Below, one piece after another: positions 1 to 64,000 of a stretch of 64,000 bases of DNA (position 1 is the first letter of the stretch; every line of letters starts with the position of its first letter). The stretch lies in the NCBI RefSeq assembly GCF_002127655.1, contig NZ_NEHB01000032.1, positions 1-64,000 on the forward strand, written 5' to 3'. The DNA comes from Janthinobacterium sp. GW456P. Lineage in GTDB: Bacteria > Pseudomonadota > Gammaproteobacteria > Burkholderiales > Burkholderiaceae_D. The notes under the pieces were generated by a model. It was not told where the DNA came from. It saw only the letters and a list, made by a program, of their open reading frames with translations, and did not search any database. The position numbers were made by a program, and so were the translations under genes.

Positions 1-2
1 AG

Positions 3-158
3 ATCTACGGAGCTGGCTCGGGGCCTAAGGGCGGATACGGCATCCAGTTACCCGGTCTTGATATGCCTATCAAGATTTTGACAGCGGTCGATACCGTTCG
101 CAATACCACGAACGGCATGAGGGGAATAATACAAGGTCGGATTAGCGCTTGCGCGTAA
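3..158 (+). CDS. Possible 3' end of a truncated gene, unknown product
   Basis: An open frame enters from the left edge and stops with TAA at 156-158. The visible tail of about 51 residues is rich in glycine near its start and matches no family I recognise. The stop lies inside the GTCGGATTA hairpin repeat, so the last residues derive from that repeat. The stretch is too short to separate a real C-terminus from chance, and nothing upstream is visible. Confidence 0.25.
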   Translation: MYGAGSGPKGGYGIQLPGLDMPIKILTAVDTVRNTTNGMRGIIQGRISACA

Positions 159-211
159 TCCGACGTCACCCGCCAACCATGTTGTCGGATTGCGGCCCCA
201 CCTAGTCCGAC
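136..211. repeat. Two adjacent GTCGGATT-type palindromic intergenic repeats
   Basis: The first unit (136-164) has perfect 9-base arms GTCGGATTA and TAATCCGAC around an 11-base GC-rich loop. The second (184-211) has related arms, GTCGGATT and AGTCCGAC, with two internal mismatches. It ends one base before the stop codon of the exporter gene. Repeats of this kind are common between genes in Proteobacteria. They could act as transcript 3' hairpins for both neighbours. Confidence 0.7.
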
Positions 212-1387
212 CTACGCTTTTGCGTTACCCTGCGCAAACACCCAGCAAACCAAACTCACCAGCAGTCCCGCCATCACGCCATATGCCAGATTCAGGGCGC
301 TGTCGAACAGCAGCGGCGCCACCAGGCCCGACACCAGCGCGAACAGCAGCATCTGGATGAACGATTGCATCGACGACGCCAGGCCGCTGTTGTTGGGGAA
401 GTGGTTCAGGGCCATCAGGGTCATCGGCGGCATGGCGATCGACAGGGCGAACGAGTAGAAGAACAGCGGCAGCACGGCCCATGGCACTTCGGCGGCAAAC
501 ACATAGTTGTAGCCGATGTTGGCCAGCGCGGCGACCAGCATCAAGATGAAGCCGGCCCAGATCATCTGGCGCTGGCTGGTGCGGTGGGCGATTTTCGCCG
601 ACAGGGCCGAACCGAACACCATGCCGCTGATCAGGGGAATGAACAGCCAGGCAAACGCCGTTTCCGGCAGGTGCAGGATGTTGATGATGAAGTAGGCGGC
701 CGAGCCGATGTACAGGGCGAAGCCGCCAAAGGCGGCGCCGATGGCCGTCGACAGCAGCAGGAACTGGCGGTGGCACAGCACTTTCCAGTAGTTGATGGCG
801 ATGTCGCCCAGGTGGAAGGCGTGGCGCTGCTCCTTCGGCAGGCTTTCCGGCAGCGCGCGCCAGACGACGGCGAACATCAGCACGCCGAAGGCCGTCAGGA
901 ACCAGAAAATCCAGCGCCAGCCCAGGCTGACCTGCAGCCAGCCGCCCAGCACGGGCGCGATGGCCGGCGCCAGCGCGAATACCATCATGATATGCGAGAG
1001 GATTTTTTGCGCGGCGGCACCCGCATAGCGGTCTTGCACGATGGCGCGGCCGATCACGGAACCGGCGCCTGCCGAGAGGCCCTGCAGCACGCGCCAGGCC
1101 AGCAGCCAGCCCAGCGACGGCGCCAGCGCGGCGCCCACGGAGGCGATCACATACAGCACCAGCGAGACGAGAATCACGGGACGGCGGCCGAACGAGTCGG
1201 ACAGGGTGCCGTAAAACAGCATCATGAAGGCGAACGTGAACAGGAAAAAGCTCAGGGTCTGCTGCACCAGCAGGGGGCTGGCATTGAAATCTTGGGTGAT
1301 GGCGGGGAAAGACGGCAGATAGGTGTCAATTGCAAGCGGTCCGACCATTGCCAGGCCCGCCAAAATCCAGGTTAATAATTTAGTCAT
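212..1387 (-). CDS. Bcr/CflA family multidrug efflux MFS transporter
   Basis: The 391-residue protein has about twelve hydrophobic segments and the N-terminal pattern of the Bcr/CflA drug:H+ antiporter family (a short Lys-containing start, then GPLAIDTYLPSFPAI). The MFS loop 2-3 signature appears near residues 62-70 as LSDSFGRRP. Family members export bicyclomycin, chloramphenicol or sulfonamides across the inner membrane; the substrate here cannot be read from sequence. The gene stands alone and is divergent from the serine acetyltransferase across a 189-bp promoter region. Confidence 0.88.
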   Translation of the reverse strand: MTKLLTWILAGLAMVGPLAIDTYLPSFPAITQDFNASPLLVQQTLSFFLFTFAFMMLFYGTLSDSFGRRPVILVSLVLYVIASVGAALAPSLGWLLAWRVLQGLSAGAGSVIGRAIVQDRYAGAAAQKILSHIMMVFALAPAIAPVLGGWLQVSLGWRWIFWFLTAFGVLMFAVVWRALPESLPKEQRHAFHLGDIAINYWKVLCHRQFLLLSTAIGAAFGGFALYIGSAAYFIINILHLPETAFAWLFIPLISGMVFGSALSAKIAHRTSQRQMIWAGFILMLVAALANIGYNYVFAAEVPWAVLPLFFYSFALSIAMPPMTLMALNHFPNNSGLASSMQSFIQMLLFALVSGLVAPLLFDSALNLAYGVMAGLLVSLVCWVFAQGNAKA

Positions 1388-1465
1388 GTTGAAGAGTGTT
1401 TTTGTTAGTCCGTCATTTTACGCTAGCGGCGGGAATCGGGTCCGGCGCCGCGGCGGTTTGCCATC

Positions 1466-1486
1466 CATATGCGTTTTTCGCATATG
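1466..1486. promoter_or_regulatory. Perfect 21-bp dyad upstream of serine acetyltransferase
   Basis: Arms CATATGCG and CGCATATG flank TTTTT. The dyad sits 91 bases before the acetyltransferase start, in the divergent region shared with the exporter. Two imperfect copies with the same arm-A/T tract-arm plan occur upstream of the sulfur operons, at 7712-7733 and 7770-7790. That pairing suggests a sulfur-responsive LysR regulator of the CysB/SsuR type. The regulator assignment is inference; the dyad itself is visible. Confidence 0.55.
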
Positions 1487-1576
1487 CAACCTTGGAATTC
1501 TTCGTTTGCACCGTTTGCCGTCGCCGTTAAGCTGGGGCGACCCGGCTTGTTTGCCGTTTTTTGGAAGTGATACGCC

Positions 1577-2515
1577 ATGCACAGCATTGATCCCGCGGCG
1601 CCCGCCGACGACACGGCCCAGTGGAACCTGGGGCCCGTGATCCAGGCCCTGCGCAGCTCGCGCGAAGACAAGCACAAGATCCGCCACAACGGCAGGGTGC
1701 GCGAACTGCCTTCGCGCGAAGCCCTCGCCACCATCGTCAACGGCCTGTCGGCGGCCCTGTTCCCCACGCATTACGGGCGGCCGAATCTGACCGATGAAAG
1801 CATCGACTATTTTGTCGGCGACACGCTGAACACGACCCTGAACCGCCTCAGCGAACAGGTGCGGCGCGGCTTGCTGTTTTCCATACCAGCTGGCGATGAA
1901 CAGAGCGGCGCCAGCGACGATGCGGCGCTGGCGCGGCAGGCGCGCGACATCACGCGCGCCTTCGCCGCCAGCCTGCCCGAGATCCGCGCCCTGCTGGTAT
2001 CGGATGTGCAGGCCGCCTACGCGGGCGACCCGGCCGCCACCTCGGTGGCCGAGATCATGCTGTGCTATCCGGGCACCATCGCCATCTTGTACCACCGCCT
2101 GGCGCACCAGCTGCACGCGCTCGGTGCGCCGTTCCTGGCGCGCCTGATCGCCGACATCGCGCACACCCTGACGGGCATCGACATCCACCCCGGCGCGCAC
2201 ATCGGCGCGTCGTTCTTCATCGACCATGGCACCGGCGTGGTGATCGGCGAGACGGCCATCATCGGCCAGCGCGTGCGCCTGTACCAGGCTGTCACCCTGG
2301 GCGCCAAGCGTTTTCCTGCCGATGCTTCCGGCGCGCTGATCAAGGGCACGCCGCGCCACCCCATCGTCGAGGACGACGTGGTGATCTACGCGGGCGCGAC
2401 CGTGCTGGGGCGCATCACCATCGGTGCGGGATCGACTATCGGGGGGAATGTGTGGCTGACGCAGAGCGTGCCGGCGAACAGCAATGTATCGCAGGCGCAG
2501 ATGCGCAATGATTGA
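1577..2515 (+). CDS. epsC: Serine O-acetyltransferase, EpsC/CysE type
   Basis: This enzyme transfers acetyl from acetyl-CoA to L-serine, giving O-acetylserine for cysteine synthesis in the cytoplasm. The 312-residue protein has an alpha-helical N-terminal half and a left-handed beta-helix from about residue 195. That part begins with DIHPGAHIGASFFIDHGTGV, the usual SAT signature, followed by VIGETAIIG and hexapeptide repeats. The C-terminus is short, as in the long EpsC-like form of many betaproteobacteria. The ATG is preceded by GGAAGTG. The upstream dyad resembles those at the ssu locus, in keeping with a sulfur-assimilation role. Confidence 0.88.
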   Translation: MHSIDPAAPADDTAQWNLGPVIQALRSSREDKHKIRHNGRVRELPSREALATIVNGLSAALFPTHYGRPNLTDESIDYFVGDTLNTTLNRLSEQVRRGLLFSIPAGDEQSGASDDAALARQARDITRAFAASLPEIRALLVSDVQAAYAGDPAATSVAEIMLCYPGTIAILYHRLAHQLHALGAPFLARLIADIAHTLTGIDIHPGAHIGASFFIDHGTGVVIGETAIIGQRVRLYQAVTLGAKRFPADASGALIKGTPRHPIVEDDVVIYAGATVLGRITIGAGSTIGGNVWLTQSVPANSNVSQAQMRND

Positions 2516-2583
2516 AGCGTGGCCGAGAAAACGTCCATGGCGGCGTTGCGCCTTGCCCTGAACGTTTTTCAGGCACGCTTCAA
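2512..2583. terminator. Possible stem with 10-bp arms between convergent genes
   Basis: TTGAAGCGTG (2512-2521) and CACGCTTCAA (2574-2583) are perfectly complementary but separated by 52 bases. The first arm covers the stop codon of the acetyltransferase. The element lies between two convergent genes, where a bidirectional terminator would be expected. No clear T tract follows, so the function is uncertain. Confidence 0.25.
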
Positions 2584-2613
2584 GCCGGGCGTGGCGCCTG
2601 GCTTTGCAAAACC

Positions 2614-3093
2614 TTACTTCACCGTCAGCGCTTCATAGCGGGCCACGGGCACGCCATCCTTCAGCAGCAGCAAGTCCTGGTCGGCGTAGCGGTAGCCATT
2701 GACTTCGCCCAGGGTGGTCATGAGCAGGTGCTCGAGGTCCATGTCCTGCTGCTGGCACATCATCATGGTGCCTGCCATCTGTCCGAAGCTCAGGGTGCTG
2801 ACGCCATCGCTGGTGTAGCCGCCCATCATCTGGTTGCAGCCGCTGTGGCCACCGGCACGGCCATCGGCCAGCTGCAGGGTCACTTCGCGCTGCTCGGGCG
2901 CCTTGCGCACCACCGGCTTGCCCTTCAATTCCTTCAGCTTCCACTGCGTGCCCGTCAGCTTCGGCGCCGGCTTGGCGGGCGAGGTGGCGCCCGGCGCGGC
3001 GGCGGCAGCGTCGCTGCGCACCGGCGTTTGCGCGCAGCCGGCCGTGATGGCGACGATGGCGGCGAGGGGAATCAGTCTGGCGAGTTTGAACAT
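2614..3093 (-). CDS. META domain lipoprotein (copy 1)
   Basis: The 159-residue protein starts with a signal peptide ending in a lipobox-like ITAGC, so it is probably an outer-membrane or periplasmic lipoprotein. A META/HslJ-like domain follows from about residue 50, with TQWKL early and the GCNQMMGGY core near residue 105. The tail LLLKDGVPVARYE is shared almost word for word with the second META lipoprotein at 13604-14068, so the two are paralogues. HslJ-type proteins are linked to novobiocin and heat-stress phenotypes in E. coli; no precise role can be given here. Confidence 0.82.
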   Translation of the reverse strand: MFKLARLIPLAAIVAITAGCAQTPVRSDAAAAAPGATSPAKPAPKLTGTQWKLKELKGKPVVRKAPEQREVTLQLADGRAGGHSGCNQMMGGYTSDGVSTLSFGQMAGTMMMCQQQDMDLEHLLMTTLGEVNGYRYADQDLLLLKDGVPVARYEALTVK

Positions 3094-3181
3094 GGTATTT
3101 CCTGATTAATAACGTGATAGCCGCCAGATTAGCAGATACGCGCCGCGCCAGCGTGCACGGTTGACAAGCTCACTGGCAATT

Positions 3182-4084
3182 CTACCGCTCCTGCTCCAGC
3201 CGCGCCTCAAGCAAGGTGCGCGCCGCGGCCGCGTAGGCGCGGCAGGCCTGCGGATCGACAAAGGCTTCGCTGCCGGCCGTGGCACTCGCTTCCAGCCGTT
3301 CCCACAGCTGCGACGCGTCCGGATGCGCCGAAATGAGCACGTCGCAAGGCAGCTTTTCCAGGGTCTCGAAGCTGTGGCGCAGGTCGGCCACCGCGTTCGG
3401 ATACTCGCTGCTGGCGCTGAACTTGAAGCCTGGGCGCGAGACGGCGTTGAGGCTGTCCGCGTAGACCATGTTCAGGCAGCGGGGGCCGTCGCACGATTGC
3501 CACGTCCAGCTCAGGCCCCCGGGCGTGTGGCCCGGCGTGGCGTGCGCCGTCAGTTGGATCGGGCCGACATTGAACTGGCCGCCGTCGCGCGCCAAACGCA
3601 TGTCCTTCACGGGCGGGTACTTGGGCAGCGCGTGGTATTGCGGGTCGTCCGGTCCCACTTCGCCCGACGCCAGGTCCAGCGCGGCCGACGGGCTGGCGGC
3701 CACCAGCGCATCGCTGCGCCGCTGCAGCTCGGCCAGGCCGCCCGCATGGTCGATATGGCCGTGCGAATTGAGGATCAGCTTGACGTCCTCGATGCGAAAA
3801 CCCAGCGCGCCGATATTGGCGATGATCTTCGGCGCCGACTCCGGCAAGCCGCCGTCGATCAGCACGTGACCTTGCGGCGAGGTGATGAGCACGGAACTGA
3901 GGCCTTTCACGCCCACATAATAGGTATTGCCGAAGATGGGGAACGGCGCCTGGTCGGCGTTCCAGGCGGCGCAGGCTTCGCAGCCCGGCGTCGGCGGCGT
4001 GACTGGCGCCTGGGCCTGCGCCAGCGTGTCGGCGCCTGCCAGCAGCGCGGCCAGTGCCAGCGCGCGTGAGAGTGTGGGGGGCAT
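3182..4084 (-). CDS. Subclass B3 metallo-beta-lactamase
   Basis: Exported zinc hydrolase of 300 residues, predicted to open the beta-lactam ring in the periplasm. A signal peptide covers roughly residues 1-26, ending in AQA. The B3 zinc ligands are all visible: H108-x-H110 and H186 for zinc 1, and D112, H113 and H254 for zinc 2, in NSHGHIDHAGG, ATPGHTPGG and ISAHPD. The FGNTYYVG stretch near residue 51 is also typical of the L1/THIN-B branch. The frame stays open upstream to 4252, but the ATG at 4084 gives a proper signal peptide. The gene stands alone. The activity spectrum cannot be deduced. Confidence 0.88.
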   Translation of the reverse strand: MPPTLSRALALAALLAGADTLAQAQAPVTPPTPGCEACAAWNADQAPFPIFGNTYYVGVKGLSSVLITSPQGHVLIDGGLPESAPKIIANIGALGFRIEDVKLILNSHGHIDHAGGLAELQRRSDALVAASPSAALDLASGEVGPDDPQYHALPKYPPVKDMRLARDGGQFNVGPIQLTAHATPGHTPGGLSWTWQSCDGPRCLNMVYADSLNAVSRPGFKFSASSEYPNAVADLRHSFETLEKLPCDVLISAHPDASQLWERLEASATAGSEAFVDPQACRAYAAAARTLLEARLEQER

Positions 4085-4166
4085 TGCGGTCCTTATCAGT
4101 GATGCCAGGGTGGCATATGCTGACATGGAACGGGGGCGGACGCAAATTCGCTCCGGCCCCGCCGCG

Positions 4167-5558
4167 TCAGGCCGCCGCCAGCGCTTCCTGGCTGGGCGCG
4201 ATGCTGACCTGGCGGCCCGGGTGACCGGCCGGCAGGCGCGGGCCCTGGCCAAAGACCTTGTGGCGCAAGCTGCCTTCCTCGTAGCGGGTGCGGTAGCGGC
4301 CGCGCCGCTGCAGTTCCGGCACGATGTGGGCCACCACGTCGGCCATGCTGTCGTGGGCCACGGCGAAGGCGAGATTGAAGCCGTCGATGCCCGTCTCGTC
4401 CAGCCACGCTTCCAGCTGGTCGGCCACCTGGCGCGCGTCGCCGACCAGCACGGGGCCGCGCCCGCCCAGGCCGATGTATTCGGCCGCTTCGCGCACCGTC
4501 CAGGTGCGGTCCGGGTCGGCCTGAGTGAACGAGGCCAGCGCCGAGCGGCCGGCCGGGGAATCGATGTAGTCGACGGTGGCGTCGAGCGGATAGCGGCTGA
4601 AATCGACGCCCGTCCAGCCCGACAGCAGCACGAGCGCCGCCTCGATATTCACGTGGCGCAGATAGTCGGCATGCTTGGCGCGCGCTTCCGCTTCCGTGGC
4701 GCCCGTGATGACCAGCGCCTGCGCGTAGATCAGCAGCGCCTCGCCATCGCGCCCGCTTTGCCGCACGGCGGCGCGCAAGTCATCGGCGTAGCGCTTGACG
4801 ACCGTCTTGCTGGGACCGCTGACAAACGTCGCTTCCGCGTGGCGCGCCGCGAAGCGCGTGCCGCGCGGCGAGGTGCCCGCCTGGTACAGCAGCGGCGTGC
4901 GCTGCGGCGATGGCTCGCACAGATGGATGCCGGGCACCTGGTAGTGGCGCCCGGCATGGTTGATCGGATGGACCTTGGCCGGATCGGCGTAGATTGCGCG
5001 CGCCTTGTCGTTGACGACGGCGTCGTCGTCCCAGCTCTTTTCCCACAGTTTGTAGACGACTTCCAGGTACTCGTCGGCCAGGTCGTAGCGTTCGTCGTGG
5101 CCCAACTGCTGGTTCAAGCCCAGGTTGCGCGCCGCGCTATCGAGATAGCCGGTGACGATATTCCAGCCGATGCGCCCACCCGTCAGGTGGTCGAGCGTGG
5201 AAATGCGCCGCGCGAACGTGTACGGATGCTCGTAGGTGAGGGCGCAGGTGACGCCGAAACCCAGGTGCGTGGTCGTCTGCGCCATGATGGGCACGAGGGC
5301 CAGCGGGTCGTTCAGCGGCACCTGCACGCCGTGTTCCATGGCCGCATCGAGGCTGCCCCGGTACACGTCATACACGCCCAGCACGTCGGCGAGAAAAACC
5401 GCGTCGAACAGGCCCGCTTCCAGCAGGCGCGCCAGTTCCGTCCAGTGTTCGGGATCGGTGTAGCGGTGGCTGCGGTCGCGCGCATGCGTCCACAGGCCCG
5501 GCGACTGGTGGCCGACGGTATTCATCTGGAAGGCGTTGAAGCGTATCGTCTTGGCCAT
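4167..5558 (-). CDS. LLM-class flavin-dependent monooxygenase (NtaA/SnaA/DszA family)
   Basis: The 463-residue cytoplasmic enzyme belongs to the FMNH2-dependent bacterial luciferase-like family that includes nitrilotriacetate monooxygenase and DszA. The N-terminal NTVGHQSPGLW, the LADVLGVYDVYRG segment and GGRIGWNIVTGYLDSAARN are characteristic. Such enzymes use reduced flavin from a partner reductase; SsuE, encoded divergently 2.3 kb away, could supply it. It is the last gene of a three-gene leftward operon with a MetQ-like binding protein (3-bp gap) and an SfnB-like dehydrogenase. This context points to oxidation of an organosulfur compound, but the substrate is not known. Confidence 0.85.
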   Translation of the reverse strand: MAKTIRFNAFQMNTVGHQSPGLWTHARDRSHRYTDPEHWTELARLLEAGLFDAVFLADVLGVYDVYRGSLDAAMEHGVQVPLNDPLALVPIMAQTTTHLGFGVTCALTYEHPYTFARRISTLDHLTGGRIGWNIVTGYLDSAARNLGLNQQLGHDERYDLADEYLEVVYKLWEKSWDDDAVVNDKARAIYADPAKVHPINHAGRHYQVPGIHLCEPSPQRTPLLYQAGTSPRGTRFAARHAEATFVSGPSKTVVKRYADDLRAAVRQSGRDGEALLIYAQALVITGATEAEARAKHADYLRHVNIEAALVLLSGWTGVDFSRYPLDATVDYIDSPAGRSALASFTQADPDRTWTVREAAEYIGLGGRGPVLVGDARQVADQLEAWLDETGIDGFNLAFAVAHDSMADVVAHIVPELQRRGRYRTRYEEGSLRHKVFGQGPRLPAGHPGRQVSIAPSQEALAAA

Positions 5559-5561
5559 GGC

Positions 5562-6398
5562 TTATTTGGCTGCCGTCTGCAAGGCTTGCTGGTAATCGGG
5601 TTTCGAATAGCCGGCAAAGTGTTTATTGGTGATGTCGAGGAATTCGCGCGAGCGGTAGGCGGCCGCCAGGTCCTTGGCGAACTGCTTGTCCTTGTCGGCC
5701 GTGCGGATGGCCACCAGGTTGATGTAGTTGGGCGAGATCTTCTCGGCCACCAGCGCCTCCGTCAGCTTCAGCCCCGACGCCAGCGCGTAATTGCCATTGA
5801 TGAAGGAGTAATCGGTGTCGCCCAGCGAGCGTGGCAGCTGCGCCGCTTCCAGCGGCAGCAGCTTGATTTTCTTCGTGTTGACGGCGATATCCTTCTCCGA
5901 CGCGCGCACGGGGTCGAAGCTGGGGCGCAGCTTGATCCAGCCCAGCTGGTCGAGCAGCACCAGCGCGCGCGCCTGGTTGGTCGGATCGTTCGGCAAGCCC
6001 ACGGTCGTGCCTTCCTTCACGTCGTCCAGGGTCTTGTGCTTCTTGCTGTAGATGGCGATCGGCGCCGTGGGTATCGTGATCAGGTCCGTCAGGGCCAGCT
6101 TGTGCTCCAGCGCGAATTTCTTCAGGTAGACGATGTGCTGGAAGACGTTGGCGTCGAGCGAACCTTCGGCCAGCGCGAAGTTCGGCTGGATATAGTCGTT
6201 GAATTCCACCAGCTTGACCTTGTAGCCCTGTTTTTCCAGGATAGGCTTGATGCCCAGCTTGATCTGGTCCGCATACGGCCCGGCGCTGGTGCCGATGGTG
6301 ATGTCTTTCGGGTCTTTCGCTTGGGCGAAGCTGGCTGCCAGGGCCAGGGTCAGGGCGCTGAGGACGATGCTGCGGCGGGTGATGGTCAGGATGGTCAT
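5562..6398 (-). CDS. MetQ/NlpA family substrate-binding protein
   Basis: The 278-residue periplasmic binding protein is of the NlpA/MetQ type, which binds D- or L-methionine and related sulfur compounds. Family hallmarks include DITIGTSAGPYADQIK after the signal peptide, LVEFNDYIQPNFALAEGSLDANVFQH, and DPTNQARAL. The signal peptide ends in SFAQA with no lipobox cysteine, so unlike classical MetQ it should be a soluble periplasmic protein. No MetN or MetI gene is present in the window, so it must use a distant permease or share SsuBC. It sits between two organosulfur oxidation genes. Confidence 0.87.
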   Translation of the reverse strand: MTILTITRRSIVLSALTLALAASFAQAKDPKDITIGTSAGPYADQIKLGIKPILEKQGYKVKLVEFNDYIQPNFALAEGSLDANVFQHIVYLKKFALEHKLALTDLITIPTAPIAIYSKKHKTLDDVKEGTTVGLPNDPTNQARALVLLDQLGWIKLRPSFDPVRASEKDIAVNTKKIKLLPLEAAQLPRSLGDTDYSFINGNYALASGLKLTEALVAEKISPNYINLVAIRTADKDKQFAKDLAAAYRSREFLDITNKHFAGYSKPDYQQALQTAAK

Positions 6399-6419
6399 GA
6401 TGGCTCCAGGGTGGGTAAA

Positions 6420-7634
6420 TTACGAATACGCCGTCGGCTCGGGCAGCGTGTCGTTCAAGGCAAAGCGTCCCAGGTCGCGCAGCTTGTAGTCGATGGGGTC
6501 GTGCAGGGTATGCACGCGCACGTTGCGCCAGTAGCGGTCGAAGCCGTATTGGGCCGAGGTGGAGCGCGCGCCCGTCAGTTCGAACATCTGGCTGCTGATT
6601 TCAAGGCCCGCCTTGTGCGACAGGCATTTGGCTTCTGCGACAGCCACGGCCAGCAAGCCCCGTTCGCGCGCCGTCACCAGCGCGCCCTTGCGGAAGACCT
6701 TTTCCAGTTCCTGCGCCGCCGCGTCGGCCAGCACTTGCGCGGGGCGCAGCAAGAGCCACAGCTGGCCGTAGCGGTGCTGCACCAAAGGGTCATCCGTGGC
6801 TTGCGCCACGCCCGAGGCAAACCAGGCTTTCGCCTGCTCGTCCGTGTAGCGGCGCGCCGCCTCGAACGCGCCTTCGGCGATGCCCAGGTACAGATTGGTC
6901 ATGATCAGCTGCGCGATCTGCGAGCGCACGGTGGCTTGCGGCGTGGCGGCCTGCGCGGGCGCCTGCAGCACCAGCTCGCGCGCCAGGGCGACTCCTTCAA
7001 AGTGGACATTGCCGCTATCCGTCTGGCGCTGGCCGAACGCGTCCCAGTCCGCCTGCACGGTCACGCCATCCTGGCGCGTGGGCAGGGCGGCGATCAGCGC
7101 CGTCTGCGTGGGCGCGTGCCAGGCGGAGACGGTCAGCCAGTCGGAGCCGACGGAACCGGACGAAAAGCTCTTGATGCCGTCGAGGACGTAGCCGTCGCCG
7201 CTGTCGCTGGCCGTGACCCGTTTGTCGAGGGGATTCAAGGCATTGCCCCAGAACAGACGCTCGTCGACGGTCAAGGCAAGCAGGCGGCGCTGCTGCTGCG
7301 CGCTGCCATACAGCTGCAGGCCCGCCAGTTGCAGATGGTGGAAGCCGAAGACATGCGCCAGCGCGCTGTCGGCCCGCGCCAGGATGCGGATCACCTGGTA
7401 CACGAGGGGCCACGACGCGCCCTGGCCGCCGAATTCCACGGGAATCGACAAAGTGAGCAGACCTGAATCGCGCAGCCATTCGCGTTCCTGCGCCGCGTGG
7501 CCGCCGGCCTGGTCGCGGGCATTGGCCGTTTCGGCCAGGCGCGCGGCCAGCGTTGTGGCGATGCGGATGGCGTCCTGCAGGGGTTCCGCTGCAAATGCGT
7601 CGGGGCGGGTGGCATGGAGAAAAGCGCTGGACAT
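6420..7634 (-). CDS. sfnB: SfnB-family acyl-CoA-dehydrogenase-like sulfur oxidoreductase
   Basis: A flavoprotein of 404 residues with the acyl-CoA dehydrogenase fold, closest in layout to the SfnB/DszC group used in dimethyl sulfone and thiophene-type sulfur acquisition. Visible marks are WLRDSGLLTLSIPVEFGGQG near the N-terminus, LFWGNALNP in the middle and a C-terminal ELTGARSTSAQYGFDRYWRN stretch. The ATG at 7634 is preferred over an upstream start at 7730, which lies in the promoter region. It is first in the leftward operon, divergent from ssuE. It probably works with the downstream monooxygenase; the exact sulfur substrate is inference. Confidence 0.82.
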   Translation of the reverse strand: MSSAFLHATRPDAFAAEPLQDAIRIATTLAARLAETANARDQAGGHAAQEREWLRDSGLLTLSIPVEFGGQGASWPLVYQVIRILARADSALAHVFGFHHLQLAGLQLYGSAQQQRRLLALTVDERLFWGNALNPLDKRVTASDSGDGYVLDGIKSFSSGSVGSDWLTVSAWHAPTQTALIAALPTRQDGVTVQADWDAFGQRQTDSGNVHFEGVALARELVLQAPAQAATPQATVRSQIAQLIMTNLYLGIAEGAFEAARRYTDEQAKAWFASGVAQATDDPLVQHRYGQLWLLLRPAQVLADAAAQELEKVFRKGALVTARERGLLAVAVAEAKCLSHKAGLEISSQMFELTGARSTSAQYGFDRYWRNVRVHTLHDPIDYKLRDLGRFALNDTLPEPTAYS

Positions 7635-7711
7635 GAGTGATATTCCGGAAAGACGATGACGCCGATATTGCACCGCCGGGCGCGCGCCGTACACGAAGAA
7701 AACCGCGCATG

Positions 7712-7733
7712 GATATGCGGAAAAAGCCATGCG
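7712..7733. promoter_or_regulatory. Imperfect dyad between sfnB and ssuE, copy A
   Basis: The halves GATATGCG and CCATGCGG flank an A-rich centre (GAAAAAG). It resembles the perfect dyad at 1466-1486. It lies 78 bases upstream of the sfnB start on the left and 157 bases upstream of ssuE on the right, a suitable place for a CysB/SsuR-type activator. Regulator identity is inferred. Confidence 0.45.
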
Positions 7734-7769
7734 GAGAGGAGCGCCTTCGCTTGCGGGGCGTCAGGCCCG

Positions 7770-7790
7770 GATAGACAAAAAACGCATATC
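7770..7790. promoter_or_regulatory. Imperfect dyad between sfnB and ssuE, copy B
   Basis: The 21-base element begins GATAGAC, has a run of six A, and ends CGCATATC. The right half matches the arm of the 1466-1486 dyad closely and the left half only weakly. It lies 100 bases before the ssuE start codon and is the better placed of the two copies to control the ssu operon. Confidence 0.45.
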
Positions 7791-7889
7791 GAAGCGCGAA
7801 AGCATTCGTTTTATCGGGCCGCTGATGGCGATAGGCTGCAAGCATCCAGGTAGCCAAATCACACCATCACGTACAGGGACGGGCATCAC

Positions 7890-8510
7890 ATGAGCATCTT
7901 GTTATTGGGCGGCAGCCCGCAACTCCCATCGAGTTCCAGCCGTTTGCTGCTGCACATCGGCGAACAACTGGCGCTGCAGGGCCATAGCTACGCCCAGCTG
8001 CATGTGCGCGACTTGCCGGCGCGCGCCCTGCTGCTGGCCGACTACGACGACGCGGCGATCGCCCGCGCCGTGCGCGCCGTGGCCGACGCCGACGCCATCG
8101 TAGTGGCCACGCCCATCTACAAGGCGTCGTATACCGGCTTGCTGAAAGCCTTCCTCGACCTGCTGCCGCAAGACGGCCTGGCCGGCAAGCTGGTGCTGCC
8201 GCTGGCCACGGGCGGCGGCCACGCCCACACCCTGGCGCTCGACTATGCCCTGCGCCCCGTGCTGCATGCGCTGGGTGCCAGGCAGGTCTTCACCAGCATC
8301 TATGCGAATGCGCAGCAGCTGGCGTGGCACGAAGAGCGGGGCTTGAGCCTGGATGCGCCGATCGCCGCGCGCGTGCAGGCCGGCATCGAGGAACTGTCCA
8401 GCGGCCTGTTCGTGCTGCAGGGGCAGCGTCCGTCCGCGCCGGCAGAAGTCCCTCACCCCGTGCGTTCGCTGCAAGACCAGCCTTACGCCGCCCGCTATCA
8501 AGCCGCCTGA
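7890..8510 (+). CDS. ssuE: NADPH-dependent FMN reductase SsuE
   Basis: Reduces FMN with NAD(P)H and passes FMNH2 to the alkanesulfonate monooxygenase SsuD. The 206-residue flavodoxin-like protein opens with ILLLGGSPQLPSSSSRLL, the FMN phosphate loop, and carries ATPIYKASYTGLLKAFLDLLP, the SsuE signature around residues 71-91. GGGHAHTLALDYALRPVL follows, also typical. It is the first gene of ssuEADCB. Unlike E. coli the reductase and binding protein precede the monooxygenase in tight order. Expression under sulfur limitation is expected from the family and is supported by the upstream dyads. Confidence 0.93.
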   Translation: MSILLLGGSPQLPSSSSRLLLHIGEQLALQGHSYAQLHVRDLPARALLLADYDDAAIARAVRAVADADAIVVATPIYKASYTGLLKAFLDLLPQDGLAGKLVLPLATGGGHAHTLALDYALRPVLHALGARQVFTSIYANAQQLAWHEERGLSLDAPIAARVQAGIEELSSGLFVLQGQRPSAPAEVPHPVRSLQDQPYAARYQAA

Positions 8511-8534
8511 TTATTCACCGACCAAGGAAGCACC

Positions 8535-9545
8535 ATGACACACCGCCACGCACAACGCCTTTCGCGCCGTACCACTCTGGGTCTGCTGTTTGCCGCCGCT
8601 GCCGGCGTGATGGCGGCCGGCATGCCGGCCGCGGCACAGGCGCAGGCCAAGGGGGAAGTGCAGGTGCAGGTACGTATTGGCTACCAGAAATACGGCACAT
8701 TGACCTTGCTGAAGGGACGCGGCACTTTGGAAAAGCGCCTGGCGGGGCAGGGCGTGGGCGTGCAATGGACGGAGTTCCCGGCCGGCCCCGTGCTGCTCGA
8801 GGGCTTGAACGTGGGCAGCATCGATTTCGGCACCGTGGGCGAGGCGCCGCCGATCTTTGCGCAGGCGGCGGGCGCCAACCTGGTGTATGTCGGCAATGAG
8901 CCGGCGTCGCCCGCCAGCGAAGCCATCGTCGTGCCCAAGGGCTCCGGCCTGCGCACCCTGGCCGACTTGAAGGGCAAGAAAATCGCCCTGAACAAGGGCT
9001 CGAACGTGCATTACCTGTTGTTGAAAGCGCTGGAAAAGGCGGGTATTGCGTACGCCGACATCCAGCCCGTGTTCCTGCCGCCGGCCGATGCGCGCGCCGC
9101 TTTTGAACGGGGCAGCGTCGATGCCTGGGCCATCTGGGATCCGTTCCTGGCGGCCGCCGAAAAGCAGCTGGGCGCCCGCGTGCTGGCCGACGGCAAGGGC
9201 CTGGTGGCGAACTACCAGTTTTATCTCGCCTCGCGCACGTATGCGGAAAAGCATCCCGAGATCCTGCGCATCGTGCTCGACGAAGTCGCCAAGGTCGATG
9301 ACTGGGGCCGCAACCACCCGGAGGAAGTGGCGGCGATCCTGTCGGCGCAGACGGGGCTGGGCAAGGATGTCGTGGCGCTGGCCGCTACGCGCTATGCGTA
9401 TGGCGTCAAACCCGTGTCGGTCGACGTCATCGCCTCGCAGCAAAGGGTGGCCGATGCGTTTTCCAGCCTGAAGCTGATCCCGAAGCCGATCGTCGTCAAG
9501 GATGCGCTGCTGCCGGCGCGCCAGCTGGCCACCAGCGCAAAATAA
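8535..9545 (+). CDS. ssuA: Aliphatic sulfonate ABC transporter binding protein SsuA
   Basis: The 336-residue periplasmic receptor delivers alkanesulfonates to SsuBC. The signal peptide carries a twin-arginine-like SRRTTLGLL at about residues 11-19 and ends in AQAQA, so Tat export is possible. The mature part shows RIGYQKYGTLTLLKGRG, FGTVGEAPPIFAQAAGA and SVDAWAIWDPF, all usual in SsuA. It follows ssuE by 24 bases and precedes ssuD by 12. GGAAGCACC lies just before the ATG. Confidence 0.93.
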   Translation: MTHRHAQRLSRRTTLGLLFAAAAGVMAAGMPAAAQAQAKGEVQVQVRIGYQKYGTLTLLKGRGTLEKRLAGQGVGVQWTEFPAGPVLLEGLNVGSIDFGTVGEAPPIFAQAAGANLVYVGNEPASPASEAIVVPKGSGLRTLADLKGKKIALNKGSNVHYLLLKALEKAGIAYADIQPVFLPPADARAAFERGSVDAWAIWDPFLAAAEKQLGARVLADGKGLVANYQFYLASRTYAEKHPEILRIVLDEVAKVDDWGRNHPEEVAAILSAQTGLGKDVVALAATRYAYGVKPVSVDVIASQQRVADAFSSLKLIPKPIVVKDALLPARQLATSAK

Positions 9546-9557
9546 GGAACCAATACC

Positions 9558-10718
9558 ATGTCATTGAATGTCTTCTGGTTTATCCCCACCCACGGCGACA
9601 GCCGTTACCTGGGCACCGCGCAGGGCGCGCGCCCCGTCGATGCCGATTATCTGCGCCAGGTGGCGGTGGCGGCCGACACGCTCGGCTACGACGGCGTGCT
9701 GCTGCCCACGGGCCGCTCCTGCGAAGACGCGTGGGTGGTGGCGTCGTCGCTGATCAGCGTGACGCAAAAGCTCAAATTTCTGGTCGCCGTGCGGCCCGGC
9801 CTGTCCACGCCCGGCCTGGCGGTGCGCATGGCGTCCACCTTCGACCGCCTGTCGAACGGGCGTCTCCTGATCAACGTCGTCACGGGCGGCGACCAGGGCG
9901 AGCTGGAAGCGGACGGCCTGTTTGCCGACCACGCCAAGCGCTACGAGATTTCCGATGAATTCATCAAGGTGTGGCGCGCCACCCTGGCGGGCGAGGGCGG
10001 CGCGGCCGGCTACGATTTCGAGGGCAAGCATATCCAGGTCAAAGGCGCGAAAACCCTGTATCCGCCCGTGCAGAAACCGTATCCGCCGCTGTATTTCGGC
10101 GGCTCGTCCGAGCCCGCGCACGAACTGGCGGCCGAGCAGATGGACGTGTACCTGACGTGGGGCGAGCCGCCCGCCGCAGTCGCCGAGAAAATCGCCGACA
10201 TCCGCGCGCGCGCGGCAAAAAAAGGCCGCACAGTCCGGTTTGGCATCCGATTGCACGTGATCGTGCGCGAGACGAACGAAGCGGCCTGGCGCGCGGCCGA
10301 TGAACTGATCAGCCACCTGGACGACGACATCATCGCCAAGGCGCAGGCGGCCTTTTCCAAAATGGATTCCGTGGGCCAGCAACGGATGGCGGCCCTGCAC
10401 GGCGGGCGGCGCGACAAGCTCGAAGTGTCGCCCAACCTGTGGGCCGGCGTGGGCCTGGTGCGCGGCGGCGCGGGCACGGCCCTGGTCGGTGACGGTCCGA
10501 CCGTGGTGGCGCGCATGCAGGAATACGCGGACCTGGGCGTCGATACCTTCATTTTCTCCGGTTATCCGCACCTGGAAGAGTCGTACCGTTTCGCCGAACT
10601 GGTGTTTCCGCTGCTGGGCAAGGGCAAGGCCGTGGGCGAGCAATCCTTGAGCGGCCCTTTCGGCGAAGTCATGGCCAGCAATATCGTGCCGGCCGCGCCG
10701 CAGAAAAAGGCAGCCTGA
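9558..10718 (+). CDS. ssuD: FMNH2-dependent alkanesulfonate monooxygenase SsuD
   Basis: Cleaves the C-S bond of alkanesulfonates with FMNH2 and oxygen to give an aldehyde and sulfite for assimilation. The 386-residue TIM-barrel protein begins [17 protein letters not shown] and has [35 protein letters not shown] and [15 protein letters not shown], the hallmarks of SsuD. Length matches the E. coli enzyme (about 380). The C-terminal tail is slightly extended and lysine/alanine rich. The next gene, ssuC, begins after a single base, so translation is probably coupled. Confidence 0.95.
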
Positions 10719-10719
10719 G

Positions 10720-11511
10720 ATGGCGGCCGGCACCACAAAACAGACAAGCGTCGCGCCGTGGCGCAATGCCTTGGCGCCATGGGCCTTGCCCGTGGCGCTG
10801 CTGCTGGCCTGGCAGCTGGCGGCGCAGTGGGGCTGGCTGTCGAGCCGCATCCTGCCCGAGCCGTGGGCCGTGGCGAAGGCTTTCTGGCATTTGGCCGCCT
10901 CGGGCGAGCTGTGGCTGCACCTGAAAACGAGCTTGTGGCGCGCGGCGGTGGGTTTCGCCGTCGGCGCGGGACTGGGCTTGCTGCTGGGACTATTGACGGG
11001 CAGCTTCCGCCACGCGGAAACCCTGCTCGACACGACTTTGCAAATGGTGCGCAACATCCCGGCATTGGCCCTGATCCCGCTGGTGATCCTGTGGTTCGGC
11101 ATCGACGAGACGGCGAAACTCTTTTTGCTGGCCGTCGGCGTGTTCTTTCCCGTCTACCTGAACACCTTCCACGGCATCCGCTCGGCCGACCAGGGCTTGA
11201 TCGAAATGGCGAAAAGCTATGGCTTGTCCGGCTGGCCTTTGTACCGCGACGTGATCCTGCCGGCCGCCATGCCGTCCATCCTGGTCGGCGTGCGCTTTTC
11301 GCTGGGGCTCGTGTGGGTGCTGCTGATCGTCGCCGAAACCATCTCGGCGCAGGCCGGCATCGGTTACATGACCATGAATGCGCGTGAATTTTTGCAAACG
11401 GACGTGGTACTGGTGGGGATCTTGCTGTACGCCTTGCTGGGCAAGCTGGCCGATGTGTTCTCGCGCCGGCTGGAGCGCCACTGCCTGCGCTGGAATCCCG
11501 CCTACCGCTAA
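10720..11511 (+). CDS. ssuC: Sulfonate ABC transporter permease SsuC
   Basis: The inner-membrane permease of 263 residues has about six transmembrane segments. The conserved cytoplasmic EAA loop occurs near residue 165 as [26 protein letters not shown], where the ATPase SsuB docks. The end overlaps an ATG of the following gene (TAATG). It completes the importer formed with SsuA and SsuB. Confidence 0.94.
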
Positions 11512-11528
11512 TGATTGAAGAGGACACC

Positions 11529-12359
11529 ATGCTGCTCGCCCCCATCCAGATCGAAACGGATTTTTTGTCGCATTTCGTGCAATACGACCCGGCCAGCGCG
11601 CCGCCGCAGGCGAAGGCGGCACCGTGCGCTCCTTTGCAACGGCGTGGCGTTCCCCTGGAACTGACGAACCTGAGCAAATCCTACACCAGCCGCCCCGTGC
11701 TGAGCAACGTCGACCTGCAGCTGGAAGCGGGCGAATTTGTCGCCATCGTGGGACGCAGCGGCTGCGGCAAGAGCACCTTGCTGCGTTCGATCGCGGGACT
11801 GGAAAGCGTCGATGACGGCAGCATCGCCATCGGCAGCGGCGTCGGGGCGCCCGACATCCGCATCATGTTCCAGGAGTCGCGGCTGCTGCCCTGGAAGACG
11901 GTGCTCGACAACGTGGCCCTGGGCCTGCCCCGTTCCGTCGGCGCGGCGGCCGCCTCGCTGTGGACGGTGGGCTTGGCCGAGCGGGCGGACGACTGGCCGT
12001 CGGCCCTGTCGGGCGGGCAGAAGCAGCGCGTGGCACTGGCCCGCGCCCTCGTGCACGAGCCGCAACTGCTGCTGCTGGACGAACCGCTGGGCGCGCTCGA
12101 CGCCCTGACGCGCATCGAGATGCAGCAGCTGATCGAGTCGCTGTGGCTGGCGCGCGGTTTCACGGCCGTGCTGGTGACGCACGACGTGGCCGAAGCCGTG
12201 GCGCTGGCCGACCGCGTGCTCTTGATCGAGGAGGGGCGGATTGCGCTGGACGTGCTGGTCGACTTGCCACGCCCGCGCCAGCGCGGCACTGCGGCTTTCG
12301 CCGCGCTCGAGCAGGCTATCTTGTCGCGCGTGCTGCAGCCGTCTCGGCCAGGACAATAA
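11529..12359 (+). CDS. ssuB: Sulfonate ABC transporter ATP-binding protein SsuB
   Basis: The ATPase subunit energises sulfonate import. From this start it has 276 residues. Walker A is GRSGCGKST near residues 75-83, the signature [15 protein letters not shown] is near 163 and Walker [13 protein letters not shown] follows. An in-frame ATG at 11511 overlaps the ssuC stop, but the ATG at 11529 has a better ribosome site (GAAGAGG), so I chose it. The N-terminal extension of about 40 residues before the ABC core is common in betaproteobacterial SsuB. The last 44 bases overlap the convergent HAD gene. Confidence 0.92.
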
Positions 12360-13026
12360 AGCCGTCGCCATCGACGGACGCCACGAGGCCCTCGTAGCTG
12401 GCGATGGCCGGGTGGCGCGTGGCCAGCGGGTGCGCATGCGTGGCGGTGACGACGATGACCTTCGCGCCGGCCGCTTCGCCCGCTTCGATGCCGACCGATG
12501 CGTCTTCAAAGACCAGGCAGTCGGCCGGCGCCACGCCCAGTTTTTCCGCCGCCAGCAGGTAGCAATCGGGCTTTGGTTTACCCGCCTTGACGTCTTCCGC
12601 CGTCACCATGATGGCCGGTATCGGCATGCCGGCCGCCTTCAGGCGCGCCGTGGCCAGCGCGCGTGGCGCCGAGGTGACGATGGCCCATTGCGCGGGCGGC
12701 AGCGACGTCAAAAAACGCAGCGCGCCCGCGATTTCGATAATCCCTTCCACATCGACGATTTCCGCATCCGTGATGCCCTGCGATTCGCGCTGCGCATCGA
12801 CGCCGGGCAAGCGCAGCCTGGCGATGGTGTCGACCGAGCGCGCGCCGTGGATGGTGGGCAGAAAGGCCGCCACGTCGAGGCCCTGGCGCTGCGCCCACGT
12901 GCCCCAGATACGCTCGGCGGCGGCGATGGAATTGATGACGGTGCCGTCCATGTCGAACAGAAAAGCCCGGTAGCGGCCGGCGGCCGATGGCATTGATGGA
13001 GACGACGGCGAGGGCAGTGCGGACAT
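12316..13026 (-). CDS. HAD-family hydrolase, sugar-phosphatase-like
   Basis: The 236-residue HAD-superfamily phosphatase has motif I FLFDMDGT with nucleophile D25 and acid D27. A helical cap follows, then motif [10 protein letters not shown], motif III lysine in [18 protein letters not shown], and motif [13 protein letters not shown]. The layout matches the YfbT/YniC sugar-phosphatase subgroup (2-deoxyglucose-6-phosphatase-like). The gene is convergent with ssuB and overlaps it by 44 bases. An internal Met at residue 12 could be the true start. The substrate is unknown. Confidence 0.85.
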
Positions 13027-13164
13027 GGCTTCCTTCCAGGCGGGTGGGTCGAGGCTTTTTTGGAAGTGTCCATTGTAAAGTGAAAGCGCAATATGCGTGC
13101 TGTGCTACATTCAGCGCATCGGTCATTGTGGCCGGCAAGATACTGATACGGACAAGGACAGATA

Positions 13165-13584
13165 GTGGCAATCGAGTTTTCGTTGGAAGCGGATGCGCAA
13201 CTGGAGCAGGAAGTGTTGACCGGCGTTCTGACGCGCTGCGGGGCGCAGGAGTTCAAGCCGACCGACAGGGGCTTCAATGGCTGGTTCCCCGAATCGGGCC
13301 TGAGTTTTTATGTCCGCATCAGGGGCATCGAGCAAGGTATTGGAAGCGCCAGCCCTGAAGGCGTGCTTGCCGAATTTTTGCCGTCGCCGCAGGACTGGCG
13401 GGTGGAATACAGGATCAATTTCCGCTACAACAGCGATGAATACGATGCTTGCAGCAGCACTTTGCGCGAGGTCGTTGCATGCCTGGTCGAATCGAGCCCC
13501 TGCAAATTTGTTGTCTCATTTCAATCTGAACAGGTGTACTGTTTGCGTAATCAGCGGGGGCTGGAAATCTTCAAGGTCATCTGA
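13165..13584 (+). CDS. Hypothetical protein, 139 residues
   Basis: I do not recognise a family with certainty. The GTG start has AAGGA about seven bases upstream. The protein is soluble, mixed alpha/beta, with no signal peptide or membrane segment, and opens with a MAIEFSLEA strand. The general look recalls small immunity-type proteins of the SitI3 kind, but no motif supports that firmly. Base composition is lower in GC than the flanking genes, especially in the last 100 bases, which may indicate recent acquisition. Confidence 0.65.
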   Translation: MAIEFSLEADAQLEQEVLTGVLTRCGAQEFKPTDRGFNGWFPESGLSFYVRIRGIEQGIGSASPEGVLAEFLPSPQDWRVEYRINFRYNSDEYDACSSTLREVVACLVESSPCKFVVSFQSEQVYCLRNQRGLEIFKVI

Positions 13585-13603
13585 GCTGCTGTCGGATGAC
13601 AGC

Positions 13604-14068
13604 CTATAGGTACACCGATTCAAACCGCGCCACGGGCGCGCCATCCTTGAGCAGTATCAGGTATTCGCCATCGAAACGGTAGCCCGTCACGCTGTTCAAG
13701 TTGGCCAATACGGCGCTTTCCAGCTGCATCAACGGCGGCGGACAGGCCATGCGGGTGCCGGCCAGCTGCGTGAAGCGCAGGGCCGTGCCGGCGAGCGTGT
13801 AACCGCCCATGACCTGATTGCAGCCCGTAAAACCATGGACCTTGCCATCGTCGGTGAGGGTGATGCGCACTTCGCGCTCCTGCCCTGGCGCCATCGTCAC
13901 GGGGGCGCCATCGAGCTCTGTCAGCTTCCAGTAGGTGTTCGTCAGGCTGTACGTCGGGGCCAGGCCGGTGTCCGCGGTGGCGTTGCCGGCGCTGCCAGAC
14001 GTGGTGGCGCAGCCGCTGGCCATGGCGATGGCGGCGGCAAGGGATAGGTATTTCAGGCGATGCAGCAT
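13604..14068 (-). CDS. META domain lipoprotein (copy 2)
   Basis: A 154-residue paralogue of the protein at 2614-3093. The signal peptide ends in a lipobox (ASGC at residues 17-20). The META domain shows NTYWKLTELDG near residue 44, GFTGCNQVMGGY near residue 78, and the C-terminal LILLKDGAPVARFES. The two copies share the domain core and tail but differ in the linker after the lipobox. It probably sits in the outer membrane facing the periplasm. It is divergent from the alpha/beta hydrolase that follows. Confidence 0.83.
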   Translation of the reverse strand: MLHRLKYLSLAAAIAMASGCATTSGSAGNATADTGLAPTYSLTNTYWKLTELDGAPVTMAPGQEREVRITLTDDGKVHGFTGCNQVMGGYTLAGTALRFTQLAGTRMACPPPLMQLESAVLANLNSVTGYRFDGEYLILLKDGAPVARFESVYL

Positions 14069-14217
14069 GGAAGTCTCCTGTGAAGATGGAATGCCTGCAC
14101 ACTAGCAGGTTTTGCGCGCCGACCGGCGTACCGCAGAGGCGATTGTTTCCATTTTGCCAGCCTTGGCATTACACTCATGCTTTGTGCCGTTTTCAACTTT
14201 TACCGGGAGCCGGGCCG

Positions 14218-15168
14218 ATGCTGCAAGCGCAAGCGCTGGATAACCGACTGGTCGCCACCACTGGCGACGACGTGCTGGTCGACCGCATCGTGCCCGGCGC
14301 GCCGCTGGTCATCGCCTTCGGCTTCGTCTCGTGGACCACGCGTCCCGCCTTCGATTTTTATGGGCGCCTGAGAAAGCTGGAGCAGGCCAGCGGGCAGCCG
14401 CTGAACAAGATCCTCGTGCGCGATTCGGGCAATGCCTGGTATCACCGCCGCATCGCGGGGCTGGGAAATCATGTCGACGAAACGGCGCAAGCCTTGCGCG
14501 ATCTCGTGCGCCGCATTGCGCCAAGTACTATCACCACCCTCGGCCAGTCCATGGGCGGTTACGCGGCCGTCATGTATGGCTTGCTGCTGGACGCGCAGCA
14601 GATCGTCGCCTTCGGGCCATTGTCCTTCCTCGACGTGCGGCAGGCGCGCTTGTACCATGAGCTGCGCTGGCTGCCCGTGATGGAATCGCTGGCGCAGGAC
14701 CCGCCGGCGTCGGGCTATTACGACCTGGCGGCCCTGTGCCGCGCCAGGGCAACCGAGGATACGCAGATGCACCTGGTGTTCGGCACCCGGCCTGACGTGG
14801 CCCGGCCTGACGCGGCCAACCCTGGCGCCGGCGCCGGCGAATCCGTCAACCTCGATGCCATGCACGCGCAGCGCCTGGCCGCCTTCGGCCGCTGCACCCT
14901 GCACCCGTATCCGCAGTCCGGCCACGCCGTGGTGCAGCACCTGATCGACACGAAGCGCATCAACGGCTTGCTGGCCGAATGCATACTCGGACTTGCGCTG
15001 GCGCCCGAACCGATGCCGGAGATCGGCGCCGCCTGGCAGGACTGGGTGGCGGAAAACCTGCGCCTGGGCTGCGCCGGCGAACAGCTGGTGGCGGTGCTGC
15101 AGCAGCACGGCTTTTCGCTGGCCAGCAGCATGGCCGCCGTGGATGCCGCCCGCGCCAAGGCCATATGA
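14218..15168 (+). CDS. Alpha/beta-hydrolase-like protein
   Basis: The 316-residue cytoplasmic protein has a serine-hydrolase nucleophile elbow GQSMGGYAA near residue 104, a possible acid in LVFGTRPD and a possible catalytic His in YPQSGHAVVQHL. The start at 14218 has GGGAG upstream; longer in-frame starts run through the promoter. Its stop overlaps the start of the MocR gene by four bases (ATGA), so the two are translationally coupled. The substrate is unknown. Confidence 0.75.
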   Translation: MLQAQALDNRLVATTGDDVLVDRIVPGAPLVIAFGFVSWTTRPAFDFYGRLRKLEQASGQPLNKILVRDSGNAWYHRRIAGLGNHVDETAQALRDLVRRIAPSTITTLGQSMGGYAAVMYGLLLDAQQIVAFGPLSFLDVRQARLYHELRWLPVMESLAQDPPASGYYDLAALCRARATEDTQMHLVFGTRPDVARPDAANPGAGAGESVNLDAMHAQRLAAFGRCTLHPYPQSGHAVVQHLIDTKRINGLLAECILGLALAPEPMPEIGAAWQDWVAENLRLGCAGEQLVAVLQQHGFSLASSMAAVDAARAKAI

Positions 15169-16640
15169 CGCCGCAGTTCGAGCTCGACACCCTGAAAATG
15201 CGCATCGCCGCTCCCGGACTGGCGGCGCTCGACTTGCGTGTACGGGTGCAGCGCGCGCTGCGCCAATTGATACTCGATGGCGTACTGGCGCCCGGCCTGC
15301 GCCTGCCGGCCACGCGCGCGCTGGCGCAATCGCTGGGCGTGTCGCGCGACACCGTGGAAATGGCGTACGCGCAGCTGCGCCTCGATGGCTATGTGCGGCG
15401 CCAGGCGGGGTCGGGCAGTTTTGTCTCGCCGACGATAGGCGCGAGCCTGCTGGGCAAGCCCGCGATGACGCTCTCGCCCTTGTCCGCGCAGCCGGTGGCG
15501 CTCAGTGCGCGCGGCGCGCAGATTCTCGCCAGCGGCGGCGTGGCCGACCGGCGCAGCGTGCAGGCGTTTGCCACGGGCTTGCCGGAAACGAGGGCCTTTC
15601 CGCTCGACGTGTGGGAGCGCCTGCGGCGCCAGGCCGCCGGCGAACACCATGCCGAGGTGCTGCTGCACGGCGATCCGCAAGGCGCGCTGCCGCTGCGCCA
15701 GGCCATCGCCGACTATGTCAACCTGGAGCGCGGCGCGCGCGCCACGGCCGATCGGGTGCTGGTGCTGAGCAGCACGCGCCAGGCCCTGTACCTGTGCGCG
15801 CAGGTGCTGGCCGACGCGCATGGCCCCATCCTGATGGAAGACCCCGGCTATTTCGGCGCGCGCAAGGCCTTCGAGATGGCGCAATTGCAGGTCGTGCCCG
15901 TGCCCGTCGATGCCGATGGCTTGTCCATCGACCACCTGCGCGCGGACCGCAGCGGGGCGAACACGATCTACGTCACGCCCTCGCACCAGTATCCGACGGG
16001 CGCCACCCTGGCGCTCGAGCGCCGCCTGGCCCTGACTGCCTGGGCGGCCGAGCGCCAGGGCTGGATCATCGAGGACGATTACGACAGCCAGTTCCACTAT
16101 GCAGGCTTGCCGACGGCGTGCGTGCAGGGGCTCGACACGCAGCAGCGCACGATTTACCTGGGCACTTTCGCCAAGTCGCTGTATCCGGGCCTGCGCATCG
16201 GCTACATGGTGCTGCCGCCCGCGCTGGTCCAGCCGATGACCTATGCGCGCAGCATCCTCGATGGCCACACGCCGCAACTGGACCAGCTGACCTTGGCCCG
16301 TTTCATCGCCGACGGCCATTTTGCGGCCCATGTGCGCGCCATGCGCAAGGTCTACGCCGTGCGCCGCGATGCGATGGCACAAGCCGTGCAGCGACACTTG
16401 CCGCATGTCGTCACGGCCCAGCTGCCGCCGGGCGGCTTGCAACTGCCGTGCCTGCTGCATGAGGGCAGGGCCGAGCTGGAAACGCTACGCCTGGCGGCCC
16501 AGGCAGGCATCGTGCTGCCGGGCCTGAGCCGCCTGTATGCGACGCCGCCGCAGCGCGGTGGCTGGCTGCTGGGCTTTGCGGCGCTCACGCCGCACGAGAT
16601 CGACAGCGGCATCGTCCGCCTGGCCCGCGCACTGGGGTGA
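15165..16640 (+). CDS. MocR/PdxR-family transcriptional regulator with aminotransferase domain
   Basis: The 491-residue protein fuses an N-terminal GntR-type winged helix (LPATRALAQSLGVSRDTVEMAY around residues 46-67) to a fold-type I aminotransferase domain. The PLP-binding lysine is K337 in LGTFAKSLYPGLRIGY, and the cofactor site EDDYDSQFHY lies about 30 residues earlier. MocR proteins sense PLP or amino-compound aldimines and act on neighbouring promoters. Direct repeats just downstream, ahead of benE, are candidate binding sites. The start was chosen at the ATG that overlaps the previous stop. Confidence 0.9.
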   Translation: MTPQFELDTLKMRIAAPGLAALDLRVRVQRALRQLILDGVLAPGLRLPATRALAQSLGVSRDTVEMAYAQLRLDGYVRRQAGSGSFVSPTIGASLLGKPAMTLSPLSAQPVALSARGAQILASGGVADRRSVQAFATGLPETRAFPLDVWERLRRQAAGEHHAEVLLHGDPQGALPLRQAIADYVNLERGARATADRVLVLSSTRQALYLCAQVLADAHGPILMEDPGYFGARKAFEMAQLQVVPVPVDADGLSIDHLRADRSGANTIYVTPSHQYPTGATLALERRLALTAWAAERQGWIIEDDYDSQFHYAGLPTACVQGLDTQQRTIYLGTFAKSLYPGLRIGYMVLPPALVQPMTYARSILDGHTPQLDQLTLARFIADGHFAAHVRAMRKVYAVRRDAMAQAVQRHLPHVVTAQLPPGGLQLPCLLHEGRAELETLRLAAQAGIVLPGLSRLYATPPQRGGWLLGFAALTPHEIDSGIVRLARALG

Positions 16641-16649
16641 TTGCTCAAG

Positions 16650-16679
16650 TGGTCTGTTACATGTGAATAAATTGGCCTG
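16650..16679 (+). promoter_or_regulatory. Direct repeats, candidate MocR operator for benE
   Basis: TGGTCTG (16650-16656) and TGGCCTG (16673-16679) repeat at a 23-bp offset, with an AT-rich spacer containing TTACATG. MocR dimers typically bind direct repeats a little over two helical turns apart. The element lies between the MocR stop and benE, 57 bases before the benE start. The match to a binding mode is inference. Confidence 0.4.
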
Positions 16680-16735
16680 CCTGGGCAGTCCATGCGACCC
16701 TTACCATGCTTCCTTTCAATGACAGGGGCATAGAC

Positions 16736-17941
16736 ATGACAACCACCACCACAACGGCCGCTCTGGCCGACCGGGCGCGCTGGCGCGACCTGGCATCGCC
16801 CGCCATGGCGGCCTTCATCTCCGTCCTCGTCAACTATGGCGGCACCTTCGTGCTGGTGTTCCAGGCGGCCCAGCTGGCCCAGCTGAGCGCGGCGCAGACG
16901 GCATCCTGGGTCTGGTCGCTGAGCATCGGCGTGGGCGTGACGGGCATCTGGCTCAGCTACCGCTACCGCGCGCCCATCATCACCGCCTGGTCCACGCCCG
17001 GCGTGGCCTTCCTGGCCACCGTCATGCCGCATACGCCGTATGCCGAGGTGATCGGCGCCTATATCGTGTCCGCCATCGCCTTCATTTTGCTGGGCATGTC
17101 CGGCGCCTTCGAGCGCCTGGTGCGGCTGATACCGGGCGGCATCGCGGCGGGATTGCTTGCCGGCATCTTGCTGCAGTTTGGCGTCAACGCGTTCGGCGGC
17201 GCCAGCGCCGATCCCGTGCTGGTCGCGGTCTTGCTGCTGTCGTACGCCGTGCTGCGCCGGTTCACGGCACGTTTTGCCGTGGTGGGCATCATGCTGATCG
17301 GTCTGGTCCTGCTGCTGGCGCAGGGGCGCATCGATGCGCAAGGTATCGAACTGGCCCTGGCCGCGCCCGTGTTCGAGATGCCGCGCTTTTCCGTGGCGTC
17401 GCTGCTGGGCGTGGCGCTGCCGCTGTTCCTGATTACGCTGACGGGGCAATACATGCCCGGCATGCTGGTGCTGCGCAATGACGGTTACCAGGTCAGCGCC
17501 AATCCCATCCTGACGGTGACGGGCCTCGGTTCGCTGCTGATGGCGCCGTTCGGCGCGCACGCGTTCAACGTGGCCGCCATCACGGCCGCCATCTGCACGG
17601 GCAAGGATGCCCATGCGGACCCGTCGAAGCGCTATGTCGCGGGCCTGGCTTGCGGCGTGCTGTACATCCTCGTGGGCATCTTTGGCGTCACCCTGGCGAG
17701 CCTGTTCATGGTCTTGCCGCGCGGTTTCATCACGGCGCTGGCGGGCCTGGCCCTGCTGGGCGCCATCGGCAACAGCCTGGCGCAGGCGATGGCGGACGTG
17801 CGCATGCGCGAAACGGCCTTGATTACTTTCCTGGCGACGGCCGCCAACGTGACCCTGCTGGGCGTGGGCGGCGCCCTGTGGGGCTTGGCTGCGGGTCTGG
17901 CCGCGCATGCGCTGATGCATGGCTGGCGCAAGGCGGCATAG
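16736..17941 (+). CDS. benE: BenE-family benzoate/H+ symporter-like permease
   Basis: The 401-residue inner-membrane protein has about twelve hydrophobic segments. The BenE signatures SVLVNYGGTFVLVFQAAQLA near residue 26 and ITAWSTPGVAFLA near residue 82 are clear. E. coli and Acinetobacter BenE were proposed to import benzoate; many homologues near MocR regulators have an untested substrate. ATG at 16736 has AGGGG upstream. No benzoate catabolic gene is nearby, so benzoate is not a safe call for the substrate. Confidence 0.87.
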   Translation: MTTTTTTAALADRARWRDLASPAMAAFISVLVNYGGTFVLVFQAAQLAQLSAAQTASWVWSLSIGVGVTGIWLSYRYRAPIITAWSTPGVAFLATVMPHTPYAEVIGAYIVSAIAFILLGMSGAFERLVRLIPGGIAAGLLAGILLQFGVNAFGGASADPVLVAVLLLSYAVLRRFTARFAVVGIMLIGLVLLLAQGRIDAQGIELALAAPVFEMPRFSVASLLGVALPLFLITLTGQYMPGMLVLRNDGYQVSANPILTVTGLGSLLMAPFGAHAFNVAAITAAICTGKDAHADPSKRYVAGLACGVLYILVGIFGVTLASLFMVLPRGFITALAGLALLGAIGNSLAQAMADVRMRETALITFLATAANVTLLGVGGALWGLAAGLAAHALMHGWRKAA

Positions 17942-18025
17942 CAAGACAGGTTGCCCATGTTGCCAGCTGCCGCATACAATTGCTGCGCCCGTGCCCGTTG
18001 GCACCGTACTTTCCCGATGTGAACG

Positions 18026-18769
18026 ATGGACGACCTGACTTCCCTGGCGCAGTATCTGCTGGCGATCACGCCCGCCTTCCTCGTCTGCGGCGCCTTGCTG
18101 CTGGCCATGCCACGTGGCGGGCAGCGGACGGTGCCGCTGCTGCGCGTGCTCGTGCACATCCTGTTTTTCGTGCTGGCGCGCGACGCGATGACGGCGCACG
18201 GCTACTGGCAGGTGGCGGCGGGCGGCTTGCGCTTCACGGCGCCGCCGCCGGTCTTGCTGGCGCTGGGCACCATGTCGCTGGGGCTGGTGGCAAGCGCGTG
18301 CTGGCTGGAGGCCGAGGCGCGCCGCCAGATCCGCTGGCTGGGCATGCGGCCGGCCCTGTCCGTGCTGCTGGGCGCGGGAGGCGCTTGCCTGATTGTCGGG
18401 CTGGCGACGCGCTTGAAAGCCGCGTTCGGCTTGCCGTCGCTGGCGCCCGTCGCGCCATCCGCGCTGCCCTTGCTGCTGGGCTTTGCGCTGGCGGCCAACT
18501 GTTACGAGGAATTGCTGTTTCGCGGCTTGCTGCAGCAGCAATTGCGCGCCTGGCTGCCGGCCTGGCGCGCGGCGCTGGTGTCGGGCCTGCTGTTTGGCCT
18601 GTGCCACGCCTTCCTTGCCACCACCGTCACGCAGGTGGGTGCACCCATCCTCGTCTTCACCGTGATCGAGGGCGTGGTGGCGGGGCTGGTATATTGCCGT
18701 GCCGGCTTGCTGGGCGCATCCCTGGCGCATGGCCTGGCGATTTTTGCGCTGGCCGCCGGCTGGGTGTGA
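18026..18769 (+). CDS. CPBP-family intramembrane metalloprotease
   Basis: The polytopic membrane protein of 247 residues belongs to the CAAX protease/bacteriocin-processing (Abi) family. The diagnostic motifs are YEELLFRGLL near residue 160 (paired glutamates plus Arg) and FGLCHAFLA near residue 190 with the catalytic His. In bacteria such proteases process small peptides or affect envelope functions; the target here is unknown. It stands alone between benE and the carbonic anhydrase gene. Confidence 0.83.
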   Translation: MDDLTSLAQYLLAITPAFLVCGALLLAMPRGGQRTVPLLRVLVHILFFVLARDAMTAHGYWQVAAGGLRFTAPPPVLLALGTMSLGLVASACWLEAEARRQIRWLGMRPALSVLLGAGGACLIVGLATRLKAAFGLPSLAPVAPSALPLLLGFALAANCYEELLFRGLLQQQLRAWLPAWRAALVSGLLFGLCHAFLATTVTQVGAPILVFTVIEGVVAGLVYCRAGLLGASLAHGLAIFALAAGWV

Positions 18770-18804
18770 ACCCTGTTGTTTAATATTAAAGAAACGAGAA
18801 GACA

Positions 18805-19347
18805 ATGCCCATAAGTTCCTACCTGAATACCCGCCCCGTCGTGGGCGAGCGCGTCTACCTGCATGACACGGCGCAAGTGATCGGCGACGTGCAGATCGGC
18901 GACGACTGCTCGATCTGGTGCAACAGCGTGCTGCGCGGCGACGTCAACCGCATCGTCATCGGCGAGGGCAGTAATATCCAGGACTTTTCCATGGGCCACG
19001 TGTCGCACAGGAATGCGGCCAAGCCCGATGGTTCGCCCTTGACCATCGGCAAATACGTGACCATCGGCCATTCCGTGATCTTGCATGGCTGCACGATTGG
19101 CGACGAATGCCTGATCGGCATGGGCAGCATCGTCATGGATGACGTGGTGGTGGAAAAGCACGTGATGCTGGGCGCGGGCAGCCTGGTGTCGCCGGGCAAG
19201 GTACTGGAAAGCGGCCACCTGTACGTGGGCCGTCCCGCCGCCAAGGTGCGCCCTCTAACGGAAGCGGAGATCGCCTACCTGCGCTATTCGGCCGAGCACT
19301 ATGTGCGCGTCAAGAACAATTACCTGGCCGGTGGCGACGACGCCTGA
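18805..19347 (+). CDS. Gamma-class carbonic anhydrase family protein
   Basis: The 180-residue left-handed beta-helix protein is of the YrdA/CaiE/gamma-CA type. The expected zinc histidines are visible: one in MGHVSHRN (H65 or H68) and two in IGHSVILHGC (H89 and H94). The family catalyses CO2 hydration or is an inactive relative. The start follows AAGAAACGAGAAG. Its last 28 bases overlap the convergent desaturase gene. Confidence 0.9.
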   Translation: MPISSYLNTRPVVGERVYLHDTAQVIGDVQIGDDCSIWCNSVLRGDVNRIVIGEGSNIQDFSMGHVSHRNAAKPDGSPLTIGKYVTIGHSVILHGCTIGDECLIGMGSIVMDDVVVEKHVMLGAGSLVSPGKVLESGHLYVGRPAAKVRPLTEAEIAYLRYSAEHYVRVKNNYLAGGDDA

Positions 19348-20261
19348 GCGCCAGCGCGATCAAGGCGGCGCAGTTCCGGCCGCGGCGCCAGGTCCCCGGG
19401 CAGGCGCAGGGCGGAGACGAGGCCCAGGCGGCGCAACAGCAGCAGCGCCCACCAGCCCGGGTCCCATTCGCCCGGCAGCAGGCCCAGCCTGGCCGAGCCC
19501 GGATACGCGTGATGGTTGTTGTGCCAGCATTCGCCCATGGTCAGCAGCGACGTCAGGCGGATATTTTTGCCTTGCACGGCGGCGCCGTCGACATGAAAAT
19601 GCATCTGGCCATGGTTGTGGGCGAAGTAGCCGATCAGCCAGTGGCCGAGCACGCCGGCGCTGACGCGCGCGCACACGCCCCAGCAGACAAAACCCCAGCC
19701 GCCCCAGGCGAAGCACAGCACGGCCCACGGCAGTTGCTGCAGCATCCAGGTGCTTTCCAGGAAACGGTAAAAGCGGTCGTGTGCGATGCGCGGCTCGATG
19801 GCGATGTGCGGCGGGTGGGCAAGGTCCAGGCGGCAGTGTAATTGCCACCAGGCATCGCGCCAGAAACCGGCGCCGTGGCGCAAATAGGGATGGCAAGCGG
19901 GCAGGCGCTGGGCGTAGTCGCGCAGCTCGTGCTGGCGAAGCAGGCCCAGCGGGCCGCTGAGGCCTACCAGCACGCCCAGGTAGACGAACACATATTCCAG
20001 CCATTGTGGGCATGCAAAACTGTCGTGTATCAGTTTTCGGTGGCTGCCCAGCGAATGGCCGAACAGCAGGACGATGGCCGTGCCGGCCGCAAACAGCAGC
20101 AGGCCGGCCCAGCTGAAGAAGCACAGGGCGCCCGTCGCGGCGCCGGCCAGCATGGCTAGCAGCCACAGCGATTGCAGTGGCGCGTAGCGCACCACGCCGT
20201 CGAGCACGCTGCCCGCGTGGGTGGCGCGGGCGCGGTGGCCGTCCAGGCTGGCTGCGGACAT
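19320..20261 (-). CDS. Membrane fatty acid (acyl-CoA) desaturase-like protein
   Basis: The 313-residue integral membrane di-iron enzyme should introduce a double bond in fatty acyl chains. The first histidine box is GHSLGSHR, a further set is NHGQMHFH and the last is ECWHNNHHAYP. The middle box, normally HRxHH, reads RQHELRDYAQR; a related HDxRDWAQ variant is known in proteobacterial desaturases, so this may be a subgroup feature rather than a defect. Its start overlaps the stop of the DUF3144 gene (TGATG), so the two are probably co-translated. Confidence 0.8.
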   Translation of the reverse strand: MSAASLDGHRARATHAGSVLDGVVRYAPLQSLWLLAMLAGAATGALCFFSWAGLLLFAAGTAIVLLFGHSLGSHRKLIHDSFACPQWLEYVFVYLGVLVGLSGPLGLLRQHELRDYAQRLPACHPYLRHGAGFWRDAWWQLHCRLDLAHPPHIAIEPRIAHDRFYRFLESTWMLQQLPWAVLCFAWGGWGFVCWGVCARVSAGVLGHWLIGYFAHNHGQMHFHVDGAAVQGKNIRLTSLLTMGECWHNNHHAYPGSARLGLLPGEWDPGWWALLLLRRLGLVSALRLPGDLAPRPELRRLDRAGAQASSPPAR

Positions 20262-20578
20262 CAGCCCTTGGGGGCCGACGACGGTTGCGTGTACTTGTCG
20301 AAGTTGGTGATGTAATCGTTGAAGTTGTCGGTCAGCATGCGCTTGTACTGTTCCGTGAAGAAGGCCACGGCGCCTTCCTTTTCCTGCTGCATCTTGGCCA
20401 CGTCGTTGCTCTTGCTGGCGACGAGGAAGGCGTTGAAGCGGGCAGCCGCGTACAGCAGCGAAGTGGCCACTTCATTGCCGCCGCTGTGCATGCATTGTTC
20501 ATTGGCCAGGGCGATGACCTGGTCGGCGCGTTCCCAGAATTCCGGGCCCGCTGCTGGTTTTGTCGTTGGTGTGCTCAT
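20261..20578 (-). CDS. DUF3144 domain protein
   Basis: Small soluble protein of 105 residues matching DUF3144 in pattern: FWERADQVIALANEQ near residue 14, EVATSLLYAAARFNAF, and FTEQYKRMLTDNFNDYI near the end. The function is unknown; an alpha-helical cytoplasmic protein is likely. It is upstream of and overlaps the desaturase gene by one base, which suggests joint expression. Confidence 0.83.
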   Translation of the reverse strand: MSTPTTKPAAGPEFWERADQVIALANEQCMHSGGNEVATSLLYAAARFNAFLVASKSNDVAKMQQEKEGAVAFFTEQYKRMLTDNFNDYITNFDKYTQPSSAPKG

Positions 20579-20645
20579 AAAAATCCTTCATGAAAGTGCG
20601 CGCCAGTCTACACAGGGGGCCGCGGGCTGTCCAGCCGCGCGCCTG

Positions 20646-21146
20646 TCAGGCTGCTTGCAGGATCTGTTCGACGAGCACGGCCAGCGGCTGGCGGATATCG
20701 AGCACGAGGCCCGCTTCATCGGCCTGCAAGGGCTGCAGGGTGGCCAGCTGGCTGTCGAGCAGGCTGGCCGGCATGAAATGGCCGGGGCGCTGCAAGCGGC
20801 CTGCCAGCACGGCGCGCGGGCCGTCCAGGTGGGCAAAGCGCAGGGCCGGGTCGCCTTCGCGCAGCACGTCGCGGTAGGCGCGTTTCAGGGCCGAGCAGGA
20901 GACGACGAGGCCGCTGCCTTGCGCGCGGGCCATGGCGATGCGCTCGCGCAGGGCGGCCAGCCAGCCGGCCCGGTCGGCATCGTCGAGCGCGATGCCGGCG
21001 GCCATCTTGGCCACGTTTTCCGGGGAATGTACGTCGTCGCCTTCCACGTAGGGCAGGTGCAAGGCGTCGGCCAGCAGGCTGCCGACGGCGCTCTTGCCGC
21101 AGCCGGACACGCCCATCACGACCCAGCGCACGGCGGGCACGCCCAT
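20646..21146 (-). CDS. gntK: Gluconokinase
   Basis: Phosphorylates D-gluconate to 6-phosphogluconate. The 166-residue P-loop kinase has GVSGCGKSAVG near residues 11-21, the substrate segment EGDDVHSPENVAKMAAG, and SCSALKRAYRDVLR. I chose the ATG at 21146, two bases after the preceding stop, over the in-frame TTG at 21152. It is the last gene of the yfiR-yfiN-yfiB transcription unit, which is an unusual partner for a sugar kinase. Confidence 0.92.
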   Translation of the reverse strand: MGVPAVRWVVMGVSGCGKSAVGSLLADALHLPYVEGDDVHSPENVAKMAAGIALDDADRAGWLAALRERIAMARAQGSGLVVSCSALKRAYRDVLREGDPALRFAHLDGPRAVLAGRLQRPGHFMPASLLDSQLATLQPLQADEAGLVLDIRQPLAVLVEQILQAA

Positions 21147-21148
21147 GG

Positions 21149-21652
21149 TCAAGGCGCCGAGACGATGACGGTGACGCGGCGGTTTTCCGCCTTGCCCGTC
21201 TTGCTGGCATTCGAGGCCACCGGTTTGCTCATGCCCAGGCCCTTGACCATGATGTTATCGAGTGGAATGCCCGATGCGCTCATGGCATCGGCCACCACGT
21301 TGGCGCGCGCCAGCGACAGCTTGTTGTTGTACGCTTCCGTGCCTTCGTTATCGGTGTGGCCTTCCACGCGCATGTGGGTAATGCCCACTTTCAGCAGGGC
21401 GGCGCTGATTTTCTGGATGGCCATGCGGCTCGGCGGCGTCAGCTTGGCGGCGTCGAATTCGAACAGCAGCTTGTCGGTAAAGCTCAGTTCCCAGCCTTCG
21501 TCGGTCTGGTTGAAGCCTTGCTCCTTCAGGGTGGCGACTTGCTCGGGGCTGAACAGCGGTTTGGTCTCTGGCGTGCTCTGGCAGGCGGCCAGCAGGCCCA
21601 GCATGAATAGGCCGAGTAAGCCGCGGCGTAATTGCTTGTAGATGAATTGCAT
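21149..21652 (-). CDS. yfiB: OmpA-family lipoprotein, YfiB-like
   Basis: The 167-residue outer-membrane lipoprotein has a signal peptide with lipobox LAAC (Cys24) and a C-terminal OmpA/peptidoglycan-binding domain (VEGHTDNEG, then NNKLSLARANVVADAM). In the YfiBNR system YfiB binds and sequesters the periplasmic repressor YfiR, thereby activating the diguanylate cyclase YfiN. The position directly after yfiN-like and yfiR-like genes supports that role. The start at 21652 gives the signal peptide; longer frames run into yfiN. Confidence 0.86.
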   Translation of the reverse strand: MQFIYKQLRRGLLGLFMLGLLAACQSTPETKPLFSPEQVATLKEQGFNQTDEGWELSFTDKLLFEFDAAKLTPPSRMAIQKISAALLKVGITHMRVEGHTDNEGTEAYNNKLSLARANVVADAMSASGIPLDNIMVKGLGMSKPVASNASKTGKAENRRVTVIVSAP

Positions 21653-21668
21653 GGTGTTGCTCCTTGGT

Positions 21669-22940
21669 TCAGGGATGAATATGGGGTTGCGGCAGGCGCG
21701 CCACCTGGCGCGTGCCACGCTGCGCCTGCTTCGCGCGGTACATGGCTTCGTCCGCCGCGCCGACCAGCGAGATGGCGTCGATGGCGTGATCGGGGAAGAC
21801 GGCCACGCCGATGGTCAGCGAGCTGACGATGCTGTTGCCGGTGGGCAGTTCTATGGCTTGCGCCATGGCGGCGATAATGTTGTCGGCGATGTGCATGGCG
21901 TCGCTGCTGTGGCGCAGCGGCTTGAGCACGATGGCGAATTCGTCGCCGCCCAGGCGCGCCACCAGGTCGCCCTCGCGCAATTGCTGCTTGATGCGCGCGG
22001 CGATCGTCACCAGCACGCGGTCGCCCGAGGCATGGCCGAAGGTGTCGTTGATGTACTTGAACCGGTCGCTGTCGAGGAACAGCACGGCCACCTTGCCATT
22101 GCCGACCCGCGCTTCGAGGATGGCGCGTTCCAGTTCCGCTTCCATGAAGGCGCGGTTCGACAGGCCCGTCAGGCTGTCGTGGTTGGCGCGGTGCGACAGC
22201 GAGGCGTGTTCCTTCTGCAGGTGGCTTTGCCACGCTTCCAGTTCGTCGAGCAGGGCGTTGAAGTCGTCATTGATCTGGTTCAGCTCGGCAATATTGGCGG
22301 GCGGCACGCGCAGTTCGAACGAGCGGTCGCGCCGTACGCGGTGGGCCGTTTCCGCCAGGTGGCGCAGGGGCGATGTGATCTCCGTTTCCATGCTGCGCGA
22401 CAGGCGCACGGCGACGGCCAGGCTTAGCACGAGGCAAGCGAGCAGGCAGGTCAGGCCGCTGAGCAGGAAGGGCAGCAGGCTGCGGCTGTGCGGCACCAGG
22501 GTGATGCTGCCGATCGCCTGCTCATTGCGCATGACGGGGAAGGTCAGCGAATCGGGCAGCATCCAGCCCGTCAGCGCCCGTTCGATATAGTAGCGCGTGC
22601 CATGTTCGCCCCGTTCCCAGCGGGCCAGCACCTTGCCGGCCTTGTCGCTCACCTGCGCCTGGTCGATATCTTCATTGACGCCGATCAGGGCCAGCGCTTC
22701 CCTGGCGGCCAGGGAGTCGCCAAAGACGACGGCCCCCTCCACCGTGTAGCTCATCGAGCGGGCCACCAGGCGCAGGTTCTGGTCCGAATACACGCGCAGG
22801 GCCAGCAGCGCCACGGCCGTCAGGGTCAGGCCTGCCGCCAGCACGGCGATCAGCGACACGCTCAGGTGGGCGCGCCGCAGCACGCTGTCGAGCGTGGGGC
22901 GGGGGGGGCGGGCAGGCTTGTTGCTCATGCGGGCGCTCAT
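21669..22940 (-). CDS. yfiN: Membrane diguanylate cyclase, YfiN/TpbB-like
   Basis: Makes cyclic di-GMP from two GTP. The 423-residue protein has a first membrane helix (about residues 26-48), a periplasmic domain of YfiN/CHASE8 type, a second helix near 155-180, a HAMP-like linker (SPLRHLAETAHRV), and a GGDEF domain with intact motif RLGGDEF at 329-335. YfiR is expected to inhibit it from the periplasm. Its start overlaps the yfiR stop by four bases. No clear RxxD inhibitory site precedes GGDEF. Confidence 0.9.
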   Translation of the reverse strand: MSARMSNKPARPPRPTLDSVLRRAHLSVSLIAVLAAGLTLTAVALLALRVYSDQNLRLVARSMSYTVEGAVVFGDSLAAREALALIGVNEDIDQAQVSDKAGKVLARWERGEHGTRYYIERALTGWMLPDSLTFPVMRNEQAIGSITLVPHSRSLLPFLLSGLTCLLACLVLSLAVAVRLSRSMETEITSPLRHLAETAHRVRRDRSFELRVPPANIAELNQINDDFNALLDELEAWQSHLQKEHASLSHRANHDSLTGLSNRAFMEAELERAILEARVGNGKVAVLFLDSDRFKYINDTFGHASGDRVLVTIAARIKQQLREGDLVARLGGDEFAIVLKPLRHSSDAMHIADNIIAAMAQAIELPTGNSIVSSLTIGVAVFPDHAIDAISLVGAADEAMYRAKQAQRGTRQVARLPQPHIHP

Positions 22941-23518
22941 GGCGGCGGTCCCTTGCGACGCGCAATTTGCAAGGCGTTCGGATGCACGCGCAGGCCGCTG
23001 CGGGCGATGGCGTCGAGGTTGACGTCAAAACCGATCTGGGCCTCGTTCAGGCGCAGGCAGAACATGATGCCCACGGTGCAGGACGTGCCCGGTTCGGCAA
23101 CCGATAAAATCGGCTTGCCGATGATCTGCGCCAGCAGATGCTCGCGTTCGCCCTCGGGCAGGCTGCCCAGGTAGACGACGTCGCATTCGCTGGCCGCGCT
23201 TGCCGCCGCCGGGCTTTTCACGCGGATGCGCGGGCCCAGGCTCGAGGCAGGCGTATCGACGATGGCCGCGCCGTAGTGGGGCGCACCGAGCATGCAGACG
23301 CGCACTTCCTGGCGCGCCACGGGCCAGCGCACATAACTGACGATGCCAAACAACACCTGGGCCACTTCGGCGGGACGCCTGGCGTCGGCCGCCGCGCCCG
23401 TTTGCGCCCATGCCGCGTACGGCGCCAGCGCAGCGCAGGCGAGCAAGGTGGCCAGCAGCGCGACGGCGAGCGGGGCAGGCAGCGCAAGGCGCTGCCGGTG
23501 GCGGGGGGAGGAGGGCAC
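22937..23518 (-). CDS. yfiR: YfiR-like periplasmic repressor (DUF4154)
   Basis: The 193-residue protein has a long signal region ending near AAWAQ (residue 39) and a DUF4154/YfiR domain. Four cysteines at 75, 112, 147 and 154 match the spacing of the two disulfides described for Pseudomonas YfiR, so redox control is plausible. YfiR binds YfiN and keeps the cyclase off; oxidation or YfiB binding relieves this. It is the first gene of yfiR-yfiN-yfiB-gntK. Confidence 0.88.
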   Translation of the reverse strand: MPSSPRHRQRLALPAPLAVALLATLLACAALAPYAAWAQTGAAADARRPAEVAQVLFGIVSYVRWPVARQEVRVCMLGAPHYGAAIVDTPASSLGPRIRVKSPAAASAASECDVVYLGSLPEGEREHLLAQIIGKPILSVAEPGTSCTVGIMFCLRLNEAQIGFDVNLDAIARSGLRVHPNALQIARRKGPPP

Positions 23519-23630
23519 GGCGTCGGTGTCTTTATGCAGGTCGGTGGCTATTCAAATCGTTACTCAGCAACACAGACTGTACGGAAGTCCGTGTTGAAAG
23601 TAAATCACGGCATGACGCCATAAACCTTGC

Positions 23631-23658
23631 ATTATAAACACGAATGTGAAAACTTGCA
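23631..23658 (-). promoter_or_regulatory. Possible sigma-70 promoter for yfiR operon
   Basis: Read on the minus strand, a perfect TATAAT (23636-23631) is preceded after 16 bases by TGCAAG (23658-23653), a weak -35 hexamer. It lies about 113 bases upstream of the yfiR start in an AT-richer patch. Confidence 0.35.
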
Positions 23659-23711
23659 TTCTTTGCCATGAGAATTACTTATCAACACTGCCGTGGCGCG
23701 CTGAAGTGTTG

Positions 23712-25364
23712 CTATTCTTCCAGTGTCGCTTCCAGCAAGTCGATTTCGCGCAGCAGGCGCAAATGGATGGTGTCGTCCAGTTCGCCCGAGATGCGGCGGC
23801 GGAACAGCTCGTCGCGCTCGGCATTGAGCGCTTCCAGGCGCAGTGCCCGTTCGGCTTTGGCCAGTTCCTGCAAGCGCATCGCCTCGTCGTTGCTGCTTTC
23901 GCCATAGGCGAGGCGGCGCCGGTAGGCTTCGATCAGGCGGTTGGCCGCCTCCGTGACGACTTGCTGTTTGTCATTCTTGTCGATGCCTTCGCACACTTTT
24001 TCCAACCGCGCGATGGCCGCTTCGGCGGCAGCGGCGCGGGCATTGCGCTCTTCCGTCGAACGGCGCGCGGGCGGCGCGAATACGAGGCCCTTGGTCAGCA
24101 GGGGCAAGGTGACGCTGGCCAGCAGCAGCGACAGTAAAATCACGCCCATGGCGAGAAAGATGACGAGGTCGCGCGCGGGAAAGCGCGTGCCGTCGGGCAA
24201 GAACAGCGGCAGGGTCAGGATGCCGGCCAGGGTCAGCGCGCCGCGCACGCCCGCGAACGACGCCACCAGCAGCAATCGCAGGCTGGGGCGGGCCAGCAGC
24301 GCCGCGTCCTTCGGCTCGCCCGCCACCTTCTTGTGGTGCTTGAACAGGGTCAGTTTCATCGAGATGAAGACCCAGAGGAAGCGCATGAAGGTCAGCCCCA
24401 CCGTGATGGCGACGACGAACAGCGGCAGCTTCCAGGCGCTGCCGGCGCCCACTTCCATCGAGGCGGCGGGCAGGCCGGCCACGGTGGCGGGCAGTTGCGC
24501 GCCCAGCATGACGAAGATCACGCCGTTCAAGACCAGTTGCACGGTATCCCACACGGCCTTGCGCTGGGTGCGCGTGGCGGCCAGCGGGCGGCCGATCAGG
24601 TCGGCATAATGCATGGACACGCCCGCCGTGGCGGCGGCCAGGATGCCGGAGCCGTGGATTTGCTCGGCGCCCAGGTAGGCGGCGAACGGGATCAGGATGC
24701 TGATGAGGATTTGCAAGCCAGGCTCTTCGCCGACCTTGCTCACCAGCCATTTATTTGCCAGGCCCACGCCCCAGGAGATGCCCAGGCCGATGACGATGCC
24801 GCCGCCCGCTTCCTGCAGGAAACTGAGCGAGGCGGCGCCGATGGAAAAGCCGCCCGTCATCATGGCGCCCACGGCAAACGTGAAGCACACGAGGCCCGAG
24901 GCGTCGTTGAGCAGGGATTCGCCTTCGAGGATGTGCATCAGGCGCGGCGGGATCGGGTTGCCGGCGGCGATCGCCGAGACGGCCACGGGGTCCGTCGGCG
25001 ACAGGATGGCGCCGAGCGCGAAGGCGACGGCCAGCGGCACGCTGGGAATGAGCCAGTCGATGAAGAAACCCATGCCCAGCACGGTAAACAGCACCAGGCC
25101 GATGGCCAGCATCAGGATTGAACGCGCGTCGGAAAAGAAGGCGCCCTTGGGGATGCGCCAGCCATCGAGAAACAGCAGCGGCGGGATGAAGAGCAAAAAG
25201 AAGATGTCGGGGTCGAGCGGCACTTGCACGCCAAACACGGCCAATCCCGTGCCGCCGGCGATCTGGATCAGCGGTAGCGGCAATTTGACCCAGCGCGAGC
25301 GGGCGAGAAAGCCGCACAGGACGACGGTCAACACGAGGATGAGGATGATAGTAACGGTATGCAT
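23712..25364 (-). CDS. Na+/H+ antiporter, CPA1 (NhaP) family
   Basis: The 550-residue protein has about twelve membrane helices followed by a charged cytoplasmic tail of roughly 130 residues. Family motifs are FIPPLLFLDGW near residue 68, ALGAILSPTDPVAVSAIA near residue 121 and the ion-binding ND in EGESLLNDASGLV. It exchanges cytoplasmic Na+ (or K+) for protons. I chose the ATG at 25364, which starts directly with the first helix; the longer frame runs through the divergent promoter. Confidence 0.9.
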   Translation of the reverse strand: MHTVTIILILVLTVVLCGFLARSRWVKLPLPLIQIAGGTGLAVFGVQVPLDPDIFFLLFIPPLLFLDGWRIPKGAFFSDARSILMLAIGLVLFTVLGMGFFIDWLIPSVPLAVAFALGAILSPTDPVAVSAIAAGNPIPPRLMHILEGESLLNDASGLVCFTFAVGAMMTGGFSIGAASLSFLQEAGGGIVIGLGISWGVGLANKWLVSKVGEEPGLQILISILIPFAAYLGAEQIHGSGILAAATAGVSMHYADLIGRPLAATRTQRKAVWDTVQLVLNGVIFVMLGAQLPATVAGLPAASMEVGAGSAWKLPLFVVAITVGLTFMRFLWVFISMKLTLFKHHKKVAGEPKDAALLARPSLRLLLVASFAGVRGALTLAGILTLPLFLPDGTRFPARDLVIFLAMGVILLSLLLASVTLPLLTKGLVFAPPARRSTEERNARAAAAEAAIARLEKVCEGIDKNDKQQVVTEAANRLIEAYRRRLAYGESSNDEAMRLQELAKAERALRLEALNAERDELFRRRISGELDDTIHLRLLREIDLLEATLEE

Positions 25365-25450
25365 GAAGAAGCGGCGGCGTGCTGAAACGCTGATTATAAG
25401 GCGCAGCCCGCCTGCAGGCGGCGACTGCGTGTCATTGCGTACATACAACA

Positions 25451-25477
25451 AGTCACAATCGCGGTAAGATTGTCACT
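25451..25477. promoter_or_regulatory. 27-bp dyad between antiporter and molybdenum hydroxylase operon
   Basis: Arms AGTCACAATC and GATTGTCACT flank GCGGTAA, with one mismatched pair. It lies about 83 bases upstream of the cytochrome c start, where an operator for the three-gene oxidoreductase operon or the divergent antiporter would be expected. I cannot name the regulator. It does not resemble the ModE boxes at 46.6 kb. Confidence 0.45.
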
Positions 25478-25559
25478 GTGGCCCTGTTGCGGCCGCCATT
25501 GGCTGGCGGTCCGTGCGCCTTGCTTTTACCCTGGCCTTTACTTTTCATTGGTTCCTGTT

Positions 25560-26858
25560 TTGCTCAAGAAAATCTTCACCGGCCTGCTGCTGTCGCTGGC
25601 ATTGCTCATCGTCGCGGCGCTGGCCGCCTACCTGGTTTACTGGCGCCCCGCGCTGGCGCCCATCGATCCGCCCGCCGCTACGGCATTTTCCCCGCAAGCG
25701 GTGGAGCGGGGCCGCATCTTGGCCGGCATGGGCAATTGCGCCGCCTGCCATACGGCCAAGGGCGGCGCCGAGTACGCGGGCGGCCACGGCCTGGCTACGC
25801 CGTTCGGCACGATCCATGCGACGAACATCACGCCCGACAGGCAGACGGGCATCGGCCGCTGGTCGCTGGCCGCTTTCCAGCGGGCCATGCGCGAAGGCGT
25901 GGGCCGCGATGGCGCCCATTTGTATCCGGTCTTTCCGTACACCCATTTCAACCTGGTCTCGGATGCCGACCTGACGGCCCTGTACGCGTATTTCATGACG
26001 CGCCCGCCCGTGTACGCGGTGGCGCCCGCCAACAGCGTGCCTTTCCCCTTGAACCTGCGGCCCTTGCAGGCGGGCTGGAAGCTGCTGTTTTTCAAGCCGG
26101 CGACGTATCAGCTTGATGCCGCGCAAGGGCTGGACTGGAACCGGGGCCGCTACCTGGCCGAAGGCCTCGCGCATTGCGCCGCCTGCCACACGCCGCGCAA
26201 TGCGCTCGGTGCCGAGCTTGCCGCTTCGGCCTATCTGGGCGCGTCCATCGACCACTGGTATGCGCCGGCCTTGACCAGCGCCAACACGGCGCCCCTGCCG
26301 TGGACGCAGGACGAGCTGTACGCTTTTTTGCGCACGGGGGCGACGGCCTTGCACGGCGTGGCGGCAGGTCCCATGTCGGCCGTCGTGCATGAAGGCATGG
26401 GCGCGTCGCCCGATAGCGATATCCGCGCGCTGTCCGTGTATTTTGCCGGCGTGGCCGGGGCCGAGCAGCGCAAGGTGGATGCGGATGCCGTGGTGAAAGC
26501 CGGCATCGAACGGTCGCAGCGCGTCAGCCTGGTCGACAATGACCGTGGCGCCAGCCTGTACGTGGCAGCCTGCGCGTCGTGCCATTCGAACAGCGATGGA
26601 AAACCCGCGGCCTTGCGCCCGGAACTGAGCTTGAACAGCGCCGTCAGCGCGCCCGATCCCGCCAACCTGATCCAGGTGATATTGCATGGCATCGGCAAGG
26701 ACGAAGCCATGTCCGGCGTGCTGATGCCGGGCTTTGCCGCCTCGCTGACGGACAACGACGTGGCCCAGCTGGCCGCCTATCTGCGCCGCAGCCGCAGCCG
26801 CCAGCCAGCCTGGACGAACCTGGAAGCGGCCGTGGCGCGCGCTCGCGCCGGCAAGTAA
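25560..26858 (+). CDS. Triheme cytochrome c subunit of periplasmic dehydrogenase
   Basis: The 432-residue membrane-anchored protein has an N-terminal hydrophobic helix and three CxxCH haem sites near residues 60, 206 and 338 (CAACH, CAACH, CASCH). This is the layout of cytochrome subunits of membrane-bound alcohol, gluconate and aldehyde dehydrogenases that pass electrons to ubiquinone or oxidases. The two genes behind it encode the Fe-S and Mo subunits, so the three probably form one complex. The start is uncertain: no ATG or GTG is in frame, and the TTG at 25560 gives the best signal anchor, though its ribosome site is weak. Confidence 0.85.
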   Translation: MLKKIFTGLLLSLALLIVAALAAYLVYWRPALAPIDPPAATAFSPQAVERGRILAGMGNCAACHTAKGGAEYAGGHGLATPFGTIHATNITPDRQTGIGRWSLAAFQRAMREGVGRDGAHLYPVFPYTHFNLVSDADLTALYAYFMTRPPVYAVAPANSVPFPLNLRPLQAGWKLLFFKPATYQLDAAQGLDWNRGRYLAEGLAHCAACHTPRNALGAELAASAYLGASIDHWYAPALTSANTAPLPWTQDELYAFLRTGATALHGVAAGPMSAVVHEGMGASPDSDIRALSVYFAGVAGAEQRKVDADAVVKAGIERSQRVSLVDNDRGASLYVAACASCHSNSDGKPAALRPELSLNSAVSAPDPANLIQVILHGIGKDEAMSGVLMPGFAASLTDNDVAQLAAYLRRSRSRQPAWTNLEAAVARARAGK

Positions 26859-26880
26859 ATATGAAAATTTCTTATGAATG

Positions 26881-26906
26881 ACACTTATCTATAACACTTA
26901 TGTATA
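26881..26906 (+). repeat. Tandem 13-bp repeat covering the 2Fe-2S subunit start
   Basis: ACACTTATCTATA and ACACTTATGTATA are directly adjacent and differ at one base. That base makes the second copy contain the ATG start (26900). A six-codon leader frame (26862-26882) ends just at the first repeat. No Shine-Dalgarno sequence is visible before the ATG. Confidence 0.45.
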
Positions 26907-27367
26907 ACCTGACCGTGAATGGCCAGCCCTTCGGCTCCGAGGCCGATGCCGAAACACCGCTGCTGTGGGTGCTGCGCGATGAAGCCCATCTGAAAGGCAC
27001 GAAGTTTGGCTGCGGCATCGGCATGTGCGGCGCCTGCACCGTGCACGTCGATGGGCGCGCCATGCGCTCCTGCATCACGCCGATTGCCGCCGTGGCCGGC
27101 TGCGCCATCACCACCATCGAAGGCCTGTCGCCCGATGGCACGCACCCGCTGCAGCGTGCGTGGCTTGCCACGCAGGCGCCCCAGTGCGGCTATTGCCAGT
27201 CGGGCCAGATCATGCAGGCGGCCACCCTGTTGAAAGACTATCCGCAGCCGACCGATGCGAATATCGATGCCGTCATGAGCGGCAACCTGTGCCGCTGCAT
27301 GGCGTATGTGCGGATCCGCAAGGCCATTAAACTGGCGGCCGGCATGCAGGAGGCGCCCGGTGTTTAA
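26900..27367 (+). CDS. (2Fe-2S) subunit of molybdenum hydroxylase, IorA-like
   Basis: The 155-residue protein has a plant-type ferredoxin domain with cysteines 38, 43, 46 and 58 and a second alpha-helical 2Fe-2S domain with cysteines 96, 99, 131 and 133. This is the small subunit of xanthine-oxidase-family enzymes such as isoquinoline 1-oxidoreductase or bacterial aldehyde oxidoreductase. It relays electrons from the Mo cofactor to the cytochrome c subunit. It has no signal peptide, so export probably occurs together with the Tat-tagged large subunit. Its stop overlaps the next gene by eight bases. Confidence 0.92.
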
Positions 27368-29678
27368 GTTGCCGAAAGAAAATTCAGGGACCCGTCCCAG
27401 CGCGCTGGGACGGCGCGGTTTCCTGATCGCCGCCGCCGGCACGGGATTTACGCTGGCCTTCCTGCGCGCCGACAGCTCATCGGCCGCCGGCAAGGCGGCG
27501 CCTGCCCCGCCCTTCAAGCCTGCCGCGCCCGTGTTCGATCCGACCATCTGGTTCGAGATCGACCGCGACGGCATCGTCACCGTCAATATCGCCAAGGCGG
27601 AAATGGGCCAGCACATCGGCACCGCCCTGGCGCGCATCGTCGCCGAGGAGCTGGAAGCGGACTGGAGCAAGGTACGCCTGCATTACGTGGACACGGACCC
27701 GAAATGGGGCTTGATGGTGACGGGCGGCAGCTGGTCCGTCTGGCAGAATTTCGACCCGCTCAGCCGGGCCGGCGCGGCCGGGCGCCTCGCGCTGGTGGAA
27801 GAGGGCGCGCGCCTGCTGCGCGTGCCCGTGTCCGCCTGCCACGCCAAGCTGGGCGTCGTGCATGGCCGGGGACGCTCGATCGGCTATGGCGACATCGTGC
27901 GCCGTGGCAAGCTGGCGCGCCAGTACACGCCCGAGCAACTGAAAGCCATCGTGCTGAAGACGCCGCAGCAGCGCAGGCTGATCGGCCAGCAGGTGCAGGC
28001 GCTCGATATCCCCGCGAAAATCAATGGCACGGCCGTGTACGGCATCGATGCGCACGTGGAGGGCATGCTGTATGCGCGCCCGAAGATCCCGCCCACGCGC
28101 TACGGTGCCAGGGTGGTCTCCATCGACGACTCGGCGGCAAAGAAAGTGAACGGCTATCTGCGCAGCGTGGCGCTGCAGGACCCCAGCGGCACGGTGCCTG
28201 GCTGGGTCATGGTGGTGGCCGAAACGTATGCGGCCGCCATGCGCGCGGCCGAGCTGGTGCAGGTGAAATGGCGGGTCGGCGCGGCGGCCCACGTGGCGGA
28301 GCAGGATATCGTCAGCTATGCGGGCAAGCAGCTGGCCGATGCGAGTCTGGGCGCCCGCGTGGTCGACGATGATGGCGTGGAGCAAGCGTTCAAGGATGCC
28401 AGCCTGCAACTGGAACGCCACTACACGACCAGCACCGTGCTGCATTTCCAGCTGGAACCGGTGAATGCGCTGGCGCAGGAAATCGACGGCGTCTGGCATA
28501 TCCATGCGGGCAATCAATGGCAGTCGTTGATATTGCCCGTGCTGGCGCAGGCGTTGAAAGTGCCGGAGAGCCGTGTCATGCTGCATACTTATCTGCTCGG
28601 CGGCGGCTTCGGACGGCGTTTGAATGGCGATTATTGCGTGCCGGCCGCGCTGGCGGCGCAAGCCGTGGGGCGCCCCGTCAAGATGATCTGCACGCGGTCC
28701 GACGATGCCCGTTTCGATTCGCCCCGTTCGCCGTCCGTGCAGCACGTGCGCATGGCGTTCGATGATGCCGGCAAGGTGTCGGCGATGGTGCACGAGGCCA
28801 GCGCGGGCTGGCCCACGCAAGCGATGATCCCCGCCTTCCTGGCCAAGGATAAGCAGGGCCATCCGTATGACCCGTTCGCCATCGCCGGCGCCGACCACTG
28901 GTATGCGGTGGGCGCGCAGCGCGTGCGGGCCGTGTCGAACGACCTGGCCAACAGCAGTTTTCGCCCCGGCTGGCTGCGCTCCGTGGGGCCGGGCTGGACG
29001 AATTGGGCAGTGGAAAGTTTCATGGACGAGGCGGCGCAGGCGGCCAAGGTCGATCCGCTGGCGTTTCGTTTGTCCTTGCTGCAGGCGACGGGGCGCAATG
29101 CGGGCAGCGCGCCGAACGCCGTCGGCGGCGCCGCGCGCCTGGCCCACGTGCTGCGGCGGGTGGCGGACAAGGCGGGCTGGGGCACGGTCATGCCGCCCGA
29201 CACGGGCCTGGGCATCGCCGCCACGTTCGGCCAGGAACGCGACATGCCCACCTGGACGGCCTGTGTTGCCAGAGTGAAAGTGGACCGCAGTACTTGCATG
29301 GTGAAAGTCGAAAAGCTGTTCATGGTGATCGATGCGGGCAGCATCGTCGACCCCGACGGCGCGCTGGCGCAGGCGGAAGGGGGCGCCCTGTGGGGCGTGA
29401 GCATGGCCTTGCATGAAGGCACGGCTTTCCTGAATGGCGAGGTCAAGGATACCAACCTGAACACTTACACGCCGCTGCGCATGGCCGACGTGCCCGAACT
29501 CGACATCGAATTCGTTGTCAGTACGGCAACGTCGACGGGCATGGGCGAGCCGCCCACCACGGCTGTGGCACCGGCCATCGGCAACGCCATCTTTGCCGCC
29601 GTGGCGTCGCGCGTGCGGCATTTGCCGATCCGCCCGGAAGCCGTGCTGAAGGGGCTGGACCGGCACGGCGCCGTCTGA
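27360..29678 (+). CDS. Molybdopterin-binding large subunit of xanthine-oxidase-family dehydrogenase (IorB-like)
   Basis: The 772-residue catalytic subunit binds the molybdenum cofactor and hydroxylates an aldehyde or N-heterocycle. The GTG start has AGGAGG eight bases upstream. A twin-arginine signal is visible at residues 17-23 (GRRGFLI). Conserved segments include GGGFGRR in the Mo-cofactor region, and [17 protein letters not shown] near the C-terminus, which holds the expected catalytic Glu. Order with a triheme cytochrome and a 2Fe-2S subunit matches membrane-bound aldehyde dehydrogenases. No XdhC-type maturation gene is in the window. The substrate is not determined. Confidence 0.9.
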
Positions 29679-29839
29679 TGCGGGCGCAGGGCAAATTTGA
29701 CGCGCGCCGCGCGTGAACGGACGCAGGCTGGTACACTGAGGCTTGCCGCTCAGGGCGCGCAGGCGGTGCCCGTTCCGGCAAGATCAGCGCAAAATCTGTG
29801 CAACAGCAGCTTGATGTCAGCTCGATAGCGGAGGCAGCC

Positions 29840-30505
29840 ATGCAAGAACAATTTGTCAGCATCACGGCCGATGAACTTCAAATGGACGGCGTGCTTGAAA
29901 TGCCCGAGCGGCCCGTGGGCATCGTCCTGTTTGCCCACGGCGCGGGCGCCGATAGCGACTATCTGGGCGCTTCCAGCCATGCCACCTCCCAGGATTTTCT
30001 GCGAGCGGGCATCGCCACCCTGCGCTTCGACCAGGGCGGCGTCGAGCCTGGCGGCGGCAGCAATGGCCACGCGTATTTCGTGCGCAGCGATATCGTGTTG
30101 CTGGCGCGCCAGCTGGAAAAAGCGCTGGGCTGGCTGCAAGTGGACCCGTCCACCCGGCGCTTGCCCTGCGGCCTGTATGGTTATGGCACCAGCGCGGCCG
30201 TCGTGATGCAGCTGGCAGCCTGGCGCAGTGCGGAAATCGCCGCGCTGGCCGTCTGCGATGGCCAGGTGGAAATGGCGGGCAAGGCGGCGCTGGAAAACGT
30301 GCGCGTGCCATCGTTGCTGATCGTGGGCGGGCGCGACCCCGACGTGGCCGGCCTGAACCGCATGGCGTTTGCCACCTTGCGCTGCGACAAGCAACTGGAA
30401 CAGATCGCCGCCCCCGGCGGCCCCGACACGCGCCACCAGGCGGCCTTGCTGGCTACGGACTGGTACACGCGCCATTTCAACGGGCATACCAGCACGGCGC
30501 AGTAA
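29840..30505 (+). CDS. Degenerate dienelactone-hydrolase-like alpha/beta protein
   Basis: The 221-residue protein follows the pattern of small alpha/beta hydrolases often fused to phosphoribosyltransferases: VGIVLFAHGAGADSD near residue 26, GIATLRFDQGG near residue 57 and VPSLLIVGGRD near residue 153. The expected nucleophile motif GxSTG reads GYGTS at 114-118, so the catalytic Ser is Gly116. The usual GAxH histidine segment is also absent (APGGPDTRHQ). It is therefore probably not an ordinary esterase. The start has GGAGG six bases upstream. Confidence 0.78.
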   Translation: MQEQFVSITADELQMDGVLEMPERPVGIVLFAHGAGADSDYLGASSHATSQDFLRAGIATLRFDQGGVEPGGGSNGHAYFVRSDIVLLARQLEKALGWLQVDPSTRRLPCGLYGYGTSAAVVMQLAAWRSAEIAALAVCDGQVEMAGKAALENVRVPSLLIVGGRDPDVAGLNRMAFATLRCDKQLEQIAAPGGPDTRHQAALLATDWYTRHFNGHTSTAQ

Positions 30506-30514
30506 GGCGGCAGA

Positions 30515-31381
30515 TCAGGCGGCGCGCAGCGTACGCGCATGGAAGCGCACGTGCTCTTCCATGAAACTGGCGATGAAGTAATAGCCATGGTCGTAGCCGG
30601 CATGGCGGCGCAGCCGCAAGGGCTGGCCCGCGTCGCGGCACGCCGCTTCGAACACCTCGGGGTAGAGTTGCTCGGGCAGGAATTTGTCGGCCAGGCCCTG
30701 GTCGATCAAGATGCCTTCCGGGAACAGCGGCGGCCGGCCCTGCAGGCCGCGCATCAGTGCGCTGGCGTCGTACTGCTGCCAGCTGGCCTCGTCGCTGCCC
30801 AGGTAGCCCGTGAATGCCTTTTTGCCCCATGGACATTGGCTCGGCGCGGCGATGGGGGCGAAGGCGGAGACGGAGCGGAACAGCGCAGGATTGCGCAAGG
30901 CCAGCATCAGCGCGCCATGGCCGCCCATCGAGTGACCGAAAATGCCCGTGCGTTGCGCATCGATCGCCAGTTCCTGTTCCAGCAGCGCGCGCAATTCCAG
31001 GATATAGCTGTACATGCGGTAGTGGCTGCTCCACGGCGCCTCGGTGGCGTCCACGTAAAAGCCGGCGCCCGCGCCGAAATCCCAGGCGTCCGTCTCGCCG
31101 GCGATGTTCGCGCCACGTGGGCTGGTGTCGGGGGCGATCAGGATCACGCCTTCCTCGGCCGCCACGCGCTGCGCGCCGCCCTTGATCATGAACGTTTCTT
31201 CCGTGCAGGTCAGGCCCGCCAGATAAAACAGGGCAGGGCGTTTGGTGGCGACCACGCCGCCTGGCGCCGTGTCGGGAATGAAGGCCGAGAAACGCATGGG
31301 CAAGCCGATGGCTTGCGCGTCGTGGCGATAAAAGCGTTGTACGCCGCCAAAACAGGCGTGTTCACTCAACAGTTCCAGCAT
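30515..31381 (-). CDS. fghA: S-formylglutathione hydrolase
   Basis: Hydrolyses S-formylglutathione to formate and glutathione in formaldehyde detoxification. The 288-residue esterase-D family protein has YLAGLTCTEETF near residue 53, the serine elbow GHSMGGHGA near residue 149, and the catalytic His in AGYDHGYYFI near the end. The usual partner gene for glutathione-dependent formaldehyde dehydrogenase is not in the window. It follows the sirtuin gene by 56 bases on the same strand. Confidence 0.92.
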   Translation of the reverse strand: MLELLSEHACFGGVQRFYRHDAQAIGLPMRFSAFIPDTAPGGVVATKRPALFYLAGLTCTEETFMIKGGAQRVAAEEGVILIAPDTSPRGANIAGETDAWDFGAGAGFYVDATEAPWSSHYRMYSYILELRALLEQELAIDAQRTGIFGHSMGGHGALMLALRNPALFRSVSAFAPIAAPSQCPWGKKAFTGYLGSDEASWQQYDASALMRGLQGRPPLFPEGILIDQGLADKFLPEQLYPEVFEAACRDAGQPLRLRRHAGYDHGYYFIASFMEEHVRFHARTLRAA

Positions 31382-31437
31382 GAATTCTCCTCGTTAATTG
31401 CACAGTATAGCCAGAGCGGCGCGGGGCCGGCACGGGA

Positions 31438-32301
31438 TCAGCCCAGCATGGCCGCTAATGCAGGCAGGATGTCTTGTGCCGGGGCATCGGTCTTGAATGC
31501 CAGCAAATGGTCGGCGCGCGTCTTGCCCATATTGATGGCGGCCACGGGCTTGCCCGTCTCGGCCGCCATGCGGCACAGGCGAAAGCTCGAATACACCATG
31601 ACGGACGAGCCCACCACCAGCAGGGCGCTGGCCGCGTGCATCTTGCTTTCGGCTTCGGCCGTGCAGGCGGCAGGTACGCCATCGCCGAAAAACACCACGT
31701 CGGGCTGCAGGGTGCCGCAGCAGCGGGGGCATGCCGGCACGTGGAAGGTGGCCAGCAGGGACGGTTCCAGCAAGGCGTCGCCGTCGGGCGCCGGCGTGGC
31801 CGTGGCCCCCAACATCTGGGGATTGTCGCGTTCGAGCTGATCCTGGATCAATCGGCGCGTATGGCGTGCCCGGCAATCAAGGCAGATCACGCCATGTATG
31901 CTGCCGTGCAACTCCGTGACGGCGGCGCTGCCTGCCTGCTGATGCAGGCCATCCACGTTTTGCGTGACCAGGCCGCCGATCTGCTGATGTTGTGCCAGTT
32001 GCGCGATGATCAGGTGACCGGGATTCGGCGTGGCGCGCGCCAGCGTGGGCCAGCCCACCATGCTGCGCGCCCAGTAGCGGCGGCGCACGGCTTCCTGGCG
32101 GCGAAAATCGGGGCCTTGTACGGGGGCATTGCCGCGCCGCACGCCTTCCGTGTCGCGGTAAGCGGGTATGCCGGACGCCGTGCTGATGCCGGCGCCCGTC
32201 AGCAACAGCACGTCAGGATGGCGCTGGAGGAACTGCGCCAGCTGCTCGAGGGTGTGGTGCGCGCTGGCGGGCTGCTGGCTGGCTGAAGAAAAGTTTTGCA
32301 T
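31438..32301 (-). CDS. NAD-dependent protein deacetylase/deacylase, Sir2 family
   Basis: The 287-residue sirtuin has LLTGAGISTASGIPAYRD near residue 34, TQNVDGLHQQAG near residue 112, and a zinc site from CLDC and CPRCC pairs. The overall pattern resembles the longer class II (SIRT4-like) bacterial sirtuins. It removes acyl groups from protein lysines with NAD+. The 49-bp gap to signal peptidase I suggests it may be read from that promoter too. Confidence 0.9.
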   Translation of the reverse strand: MQNFSSASQQPASAHHTLEQLAQFLQRHPDVLLLTGAGISTASGIPAYRDTEGVRRGNAPVQGPDFRRQEAVRRRYWARSMVGWPTLARATPNPGHLIIAQLAQHQQIGGLVTQNVDGLHQQAGSAAVTELHGSIHGVICLDCRARHTRRLIQDQLERDNPQMLGATATPAPDGDALLEPSLLATFHVPACPRCCGTLQPDVVFFGDGVPAACTAEAESKMHAASALLVVGSSVMVYSSFRLCRMAAETGKPVAAINMGKTRADHLLAFKTDAPAQDILPALAAMLG

Positions 32302-32349
32302 GATGCGCCATGCTAACCGAAAAGCGCGGCGCCGTTGCGAGGGCGAGGT

Positions 32350-33021
32350 TTACTCCAGTTTCATGCCGAAACGCTGCAGCCGCGGCTGCCAATGCTCCTG
32401 GATATTGGCCGAGACGAGGATGCGTTCGGCTTTGCCGATCAGCAATGCGCGGGGCACGAAACCGAAGTAGCGCGAGTCGGCGCTGTTGTCGCGGTTATCG
32501 CCCAGCATGAGGAAATGGTCGGCCGGCACCGTCACGGGGGCAAAGCTGCGCGCCGCGCCGGCGATTTGCGGCAAGACCTGGATGCGGTGCTGCTCGGTCG
32601 CGTTGCGCTCGCTGATGCGCTGCGCCGTCAGCTGGCCCACGTGGGCGATGGTTTCGGGCGCCGTGTCGAGCGCCGTGTACTGGGCGGGCTGGCCATTGAT
32701 GACCAGCTGTTCATTGCGCATTTCCACCGTGTCGCCGGGCAGGGCGATGATGCGCTTGATCAAGCGCGTGCCGTCTTTCGGCGAGGAAAAGGTGACGATG
32801 TCGCCCCGTTGCGGTTCACCGAGGCGCTGCAGCACGATATCGGTGAGCGGCACTTTCAGGTTGAAGGCGAGGCGGTTGACGAAGACCACGTCGCCCTCGA
32901 GCAGATTGGGGCGCATGGAGGCCGACGGGATGGGATTCCAGTCCGCCACGGCCGTGCGGAACACGCCGAACAGCAGGAGAAACATCAAAAAACCTTTGTT
33001 GGCGCGCATCCATGTGCTCAT
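32350..33021 (-). CDS. lepB: Signal peptidase I
   Basis: Cleaves signal peptides on the outer face of the inner membrane. The 223-residue protein has one N-terminal membrane segment (about residues 10-26), the catalytic serine in IPSASMRPNLLEGD, the catalytic lysine in GTRLIKRIIALPGD, and the box GDNRDNSADSRYFGFVP. It is shorter than E. coli LepB (324) and is not next to lepA, so it may be a second peptidase of this organism. Confidence 0.9.
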   Translation of the reverse strand: MSTWMRANKGFLMFLLLFGVFRTAVADWNPIPSASMRPNLLEGDVVFVNRLAFNLKVPLTDIVLQRLGEPQRGDIVTFSSPKDGTRLIKRIIALPGDTVEMRNEQLVINGQPAQYTALDTAPETIAHVGQLTAQRISERNATEQHRIQVLPQIAGAARSFAPVTVPADHFLMLGDNRDNSADSRYFGFVPRALLIGKAERILVSANIQEHWQPRLQRFGMKLE

Positions 33022-33184
33022 GTCGGCTCTTTCGCTGGGCTGTGCCCGTGATGGTGAAGGGAGGCGCCATTGCTGCTGGCGTCCTATGCACGATGCACGG
33101 CGAGGCTGAAGCCAGTCTTAAATCAAGCGCATGCGGGGCCGATGGCGTGACCGCTGTTGCGTGCACGCATCACCGTGCCAGCCA

Positions 33185-33430
33185 TCAGGGATGGCGGCAC
33201 GGCGCTTTCGTATCGTCGTTGCCGTTTGGCAGACGCTTGCCATGCACTTCATCCCACAGTTCGCCCAGCGCCACCAGCAAGCCACCGGCGACGAGGGGGA
33301 TCGCTACCAGCCATGGAGCGCTGTCGAGCCAGGGGCCCAGCAGGATGGCCGAGACCACGGCGATGACGATGGCGCCGCACCAGAAGCGGCGCGGATGGTG
33401 TAGCGTGAACAGGTAGTGTAGATTGATCAT
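33185..33430 (-). CDS. Small membrane protein, 81 residues
   Basis: Starts with MINLHYLFTLHHPRRF and has two hydrophobic segments (about residues 17-33 and 38-56) followed by a polar tail. The ATG has AAGGAGG upstream and overlaps the stop of the preceding small membrane gene by four bases. I recognise no family. The two genes look like a translationally coupled pair encoding a small membrane complex. Confidence 0.65.
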   Translation of the reverse strand: MINLHYLFTLHHPRRFWCGAIVIAVVSAILLGPWLDSAPWLVAIPLVAGGLLVALGELWDEVHGKRLPNGNDDTKAPCRHP

Positions 33431-33678
33431 ATATCCTCCTTGGTGAGCAGGCGGAACAGCCTGGCGGCCAGGATGCTGCTGACGGCGATGACGATGCAGC
33501 CGTCCAGGAAAAACAGCACCTTGCCGACCAGATGCATGCCCTGTATCAGGTAGGCGGGCAATTCCTGCGCTTCCGCCCATTGCGTCATGCGTGCCAGCAC
33601 GATGGCGGCGGCAAAGATGACGAGGGCCAAGGCCAGCACCAGCAGCACATGTTCGAACAGGCGGTGACGCAGTTTCAT
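33427..33678 (-). CDS. Small membrane protein, 83 residues
   Basis: A basic N-terminus (MKLRHRLFEH) precedes two strongly hydrophobic segments at about residues 10-30 and 50-75. I recognise no family. The stop overlaps the next gene (ATGA). The pair lies between oleate hydratase and signal peptidase I and has no clear functional link to either. Confidence 0.65.
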   Translation of the reverse strand: MKLRHRLFEHVLLVLALALVIFAAAIVLARMTQWAEAQELPAYLIQGMHLVGKVLFFLDGCIVIAVSSILAARLFRLLTKEDI

Positions 33679-33804
33679 GTTGGACTTGGCAAAGTAGGGA
33701 AGATTCCCGGACCTCGACGTTATCAGTCCGATATCGCCGTGCTTTGCGTTGTCGCAAAGGCGCGCCCGATGGGATGAAAACGCCGTTGACGCGGGAAAAT
33801 ATGC

Positions 33805-35379
33805 TTATGTGAAGGCCTTGATGACGGCATCGAGCTTGACCTTCAGCGACTTGTCATGCGCGTGGATGGCCGGCACGTCGCGCGGCACGCCGAGCAGCTG
33901 GTAGACGGCCGTCTGCGCCGCGCGCACCGAGTATTCCACCGTAAACACGACGTCGTCGGCAATTTCCACGAACTGGCTGACGAAGGCCAGGTTGACGGAG
34001 CCGGCCGGCACGGGCAGCGGGCGGTCGCTTTTTGCGCGGGGCATGAACATGCTGGTGATGTAAGGCATGCGGCAGGGAATGCAGTTGGCCGTGGCCATCA
34101 TGTCGAGGTCGAAATTCAGATGGCCGCACAGCTCGCGCAGGATTTCCTCGCCGCTGCAGTCGGACATGGGCTTGGCGACGAAGTTGCCGATGCGGTCAGG
34201 GTGCAGCGCGTAACCCCAGAACACTTGCACGCCCTCGGGCTGGCCCGCGAAATGGGGCTGGTGCGCCAGCACGATGGACATGAACCAGTTGCTGTCCTTG
34301 AAGGTGACGAGGCCGCCCGTGCCCGCGCTGTTGCCAGTGAATTGTTCCATCCTGTCGAAGAAGGCGCTGTCTTTCAGGGTGACCGTGTACGAGGCCCAGT
34401 ACGATTCGGGAATGCTGCTGTTGAAGGCGGCGGGGCGACCCAGTTGCGGGCGGCCCTCGGCCAGCTTTTCCCACAGGCGCCAGCCGTGGCTGTCGTTCTT
34501 CGTGCGCTTGGCCGGCGCGCTGTGCATGCTGCCATAGCTCGATGCATCCGTCATCGAGGCGTTCTGGAAAAAGACCAGGTCGCCGGCAGCGACAGGAATC
34601 ACGTCGGCCATGCCGCGGCGCTGGCAGGCAATGGCGGTGGCGCTCAGGCGGCCTTCGGATTCCTGCACTTCGATATCGGTTACCGCGCAATCCATGATGA
34701 TGTTCACGCCTTGCTCCTGCAGCCACGCGACCAGCGGGCGCACCAGCGAATCGTACTGGTTGTAGACGGTGCGCTTGACGCCGGCCAGCGTCTCGATGCG
34801 CGAAAACTCCAGCATGAAACGGTGCAGATAGCGCTTGAACTCGACGGCGCTGTGCCAGGGCTGGAAGGCGAACGTGGTGGCCCACATGTACCAGAACTTG
34901 GTGTCGAAAAATGCGGGTGAGAGCCAGTCCGTGATGGCGCTGCTGCCCAGGGCGTCTTCATCGGCTTCCGTCAGCTTCAGCAGTTCCAGCCTGTCCTGCA
35001 TGGAAAAGCCCATGCTGCTGACGTCGACCTTGAAACGGTTGCGGTCGACCAGGCGCGCGCGCGAGTGGGGAATATGCCGTTCGTTGAAGGCGATGGTTTC
35101 GTCGTAGACGCTCTGGCCCGCATGCTCGAGCGAGGGGATGCTCTTGAACAAGTCCCAGGTGCATTCGTAATTGTCGGTGGTCAGCATGCGCCCGCCGCGC
35201 AAGGTGTAGCCATCCGCGGCATTGCCGCCGCCATCGAGGCTGCCGCCCGTCACGGGCGCCGCTTCGAAGATGGTGATGTTACTGCCTTGCATGCCGCCGT
35301 CGCGTATCATGAAGGCGGCCGCGGCCAGCGAGCCGATGCCGCCGCCGACGAGGTAGGCTTTTTTATCTGTATTGTGCAT
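33805..35379 (-). CDS. ohyA: Oleate hydratase (myosin-cross-reactive antigen family)
   Basis: Adds water to the cis-9 double bond of oleate, giving 10-hydroxystearate; FAD plays a structural role. The 524-residue protein has the dinucleotide motif LVGGGIGSLAAAAFMIRDGG at residues 11-30, TRGG-like RGGRMLTTDNYECTWDLFK near residue 61 with the family Glu, and FWYMWATTFAFQPWHSAVEF near residue 161. It probably protects membranes from unsaturated fatty acids. It stands alone, with a strong dyad upstream. Confidence 0.92.
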   Translation of the reverse strand: MHNTDKKAYLVGGGIGSLAAAAFMIRDGGMQGSNITIFEAAPVTGGSLDGGGNAADGYTLRGGRMLTTDNYECTWDLFKSIPSLEHAGQSVYDETIAFNERHIPHSRARLVDRNRFKVDVSSMGFSMQDRLELLKLTEADEDALGSSAITDWLSPAFFDTKFWYMWATTFAFQPWHSAVEFKRYLHRFMLEFSRIETLAGVKRTVYNQYDSLVRPLVAWLQEQGVNIIMDCAVTDIEVQESEGRLSATAIACQRRGMADVIPVAAGDLVFFQNASMTDASSYGSMHSAPAKRTKNDSHGWRLWEKLAEGRPQLGRPAAFNSSIPESYWASYTVTLKDSAFFDRMEQFTGNSAGTGGLVTFKDSNWFMSIVLAHQPHFAGQPEGVQVFWGYALHPDRIGNFVAKPMSDCSGEEILRELCGHLNFDLDMMATANCIPCRMPYITSMFMPRAKSDRPLPVPAGSVNLAFVSQFVEIADDVVFTVEYSVRAAQTAVYQLLGVPRDVPAIHAHDKSLKVKLDAVIKAFT

Positions 35380-35385
35380 ATTGTT

Positions 35386-35423
35386 CCCTGAATGTGATAT
35401 TTGCCTATTTTATAATATCAGGG
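35386..35423. promoter_or_regulatory. Nested dyads upstream of oleate hydratase
   Basis: Outer arms CCCTGA (35386-35391) and TCAGGG (35418-35423) enclose inner arms TGATATT (35395-35401) and AATATCA (35414-35420). On the minus strand the AT-rich centre supplies TATAAA/TATTAT sequences usable as a -10. The dyad starts seven bases upstream of the start codon, fitting a repressor operator such as a fatty-acid-responsive TetR protein; that identity is a guess. Confidence 0.45.
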
Positions 35424-35459
35424 TGAGAAACGGTCCCACAATAGAGCAACTGCTCGGTC

Positions 35460-36002
35460 TTATTCCATGCCGGCGCGCTCGTTGCGCCGTTCAAAATACA
35501 GCAAGTCCGACCAGGCGCCTTGGAAATGCATGGCTTTTTCCGAGCGCCCATACTGGTGAAAGCCGTTGCGCTGCATGACCGCGACCGAGCCCAGGTTTTG
35601 CGGCCGCGCCGTCGCTTCCAGGCGCCATAGTTCCAGTGGACCGAATGCTTCTTCCAGCAGTAGGGCCACGACGCGCGTGGCGTAGCCGCGTCCGCCGAAT
35701 TGTTCGCCGATGCGGTAACCGAGCGCCGCCTTGTTGAAATACGGGCGCGTGACGGCAGTCAGGTTGACCCTGCCGATGATCTGTCCGTCCAGCCTGGCCA
35801 GATACTGATAGGCGCGGTCTTGCTCGCGCTCGCGCTGCGCCTGCTCGATGGCGGCGGCGATGGCTTCCTGGCTATAGTAGGACGGCGCCCGGGCCGTGAC
35901 CCAGGATTCAAAATAGGCGCGGTTTTCCAGCTCGAAGGCCAGCAAGGCGGAGAGGTCGGCGCTGGTCGGAGGGGACAATTGGAGACGGTCGATGTCTGGC
36001 AT
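35460..36002 (-). CDS. GNAT family N-acetyltransferase (RimJ/RimL type)
   Basis: The 180-residue protein transfers acetyl from acetyl-CoA to an amine, in this subfamily often a protein N-terminus. Visible marks are IIGRVNLTAVTR, the acetyl-CoA loop GYRIGEQFGGRGYATRVVALLL near residue 97, and RLEATARPQNLGSVAVMQRNGF. It is alone, convergent with nothing and divergent from the VOC gene. The acceptor is unknown. Confidence 0.86.
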   Translation of the reverse strand: MPDIDRLQLSPPTSADLSALLAFELENRAYFESWVTARAPSYYSQEAIAAAIEQAQREREQDRAYQYLARLDGQIIGRVNLTAVTRPYFNKAALGYRIGEQFGGRGYATRVVALLLEEAFGPLELWRLEATARPQNLGSVAVMQRNGFHQYGRSEKAMHFQGAWSDLLYFERRNERAGME

Positions 36003-36083
36003 GGGATCTGGTCCGAAAGTGATGCGCCATTATAATCAGCTGGCGCACTTTGCCGCACATGCCAGACTTCATGAAGGAGCGAT

Positions 36084-36476
36084 ATGCTGTCCCATCTCTG
36101 CCTCGGCACCAACGACTTTCCCCGCGCCTACGCCTTCTATACGGCCTTGCTGGGAGAACTCGATTTGATCGAAAAATTTCATGACCCGGCCAAGCCTTGG
36201 GCGGGCTGGATGGCGCGGCAGGCGCCGCGTCCCCTGTTCGTGCTGACGGCGCCGCATGATGGCTTGCCGGCGACGCCCGGCAATGGCCAGATGACGGCCT
36301 TGCTGGCGGCCAGCCGCGCGCAGGTGGACCGCTGCCACCAGGCCGTGCTGGCGCTGGGCGCCGTGTGCGAAGGGCCGCCCGGCTTGCGTCCCCATTACCA
36401 CGCCCATTACTATGGCGCATACTTCCGCGACCTCGACGGCAACAAGCTGTGCGTCTGCTGCCACGGCGAGGAGTAA
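36084..36476 (+). CDS. VOC family (glyoxalase-like) protein
   Basis: The 130-residue single vicinal-oxygen-chelate domain protein begins LSHLCLGTNDFPRAYAFYTALLGEL and ends FRDLDGNKLCVCCHG, the typical first and last beta-alpha-beta elements. Metal ligands probably include His3 and a later acidic residue. Members include dioxygenases, glyoxalases and resistance proteins; nothing here decides between them. ATG is preceded by GAAGGAG. Confidence 0.84.
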   Translation: MLSHLCLGTNDFPRAYAFYTALLGELDLIEKFHDPAKPWAGWMARQAPRPLFVLTAPHDGLPATPGNGQMTALLAASRAQVDRCHQAVLALGAVCEGPPGLRPHYHAHYYGAYFRDLDGNKLCVCCHGEE

Positions 36477-36477
36477 C

Positions 36478-37062
36478 TCAGCGCTCTCCCCACACCTCGT
36501 CTTCCGTCCAGCCCAGCTCCGCAAAATCCTGCGCCCGCTCGTCCGCTTCGCCGGCGCAATAGAATTCGTCGAGCTGCGGCGGCGCGATGCGCGTGCCGGC
36601 CAGCATGGCGTGCACCTGCCCCCGGTGGTGGATCTGGTGCTGGAACACGTGCGCGAGCAGGCGCAGGCGCGTGTCGACTTGCGGGGTGTCGCGCAAGATC
36701 GTCACGGGCCGCGCCAGGTCAAGGTCGCACAGGCTGCGGCAATGGGCGATCAGGCGCGCATCCGACGCGCGCTGTGCCGCGTGCAGGGTTGCGCAATCGG
36801 TAAATGGTTCGTCCTGTGCAAAAAAGATATAGCAGTCGGGGTGGGGCGCTTCGCCGCGCAGCTCGCGCTCGAGCGCGTCGAGATAAAACCAGTCGCATGT
36901 GAGGATGTGGTTCAGCGTGAACTGGATGGTGGGGAAAAAACTGACGCGCGTGGCCTGGAACTCGGCACGGGTCAGCTGCCCGCAAGCTTTCAGCAGGCGG
37001 TGGTTGGCCCAGGCGTTGTTGTACGCCTGGCTGGTGAGGTAGTGGGCAAGTGGATTGTTCAT
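36478..37062 (-). CDS. DinB-family protein
   Basis: The 194-residue four-helix-bundle protein is of the DinB/DUF664 type. The metal-binding histidines are seen in TLNHILTCDWFYLDAL near residue 49 and HVFQHQIHHRGQVHAML near residue 137. Members are metal-dependent thiol transferases or damage-induced proteins of unclear role. The gene is convergent with the VOC gene, with only one base between their stops. Confidence 0.86.
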   Translation of the reverse strand: MNNPLAHYLTSQAYNNAWANHRLLKACGQLTRAEFQATRVSFFPTIQFTLNHILTCDWFYLDALERELRGEAPHPDCYIFFAQDEPFTDCATLHAAQRASDARLIAHCRSLCDLDLARPVTILRDTPQVDTRLRLLAHVFQHQIHHRGQVHAMLAGTRIAPPQLDEFYCAGEADERAQDFAELGWTEDEVWGER

Positions 37063-37230
37063 GATGGGTCGCTTGTTGGGCAGGGAGGGCAGGGGGGCAT
37101 GTCATGCCACTTTAGCATGTTGCGGCAGGTGGACAAAGCGCTCACGCCCGCCGCACCGGCGCCGCTGTCATCAAGTAAAATCGCGGGGCGGATTTCGCGA
37201 TAGTGATGCACATAGGGCTGGAAGAATAAA

Positions 37231-38229
37231 ATGGGTTGGATAGGAAAATTACTGAGCGGCGGCGACGATAAAAACAAGGCTGCGACCCTCACGGCAGCGG
37301 CGGCGCCCGAGATGGCACGGCAGCCGGCGACCATCACCGAAATCGATGCCATTTACTACCGCTGGCTGGCGGCCGCCGGTTCGGCGCAGGCGCCGGCGGA
37401 GGCGGAGCAGCAGATTCTGGACGCATTGGCGCGCCTGGTGTGTGAACCGGTCGCTGGCGCCGCGCTGATACCGCGCATTCCGGCCATCATTCCCCAGTTG
37501 ATGCGTACCTTGCAAGATGAAAACATGAGCGCGGCCAAGCTGTCGGCCCAGCTGGCCCAGGATGTGCTGCTGGTGGCCGAGGTCTACCGCGAAGCGAACC
37601 GGCCGCGCTACCATTCGCGCTACAACGCCAGCCCGTCGATCAACAACATGGAAGGCGCCATTATGCTGCTCGGGCAAAACGGCATGCGCATGCTGCTGGC
37701 CCGCGTCGCCTTCCGTCCCATCGTCAGCATGCAAAGCGGCGGCTTGACCATCCGCACGGCGCCGCTGATCTGGCGCCAGTCCGAGAAGTGCGCGCTGGCG
37801 GCCAACCTGGTCGCGCCGGCCATGCAGGCCAACGCCTTCGACGCCTATCTCGCGGGACTGATGGCCAATGTCGGCCTGGTGGTGGCCTTCCGGCTGATCG
37901 ACCAGATGCATGCGCCCGACGCCTTTCCGCAATCGGATGCCTTCATTGCCCAGGTATTTGCGCAAGCGCGCATCTTGTCGGTACGGATCGCCGAATTATG
38001 GGAGTTTCCCGCTTCCGTCACCCGCGCGATCGGGCAGGTGGGGCAGGCCGATGCCGATCCGCAGGCGCAAGCGCTGGCGCTGGGCGACCGTTTGAGCAAG
38101 CTGCGCATGCTGGTCGATACGGGCCGCTTTCCTGCCGACGATCCCTTCGTGATGACCGGCCTTGGCAAGAGCGAACTGCTGGTGTTTGACAAACTGGCCG
38201 ACGACGACGAGGATGAGGACGAGGATTGA
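37231..38229 (+). CDS. HDOD domain protein
   Basis: The 332-residue cytoplasmic protein carries an HDOD domain, a catalytically inactive relative of HD phosphohydrolases. The domain runs from about residue 75 to 260, with SAQLAQDVLLVAEVYREANR, NNMEGAIMLLGQNGMRMLLAR and YLAGLMANVGLVVAFRLIDQ. HDOD proteins usually act as scaffolds in signalling, often near cyclic di-GMP pathways. The tail is strongly acidic (DDDEDEDED). It is monocistronic. Confidence 0.85.
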   Translation: MGWIGKLLSGGDDKNKAATLTAAAAPEMARQPATITEIDAIYYRWLAAAGSAQAPAEAEQQILDALARLVCEPVAGAALIPRIPAIIPQLMRTLQDENMSAAKLSAQLAQDVLLVAEVYREANRPRYHSRYNASPSINNMEGAIMLLGQNGMRMLLARVAFRPIVSMQSGGLTIRTAPLIWRQSEKCALAANLVAPAMQANAFDAYLAGLMANVGLVVAFRLIDQMHAPDAFPQSDAFIAQVFAQARILSVRIAELWEFPASVTRAIGQVGQADADPQAQALALGDRLSKLRMLVDTGRFPADDPFVMTGLGKSELLVFDKLADDDEDEDED

Positions 38230-38268
38230 TGGCCGCAGGCCCCTCAACCCCCGTGCACGGCATGTCGC

Positions 38269-38982
38269 TCAGCGCGCAAAGTACAGCGCATGCAGGTGCT
38301 CGAGGTCGACATCAACCGCCGCCTGCGACAGCGCCACCTTGCCGCTTTGCATCAGGTAGACGTGATCGGCCACGCCGACGGCGCGCGCCGTGTTCTGCTC
38401 GACGAGGATGATGGTGCGCTTGCCGTCGTTCAGGCGCGCGAGGATCTCGAACAACTCGTTGACCACCAGAGGCGCCAGGCCCAGCGACGGCTCGTCGATG
38501 ATCAACAGCGACGGGTCCGACATCAGGCCCCGCGCCATCGCCAGCATCTGCGCCTCGCCGCCGGAGAGCGAGCCGGCCAGCTGGCGGCGCCGTTCGTGCA
38601 GGCGCGGGAACATGGCGTAGGCTTCGGCCAGGCGCGCCGGCATGTGGCTGCGGTGCTCCTTCGGAAACGCGCCCATGATCAGGTTTTCTTCCACGCTCAT
38701 GTCGCGAAACGTCATGCGCCCCTCGGGTATCATCGTGACCCTCGCGTCGCTCATCTTCCACGTGGGCGTGCCGTTGATGGCCTGACCGTCGAGCGCGATG
38801 CTGCCCGCACCCACGGGCAGCAGGCCCATGATGGCGCGCAGCAGGGTCGTCTTGCCGGCCCCGTTCGGGCCGATGATGGTGGTCAGCTTGCCCTTCCGGA
38901 TCGACAGCGACACATCCCACAACACGTTGATGGCGCCATAGCCGGCGCGCAGATTGCTAATCTCCAGCATCGTTTCAGGCAT
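38269..38982 (-). CDS. livF: Branched-chain-type ABC transporter ATPase LivF
   Basis: The 237-residue ATPase has Walker A GPNGAGKTT, signature LSGGEAQMLAMARGL and Walker B LLIIDEPSLGLAP. GGGAG before the ATG at 38982 supports this start, which overlaps the livG end by eight bases; an in-frame ATG at 38970 is possible. It is the last gene of the Liv-type importer. Given the ligase and dehydrogenase upstream, the substrate may be an aromatic or fatty acid rather than leucine. Confidence 0.92.
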   Translation of the reverse strand: MPETMLEISNLRAGYGAINVLWDVSLSIRKGKLTTIIGPNGAGKTTLLRAIMGLLPVGAGSIALDGQAINGTPTWKMSDARVTMIPEGRMTFRDMSVEENLIMGAFPKEHRSHMPARLAEAYAMFPRLHERRRQLAGSLSGGEAQMLAMARGLMSDPSLLIIDEPSLGLAPLVVNELFEILARLNDGKRTIILVEQNTARAVGVADHVYLMQSGKVALSQAAVDVDLEHLHALYFAR

Positions 38983-39688
38983 GGACTGCTCCCGTATAGC
39001 TTTCGATGACGGCCGGATCGCGGAAGACGGCATCGGGCGTGCCGTCGGCGATCAGCTGGCCAAAATTGAGCACGGCCACGCGCTGGCACAGATTGCTGAT
39101 GGTTTCGATATCGTGCTCGATCATGACGATGCCCACGCCAAAGGCGGCGTGCAGCTCCTTGAGCATGCCCATGAAACGGCGCTTGCCGTTCGTTTCCAGG
39201 CCGGCCAGCACCTCATCGAGCAGCAGCAGTTTCGGATTGGTCGCCAGCGCCTTGGCCACTTCCAGCGCTTTCAATTCCGTCAGCGCCAGTTCGCTGGCCG
39301 CGTCGCGCTGCGCCTTGTCCGCCAGGCTCGTGAAATCGAGGATTTCATCGATCTTGCGCGTGTCCACCTTGCCCGTGCCGAAGCGCTGCGCCACGACGAG
39401 GTTTTCGCGCACCGTCAATTCATGCATCGGCTGCGGGATCTGGAAGGTGCGGCCCAGTCCCAGGCGCGCGCGCTGGTACATGGGCGTGGCCATGATGTCG
39501 CGTCCCTCGAAGCGGATGCCGCCGCCGGTGGGGCTTACCAGGCCGGAAATGGCATTGAACAGCGTGGTCTTGCCGGCGCCGTTGGCACCCACCAGGCCGA
39601 TCACGTCGTGGCTGCCCACCTTTAACGTGACGGCATCGACGGCCGTCAGGCCGCCGAAGCGCACGGACACATTATCGAGTTCAAGCAT
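38975..39688 (-). CDS. livG: Branched-chain-type ABC transporter ATPase LivG
   Basis: The 237-residue ATPase has Walker A GANGAGKTTLFNAISGL near residue 35, Walker B LLLLDEVLAGLE and the LivG-typical C-terminal IEHDIETISNLCQRVAVLNFGQ. The usual LSGGQ signature is altered: the segment before Walker B reads LALTELKALEVAKALATNP, a form found in some Liv-type ATPases where LxxxxxxxLEVARAL stands in for it. It overlaps livM by eight bases and livF by eight bases. Confidence 0.92.
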   Translation of the reverse strand: MLELDNVSVRFGGLTAVDAVTLKVGSHDVIGLVGANGAGKTTLFNAISGLVSPTGGGIRFEGRDIMATPMYQRARLGLGRTFQIPQPMHELTVRENLVVAQRFGTGKVDTRKIDEILDFTSLADKAQRDAASELALTELKALEVAKALATNPKLLLLDEVLAGLETNGKRRFMGMLKELHAAFGVGIVMIEHDIETISNLCQRVAVLNFGQLIADGTPDAVFRDPAVIESYTGAVHA

Positions 39689-40655
39689 GTTGTTTCTCCT
39701 TCGCTTTGAACATGTTTTTCAGCCATTTTTGCAGCAGCGGCAGCAAGCCGTTCGGACTGAAGACGATCATCGCCACCAGCAGCACGCCCAGCACCAACTG
39801 GTGGCCGGTGGGGATCAGCGACTTGAAGATCAGCTGGTCGACCAGGTAGACCACCACGGCGCCCAGCACGGGGCCGAGGATGGTGCGGTAGCCGCCGAAG
39901 ATGGCCGCCACGATCGGCAAGGTCACCCACAGGCTGTTGAAGGCGTAGTCGGGTTCCAGAAAATTGATGTAGTGGGCGTTGAAGGCGCCGAACAGGCCCG
40001 CCATGAAGGCCGACACGAGCAGCATCGCGCCTTTCAGCAAGGTGCTGTTGACGCCGACGACGCGCGTGGCGTCCTCGCTGTCGTGCATGGCGCGCAGGGC
40101 GATGCCGTAGTGGCTGGCGCGGATGCGGCTGTAGGCAAGGGCGCACGCCACCACCAGGGTCAGCACCACCAGGTAGGCGCCCGTCTTGCTGGCCAGATCG
40201 AAGCCGAAGACGGTGGGTAAGGCCGGGATATTGTTGATGCCGCCCGCGCCGCCCGTCACGGCACTCCATTCCGTGGCCAGGATGCGGAAGATGTGCGCGT
40301 AGGCGAGGATGGCCAGCGCAAAATACGGCCCGCGCAGCCGCAGCACGGGCAGCATGATGACGGCGGCAATGGCGGCGCCCGCGCCGCCCAGCAGCATGGC
40401 GGCAAACACGGGCAGGCCCAGTTTCACGCTGGCCAGTGCGGAGACATACGCGCCCACGCCGAAGAACGCCGCGTGGCCGAAGCTGACCATGCCGCCCAGG
40501 TTGCCCAGCAGGGCCCAGGACATGGCCACGCCGCCGATGATCAATGCCGCCACCACCATGCTCATCACGTACTGGTTGGCGCCCAGGGCCAGCGGCACGG
40601 CGACATACGCGGCCAGCAGCAGGATTGCCGTGGAAATCAAAGTCGAGCGCTTCAT
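39681..40655 (-). CDS. livM: Branched-chain-type ABC transporter permease LivM
   Basis: The 324-residue inner-membrane permease has about eight to nine helices. LivM marks include LLGNLGGMVSFGHAAFFGVGAY near residue 52 and RIRASHYGIALRAMHDSEDATRVVGVN near residue 170. The start overlaps the livH stop by four bases (ATGA); the longer open frame upstream is only the shadow of livH. Confidence 0.93.
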   Translation of the reverse strand: MKRSTLISTAILLLAAYVAVPLALGANQYVMSMVVAALIIGGVAMSWALLGNLGGMVSFGHAAFFGVGAYVSALASVKLGLPVFAAMLLGGAGAAIAAVIMLPVLRLRGPYFALAILAYAHIFRILATEWSAVTGGAGGINNIPALPTVFGFDLASKTGAYLVVLTLVVACALAYSRIRASHYGIALRAMHDSEDATRVVGVNSTLLKGAMLLVSAFMAGLFGAFNAHYINFLEPDYAFNSLWVTLPIVAAIFGGYRTILGPVLGAVVVYLVDQLIFKSLIPTGHQLVLGVLLVAMIVFSPNGLLPLLQKWLKNMFKAKEKQHA

Positions 40656-41524
40656 CCGCGCCTCCGCTGTGCGCCGAACAGGCCGTTCGGCATGATGAAC
40701 AGCACCAGCAGGAACAGCACCATGCCCGACAATTCCTGCAGCGCGGAGCTGGCCAGGGTGACGGTCAAGGCTTCGGCCACGCCCAGCAGCACGGCGGCAA
40801 GCAGCACGCCGGGAATCGAGCCGATGCCGGCCAGTACCGTGATGATAAAGGCCTTCACCGTCAGCGCGCCGCCGTAGGCAGGCTGGATCACGCCATAACT
40901 GAACAGGGCGACGCCGGCAAAGGCGGCCAGGATGCCGGCGACGAGAAAGGACACCAGTTCCGTGCGACCTGGATCGATGCCCATCAGCTTGGCCGCGTCG
41001 CGGTTGCTGGACACGGCGCGCACGGCGCGGCCATACCAGCTGGTCGACAGCCAGCGCCACAGGGCGGCCATCAGCACCAGGCTGACGCCGAAGAAAATCA
41101 CTTCGCTGCGCATGCTGAAAAACGGGCCGATCTCGAAGCCTTCCTGCAGCCAGCTCGACGAGGTCGAGCGGATGTCGGCCTTCCAGACGAGCAAAATGAA
41201 ATTGGTGAGGATCACGCCGATGCCGTAGGTGAGGATCAGCGAATTGATTTCGCGGTCTTTCTTGATGCGGCTGACGATCAGGTAGACGCCCACGGACGTC
41301 AGGCTGACGATCACCAGCGCGACGGGAATGGCGAACATCGGCCCCAGGCCCAGGCCGGACTCCACGCTGTAGGCGATGTAGGCGGCCAGCAGCACCAGTT
41401 CGCCGTGCGCCAGGTTGATCACTTTCATGGTGCCGAACACCAGCGCCAGTCCCAGTGCGATCAGGGCGTAGGAGCCGCCCTGCAGCAAGCCCGAATACAG
41501 GGCTTGCAAGATTAATTCTGTCAT
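40652..41524 (-). CDS. livH: Branched-chain-type ABC transporter permease LivH
   Basis: The 290-residue permease begins LILQALYSGLLQGGSYALIALGLALVFGTMKVINLAHGEL, shown here only in part of its conserved core, and has about eight membrane helices. GRAVRAVSSNRDAAKLMGID is the cytoplasmic EAA-like loop. It follows the binding-protein gene after 93 bases that contain a stable hairpin, and it is coupled to livM. Confidence 0.93.
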   Translation of the reverse strand: MTELILQALYSGLLQGGSYALIALGLALVFGTMKVINLAHGELVLLAAYIAYSVESGLGLGPMFAIPVALVIVSLTSVGVYLIVSRIKKDREINSLILTYGIGVILTNFILLVWKADIRSTSSSWLQEGFEIGPFFSMRSEVIFFGVSLVLMAALWRWLSTSWYGRAVRAVSSNRDAAKLMGIDPGRTELVSFLVAGILAAFAGVALFSYGVIQPAYGGALTVKAFIITVLAGIGSIPGVLLAAVLLGVAEALTVTLASSALQELSGMVLFLLVLFIMPNGLFGAQRRRG

Positions 41525-41577
41525 GTCTTCATCCCGTCAGGCGGCCCTGGCGCAGGCCAGAACTGCCGTTCATCGGT

Positions 41578-41596
41578 GCGCGCCCGGCGGGCGCGC
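41578..41596 (-). terminator. GC-rich hairpin between binding protein and livH
   Basis: Arms GCGCGCCC and GGGCGCGC around a three-base loop form a very stable stem just after the binding-protein stop. There is no T tract, so it is more likely to stabilise the upstream message or partly attenuate transcription, giving more binding protein than permease. Confidence 0.4.
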
Positions 41597-41617
41597 GCGT
41601 GTGCAGCGGGAGGCTGC

Positions 41618-42784
41618 TTACCAGGGCAGGGCAGGATAGTTCAGCTTGCCCGTCGCGTGTTCCTTCGGCCAGACGATCACCACTTTCTTGTCCTGGTGCT
41701 GCGCCATGCGGTGCACGAAATTCTGGTTGTCGCCGTTGGCGGCGAACTGTACGCGGCCGATCAGGGTTTCGCGGTCCGTCTTGCGCATCTCGTCGGCCAC
41801 GCCGCCTTTCTTGAGCGTGCCCTTGTCGGCCGCGCGCGCGATCGCTTCGAACAGCAGCATCGACTGCACATAGCCGAACTGGCCCAGGTAATCGGGCTCC
41901 TTCTTGTACAGCTGCTTGTAGGCGTCGCTGAAGGCCTTGCCGTCGGCCGTCTTGAATTCGGTCGGGAAGGGCAGCAGGGCCGTGCCGAAGACGTTCGGCA
42001 TCAGGTCGGGGAAATCGGCCGCCATTTTCGGCGTGGCCAGCGACCACACGCCCACCATGGCCTTGATCTTCGGTTTCAGCACGCGGGCGGCGCGGATGAT
42101 GCCCACGTAGTCGTTTTCATAGCCGACCATGGCCACCACTTCCGATTTGTCCTGCAGCTTGATCTTGTTGATGATGGGTTTGAAGTCGGTGATCGCCGGA
42201 TCGAACGAGTGCGTCGTCACCTTCACGCCCTTGGCCGCCAGGGCCTTTTCCACGTCCTTGGCCAGGCCCGTGGTGGCGTCCTTGGTCGAATACACGATGG
42301 AGACGGACTTGGCGCCCACATCCTGCAGCAGTCCCAGCATGGCTTTTTCGTAGCCGGCCGTGTTATTGATGCGGAAAAAATTCTTGCGCCCGCTGGCCAC
42401 CAGGCTGTCGTCCACGCCGCCCGAGGTGATGTAGACGAGGCCCAGTTTATTCGCCGTGTCCGAGGCGGGCGAGATATTGTTCGAGCCGTAGCCGCCCGTG
42501 ATGGCCACCACGCCCTGGCTGGCCAGCTTTTCCACGGCGGCGATGGCCTTGGCGGGCGCCGATTCGTCGTCGACGGTGACGATCTTGATGGTGTGCTTGC
42601 CGTTGGTCTTGTTGAAGACTTCGGCCGCGACCATGATCCCTTCCTGCATGCCGGCGCCGACCCGCGCCAGGTTGCCCGTCAGCGGGATTTCCGCGCCGAC
42701 CAGGAATTCGTCGGCGCTGGCCTGTGCCATCCAGGCGCTGGCGACCAGCGCTGCCATGGCGATGCGTGTATAGGTGCGTTTCAT
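41618..42784 (-). CDS. Liv-type ABC transporter substrate-binding protein
   Basis: The 388-residue periplasmic binding protein is of the LivJ/K superfamily (type I fold). The signal peptide ends near AQASA (residue 25), and the mature part shows LVGAEIPLTGNLARVGAGMQEGIMVAAEVFN and VVAITGGYGSNNISPASDTANK, typical of members that bind aromatic or amide ligands as well as amino acids. Its place after an acyl-CoA ligase and dehydrogenase suggests a carboxylic acid ligand. That is inference. Confidence 0.9.
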   Translation of the reverse strand: MKRTYTRIAMAALVASAWMAQASADEFLVGAEIPLTGNLARVGAGMQEGIMVAAEVFNKTNGKHTIKIVTVDDESAPAKAIAAVEKLASQGVVAITGGYGSNNISPASDTANKLGLVYITSGGVDDSLVASGRKNFFRINNTAGYEKAMLGLLQDVGAKSVSIVYSTKDATTGLAKDVEKALAAKGVKVTTHSFDPAITDFKPIINKIKLQDKSEVVAMVGYENDYVGIIRAARVLKPKIKAMVGVWSLATPKMAADFPDLMPNVFGTALLPFPTEFKTADGKAFSDAYKQLYKKEPDYLGQFGYVQSMLLFEAIARAADKGTLKKGGVADEMRKTDRETLIGRVQFAANGDNQNFVHRMAQHQDKKVVIVWPKEHATGKLNYPALPW

Positions 42785-42844
42785 CGTGTCTCCTCCGGTG
42801 ATGTGGCTTGTTTCTATTGTCGGGTCTGCTACTACATGGTCAAC

Positions 42845-44383
42845 TTATCGTGCATTCTGCGCCATTTGCCGCAGCTGCCCCTTTAAAATCTTGCCCGTGG
42901 CGGCTGCCGGCAGCGCTTCCATGACGATGATGGCGGACGGGCACTTGTACGGCGACAGGGTCTGCGCCAGCCAGGCCTGCAATTCTGCCACGCTGGCGGG
43001 CTGGCGCGGGTCCAGCTCCACGTAGGCGATGACGTCCTCGTTGCCATCGGCCAGCGTGCGTCCCACCACGGCCGACTGCACCACGGACGGGTGGGCGTTC
43101 AAGGCCGTTTCCACTTCCAGCGGATACACATTGAAGCCGGAGCGGATGATCAGTTCCTTGGTGCGGCCGACGATGAACAGCGCGCCGTCCGGGTCCTGGC
43201 GCGCCATGTCGCCCGTATTGAGCCAGCCGCCATCGCGCATGGTGGCCGCCGTCATGGCCGCTTCGCGGTAATAGCCGGCCATGATGTTCGGCCCGCGTAT
43301 CCATAATTCCCCCGGCTGGCCCGGCGCCACGTCCCGGCCGGCCACGTCGACCACGCGCACTTCCACGCCGGGGATGGGCATGCCCACGGAATCGTCGCGG
43401 CGCGGCGTTTCCAGGCGCGTCTGGCAGATGGTGGGGGCGCTTTCCGTCATGCCGTAGCCATTGTGCAGCGCGGTGCCCAGCAGCTTTTCCACGTCGCGCT
43501 TGAGCGACGGCGCCAGCGGCGAGCCGCCCGCATACGCAAAGCGCAGCCGCGTGGGCAGCGGCGTGTCCGGGCCGCCCAGGGTTTGCAGCAGCTTGGCGTA
43601 CATGGCGGGCACGCCCTGCACGATGGTCAGTCCTTCGTCTTTCAATGCGGCCAGCAGGCCGTCGACGGAAAAGCGCGGCACCAGGTACAGCGCGGCGCCC
43701 GCATACAGGGTGCCCAGGGCCACCGAGGCCAGGCCGTACACGTGCGAAATCGGCAGCACGCCGTAGGCGCGGTCGCTGCAGGTCAGCCCTCGCAGGGTGC
43801 TGGAGACGGCGGCGATGAACAGCAGATTGCGGTGCGTGAGCATCACGCCCTTCGACTGCCCGGTGGTGCCCGTCGTGTAGATCAGCGCGGCCACCTGTTC
43901 GTTGCCGGGCACCGTGTCTTCCGCGATGGCCGCCTCGTTCAACTCGCCCGCCAGCAGTTCGCCCATGCCGTCGACCGTGGCGCTGGCCGCGCCCAGACGC
44001 GCCGCATGCGCGGCCGCTTCCGGCGAGGTGCCGGCCAGGAACAGCACGCGCCGCGCCGAACTGTGCGCGGCGATAGTGTCGATCTCGCGCGCCGACAGGC
44101 GGGCATTGACGTTGACGATCCACGCGTCGATGCTGGCCGCCGCAAAGATCAGCGCCACCTGCAGCGCGCAGTTCTCGCCCACCACCATCAGGCGGTCGCC
44201 GGCGCGCACGTCCAGCTGGCGCAGCAGCTGCGCGGCGCTTGTCACACCGTGCTGCAGCTGGGCGTAAGTCCAGCTGCGGCCACCTTCATGCAGCGCGGGC
44301 GCGTCGGGCGCGCGCGCCGCCCAATAGATGGGGATGGCCGACAGGCGCGCCGGCAAGTGGGCCAGCAGGGCGGGAATGTCCAT
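42845..44383 (-). CDS. AMP-forming acyl-CoA synthetase
   Basis: Activates a carboxylic acid to its CoA thioester with ATP. The 512-residue ANL enzyme has the phosphate loop IYTTGTTGQSKGVMLTHRNL near residue 170, GYGMTESAP near residue 315, LNTGDMARQDPDG, RTKELIIRSGFNVYPLEVE, and the catalytic lysine in ATGKILKGQLR near the end. The ATG at 44383 follows AAGGAGG. It is co-directional with the dehydrogenase (11-bp gap) and transporter. The acid could be fatty or aromatic. Confidence 0.9.
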   Translation of the reverse strand: MDIPALLAHLPARLSAIPIYWAARAPDAPALHEGGRSWTYAQLQHGVTSAAQLLRQLDVRAGDRLMVVGENCALQVALIFAAASIDAWIVNVNARLSAREIDTIAAHSSARRVLFLAGTSPEAAAHAARLGAASATVDGMGELLAGELNEAAIAEDTVPGNEQVAALIYTTGTTGQSKGVMLTHRNLLFIAAVSSTLRGLTCSDRAYGVLPISHVYGLASVALGTLYAGAALYLVPRFSVDGLLAALKDEGLTIVQGVPAMYAKLLQTLGGPDTPLPTRLRFAYAGGSPLAPSLKRDVEKLLGTALHNGYGMTESAPTICQTRLETPRRDDSVGMPIPGVEVRVVDVAGRDVAPGQPGELWIRGPNIMAGYYREAAMTAATMRDGGWLNTGDMARQDPDGALFIVGRTKELIIRSGFNVYPLEVETALNAHPSVVQSAVVGRTLADGNEDVIAYVELDPRQPASVAELQAWLAQTLSPYKCPSAIIVMEALPAAATGKILKGQLRQMAQNAR

Positions 44384-44394
44384 CGCGGCCTCCT

Positions 44395-45549
44395 TCACTT
44401 TTGCGCTGCCTTGATCATGTTGCGGGCGATGACGATTTGCTGGATCTGCGTCGTGCCTTCGTAGATGCGGAACAGGCGCACGTCGCGGTAGAAGCGCTCG
44501 GCCGCGTATTCGCTGATGTAGCCGGCGCCGCCGTGGATCTGCACGGAGCGGTCGGCCACCCTGCCGCACATTTCGGAGGCGAACAGTTTGCAGCACGACG
44601 CTTCCGTCGAGATGTCTTCCTTGTTGTCGCGCCGGCGCGCCGCGTCGAGCACCATGCTGCGCGCCGCGTAAATCTCGGCCTTGCTGTCGGCCAGCATGGC
44701 CTGGATCAGCTGGAATTCGGCGATGGGCTGGCCGAACTGCTGGCGCTCCATCGCGTAGGCGAGGGCGTCGGCCAGCATGCGTTCGGCCGCGCCCACGCAG
44801 ACGGCGGCGATGTGCAGCCGGCCCTTGTCGAGCACCTTCATGGCGGTTTTAAAACCCACGCCTTCCTTGCCGCCGATGACGTTCGCGGCCGGTACGCGGC
44901 AGTTTTCGAAGATGACGTCGCAGGTATGCGCGCCTTGCTGGCCCATTTTCTTGTCGATTTTTCCCAGCGAGAGGCCCGGCGTATCCTTTTCCACGATGAA
45001 GGCGGAGATGGCCGAGGCGCCGCGCTTGACGGGGTCCGTGCGGGCCATGACGGTGAAGATGCTCGCTTCGGGCGCGTTGGTGATATAGCGCTTGCTGCCG
45101 TTGAGAATATAAAAGTCGCCATCGCGCACGGCCGTCGTACGCAGCGAGGCCGCATCCGACCCCGATCCCGCTTCCGTCAGCGCGAACGAGCCGATGATCT
45201 CGCCGGCCGCCAGCTTGGGCAGATAGTATTGTTTTTGCGCTTCCGTGCCGTCAATGACGATGCCTTGCGAGCCGATGCCGTTGTTCGTGCCGATCAGCGA
45301 GCGGAAGGCGGGCGAGGTGCGGGCGATTTCAAAGGCGACCCGCACTTCCTCTTCCATGCTCAGTTCCAGGCCGCCGTAGGCTTCCGGGATGGACAGGCCG
45401 AACAGGCCCAGTTCGCGCATCTGCGCCACGATGGCGGGCGGGATCGTGTCCGTTTCAGCCACCAGCGCCTCGTTCGGCACCAGCACTTCGCGCACGAAGC
45501 GGGAGATGCTGCCCAGCAGGATGTTCAGGGTTTCTTCGTCGCGTATCAT
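44395..45549 (-). CDS. Acyl-CoA dehydrogenase
   Basis: The 384-residue FAD enzyme oxidises an acyl-CoA to a 2,3-enoyl-CoA. Signatures are FALTEAGSGSDAASLRTTAV near residue 125, QIHGGAGYISEYAAERFYRDVR and YEGTTQIQQIVIARNM near the end, which holds the catalytic Glu. Together with the ligase it would start beta-oxidation of the imported acid, for example a side chain of a phenylpropanoid or a medium-chain fatty acid. No hydratase or thiolase gene is in the cluster. Confidence 0.92.
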   Translation of the reverse strand: MIRDEETLNILLGSISRFVREVLVPNEALVAETDTIPPAIVAQMRELGLFGLSIPEAYGGLELSMEEEVRVAFEIARTSPAFRSLIGTNNGIGSQGIVIDGTEAQKQYYLPKLAAGEIIGSFALTEAGSGSDAASLRTTAVRDGDFYILNGSKRYITNAPEASIFTVMARTDPVKRGASAISAFIVEKDTPGLSLGKIDKKMGQQGAHTCDVIFENCRVPAANVIGGKEGVGFKTAMKVLDKGRLHIAAVCVGAAERMLADALAYAMERQQFGQPIAEFQLIQAMLADSKAEIYAARSMVLDAARRRDNKEDISTEASCCKLFASEMCGRVADRSVQIHGGAGYISEYAAERFYRDVRLFRIYEGTTQIQQIVIARNMIKAAQK

Positions 45550-45587
45550 CGGGTTCCTCGTGCTGTCATTGAGAAGGGGCGCGCAGT

Positions 45588-46424
45588 CTAACCGCGGCCC
45601 AGGTTTTTTTCCACTGTCTTGACCAGGGCCACCAGGCGCGGTCCCAGGTCACCTTCGAGTTTTTCGCGCGACAGCAAAAAGGCGGGGCCGCCGCAATTGA
45701 AGGCCATCACCTGTTCGCCGTCGGCACCCAGCATGGGCACGCCCACGGCATGCACGTCGTTCTGCCACTCGCCGGCCGAGATGCAAAAGCCCCGGTCCTG
45801 GTAATCCCTGAAGCCTTGTTCGATGCCGGCCTTGATGCGCGGCCAGCGCTCCGTCTCGTGCACGCGCGCATGGTCCATCAGATAGTCGCGCTCGGCCTGC
45901 GGCAGGATGCACAGCAGGGCCTTGCCCATGGCCGTCGTCGTCAGGGGAATGCGCGAGCCGACGTCGAGGCGCAGCGTGACGTTGGCGCTGCTGCGGCACG
46001 TTTCCACGTAGACCATGCTGAGGCGGTCGCGCGTGCCCAGCGACACGGAGGCTTGCGCGTGTTCGGCCAGTTCCTCCATCAGTGGGCGCGCCATCTTGCG
46101 CACGTCGAGGTTCGACAGCATGCGGTAGCCGAGGGCCAGCACGCCGGCGCCCAGCTGGTACTTGCCCAGGCTGTCCGAATAATTGAGATAGCCGAGTTTG
46201 GTGAGGGTGTAGGTGAGGCGCGAAATCGTCGGTTTCGGAATGCCCGTGCGCTTGGCCATCTCGGCGTTCGACAGATAGACTTCGCCGGGTCGAAAGCACC
46301 GCAGCACTTCCAGGCCGCGCGCCAGCGCGTTGACGAACTGGCGGTCCTTGCCTTCCTCGTCGTCGCTGAAGACGATGATTTCCGGATCTGCCGCGGCCTG
46401 AATATTTGTCATGTTTGCATCCAT
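45588..46424 (-). CDS. IclR-family transcriptional regulator (PcaR/PobR-like)
   Basis: The 278-residue regulator has a winged helix at about residues 27-90 (RQFVNALARGLEVLRCF, then MAKRTGIPKPTISRLTYTL) and an effector domain with SVSLGTRDRLSMVYVETCR, MGKALLC and the C-terminal VHAVGVPMLGADG. This pattern is frequent in regulators of aromatic acid catabolism. It stands at the head of the dehydrogenase-ligase-transporter cluster and probably controls it. A TTCGC-ACA-GCGAA operator lies 68 bases upstream. Confidence 0.9.
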   Translation of the reverse strand: MDANMTNIQAAADPEIIVFSDDEEGKDRQFVNALARGLEVLRCFRPGEVYLSNAEMAKRTGIPKPTISRLTYTLTKLGYLNYSDSLGKYQLGAGVLALGYRMLSNLDVRKMARPLMEELAEHAQASVSLGTRDRLSMVYVETCRSSANVTLRLDVGSRIPLTTTAMGKALLCILPQAERDYLMDHARVHETERWPRIKAGIEQGFRDYQDRGFCISAGEWQNDVHAVGVPMLGADGEQVMAFNCGGPAFLLSREKLEGDLGPRLVALVKTVEKNLGRG

Positions 46425-46492
46425 TTTCGAACTCCGTGGAAATCAGTTTGCCTAGCCGAATCTCGCGTGTCAACCGTTTTGTGAAACATTCG

Positions 46493-46505
46493 TTCGCACA
46501 GCGAA
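46493..46505. promoter_or_regulatory. Candidate IclR-family operator
   Basis: TTCGC and GCGAA flank ACA, a short palindrome of the form commonly bound by IclR-family regulators. It lies 68 bases upstream of the IclR gene in the intergenic region shared with the divergent receptor, as expected for autoregulation. Confidence 0.45.
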
Positions 46506-46509
46506 ATGC

Positions 46510-46535
46510 TGCACTGCATGAAACAGTGCATGAAA
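46510..46535. repeat. Combined inverted and direct repeat
   Basis: TGCACTG (46510-46516) and CAGTGCA (46524-46530) form a 7-bp dyad, and TGCATGAAA occurs twice at a 12-bp offset (46515-46523 and 46527-46535). It sits between the IclR operator and the first ModE-like box. The function is unknown. Confidence 0.4.
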
Positions 46536-46580
46536 TTTGCCTCGAAAATTGACTTGCGCAGGGGTTTCCCGCCTTGTCGC

Positions 46581-46613
46581 TTGAGCATCGCAATATACGT
46601 CTGTATATTGCGC
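46581..46613 (+). promoter_or_regulatory. ModE-like box 1 with embedded promoter hexamers
   Basis: Perfect 10-bp arms CGCAATATAC and GTATATTGCG around GTCT (46589-46612) match the ModE pattern (CGC-A/T-ATATA, six bases, TATAT-x-x-CG). The same stretch reads TTGAGC (46581-46586), 17 bases, TATATT (46604-46609), a sigma-70 layout, so a bound regulator would cover the promoter. A transcript from here would have a leader of about 80 bases before the receptor start. Confidence 0.65.
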
Positions 46614-46650
46614 TGTTGCGTGACGGCCGCCGCAGAGGTGGTCGCTTTTT

Positions 46651-46682
46651 TTGAGCATCGCTATATAAGACGATATATAACG
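46651..46682 (+). promoter_or_regulatory. ModE-like box 2 with embedded promoter hexamers
   Basis: ATCGCTATATA (46657-46667), AGACGA, then TATATAACG (46674-46682) agrees with the ModE consensus even in its asymmetric C/A pair. TTGAGC (46651-46656), 17 bases and TATATA (46674-46679) again give a promoter layout. It ends 12 bases before the receptor ATG and repeats the 11-base TTGAGCATCGC of box 1 exactly 70 bp downstream. Confidence 0.7.
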
Positions 46683-46694
46683 GAAGAGAACAAG

Positions 46695-48689
46695 ATGACG
46701 ATGGTGAAACAGGTAATGGCAGGCGCCGTGACGCTGGCGCTGGCGCAGACGGCGCAGACGGTGCAGGCGCAGCAGACAGCAGGCAAAGATGAGCCTGCGC
46801 CGTTCGTGCTGGGCACGGTGACGGTGATCGGCCAGCGCGAGCAGGCAGGCCAAATGGAACAGCAGGTGGGGGCGCAAGTGAGCCGTGCCGAGATGCGCCG
46901 CTTCAACCGCGACAACGTGGGCGACGCCCTGAACCTGCTGTCCGGCGTGTCGCTGTCGACCAATGCGCGCAACGAGAAAACCGTCGCCATCCGCGGCTTC
47001 GATGCGCGCCAGGTGCCGCTGTACATCGACGGCATTCCCGTCTACGTGCCGTATGACGGCTACGTCGATTTCAACCGTTTCACCACCAGCGACCTTGCCG
47101 CCATCCAGGTGGCCAAGGGTTACAGTTCCGTGGCGTATGGCGGCAATACCCTGGGCGGCGCCATCAACCTGGTGTCGCGCAAACCGACGGCTTTGATGGA
47201 AGGCGACAGCTCCGTCGGATTCGGCTCGGGCAGCGAGCGCCAGGTGTCGGCCAACGTGGGAACGAACCAGGGCCTGTGGTATCTGCAGGCGGGCGTGTCG
47301 TATATCGACAGCGACGGTTTTCCCCTGTCGTCCGATTTCCGCCCCACGGCCACGGAAGACGGCGGCATGCGCAACAACGCGTATCGCAAGGACCGCAAGC
47401 TGTCGTTCAAGGTCGGCTACACGCCGGCGGGCGGCGACGAGTATGCACTGAGCTACTACAAGCAGCATGGCGAAAAGGGCCAGCCGCCATCGACGAATCC
47501 CGTGGGCGCGCGCTACTGGCAGTGGCCTTACTGGAACAAGGAGAGCGTGTATGTCGTCTCGCAGACCCGTCTGGGCCAGCAGGAACGCCTGAAACTGCGC
47601 CTGTACCACGACAGCTACGACAATGAAATCACCTCGTTCACCAATGGCAGCTACAGCACCATCAAGACGAGTGGCCAGGGCAGCGTCAGTGGCGGGCGCA
47701 GCATCTATAACGACCGCACGAATGGCGGTGCGGTGGAACTTGAATCGTTCCGACTGGCCGCGCACAGCCTGCGTTTTGTGGCCAGCTACAAGGCCGACGA
47801 GCACCAGGAACTCGACGCCAGAGGCGTGCGCACCACCTGGTACAAGGATGCGCTGTGGACCCTGGGCGCGGAAGACAGCATCGCCCTCAATGCGGCAACG
47901 GAGCTGTCGCTGGGCGCCTCGCGCAACGCGCTGCGCCCGGACACCGTCTACAGCGCCGGCAATGGGTATACCTTGCCGGGCGATCAGTCGGCCAACGACC
48001 TGCAGGCGGGCCTGTTCCACAAGCTGGCGCCAGAGTCGCGCGTATATGCCACCGTGGCGCGCAAGTCGCGCCTGCCGACCCTGAAGGACCGCTATTCGCA
48101 GCGCCTGGGCACGTACATCGAAAATCCGGCCTTGCGCGCGGAAGAGGCAATGAATTATGAGCTGGGCTACCAAGCAAACGTGCGCGGGCTGGCGCTCGAT
48201 GCCGCCGTGTTCTACAGCGACGTAAAGGACAAGATACAGAGCGTGGCGAATGTGGCTGGTGTGCGTGCGCAGATGCGGAATGCGGGCAGGGCGCACATCA
48301 AAGGCGTGGAACTGGGCGTGCGCGGCCGCGCCGGCGCCTGGCTCGATTTCGGCGGCAACTACACGTACACGAACATGAAAAATATCAGCGACCGCGCCAT
48401 CCGCCTGACGGATGTGCCGCGCCACAAGCTGACGGCGCACGCCGTGCTGCACGCGGCGCGCCAGGTCGACGTGGTGGCCATCGCGGAAGCGAACAGCGGC
48501 CGCTGGGTTTCGAACACGCTGGAATTGAAAAGCTTTGCCACCGTGAACCTGAAAGCCGTGGTCCGGCCCTTGCCGGCCTTGAGCCTGGAAGCGGGCGTGA
48601 GCAACCTGGGCGACCGCAATGTCGCGCTGGCCGAGGGTTTCCCCAGCGCGGGCCGCACGTGGCTGGCCAATGCGCAATACCAGTTCTGA
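46695..48689 (+). CDS. TonB-dependent outer-membrane receptor, putatively molybdenum-related
   Basis: The 664-residue receptor has a signal peptide ending AQA (about residue 25), a TonB-box-like FVLGTVTVIG near residue 36, a plug domain (ALNLLSGVSLSTN, IRGFDARQVPLYIDGIPVY, YGGNTLGGAINLVS) and a 22-strand barrel ending in the aromatic QYQF. It imports a large or scarce ligand using TonB energy. Two ModE-like boxes upstream suggest repression by molybdate, and a SUOX-fold gene follows after 27 bases. No Fur box is seen. The start at 46695 has GGAAGAG upstream; the frame before it is promoter DNA. Confidence 0.88.
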   Translation: MTMVKQVMAGAVTLALAQTAQTVQAQQTAGKDEPAPFVLGTVTVIGQREQAGQMEQQVGAQVSRAEMRRFNRDNVGDALNLLSGVSLSTNARNEKTVAIRGFDARQVPLYIDGIPVYVPYDGYVDFNRFTTSDLAAIQVAKGYSSVAYGGNTLGGAINLVSRKPTALMEGDSSVGFGSGSERQVSANVGTNQGLWYLQAGVSYIDSDGFPLSSDFRPTATEDGGMRNNAYRKDRKLSFKVGYTPAGGDEYALSYYKQHGEKGQPPSTNPVGARYWQWPYWNKESVYVVSQTRLGQQERLKLRLYHDSYDNEITSFTNGSYSTIKTSGQGSVSGGRSIYNDRTNGGAVELESFRLAAHSLRFVASYKADEHQELDARGVRTTWYKDALWTLGAEDSIALNAATELSLGASRNALRPDTVYSAGNGYTLPGDQSANDLQAGLFHKLAPESRVYATVARKSRLPTLKDRYSQRLGTYIENPALRAEEAMNYELGYQANVRGLALDAAVFYSDVKDKIQSVANVAGVRAQMRNAGRAHIKGVELGVRGRAGAWLDFGGNYTYTNMKNISDRAIRLTDVPRHKLTAHAVLHAARQVDVVAIAEANSGRWVSNTLELKSFATVNLKAVVRPLPALSLEAGVSNLGDRNVALAEGFPSAGRTWLANAQYQF

Positions 48690-48716
48690 TTTATCACTGT
48701 CATGAAAGGACACAGC

Positions 48717-49256
48717 ATGTTGAAGAAAATATTGGCTGGCTTTACCTCGGTGGCGTTGCTGGCCGCGGCGCCCGCGTGGTCCGCCGTTCCCGCGCCTGCG
48801 CGCGACAACATGAGCCATGCGTTGGCCGTGACGGGCAAGGTGGCAACGCCCTTGACCCTGAAGGTGGCCGACCTGCGCCAGTTGCCGCCCGCGAACGGCG
48901 GAGAGATCGCCGTCACGCGCCACAACGGCGACAAGGCCGAAACCATCACCAGTTACAAGGGCGTGCGCCTGCGCGATATCCTCGACAAGGCGGCGCTCGA
49001 TGCGCCCGGTCACAACGACGCAAAGAAGATCGCCATCATCGCCACGGCCACCGATGGCTATGCGGTGGTGTTTTCCTGGGGCGAGCTGTATAACTCTCCG
49101 GCTGGCGAAGGCGTGATCGTCTACTACGAAAAGAACGGCAAGGCGCTCGACGACGGCGATGGCGAGATCGCCCTCATCTCGGCGAAGGATATCCGCACGG
49201 GTCCGCGCCATGTGAAGTGGCTGAACGCCATCGAGGTGCGCAAGCTGGTGGAGTGA
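48717..49256 (+). CDS. Exported SUOX-fold (molybdopterin-oxidoreductase-like) protein without cysteine
   Basis: The 179-residue protein has a signal peptide (about residues 1-22, ending AWSA). The rest resembles the oxidoreductase molybdopterin-binding (SUOX) domain: LTLKVADLRQLP, ITSYKGVRLRDILDKA, IAIIATATDGYAVVFSWGEL and DIRTGPRHVKWLNAIEVRKL. It contains no cysteine, so the Mo-ligating Cys of sulfite oxidase is missing and catalysis of that type is unlikely. Position directly behind a ModE-boxed receptor suggests a periplasmic binding partner. AAAGGA precedes the ATG at 48717; an ATG at 48702 is less likely. Confidence 0.82.
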   Translation: MLKKILAGFTSVALLAAAPAWSAVPAPARDNMSHALAVTGKVATPLTLKVADLRQLPPANGGEIAVTRHNGDKAETITSYKGVRLRDILDKAALDAPGHNDAKKIAIIATATDGYAVVFSWGELYNSPAGEGVIVYYEKNGKALDDGDGEIALISAKDIRTGPRHVKWLNAIEVRKLVE

Positions 49257-49295
49257 CGCTGTGAAGCTGTGACTGATTGACGCAATGACGAAAAC

Positions 49296-49330
49296 CGCTG
49301 CCGTGGAGCCATCCCCGGCAGCGTTTTTTT
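49296..49330 (+). terminator. Rho-independent terminator after the receptor operon
   Basis: CGCTGCCG (49296-49303) and CGGCAGCG (49316-49323) form an 8-bp stem with a 12-base loop, followed by seven T. Four A before the stem give weaker termination for the convergent hydrolase operon on the other strand. Confidence 0.85.
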
Positions 49331-49344
49331 ACCTTTCCTGTCTA

Positions 49345-50271
49345 CTATCGCAGCGCTTTTTTCATCGCCAGTCCCGCCACGTCGAACAATCCCCGCGCCG
49401 CTGGCGTCAGGCCCGGCATGTGGATGGACGCATGGATCATGCCGTCAAGCTGCACGCATTGCGCGGCCACGCCCTCATCGCGCAGGCGCCGCGCATACGT
49501 CTCGCCCTCGTCATGCAGCGGATCGTATTCGCACACCAGCACTGTCGCTGGCGGCAAGCCTTTCAGCGAGGCGGCGCGCAATGGCGCCGCGTACGCATTG
49601 TCGCCATCGGCCGGTTCGTTCAGGTAGGCCGACCAGCAAAAACGCATCGCTTCCCGGGTCAGCGAATGGCCTTCCGCATAGCGCTGGTAAGACGGCGTGT
49701 CGAAGGCGAAATCGAGCGCCGGGTACAGCAGCAGCTGGTGCGCCAGCGCGGGGCCGGCCTGGTCGCGCGCCATCAGGGCGGCGGCCGCCGCCAGGTTGCC
49801 GCCCGCGCTGTCGCCGCCCACGGCCAGTCGTTTCGCATCGATGCCCAGCGCCGCGCCATGTTCGGCGACCCAACAGACTGCCCGGTAGAAGTCATCGAGC
49901 GGCACGGGAAACTTGTGCTCGGGCGCCAGACGGTAGTCGACGGAAAAAATTACGCAGCCGGTGGCATTGGCCAGCGCGCGGCACGGGTTGTCGTACAGGT
50001 CCAGCGAGCACAGACACCATCCTCCGCCATGCGCGAAGACGATGGCCGGCAGGGCTTTTTCCGTGTCCGCACCGGCCGGCACGTAAGCGCGCACGGTGAG
50101 CGCATGCTCGCCCGGCAGCACGTAATCCTTGATCGACGCGACGTCTTCCAAGGGACCATGCAGCTGGCGCAAGCCCGTTTCCGTGGCCGCGCGCAGGTCC
50201 GCCAGCGAGGCGGGCGGCGGCGCATCCTTTATCTCTTCCAGCCAGTCGGCGATCAGCGGATCGAGGCTCAT
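49345..50271 (-). CDS. Alpha/beta hydrolase, HSL-type esterase
   Basis: The 308-residue esterase of the hormone-sensitive-lipase family has the oxyanion motif HGGGWCLCSLD near residue 84 and nucleophile elbow GDSAGGN near residue 156, with an Asp in CEYDPLHDEGE and a His in GMIHASIHMPG near the C-terminus. Its start overlaps the preceding hydrolase stop by four bases. Third gene of a leftward operon with an epimerase-like and an epoxide-hydrolase-like gene; it may cleave an ester formed or taken up by that pathway. Confidence 0.88.
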   Translation of the reverse strand: MSLDPLIADWLEEIKDAPPPASLADLRAATETGLRQLHGPLEDVASIKDYVLPGEHALTVRAYVPAGADTEKALPAIVFAHGGGWCLCSLDLYDNPCRALANATGCVIFSVDYRLAPEHKFPVPLDDFYRAVCWVAEHGAALGIDAKRLAVGGDSAGGNLAAAAALMARDQAGPALAHQLLLYPALDFAFDTPSYQRYAEGHSLTREAMRFCWSAYLNEPADGDNAYAAPLRAASLKGLPPATVLVCEYDPLHDEGETYARRLRDEGVAAQCVQLDGMIHASIHMPGLTPAARGLFDVAGLAMKKALR

Positions 50272-51152
50272 GCGTTGTTTCCTGACTTTTCTCCGGCCAG
50301 GAAGGGCAGCAGGTGGGCGATGAACGCTTCCGGCTGTTCTTCCATGATGAAGTGGCCGCATTCGGCGACGATGGCGCCTTGCAGGATGTCCGCCTTGCCC
50401 TGCATGGTCAGCAGGGGCGCGTCATTCGTCGCGTGGTCGGCGCCGATGGCCAGCACGGGCATGGCCAGGCTCTTTTTCGCCCGTTCCAGGTTTTGCCGGA
50501 TGGTTTCGGGTATGGCGCGGTAGTAGGCGAAGCCGGCGCGCAGGGCGCCCGGCGTGGCGTAGGCGTCCGCATACACGTCGACGGCCACCTTGTCGCGGCG
50601 GTACGACCAGCGGTCGAGAATGAAGCGGATGTATTCGCGCTCCTTGCCCGCCGTGAGCATTTCCGGCAAATCGAGCACCTGGTTGAACATGAAGTGCCAC
50701 AGGAAGATGTTGTCGGACGGCGCGACAAAAATCGGTGGCGCCGGCGCCAGACCGGGAATCACGGCTTCCGTCAGCGCCAGTTTCGTCACGGCCTGCGGGA
50801 AATCGCTGGCCAGCGCATAGCCGACCCACATGCCGATGTCGTGACCGACCACATCGTATTGCGCGTGGCCCAGGGCCAGCATGGCGCGGTGCAGGGTGGC
50901 CGCCACGGTGCCCGTGTCGTAGCCATCTGCCGGGCGGCTGGAGTGGCCGCTGCCCGGCGGGTCGATGGCGATGGCCTGGTAGCCCTGGGCGGCCAGGGCC
51001 GCCATCACGTGGCGCCAGGCGTACCAGGTTTGCGGCCAGCCGGGGATCAAGAGCACGGGTTTGCCGGTGGCGGGACCAGCGATCACGCAATGCAGGCGCT
51101 GGCCGTCGAGGCGCACGTAGTCGTGGGTGAATGCCTGAGTAAAATCGTTCAT
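50268..51152 (-). CDS. Alpha/beta hydrolase, epoxide-hydrolase/haloalkane-dehalogenase-like
   Basis: The 294-residue protein has LLIPGWPQTWYAWRHVM near residue 34 (HG.P-type oxyanion region with Trp), and an aspartate nucleophile in GHDIGMWVGYALA near residue 103. The catalytic His is probably in ECGHFIMEEQPE near residue 265. Asp nucleophiles are used by epoxide hydrolases and dehalogenases. The second gene of a three-gene operon; the substrate is unknown. Confidence 0.85.
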   Translation of the reverse strand: MNDFTQAFTHDYVRLDGQRLHCVIAGPATGKPVLLIPGWPQTWYAWRHVMAALAAQGYQAIAIDPPGSGHSSRPADGYDTGTVAATLHRAMLALGHAQYDVVGHDIGMWVGYALASDFPQAVTKLALTEAVIPGLAPAPPIFVAPSDNIFLWHFMFNQVLDLPEMLTAGKEREYIRFILDRWSYRRDKVAVDVYADAYATPGALRAGFAYYRAIPETIRQNLERAKKSLAMPVLAIGADHATNDAPLLTMQGKADILQGAIVAECGHFIMEEQPEAFIAHLLPFLAGEKSGNNA

Positions 51153-51164
51153 GTTTGTCCTTGT

Positions 51165-52226
51165 TTAGTGATGCTGGATGCCCAGCAGGGTATTGATCTG
51201 CTCTGCGCTGACGGGGGCGCCGGCGAAGTCGTCGAAGATCTTGTCGGTGACGGGAATGATGTGGGCATTGATGAAGGCCACGCCTTCGCGCGCGCCCACC
51301 TCCTGGTCCTTCAGGCAGCATTCCCATTCCAGCGTCGCCCAGCCCGCGTAATCGTTCTGCGCCATTTTCGAGAAGATGGCCTTGAAATCGACCTGGCCGT
51401 CGCCCAGCGAACGGAAACGCCCGGCGCGGTTTTCCCACGACTGGTAGCCGCCGTAGATGCCTTGCCGCCCCGTCGGATTGAATTCCGCATCCTTCACATG
51501 GAACATGCGGATATGGTCCTTGTAGATATCGATGAATTCCAGGTAATTGAGCTGCTGCAGCACGAAGTGGCTGGGGTCGAACAGCATCTTGCAGCGCGGG
51601 TGGCGGCCTACGCGCTCGTAAAACATCTCGAAGCTGATGCCGTCATGCAGGTCTTCGCTCGGGTGGATTTCGTAGCAGAGGTTGACGCCCTGTTCCTCGC
51701 ACACGTCGAGGATGGGCAGCCAGCGGCGCGCCAGTTCGTCGAAGGCCGCTTCGATCAGGCCGGGCGGGCGCTGCGGGAAGGGGAACAGGTAGGGCCAGGC
51801 GAACGAGCCGGAAAACGTGCCCATGTCGGTCAGGCCCAGGCGTTTCGAGGCCATGGCCGCCAGTTTCACTTGTTCGATGGCCCATTCGGTGCGCGCGGCC
51901 GGCTGGCCGTGCAGGTGCGCCGGGGCGAAGCTGTCGCACAGCGCGTCGTAGGCCGGGTGCACGGCCACCAGCTGGCCCAGGATATGCGTCGTCAGTTCGC
52001 TGATGACGAGGCCGTGGCCCGCCAGCATGGCAACGAGGTCGTCGCAATATTGCTGGCTGTGCGCCGCTTGCGCCACGTCGAACAGGCGCGCATCCCAGGC
52101 GGGAATCTGCAGGGCCTTGAAGCCCATGCCGGCCGCCCACTCGGCGATGGCGGGCAGGGTGTTGAAGGGCGCCGTGTCGGCGGCGAATTGTGCCAGGTGC
52201 AGGCTTGGTCCTTGGATGGTTTTCAT
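51165..52226 (-). CDS. Sugar phosphate isomerase/epimerase family protein
   Basis: The 353-residue TIM-barrel protein is of the xylose-isomerase-like/AP-endonuclease-2 superfamily. Metal-binding residues are suggested by CYEIHPSEDLHDG, MLFDPSHFVLQQLNY, MFHVKDAEFNP, and ATLEWECCLKDQEVG, spaced as in inosose dehydratase/isomerase relatives. It is the first gene of the operon and follows a 30-bp dyad, probably the operator of the divergent TetR regulator. The substrate is unknown. Confidence 0.87.
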   Translation of the reverse strand: MKTIQGPSLHLAQFAADTAPFNTLPAIAEWAAGMGFKALQIPAWDARLFDVAQAAHSQQYCDDLVAMLAGHGLVISELTTHILGQLVAVHPAYDALCDSFAPAHLHGQPAARTEWAIEQVKLAAMASKRLGLTDMGTFSGSFAWPYLFPFPQRPPGLIEAAFDELARRWLPILDVCEEQGVNLCYEIHPSEDLHDGISFEMFYERVGRHPRCKMLFDPSHFVLQQLNYLEFIDIYKDHIRMFHVKDAEFNPTGRQGIYGGYQSWENRAGRFRSLGDGQVDFKAIFSKMAQNDYAGWATLEWECCLKDQEVGAREGVAFINAHIIPVTDKIFDDFAGAPVSAEQINTLLGIQHH

Positions 52227-52233
52227 ATCGGTT

Positions 52234-52263
52234 CCTATTGTTTGTCGATTGACAAAGAATAGG
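52234..52263. promoter_or_regulatory. 30-bp TetR-type operator
   Basis: CCTATTGTTTGTC (52234-52246) and GACAAAGAATAGG (52251-52263) are 13-base arms around GATT with a single mismatched pair. The dyad ends seven bases upstream of the epimerase-like gene and lies between it and the divergent TetR gene, so the regulator probably represses the operon and possibly itself. Confidence 0.7.
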
Positions 52264-52366
52264 CGAAATTGTTGGCGCGGTCAAGCCCGTGATGCAAAAT
52301 AAATCGGGAACGCGCCGCGGGCGCCAGGCGTTATACTGGCCGCCACTTCGCAAGCAGAGGATCAAA

Positions 52367-52975
52367 ATGGCAGGAAGACCGAGGGAATTCGACCGCGCGC
52401 TGGCGCTGGCAAAAGCGCGCGACGCGTTCTGGACGCGCGGCTACGAGGGGGTGTCGATGGCCGACCTGGTGGCGGCGCTGGGCATCGCCTCGGCGCGCAT
52501 CTATGCGGCGTTCGGCTCGAAGGAGCAGCTGTTCCGCGAAGCCGTGGAATTGTACGAAACGGGAGAAGGCGCGTTTGCCGTGCACGCGCTGGCGGCCAGC
52601 CTGAACGTGCGCGACGCGGTGGCGCGCATGTTGGAAGAAGCCGTGCTGCTGTACACGCGCAGCGGCCAGCCGCAAGGATGCATGGTGGTCACGGCCGCCA
52701 CGAACACGAGCGCGGAAAACGCGGGCATCGCCGACTGGCTGGCGCAGCACCGCCGCGCGCGCACGCAAGCCGTCATCGAGCGCCTGCGCGCGGCGCAGCT
52801 GGCGGGAGAGTTAAAAGCGGAGGCGGACGTGCAGGCGCTGGGTGATTATTATGCGGCCTTGCTGCACGGTTTGTCGGTGCAGGCGCGCGACGGCATTCCG
52901 GCCGAACGGCTGCTGGCGCTGATTGCGCCGGCGATGGCGCCATTGGCGCTGGAAATGCAAAAACAGACTATCTAA
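52367..52975 (+). CDS. TetR/AcrR-family transcriptional regulator
   Basis: The 202-residue regulator has an N-terminal helix-turn-helix at about residues 10-55 (ALAKARDAFWTRGYEGVSMADLVAALGIASARIYAAFGSKEQLF, in its usual form) and a TetR_C-type ligand domain with a CMV motif (QGCMVVTAATNTSAEN). Start at 52367 with AGAGG upstream; the frame open to 52289 is promoter DNA. Divergent from the hydrolase/epimerase operon, which it likely controls through the 52234-52263 dyad. Confidence 0.9.
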   Translation: MAGRPREFDRALALAKARDAFWTRGYEGVSMADLVAALGIASARIYAAFGSKEQLFREAVELYETGEGAFAVHALAASLNVRDAVARMLEEAVLLYTRSGQPQGCMVVTAATNTSAENAGIADWLAQHRRARTQAVIERLRAAQLAGELKAEADVQALGDYYAALLHGLSVQARDGIPAERLLALIAPAMAPLALEMQKQTI

Positions 52976-52991
52976 GCGCTAGTGACGGTGC

Positions 52992-53363
52992 TTAAGTCTT
53001 GACGTCGATCAGGCTGCCCAGTGCCTGGTCGGCCGCCTTGACGACATTCGCCGATAAATTAAAACCGGCCTTGTAGACCAGGTTATCGGTCAGCTCCGAC
53101 GCCAGGCCGACGCCGTTCGGCCGGCTTTCGGCCGCCTTGGCCGCGGTCGCATTGGCGCCGCTGACGCTTTCCGTGGCGGCCAGCTTGCGCCCTTCGACAG
53201 AGAGGGTGACGCCCGTGCCGGCCGGGCTGGCTTCCTGGAACTGGGCTTGTTGCGGCTGGAAGCCCGGCGTATTTGCATTGGCGATATTGTTGGCGGCCAC
53301 ATCCAGCGCGCGCTGGTTGGCGGTCAGCCCCGAGGTGCCGGTGGTAAGGGCGGATATGGACAT
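52992..53363 (-). CDS. Orphan flagellar basal-body rod-like protein
   Basis: The 123-residue protein begins SALTTGTSGLTANQRALDVAANNIANANTPGF, in part the classic rod/hook N-terminal motif (ALDVAANNIANANTPG), and ends with a C-terminal helix (VYKAGFNLSANVVKAADQALGSL) as in FlgC-like proteins. It is not in a flagellar cluster. It may be a FlgC paralogue or a structural component of a second appendage. Confidence 0.8.
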   Translation of the reverse strand: MSISALTTGTSGLTANQRALDVAANNIANANTPGFQPQQAQFQEASPAGTGVTLSVEGRKLAATESVSGANATAAKAAESRPNGVGLASELTDNLVYKAGFNLSANVVKAADQALGSLIDVKT

Positions 53364-53401
53364 GGCGACTCCTTCAGAAGGCTTCCAGTTTACTCCCGCC
53401 A

Positions 53402-53442
53402 GCGGAAAAAGTGTGGTGGTCTAAAGCAACAATTTTTTCCGC
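53402..53442. promoter_or_regulatory. Inverted repeat upstream of rod-like gene
   Basis: GCGGAAAAA (53402-53410) and TTTTTCCGC (53434-53442) are perfect 9-base arms 23 bases apart in the region between the rod-like gene and the divergent secreted hydrolase. Role unknown. Confidence 0.35.
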
Positions 53443-53487
53443 AGGTGCTTGCCGCAAAAAATAGGTGCGTCACGTAATTTTTTTATA

Positions 53488-53516
53488 TTGTTCTGTGGCA
53501 TTTCACTGTCTAGACT
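53488..53516 (+). promoter_or_regulatory. Possible promoter of the secreted hydrolase gene
   Basis: TTGTTC (53488-53493), 17 bases, TAGACT (53511-53516) in an AT-rich patch. If real, transcription would begin near 53523, after the first in-frame TTG, and so supports the later non-ATG start at 53545. Confidence 0.35.
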
Positions 53517-53544
53517 GGCAGGGAAGTCATCCACGGAGTCCGTC

Positions 53545-54720
53545 ATTTTCCACCTGCTTCGCCCCATTTTGCTGGGTTTTTTGCTCAGCCTGCCTTGCCT
53601 GCCCCTGAAAGCCCAGCTTGTTCCCTCGCAGCTACCGCTCGATGCGCGCCTGAACGAGCAGGTGATCATGGTGCCGGCCGGCGACGGCTTGCGCGAGACG
53701 CTGGAAACGACGGTGTTCCGTCCCCCCGGCCCCGGCCCGTTCCCGCTGCTGCTGATGAACCACGGCAAGCAGGCCGGTCCCGCCCGGCTGCAGCAGCGCG
53801 AGCGCTTTATCTATATGGCCACCGAATTCGTGCGCCGCGGCTATGCCGTGATGCTGCCCATGCGCGCCGGCTTTGCCCGCTCCACGGGCGCCTACCGCGA
53901 TGCCGGCTGCGACATGCTGGGCAACGCCCAGGGCCAGGCGCGCGACATGCTGGCCGCGCTGGCGTATGCGCGCCGCCAGAGCTGGGTCGACCCGCAGCGC
54001 ATCGTCGTCGCGGGGCAGTCGTATGGCGGCATGGCGGCGCTGGCGCTGGCCACCCGGATGGTGCCCGGCGTGCGCGGCGTGCTCAATTTTTCCGGCGGCC
54101 TGCGCGTCGACATGCCGGGCTGCGACTGGCAAGGGGCGCTGGCCAAGACCTTCGCCACCCTGGGCGCCTACAACCACATTCCCAGCCTGTGGCTGTATGG
54201 CGCCAACGATTCCTACTTCGGGCCGGTCCTGGCGCAGCGCCTGTTCCGCTCATTCACGGGATCTGGCGGGCAGGCGCAACTGCTCGCCTACGGCCCGTTC
54301 AAGCGCGATGCCCACCTGACCCTGGGCAGCCGCGACGGGGTGGCCGTGTGGCTGCCGGCCACCGAACGCTTCCTGCAGAAGATCGGCATGCCGGTGCGCC
54401 AGGTCTACCGCGTGGCCGATGCGCCATCGCCGCCCGCCACGCATTTCGCGCCGCAGGACGATATCGCCGCCGTGCCCTACCTGGAAGAGCAGGGCCGCGC
54501 GGCCTACCGCGACTTCCTCGAGAAAACCGCGCCGCGCGCCTTTGCCCTGTCGGCCAGCGGGGCCTGGGGCTGGGCCGAGGAGGGCGAAAGCCCCGACGTG
54601 CGCGCGCTGGCGTCGTGCCAGCGCCGCAGCAGCCTGCCGTGCCAGCTGTATTCGGTCGATGAAAGCGTTGTTTGGCCGGTCGGCGGCGCCAGCGCGGGCG
54701 CCGCCGGCGGGGCGCAATAG
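53545..54720 (+). CDS. Secreted alpha/beta hydrolase (dienelactone-hydrolase/prolyl-oligopeptidase-like)
   Basis: The protein has about 391 residues from this start, with a signal peptide (LLRPILLGFLLSLPCLPLKAQ in essence, residues 4-24) and a hydrolase fold with nucleophile GQSYGGMAALALA near residue 155 and a C-terminal extension of about 120 residues. No ATG or GTG lies in frame. ATT at 53545 has GGAG six bases upstream and would give an ideal signal peptide; TTG at 53449 or 53569 and CTG at 53554 are alternatives. It acts in the periplasm or outside the cell. The substrate is unknown. Confidence 0.78.
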   Translation: MFHLLRPILLGFLLSLPCLPLKAQLVPSQLPLDARLNEQVIMVPAGDGLRETLETTVFRPPGPGPFPLLLMNHGKQAGPARLQQRERFIYMATEFVRRGYAVMLPMRAGFARSTGAYRDAGCDMLGNAQGQARDMLAALAYARRQSWVDPQRIVVAGQSYGGMAALALATRMVPGVRGVLNFSGGLRVDMPGCDWQGALAKTFATLGAYNHIPSLWLYGANDSYFGPVLAQRLFRSFTGSGGQAQLLAYGPFKRDAHLTLGSRDGVAVWLPATERFLQKIGMPVRQVYRVADAPSPPATHFAPQDDIAAVPYLEEQGRAAYRDFLEKTAPRAFALSASGAWGWAEEGESPDVRALASCQRRSSLPCQLYSVDESVVWPVGGASAGAAGGAQ

Positions 54721-54831
54721 GCCGCCGCGCACGATAGTTGTCGCCGAAACGGGGGATGGGCGAATATACTAGGGGAAAAGGGAAGCCTTGCGCTCCCCAT
54801 CCGCCCTTATCATCAGCGAGAATTCACCCTT

Positions 54832-56331
54832 ATGGCGTCATCCCCAGAAAACCTCAGCATGGCCGTGTTTTGCGACTTCGAGAACGTCGCGCTCGGCGTG
54901 CGAGATGCAAATTACGAAAAATTCGATATCAAGCCCATCCTCGAACGCTTGCTGCTGAAGGGCAGCATCGTTGTCAAGAAGGCATATTGCGACTGGGACC
55001 GTTATAAAAGTTTCAAGGGCACCATGCATGAGGCGAACTTCGAACTGATCGAAATTCCCCACGTGCGCCAGTCCGGCAAGAATTCGGCCGACATCCGCCT
55101 GGTCGTCGATGCGCTGGACCTGTGCTACACCAAGGCCCATGTGAACACCTTCGTCATCATCAGCGGCGATTCCGACTTTTCGCCGCTGGTGTCGAAACTG
55201 CGCGAAAACGCCAAGCAGGTGATCGGCGTGGGCGTCAAGCAGTCGACTTCCGACCTGCTGGTGGCCAATTGCGACGAATTCATTTTCTACGATGATCTGG
55301 TGCGCGAGAGCCGCCGCACGGCCGCCAAGCGCGACGCGCGCGAAGCCCCGGCGGCCAAGCGCTCGCCCGACGAAGAAGTGCGCCGCAAGGAAAAATACGA
55401 GTCGCGCAAGACGGAAGCGATCGAGATGGCCGTCGCTACCTTCGACGCGCTGGTGTCCGAACGGGGCGACAGCGGCAAGATCTGGGCCTCGATGCTGAAA
55501 GAGGCGATCAAGCGCCGCAAGCCGGACTTCAGCGAATCGTATTACGGTTTCCGCACCTTCGGCAACCTGCTGGAAGAAGCGCAGACGCGCGGCTTGCTGG
55601 AATTTGGCCGCGACGAGAAATCGGGCGCCTATGTCTACCGCAGCAGCGGCCTTGTGCCTGTCGCGGCGCCCGTGAACGGGGAAGCCGCCAGCGAAGCCAT
55701 CGTCGCCGGCGGCGAAGCCGGCGCGACGTCGGAAGAGGGCAATCACCGCGATGGCGGCAGCCGCCGCGATTCGCGCCGCAATGGCCGTGGCGGCCGCAAG
55801 CAGAACGAGCAGCGCCGCGGCGAGTCCGCGCCACAGGCTTTCGTGCCGGTAGCCGATGCTGAATCGGCTGTCGTCGAGCAGTATGCGCGCGCGCCGCAGC
55901 CCGAGATCGTGCATGAAGTGGCCGAAGCCGCGGTCGAGGTCGTGGCGGAAGAGGGCAACGCCAAGCGCGGTTCGCGCCGCAATGGCCGTGGCGGCCGCAA
56001 GAATGGCGATGGCGCACGTGAAGCGCGCGCCGAGGCCGTCGAGGTGGCGGTGGTGGAAGTCATGCCTGCGCCCGTGCCTGAACCTGTGGCCGAAGTGATC
56101 GTGGAAGCGGCCGCCGAAGCGAAGACTAAGGCCAAGCCGCGCACGCCGGCCCGCAAGGCGGCAGCGGCGAAGAAGCCGGCCAAAAAGGCGGCTGAAGCCG
56201 TGGCGGAAGTGGCGCCTGTGATTGAGGCGGCGCCGGTGGAAGTGGCCGTCGTGGCGGAAGACAAGCCTGCCAAGGCGCCGCGCAAGACCCCGGCGCGCCG
56301 TCCCGCGCGCAAGAAGGCCGAAGCTGCCTGA
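54832..56331 (+). CDS. NYN-domain and OST-HTH/LOTUS protein with basic Ala/Lys tail
   Basis: The 499-residue protein has three parts. Residues 9-155 form a PIN-like NYN ribonuclease domain with acidic residues D15, D113 and D115 (CDFEN and SGDSDF). Residues about 195-270 look like an OST-HTH/LOTUS RNA-binding domain (WASMLKEAIKRRKPDFSESYYGFRTFGNLL). From about 300 the sequence alternates RRNGRGGRK boxes with acidic stretches and ends in a histone-H1-like AAAKKPAKKAAE/ARRPARKKAEAA tail. It probably cuts or binds RNA in the cytoplasm. It is monocistronic. Confidence 0.88.
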   Translation: MASSPENLSMAVFCDFENVALGVRDANYEKFDIKPILERLLLKGSIVVKKAYCDWDRYKSFKGTMHEANFELIEIPHVRQSGKNSADIRLVVDALDLCYTKAHVNTFVIISGDSDFSPLVSKLRENAKQVIGVGVKQSTSDLLVANCDEFIFYDDLVRESRRTAAKRDAREAPAAKRSPDEEVRRKEKYESRKTEAIEMAVATFDALVSERGDSGKIWASMLKEAIKRRKPDFSESYYGFRTFGNLLEEAQTRGLLEFGRDEKSGAYVYRSSGLVPVAAPVNGEAASEAIVAGGEAGATSEEGNHRDGGSRRDSRRNGRGGRKQNEQRRGESAPQAFVPVADAESAVVEQYARAPQPEIVHEVAEAAVEVVAEEGNAKRGSRRNGRGGRKNGDGAREARAEAVEVAVVEVMPAPVPEPVAEVIVEAAAEAKTKAKPRTPARKAAAAKKPAKKAAEAVAEVAPVIEAAPVEVAVVAEDKPAKAPRKTPARRPARKKAEAA

Positions 56332-56466
56332 TAGTTTGAGCAGGAATAGCGGGGTGGCAATCGCATGCGCCCCGGCTTTCCCGACCCTTGCCTTGCGCAA
56401 ACCGCGCACCCCGATCTCCCCAAGCGTGTAGGATGAGCCTGTTTTTAACGCAGCGGGCGGTCAGGC

Positions 56467-57084
56467 ATGTACCACGGTGAACGGTTCAACAGCATTTCCC
56501 ATACGGTGGGCGCCGCGCTGGCGGCCATCGGCGGCGTCATCCTGATCGTCGCGGCGGCCCGCACGGGCGACCCCTGGAAAATCGTCAGCTGCAGCGTGTA
56601 TGCGGCCATGCTGCTGACCTTGTACCTGACTTCCACCCTGTACCACAGCGTGCGCGGCAAGGCCAAGGCCGTGCTGCAGCGGCTCGACCATTGCGCCATC
56701 TACCTGCTCATCGCGGGCACCTACACGCCCTTCATGCTGGTGACCCTGCGCGGACCGTGGGGCTGGTCGCTGTTCGGCGTCGTCTGGGGCCTGGCCCTGT
56801 TTGGCATCGTGCAGGAATATGTGTACGCGAAAGGCGCGCGCATCCTGTCGCTGGTGATTTACGTGGCCATGGGCTGGCTGATCGTCATCGGCATCAAGCC
56901 GCTGCTGGCCGCGCTCGAGTGGAACGGCTTCCTGTGGCTGGTGGCGGGCGGCCTCTGCTACACGGGCGGCATCGCTTTTTACGCCACTGACCACAAGCTG
57001 CGCCATGGCCACGGCATCTGGCATTTGTTCGTGCTGGCCGGCAGTAGCTGCCATTTTATCGCCATTTTGTTCTACGTTGCCTGA
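56467..57084 (+). CDS. trhA: Hemolysin III / TrhA family (PAQR) membrane protein
   Basis: The 205-residue protein has seven hydrophobic segments. PAQR metal-site residues are seen in TSTLYHSVRGKAKAVLQRLDH near residue 58 and GIWHLFVLAGSSCHFIAIL at the end, plus YLLIAGTYTPFML. The family includes the membrane fluidity-linked TrhA/YqfA proteins; a true haemolysin role is doubtful. It is monocistronic. Confidence 0.9.
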   Translation: MYHGERFNSISHTVGAALAAIGGVILIVAAARTGDPWKIVSCSVYAAMLLTLYLTSTLYHSVRGKAKAVLQRLDHCAIYLLIAGTYTPFMLVTLRGPWGWSLFGVVWGLALFGIVQEYVYAKGARILSLVIYVAMGWLIVIGIKPLLAALEWNGFLWLVAGGLCYTGGIAFYATDHKLRHGHGIWHLFVLAGSSCHFIAILFYVA

Positions 57085-57110
57085 CATAGCGCGCAGCCGG
57101 GCCAGGCTAC

Positions 57111-57138
57111 CTGACTATTGCGCGCAATCCATTATAAT
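57111..57138 (+). promoter_or_regulatory. Sigma-70-like promoter of the LysR gene
   Basis: CTGACT (57111-57116), a 16-base spacer and a perfect TATAAT (57133-57138), 27 bases before the ATG of the regulator. Confidence 0.5.
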
Positions 57139-57165
57139 GCCCTGATCTGTGAAACAAGGGCAAGA

Positions 57166-58047
57166 ATGGACATCAACTCGGACGACCTGAAAATCTTCGT
57201 CACCGTCATCGACAGCGGCACCCTGAGCGCGGCCGCCGTGCACCTGGGGCAAACCACGTCGGGCGTCAGCCGCGCCCTGTCCCGGCTGGAAGACAAGCTG
57301 GCCACGTCGCTGCTGACGCGCACCACGCGGCGCATGGAGCTGACGGAAGAGGGGCAGCTGTTCCTCGACAAGGCGCGCGCCATCCTCGCCTCGATGGAAG
57401 ACGTGGAAGAGTCGATCCGCATCCGCCGCCAGAAGCCGGCCGGCCGGCTGTGCGTCGATGCGGCGTCTCCCTTCATGCTCCATTGCGTGGTGCCGCACGT
57501 GGCCGAATTTCGCGCCATGTACCCGGACATCCGCCTGGAGCTGACCAGCAACGACCAGATCGCCGACCTGCTCGAGCACCGCACCGATATCGCCATCCGC
57601 ATCGGCGCGCTGGTCGACTCGACCCTGCACGCGCGCGCGCTGACCGCCAGCCCGCTGCACGTGCTGGCCACGCCCGCCTACCTGGCGCGCCACGGCGAAC
57701 CGGCCACGCCGGAAGCGCTGGCCGGCCATGCGCTGCTGGGCTTTGCCCAGTACGACCTGGGCAACAACTGGCCACTGCGTCACGAAGCGGGCAACAGCCT
57801 GCAGATCGTGCCCGCGCTGGCCGCCTCCAGCGGCGAAACCCTGCGCCAGCTGGCCCTGCACGACCAGGGCATCGTCTGCCTGTCCGACTTCATGACGCGT
57901 GACGATATCGCCGCCGGCCGCCTGGTCAAGGTGCTGCAGCCGTTCTCCACCGGCTACCGCCAGCAGATCCACGCCGTGTACTACCGCAACACGCAGCTGG
58001 CGCAGCGCATCAGCTGTTTCCTCGAATTCCTGCAGCACAAGCTGTAA
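57166..58047 (+). CDS. LysR-family transcriptional regulator
   Basis: The 293-residue protein has an N-terminal winged helix (DDLKIFVTVIDSGTLSAAAVHLGQTTSGVSRALSRLE, from residue 5) and a LysR substrate domain (DIRLELTSNDQIADLLEHRTDIAIRIG near residue 118). The subgroup is that of many CrgA/DmlR-like regulators with a metabolic role. The start at 57166 has AAGGG upstream. No divergent partner gene is present, so the target is unclear. Confidence 0.9.
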   Translation: MDINSDDLKIFVTVIDSGTLSAAAVHLGQTTSGVSRALSRLEDKLATSLLTRTTRRMELTEEGQLFLDKARAILASMEDVEESIRIRRQKPAGRLCVDAASPFMLHCVVPHVAEFRAMYPDIRLELTSNDQIADLLEHRTDIAIRIGALVDSTLHARALTASPLHVLATPAYLARHGEPATPEALAGHALLGFAQYDLGNNWPLRHEAGNSLQIVPALAASSGETLRQLALHDQGIVCLSDFMTRDDIAAGRLVKVLQPFSTGYRQQIHAVYYRNTQLAQRISCFLEFLQHKL

Positions 58048-58070
58048 GGCTGGCTATGAAGGAGCATGGC

Positions 58071-58316
58071 ATGGAGTGTCCCACCTGCGGCGAATATGGC
58101 GACCTGATGCGCGCGAGCATCAAAAAAACGGGGCAGCAGGTGATCGTCTGCACGGAGTGCGATGCACTATGGGAGCATCCGGAGATGCGGATCACGGCCG
58201 ACAGAATTCGGGATGTCGGGACGTTTCTTACCGAGGCAGGGCTGCATGCCGGCTGGGATGAGTTCGAGATCGGGGCGAGGCTGCCTGCGCCAGGAGTGCC
58301 TGCAATAAAACCGTGA
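58071..58316 (+). CDS. Small zinc-ribbon-like hypothetical protein
   Basis: An 81-residue protein with two CxxC pairs (CPTC at residues 3-6 and CTEC at about 28-31), suggesting one structural zinc. The second half is polar and helical. AAGGAG upstream favours this ATG over one at 58056. It follows the LysR gene by 23 bases and may be in the same transcript. Function unknown. Confidence 0.65.
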   Translation: MECPTCGEYGDLMRASIKKTGQQVIVCTECDALWEHPEMRITADRIRDVGTFLTEAGLHAGWDEFEIGARLPAPGVPAIKP

Positions 58317-58396
58317 TGCCTTGCGTGAGAAAGTGTGCATTTTTTATTATATAGGCCATGTTAGCATGTTACAACTTAGAACATTGCAAAAAAAAC

Positions 58397-59449
58397 ATGC
58401 ACAAACATTTTGCCCTGATCGTCTTGTTATACATGTCCAGCGCTGGCGCCGCCGGCATCACCTATGCGGGCAAAGCGGACTGCCGCGTTGTCGAGCATGC
58501 GCGGGTGACCGGACACACAGCTTACTGGAATGGCGCTTGCAGCGATGGCTATGCCAGCGGACCCGGAGCTTTGCAGTGGAGCAAGGACGGCAAGCCAACG
58601 GAACGTTATGAAGGAGCGATGAGCAAGGGCGCGCCAGAAGGCGCAGGCATTTCACAGTGGGCGGACGGCAGCTTGCATGAAGGGAACTACCGGGACGGCA
58701 TGCTGCAGGGTCCTGCCGTGGTGATCTTCAAGGACGGGAAAAAGCTGGAAAGCAATTTCGAGCAGGACAAACCGGTGGGCAATGTCAAGTTTGGCTCTCC
58801 GGGCGACGATCAGTATGAAGGGGGCTGGCAGGATGGTCCGGAGGGCCACGGCACCATGACATTTTTTATGGGTGGCGCCTATCGTGGGCAATGGCGCAAA
58901 GGACGACCGGTTGGTAACGGTGAGATATTGTATCCCAACGGACGCGTGCTGACGGGGCGCTTCAATGGTAGCTTCCACTTGACGGCGCAGCCGGAATTGC
59001 CCGTGGTAAGCAAGCTGTACACCATCAAGGAACAAAGTGCGGCGATTGGCTCGAACATTCGTGGCACTGCCTCCGGGGGCTTTGACGTCCCCCCGGAAAA
59101 GTCCTACGCCCAGTTGACACCGGAGCAGCAGCAGCTTGTGAAAAGAGACTACGCAGTCTTGCAGGATGACGATGTGCCGCCGTATCCGGAAAAGGGCATA
59201 CTGGAAATATCACGCGCCATGCAAAGCCTGATCTCATACAAGGACGCAATCGGCGAGTTGCACGTCAATGTCGGTGTCGATGAACAGGGCGTGGCGCAGA
59301 ATGTCACCCTGCTGAAAAGCCCGGACAGCGAGTCCGGCAAGCTGGCGGCGGCCATGTTCATGCATCTCCGGTTTACACCGGGCCGTTGCGCAGGCCAGCC
59401 TTGCGCGATGGTAGTACCGTTCAGGTTTACGCTCAGATACAAGAAATAG
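58397..59449 (+). CDS. MORN-repeat protein with C-terminal TonB-like domain
   Basis: The 350-residue exported protein has a signal peptide (about residues 1-19) and at least four MORN-type repeats between residues 40 and 200 (for example YEGAMSKGAPEGAG, HEGNYRDGMLQGPA, YEGGWQDGPEGHG, YRGQWRKGRPVGNG). The C-terminal 85 residues resemble an energy-transducer TonB C-terminal fold (LHVNVGVDEQGVAQNVTLLKSPDSESGKLAAAMF). It may bind the envelope or a TonB-type partner in the periplasm. The upstream region is markedly AT-rich, unlike its neighbours. Confidence 0.75.
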   Translation: MHKHFALIVLLYMSSAGAAGITYAGKADCRVVEHARVTGHTAYWNGACSDGYASGPGALQWSKDGKPTERYEGAMSKGAPEGAGISQWADGSLHEGNYRDGMLQGPAVVIFKDGKKLESNFEQDKPVGNVKFGSPGDDQYEGGWQDGPEGHGTMTFFMGGAYRGQWRKGRPVGNGEILYPNGRVLTGRFNGSFHLTAQPELPVVSKLYTIKEQSAAIGSNIRGTASGGFDVPPEKSYAQLTPEQQQLVKRDYAVLQDDDVPPYPEKGILEISRAMQSLISYKDAIGELHVNVGVDEQGVAQNVTLLKSPDSESGKLAAAMFMHLRFTPGRCAGQPCAMVVPFRFTLRYKK

Positions 59450-59464
59450 CACGCCGGCCTGACC

Positions 59465-62338
59465 TTATGCAGTCGCGTGCGCGCTGCTCAGCAGCGCCTC
59501 CACCTCATGTGCCGGCAGCGGGTGGCTGAAGTAATAGCCCTGCGCCTCGTCGCAGCCGTGCTGGCGCAGGTAATCGAGCTGCTCTGCCGTTTCCACGCCT
59601 TCGGCCACCACGCGCAGTTTCAGATTGTGCGCCAGGGCGATGATGGAGACGACGATGGCTGCGTCGTCCGCGTCGCGCGCCACGTCGCCGACGAAACTGC
59701 GGTCGATCTTCAGCACGTCGATGGGGAAGGTGCGCAGGTAGGCGAAGCTGGAATAGCCGGTGCCGAAGTCGTCGATCGACAGCTGCACCCCCAGCGCCTT
59801 CATGTCGTGCAGCTGGCTGACGGCCAGCGCCACGTCGTGCATGAACAGGCTTTCCGTCAGTTCCAGTTCCAGGCAGGCGGGCGGCAAGCCCGTGTCGGCC
59901 AGTACTTCGGCGATCGAGGCGACCAGGTTCGGTTCGTTGAACTGGCGCGCCGACAGGTTCACGGCCAGGCGCAGGTGGCGCAGTCCCGCCGCGTGCCAGC
60001 GTTTCACCTGCGCGCACGCTTCGCGCATGACCCAGGCGCCGATCGGCACGATCAGGCCCGTATCCTCGGCCAGCGCGATGAAGCGCTGCGGCGCCACCAT
60101 GCCCAGGTCCGGGTGCTGCCAGCGCAGCAGCGCTTCCACGCCGACGATGCGCCCGCTGGCCAGGTCTACCTGCGGCTGGTAATGCAGCACGAACTGCTCG
60201 CGTTCGAGCGCGTTGCGCAGCGCCGTCTCGATGCGCAGGCGCTCCAGGGTGGCCTGGTTCATGGCCGTCGTATAGAACTTGATATTGTTGCGGCCCTGTT
60301 TCTTGGCGCAATACATGGCGATGTCGGCTTGCTCGATCAGGTTTTGCGTCTCGCCATTCAGGGTCACGTCGCCGGGAGCGTCGTAGCGCGACATGTCGTA
60401 GACGGCCACGCCGATGCTGCAGGTGACGAAAAATTCCTTGCCGTCGAGTAGTACCGGCTGCGCCACGGCATCCATCACGCGTTGCACGATGGCGGCGCTG
60501 AGCACTTCGTCGGCCTGTTCGCACAGGATGGCGACGAATTCATCGCCCGACAGGCGCGCCACCGTGTCGGTTTCGCGCAGGCTGGCCTGCAGGCGCGTGG
60601 CGATGGTTTTCAGCAGCAGGTCGCCGGCCTTGTGACCGAGACTGTCGTTGACGAACTTGAAGCGGTCGAGGTCGATCAACAGCACCCACAGCGCGCGGTT
60701 CTTGCGGCGCGACAGGGCCATCGCTTGCGCCAGGCGGTCGCGCAGCAGGGCGCGGTTGGGCAAGCCCGTCAGCACGTCGTGGTGGGCGATGTGCTGGATT
60801 TGCTGCTCGGCCAGCTTGCGTTCCGTGATTTCGGAACCCGTGCCGCGGTAGCCGCGAAATTCACCGAACTCGTTGAACAGCGGTTCGCCATTGACGCTGA
60901 ACCAGCGCAGCTGGCCATTGCGGTCGTGCATCGCATATTCGAGGTTGGAAAAGGGCAGGTGGGCTTCCAGGTTGGCGATATGCTGCTTGCCCCAGCGCGA
61001 ATTGCGCATCTCCGGGTTGTTGTCCCAGCGCGTCATGCCGATGAAGCGTTCCAGCGGCATGTTCGACTTGTCCGTGAAGCCGCTGGTGATGTGGGTGAAG
61101 CAGAAGTTGGCGTCCTGCTCCCAGTACCAGTCCGAGGACAGGGCCAGCAGGCGGCGGAAGCGCTTTTCGCTTTCCTGCAGGGCGCGCTCCGTGCGCTGGC
61201 GCGCCCGCACGTCGGCGCTGAGCAGTTCGTTGCTGCGCTTGAGGTCGGCCGTGCGCTGCTCCACCAGCAGTTGCACGCGGCGCGAACGCTGCGTCAGCGA
61301 CTGCACGAAGGCGGCCGTCAGCAAGCTGAACAGCAAACCCATGATCACGGTGAACAGCGAGCCCAGGTGGTCGGCCAGGAAGGGCCGCGGATGGGCCACC
61401 ACGCGCACATGCCACGGCCGGCCGGCGGATGCAAATGCCCGGTCATAGTGGCTGTGGTCGGCGAAGTGCAGCCAGCGCGGCAGCGACTCCCAGGCGCCGC
61501 CCGCTTCGTCCGCAGGCGCCTGGCCATGCCGGAAGATCAATTGGCGCGGGTCGGCGCCGGCGTCGGCGTAGACGCTCAGTTCAAGCTGCGGGTCGCCCAG
61601 CAGGTCGGCGCCGGCGAGGATTTTCTGCACCAGTTCCCCGGCGCGCACGATGACCGCCGTATCGCCGATCAGTGCCGCGCGCCGCTGCTGTACCGTCTGC
61701 AGGGGCACGCCGTGGCGGTACACGGGACGCACGATGACGAAGCCCTGCTGCGGTCCCTGCGCCAGGGCCAGCAGGCCGGTGGCGGTGGTCTCGCCGCTGA
61801 TGATGGCCTGTTCCAGCGCGCGCGCCAGTACGCCGTTCGGGCTGACGTTCAGGCCGAAGGCGGGGCGGTTGCCCTGCAAGGGTTCCAGGTAATCGACCAC
61901 CAGGTAGCTGGCGCGCGTCGTCGCGGGTACGATGACGCCATCGCGCATTTCCGTCATGGCGTAATCGGGTGCGATGCGCCGCAGCTCGGCCTCGAAGGCA
62001 TCGCGCTGGGCATGCGGCACGATGCGGTGGAAATTGAAGGCCTGGATGAACGGGTGGCGCCGCAGCAGCGGCGTGGTGAAGGCGTGGAACTGTTCGCGCG
62101 TGACAGGCGCGACGGCGGCAAACAGCTGGTTCGTCGTGGTCAGCACCTCGACGGCGTCGTCGAGTCCCTGCTCGATGGCGGCCACCCTGGCGCCGGCGCG
62201 CTGCTGCAGGCTCAGGCTCATCTTGTCGTATTCGAGCTGGCTGATGGCGACGAACAGCACGGCCGTCACGCTGACGCCGCAGGCGAAGGTCAGCGCGGCC
62301 GCGGCGGAAATCGACAATGGCAGGCGGCCACGCAGCAT
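59465..62338 (-). CDS. CHASE-PAS-GGDEF-EAL cyclic di-GMP enzyme
   Basis: The 957-residue membrane protein has an N-terminal helix, a periplasmic CHASE sensor (about residues 70-260), a second helix near 312-335, a coiled linker, a PAS domain with PAC (about 380-510), a GGDEF domain with motif RLSGDEF near residue 605 (an active variant) and an EAL domain (about 690-945) starting IVGVEALLRW. The EAL metal and base residues appear present (ELTESLFM, IDDFGTGYSSFAYLR, KIDRSFV). It could make or break cyclic di-GMP depending on the sensed ligand. Confidence 0.92.
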   Translation of the reverse strand: MLRGRLPLSISAAAALTFACGVSVTAVLFVAISQLEYDKMSLSLQQRAGARVAAIEQGLDDAVEVLTTTNQLFAAVAPVTREQFHAFTTPLLRRHPFIQAFNFHRIVPHAQRDAFEAELRRIAPDYAMTEMRDGVIVPATTRASYLVVDYLEPLQGNRPAFGLNVSPNGVLARALEQAIISGETTATGLLALAQGPQQGFVIVRPVYRHGVPLQTVQQRRAALIGDTAVIVRAGELVQKILAGADLLGDPQLELSVYADAGADPRQLIFRHGQAPADEAGGAWESLPRWLHFADHSHYDRAFASAGRPWHVRVVAHPRPFLADHLGSLFTVIMGLLFSLLTAAFVQSLTQRSRRVQLLVEQRTADLKRSNELLSADVRARQRTERALQESEKRFRRLLALSSDWYWEQDANFCFTHITSGFTDKSNMPLERFIGMTRWDNNPEMRNSRWGKQHIANLEAHLPFSNLEYAMHDRNGQLRWFSVNGEPLFNEFGEFRGYRGTGSEITERKLAEQQIQHIAHHDVLTGLPNRALLRDRLAQAMALSRRKNRALWVLLIDLDRFKFVNDSLGHKAGDLLLKTIATRLQASLRETDTVARLSGDEFVAILCEQADEVLSAAIVQRVMDAVAQPVLLDGKEFFVTCSIGVAVYDMSRYDAPGDVTLNGETQNLIEQADIAMYCAKKQGRNNIKFYTTAMNQATLERLRIETALRNALEREQFVLHYQPQVDLASGRIVGVEALLRWQHPDLGMVAPQRFIALAEDTGLIVPIGAWVMREACAQVKRWHAAGLRHLRLAVNLSARQFNEPNLVASIAEVLADTGLPPACLELELTESLFMHDVALAVSQLHDMKALGVQLSIDDFGTGYSSFAYLRTFPIDVLKIDRSFVGDVARDADDAAIVVSIIALAHNLKLRVVAEGVETAEQLDYLRQHGCDEAQGYYFSHPLPAHEVEALLSSAHATA

Positions 62339-62491
62339 GGGTTTTCCTATCTCACTTCATGGACACAATTGCTCGGCAGCACCTGCGGGCCCGCGCAGGC
62401 CGTAGTTTGTCATAAACCACATCCATCATGCGAATTTTGCACCAGATCGCTGCTAATAAGCAACAATATCTATGGCCACGGCGGGCGACTA

Positions 62492-63262
62492 TCAGTTGTT
62501 GCGTGCGCCTGATTGCCGGCGCAAACGCCACAGTTGCCATGCCGGCAGCAGCCGGTTCAGGAAAGCCAGCCCCGCGGCGCGGCGCCAGCGCACCAGGCGC
62601 ACGACGCGCAGGGCGCGGCCCGCCCCGAGCTTGTCCGGCCTGGCGGCAAAGATGATGCGGTTGTTGCCGGCGATGCCGTCGAAGTGGCACACGGCGCCGC
62701 GGAAGGTGAGCATCAGGCGCGCCAGCATGGCGGGATAGTGTTCGTCATAACTGAACAGGTTGGCCGCCAGCACGCCGCCCGGCAGCAGGGCGCGCAGGCA
62801 GTCCGCATAGAAGCGTGCGCTGCCGAGGGCAGGCGGCAAGCCCGTTTCGTCGTAGCCGTCGAGCAGCAGCACGTCGGCGCAGCCCGGATGCTGGCGGATA
62901 TAGCTGACGGCATCCGTTTCGATGACGCGCAGGCGCGCGTCGTCGGGCGGCAGCATGAACTGCTCGCGCAGGGCGATCACGTCGGCGCGCAATTCCAGCA
63001 CCGTGATGCGGGTGTCGGGCAGGTGGCGGTGGCAGAATTTCAGCAGCGAACCGCCGCCCAGGCCCACCATCAGGATATGCCGCGGGCGCGGCACGAACAG
63101 GGTAAAGCACATCATGGCGCGCGCATAGCGCAGCAGCAGATGGTCGGGGCGCGACAGCAGCATTTCGCTCTGGATCATGCCGGGTTGAAATTCCAGGCGG
63201 CGCCGGTCGCCACAGGTATGCACCTGCGGGGCAAGCGGGGTGATGCTTCTGTGTTCCGGCAT
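62492..63262 (-). CDS. Spermidine-synthase-like methyltransferase-fold protein
   Basis: The 256-residue Rossmann-fold protein has the cofactor loop MVGLGGGSLLKF near residue 66, VLELRADVIALREQF and the acidic VLLLDGYDETGLPP near residue 130. These resemble spermidine synthase-like (SpeE) proteins, although the usual polyamine-site residues are not all evident and no SpeD gene is nearby. The C-terminus is basic and Arg-rich. An alternative start is 63337. The function is unproven. Confidence 0.75.
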   Translation of the reverse strand: MPEHRSITPLAPQVHTCGDRRRLEFQPGMIQSEMLLSRPDHLLLRYARAMMCFTLFVPRPRHILMVGLGGGSLLKFCHRHLPDTRITVLELRADVIALREQFMLPPDDARLRVIETDAVSYIRQHPGCADVLLLDGYDETGLPPALGSARFYADCLRALLPGGVLAANLFSYDEHYPAMLARLMLTFRGAVCHFDGIAGNNRIIFAARPDKLGAGRALRVVRLVRWRRAAGLAFLNRLLPAWQLWRLRRQSGARNN

Positions 63263-63425
63263 GGGACGACTTCGCTGAGTGGACTGGGGAAGATGCTTTG
63301 TTGCATTCAGAGAAATCTGATAAGCTCCCGTGAGCATACCCGATTAATCCGCGCCGAGCATGCGTATATGCAGACATACGGCGCGCGGCGGCACGGCCGC
63401 GCAGTCGGGCACCATGGAGACAAGC

Positions 63426-63701
63426 ATGTTTTTGGATCACCCCATCATTACGGCGACGAACAGTTTTACGGAGCCTGACCGCATCGAGCGGCTGACGCGC
63501 GTGTACGGCTACGCGGCGGCGCTGGCGGACCAGGCCGCCAATCTCGGCTTCATTGAAAAAGTGGCGCAGATCCACGATCACAAGGGCACCCTCATCGTGT
63601 TTTGGCACGAGGCGCCCAGCGACGTGGAAAAGCAGTATTTCGTGCAGGCGTGGGCCAGCAAGATCGGCGACGGCAGCACCAATGTCGAACACGAAATCTG
63701 A
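63426..63701 (+). CDS. Hypothetical protein, 91 residues
   Basis: A soluble protein, FLDHPIITATNSFTEPDRIERL at its start, with an alpha/beta pattern (HKGTLIVFWHEAPSDVEKQYFVQAW in the middle). I recognise no family. GGAG precedes the ATG at 63426. It lies 37 bases before the truncated membrane protein gene and may be co-transcribed with it. Confidence 0.65.
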   Translation: MFLDHPIITATNSFTEPDRIERLTRVYGYAAALADQAANLGFIEKVAQIHDHKGTLIVFWHEAPSDVEKQYFVQAWASKIGDGSTNVEHEI

Positions 63702-63738
63702 TACAGCGTGCCGCGCCTGCGCGGCGATGGCGTAGCCC

Positions 63739-64000
63739 ATGGATATCAAGACCCTGGTACTGGCCCTGGCGCTCGGCAACCTGAGCCTGTGCGCGGCCCT
63801 GTTTTTCTTCGAATACGAGCGCAAGAAGTCGCTCAGCATGTCCACCTGGGCGGTGGCCAAGCAATGCCAGGCCGTGGCCTGGTGTCTGCTGTATTTCCGC
63901 GGCGTGCTGCCCGATTTCCTCTCCATCCTGCTGGGCAACAGCCTGCTGTTTGCCGGCATGGCGCTCGACGCGGGCGCGCTGTGGCAGGCGGCCGGGCGCA
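63739..64000 (+). CDS. Truncated N-terminus of a membrane protein, probably diguanylate cyclase
   Basis: The gene runs off the right edge; 87 codons are visible. They start MDIKTLVLALALGNLSLCAALFFFEYERKK and show two to three hydrophobic segments in a layout that is often seen before a cytoplasmic GGDEF domain in this family of bacteria. The GGDEF part is outside the window, so the call is a guess from the N-terminus alone. Confidence 0.6.
   Translation, partial: MDIKTLVLALALGNLSLCAALFFFEYERKKSLSMSTWAVAKQCQAVAWCLLYFRGVLPDFLSILLGNSLLFAGMALDAGALWQAAGR

Follow-up and report, generated by a model that had tools for sequence, protein, structure and literature searches.

How scarce molybdenum crosses the outer membrane seems to be little studied. 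One route was found, the T6SS-ModA-IcmP system of Pseudomonas aeruginosa, which the available part of its account presents as an outer-membrane route for molybdate (PMC8602904). For the regulator ModE, the excerpt of PMC545781 gives the operator consensus ATCGNTATATA-N6-TATATANCGAT, which provides 20 fixed positions for scoring. TonB-dependent receptors for metals other than iron are represented by zinc, whose receptor and Zur regulon are the subject of PMC2895646 and PMC4176598, as far as their accessible parts go. In the portion of PMC4031551 at hand, MolA is described as binding molybdate and tungstate. The nearest characterised analogue in kind of the locus described here is PruR, a periplasmic pterin-binding protein. 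A ModE-controlled TonB receptor is not described in the titles and abstract openings listed from the open-licence PMC literature.

A candidate for such a receptor was found in Janthinobacterium sp. GW456P, in a stretch of 64,000 nucleotides called the window. Judged from its sequence, the receptor gene and the gene following it form a unit that is very likely controlled by ModE and likely serves molybdenum acquisition; both taken together, it is probably a ModE-controlled system for acquiring molybdenum across the outer membrane. Its features are the following:

46581..46609, + strand: promoter-like site P1, TTGAGC-N17-TATATT, with the -10 element within box 1
46589-46612, no strand assigned: ModE-type box 1, CGCAATATA-CGTCTG-TATATTGCG, a perfect 9-base inverted repeat
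46624..46651, + strand: GC-rich hairpin with a downstream T run, terminator-like, between boxes 1 and 2
46651..46679, + strand: promoter-like site P2, weaker than P1, TTGAGC-N17-TATATA, overlapping box 2 (by eye)
46659-46682, no strand assigned: ModE-type box 2, CGCTATATA-AGACGA-TATATAACG
46695..48689, + strand: TonB-dependent outer-membrane receptor of 664 aa with Pfam plug and beta-barrel domains
48717..49256, + strand: small exported SUOX-fold protein of 179 aa (PF00174)
49296..49330, + strand: intrinsic terminator closing the unit (fold and shuffle test on 49290-49332)

An earlier note on this DNA had reported two dyads carrying the letters of the ModE pattern. Both palindromes are real, but the quoted letters occur in box 2 only. 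Box 2 matches the consensus at 18 of the 20 positions, a score reached by none of 200 Markov shuffles and none of 289 other stretches of the window. The 24-base pattern CGNWATATAN6TATATWNCG was scanned over the 6.27 Mb genome at up to 3 mismatches and gave 18 places (3 at zero, 1 at two and 14 at three mismatches). The three perfect boxes are the two before the receptor and one before modA. Since the reversed pattern yielded 29 places at the same threshold against 18 for the true one, weight rests on the perfect sites only; at zero mismatches, a related ModE pattern had no match in the control. With this control empty and box 2 unmatched in shuffles and other stretches, chance was rejected as the origin of the boxes. 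P1 shows 9 of 12 promoter matches and is weak alone, one such site being found against 0.8 expected in shuffles; its TTGAG is invariant across 14 aligned loci, the window counted in. P2 has 8 of 12 matches, which is under the scan threshold, and its -35 element is less conserved in these loci. The hairpin between the boxes folds with -14.6 kcal/mol (z -1.7; 10 of 200 shuffles equally good), and its sequence is mostly kept in the same alignment.

The ModE gene on which such control depends is encoded in the genome beside modABC. Its product combines an HTH with two Mop/TOBE domains, TIGR00637 and TIGR00638 both scoring above their cut-offs (HTH 104.2 bits, cut-off 98.5; Mop 145.5, cut-off 55). 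ModA (201.9 bits, cut-off 62.5) and ModB (244.4, cut-off 182.6) are recognised likewise; ModC reaches 193.6, under its cut-off of 285. The third perfect box precedes modA-modB-modC-modE on the separate contig C34, and modA, modB and modC are absent from the receptor-SUOX unit itself.

The gene downstream of the boxes encodes a TonB receptor, as had been supposed. Plug (71.6 bits) and TonB_dep_Rec (107.3 bits) domains are found, the AlphaFold2 model has pLDDT 81.5 and pTM 0.84, and all 50 Foldseek matches listed are TonB-dependent transporters; plug and barrel are present. The stretch LGTVTVIG at residues 39-46, with L39, G40 and V44 nearly invariant, resembles an N-terminal TonB box. Among the 68 plug matches of the genome, perfect boxes precede one alone, that at 46695-48689.

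The receptor is uncommon, being present in 15 of 399 genomes of the order (its own genome included). Within Janthinobacterium, 13 loci were fetched via the SUOX gene, and all 13 keep the receptor and both boxes, each box with 0-1 mismatch; of the six genomes listed for the genus, two lack the SUOX gene. In other genera, ModE, Mop or Mod genes lie near 10 of the 19 receptor relatives examined; modA, modB, Mop and ModE genes are missing from the fetched stretch of the other nine. In L040 the order box-modA-modB-modC-receptor-SUOX-modE forms a single cluster, L039 unites receptor, SUOX-fold gene, modABC and a di-Mop gene in one stretch, and in L066-L069 and L088, too, a receptor and a SUOX-fold gene share one stretch with mod or ModE genes. 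L077 has two perfect boxes before the receptor and a di-Mop gene, a divergent ModE gene stands by the receptor in L086, and a ModE-like HTH gene adjoins it in L087. Five of the 19 relatives (L078-L081, L084) adjoin a MolA-like binding protein, whose family also serves siderophores and B12, and four (L076, L082, L083, L085) a di-haem oxidoreductase together with an SBP_bac_6 protein. Among the plug matches listed, the fetched stretch of six other genomes holds the receptor relative and no further one. Operator scores before the receptor in other genera are 15-19 of 20 at 10 of the 18 loci scored and at most 14 at eight, with no site above 14 before L067, L069, L078, L079, L081, L082, L084 or L088; L080 is scored here from its corrected start, and L086 has a site with 2 mismatches by a pattern other than this consensus.

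Of the loci found with the SUOX-fold protein, 15 of 21 are mod loci (9 of the 10 new ones from the search of the order, 6 of the 11 from that of the family), and L088 is a further one. In L041, L044, L045, L047 and L070-L074 they stand with modA, modB, Mop or ModE and a receptor was not detected; L045 gave no solved-structure match at E <=1. None of these four genes was found in the fetched stretch of L042, L043 and L075, which lie at or near contig ends, or of L046, L048 and L049, which are weak SUOX matches.

In the window, the SUOX-fold gene begins 27 bases past the receptor stop, as first described, given the start at ATG 48717 (the alternative ATG 48702 would give 184 aa). The protein matches PF00174 with 44 bits, and its model (pLDDT 83.4) finds YedY/MsrP, sulfite oxidases and PruR in Foldseek (7kom with TMt 0.72, also 7kos and 7kp2; 13-17% identity); by sequence, PruR is not among the profile matches up to E 10. 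The leader MLKKILAGFTSVALLAAAPAWSA appears Sec-type by eye, and the twin arginine of Tat export is, by eye, absent from it. The strong terminator that had been noticed closes the unit (-22.2 kcal/mol, z -6.7; none of 200 shuffles as good), and beyond it an opposite-strand ORF of 338 aa looks alpha/beta hydrolase-like by eye. The window protein has no cysteine, and at the column of the Mo-ligand Cys it carries Arg68, Arg being found in all 14 Janthinobacterium rows (window and 13 loci). A function as molybdoenzyme was rejected on the missing Mo-ligand Cys of the Janthinobacterium copy. Eight relatives (L039, L040, L066-L069, L072, L074) do have Cys at this column, and L039, L040 and L066-L069 are receptor-linked; the missing Cys was therefore ruled out as a general key to function. 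The earlier note's reading as a molybdenum scavenging system with a cysteine-free protein is partly supported: the genome encodes ModE, the boxes are conserved as well as specific, and relatives of both genes lie in molybdate-transport loci in many cases. 'Cysteine-free', however, describes the window protein and does not characterise the system in general.

By analogy with E. coli ModE, Mo-ModE would occupy both boxes, over the promoter-like elements, and silence the unit when cytoplasmic molybdate is ample. As molybdate falls, the receptor would be made and import a scarce species of molybdenum, possibly of tungsten too, into the periplasm by TonB power. The cargo may be molybdate itself or a molybdenum chelate, the latter being slightly likelier given that small anions already pass through porins. 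With a remnant of the SUOX anion/pterin pocket (R164, H165, K167 and Arg68 in place of the Mo-ligand Cys), the SUOX-fold protein might then bind this cargo, or the organic part of it, and help to pass molybdenum to ModA-ModB-ModC, the operon under the third box. This role as a periplasmic binder aiding the hand-over to ModABC is proposed tentatively. That the receptor imports a molybdophore, another Mo-organic complex or foreign Moco, which a degenerate SUOX-fold carrier (Cys to Arg) strips or holds for ModA, is conceivable and somewhat doubtful.

The SUOX fold, common to Moco enzymes and PruR, could also point to salvage of molybdopterin-type or other pterins released by other cells, captured in a PruR-like manner, with molybdenum as a by-product or the pterin itself being used. 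PruR is, in the available part of its description, a periplasmic, cysteine-less protein of ~170 aa with a secretion signal that binds pterin (PMC13259868). GPRHVKWL of the window protein aligns with G.R.VKWL of sulfite oxidases, and a receptor would be reasonable for pterins, since they exceed free molybdate in size. This is nevertheless unlikely: the partners seen are the oxyanion genes modA, modB, Mop and ModE, and some mod loci hold SUOX-fold relatives although no receptor was detected there. Furthermore, profile matches to solved sulfite oxidases start well inside the chain, so the N-terminal part of these enzymes, which also holds the cofactor, is missing.

An iron-siderophore receptor under ModE, for instance an importer of both Fe and Mo chelates, is quite improbable. 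Catecholate siderophores also bind molybdate, and the Foldseek matches include PfeA with protochelin, a catecholate of Azotobacter that binds Mo. In NCBIfam, heme and siderophore receptors are nearest, every score being below cut-off, and a joint Fe/Mo transport cluster, with Fur boxes marked in a legend, is proposed for Acidithiobacillus ferrooxidans in the accessible part of PMC2631029. However, no siderophore biosynthesis gene was recognised by eye among the ORFs around the unit, and molybdate genes adjoin the 10 receptor relatives mentioned above. Structure comparison was uninformative about the ligand, PirA, BtuB, OprC and PfeA scoring alike against the receptor model. Recruitment of a generic receptor to real boxes to take up some unrelated nutrient, for example a molybdoenzyme substrate, would suit the control of molybdoenzyme operons by E. 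coli ModE and the four relatives that adjoin a di-haem oxidoreductase and a different binding protein. It is highly improbable, since the receptor tree shows receptor-mod adjacency on separate branches (from the window to L068, L069 and L088), which would not be expected of a one-off event.

Under the preferred reading, molybdenum acquisition, a receptor tied to ModE by operator and neighbourhood is a concrete candidate for an outer-membrane molybdenum route. If correct, molybdenum would be one more metal imported by TonB receptors, short exported SUOX-fold proteins would gain a suggested function, and receptors now labelled as siderophore receptors a better annotation. Should the cargo be a Mo-organic complex, a molybdoenzyme fold would have been repurposed as a nutrient-binding protein.

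With the ModE regulon and ModABC of the E. coli type the locus shares a consensus-matching box, a ModE composed of an HTH and two TOBE domains, and a boxed modABC in the genome; the ModE account in the excerpt of PMC545781 is without an outer-membrane receptor or SUOX-fold protein. Like ZnuD for zinc and OprC for copper, the latter among the Foldseek matches, it would have a TonB receptor for a metal that is not iron, but the regulator is ModE, the predicted metal is molybdenum, and identities are 15-18% among the Foldseek matches listed. A link to MolBC-A of Haemophilus influenzae is suggested by seven receptor relatives adjoining a Peripla_BP_2 protein; HI_1472, which is MolA, is the fourth solved match for this neighbour in L077 and the second in L081. 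However, the best match for both is 4pag, further matches are siderophore or B12 proteins, and the importer in Janthinobacterium is ModABC instead of MolBC-A. PruR is likewise a short exported periplasmic SUOX fold without the Mo-ligand cysteine, with Trp at this column in place of Arg. It pairs with the signalling proteins DcpA or DTB, whereas such a partner was not found next to the SUOX-fold gene, whose neighbours are the receptor and the hydrolase-like ORF (by eye) and whose family lies in mod loci. T6SS-ModA-IcmP, also an outer-membrane route for molybdate, employs IcmP in the outer membrane together with a ModA that is secreted, whereas here a ModE-boxed TonB receptor would take this part.

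The ModE-boxed receptor unit of Janthinobacterium sp. GW456P is real, specific and conserved, and a role in molybdenum handling is probable for it. The unit lies on contig C26 and is composed of the following elements, in this order:

46589-46612, box 1, a ModE-type palindrome covering the spacer and −10 element of a promoter-like TTGAGC-N17-TATATT found by promoter scan
46624-46651, GC hairpin followed by a T run
46659-46682, box 2, a ModE-type palindrome enclosing the spacer and −10 element of a second promoter-like site, read by eye and not listed by the scan
46695-48689, plus strand, TonB-dependent receptor gene
48717-49256, plus strand, small exported SUOX-fold gene, 27 bases behind the receptor
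downstream of the SUOX-fold gene, terminator

Upstream of the unit and facing the other way is an IclR-type gene, whose top NCBIfam match (PcaR/PcaU) stays under the cut-off. An alignment of 14 loci shows conservation of both boxes, of the first TTGAG and of most of the hairpin. The terminator-like hairpin between the boxes shows only a mild folding gain over shuffled sequences (z −1.7). Since a transcript begun at the promoter-like site ahead of it would run straight into it, it may be an attenuator or the source of a tiny RNA.

A scan of the 6.27 Mb genome with the pattern CGNWATATAN6TATATWNCG yielded just three perfect matches, the two boxes of the unit and a third on contig C34 (C34:244738-244761), from which the ATG of modA is 35 bases further on. 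Imperfect matches comprise one place with two mismatches and 14 with three; the reversed pattern, used as control, gave 29 places in all. The cluster under the third box is composed of modA, modB, modC and modE, and hence the ModE gene on which the reading of the earlier note depended is encoded in this genome. Among 68 plug matches in the genome a perfect box is found at the window receptor only, and in six other genomes, with 6 to 55 plug matches each, the receptor relative stands alone in the fetched stretch among the matches listed. Next to the modA box, a CTGTATATAAACACAGTATA site (C34:244664-244688, 8665-8689 of the fetched locus L007), which we take to be LexA-like, precedes a gene divergent from modA that appears radical-SAM-like by eye; similar sites exist at C8:88942 and C56:85261. 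A short TOBE-domain (molbindin-like) protein is encoded on contig C5 (about 5863-6288 of L008), and the genome scan gave no perfect ModE box at its gene.

The loci closest to the unit belong to Janthinobacterium. Thirteen of them were found via the SUOX gene (85–94 % identity), whose presence there is therefore by construction; three of these contigs are apparently identical to those of L050-L052. The receptor is present in all 13 (86–91 % identity), as are both boxes, which are perfect in nine, one box having a single mismatch in the other four. Of the six same-genus genomes listed, four carry the SUOX gene, own genome counted. A stop codon lies within the receptor-aligned stretch of L028, which was left out of alignment A3.

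Outside the genus, SUOX relatives were assigned to a mod locus by modA, modB, ModE or Mop matches alone. The family search found relatives in 14 of 116 genomes, ten of them outside the genus with 11 loci, and six of these are mod loci (L039, L040, L041, L044, L045, L047); the fetched stretches of L042, L043, L046, L048 and L049 contain none of the four genes. The order search (E 1e-10) gave 12 of 399 genomes, ten of them new, with nine mod loci (L066-L074) and no such match in the fetched stretch of L075. A further SUOX relative in a mod locus, L088, was reached through the receptor search. Informative layouts are:

L040: box, modA, modB, modC, receptor, SUOX, modE
L041: box, SUOX, Mop
L044: two boxes of one mismatch each, from which modA and a two-domain SUOX gene diverge
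L045: SUOX, Mop, modA, with a ModE-like HTH gene alongside

The two-domain protein (L044 852-2033) ends in a segment presumably resembling a PEP-type anchor. In L041 a second ModE-type box, this one perfect (6498-6521), lies 3' of SUOX-Mop and 5' of another reading frame.

The SUOX-fold protein is a SUOX domain reduced in length; it bears a Sec-type leader and has an arginine replacing the cysteine ligand. Structural matches of its model (pLDDT 83.4) include YedY/MsrP, sulfite oxidases and PruR, and all 22 rows of alignment A2 share D113, E123, R164 and H165 (numbering with 48717 as start). The Mo-ligand column, assigned by alignment with sulfite oxidases and by L039-type motifs like the sulfite oxidase LQCAGN, contains Arg68 in the window and arginine in the 13 Janthinobacterium rows and L070, cysteine in L039, L040, L066-L069, L072 and L074, valine in L069b and a gap in the remaining rows. 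The extra positive charge of Arg68 would suit an anion.

The receptor itself was found in 15 of 399 genomes of the order (E 1e-100) and in seven of 398 of the phylum (E 1e-95), three of them new. Among 19 receptor loci examined outside the genus (L039 and L040 included), ten contain mod, Mop or ModE genes (L039, L040, L066-L069, L077, L086-L088). Five others (L078-L081, L084) contain a Peripla_BP_2-type binding protein resembling that of L081 and L077, whose solved-structure matches include HI_1472 (presumably MolA); DUF2478 is found in four of the five, with no match in L080. As L077 and L086 combine the binding-protein set with Mop or ModE, this set is linked to molybdenum. DUF2478 genes recur beside receptor and MolA-like protein (L077-L079, L081, L084, L086), suggesting a role of DUF2478 in molybdenum handling. 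In the last four loci (L076, L082, L083, L085) the neighbours are an SBP_bac_6 binding protein and a di-haem oxidoreductase, and three of them (L076, L083, L085) carry ModE-like upstream sites of 15–17 of 20.

Scored against the 20 positions of the published consensus (PMC545781), the best upstream site reaches 15–19 in ten of 18 receptor loci (L039, L040, L066, L068, L076, L077, L080, L083, L085, L087), L080 with 15 measured from the reading-frame start, and at most 14 in eight (L067, L069, L078, L079, L081, L082, L084, L088). The scores of the high-scoring loci were reached by 0–1 of 200 shuffles; in L040, two of 52 stretches taken elsewhere in the locus equal its site. The L086 site (two mismatches by the box pattern) falls within the longest frame and outside this scoring.

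The receptors of the MolA-like group form a single clade (100/99) in a tree built from 25 receptor sequences. Receptors with mod-linked SUOX genes occupy three places, requiring four changes, so the link is either ancient with losses or of more than one origin. Across 27 receptors spanning all three neighbourhood types (L086-L088 excluded), motifs such as RNE (92-94), YVPYDGYVD (117-125) and WPxWxK (277-282) vary little or not at all, which suggests a common ligand of the three groups.

Beyond sequence features, conservation and neighbourhoods, we infer the mechanism from known families. Molybdate-bound ModE would repress the receptor unit, and molybdenum shortage would open it together with modABC. 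The receptor would then carry a molybdenum species into the periplasm, where the SUOX-fold protein may help, and ModABC would move it into the cell.

In the available portions of PMC545781, PMC8602904, PMC5343134, PMC13259868, PMC2631029, PMC10781756, PMC4965479, PMC7759655, PMC11734730, PMC10669500 and PMC4031551 no ModE-boxed receptor is described, and "TonB" does not occur in the available text of the molybdenum-enzyme review among them (PMC7759655). The available text on an acidophile proposes a combined Fe/Mo cluster (PMC2631029), and that on PruR (PMC13259868) describes a SUOX domain of this shortened kind as a periplasmic binder of a small pterin.
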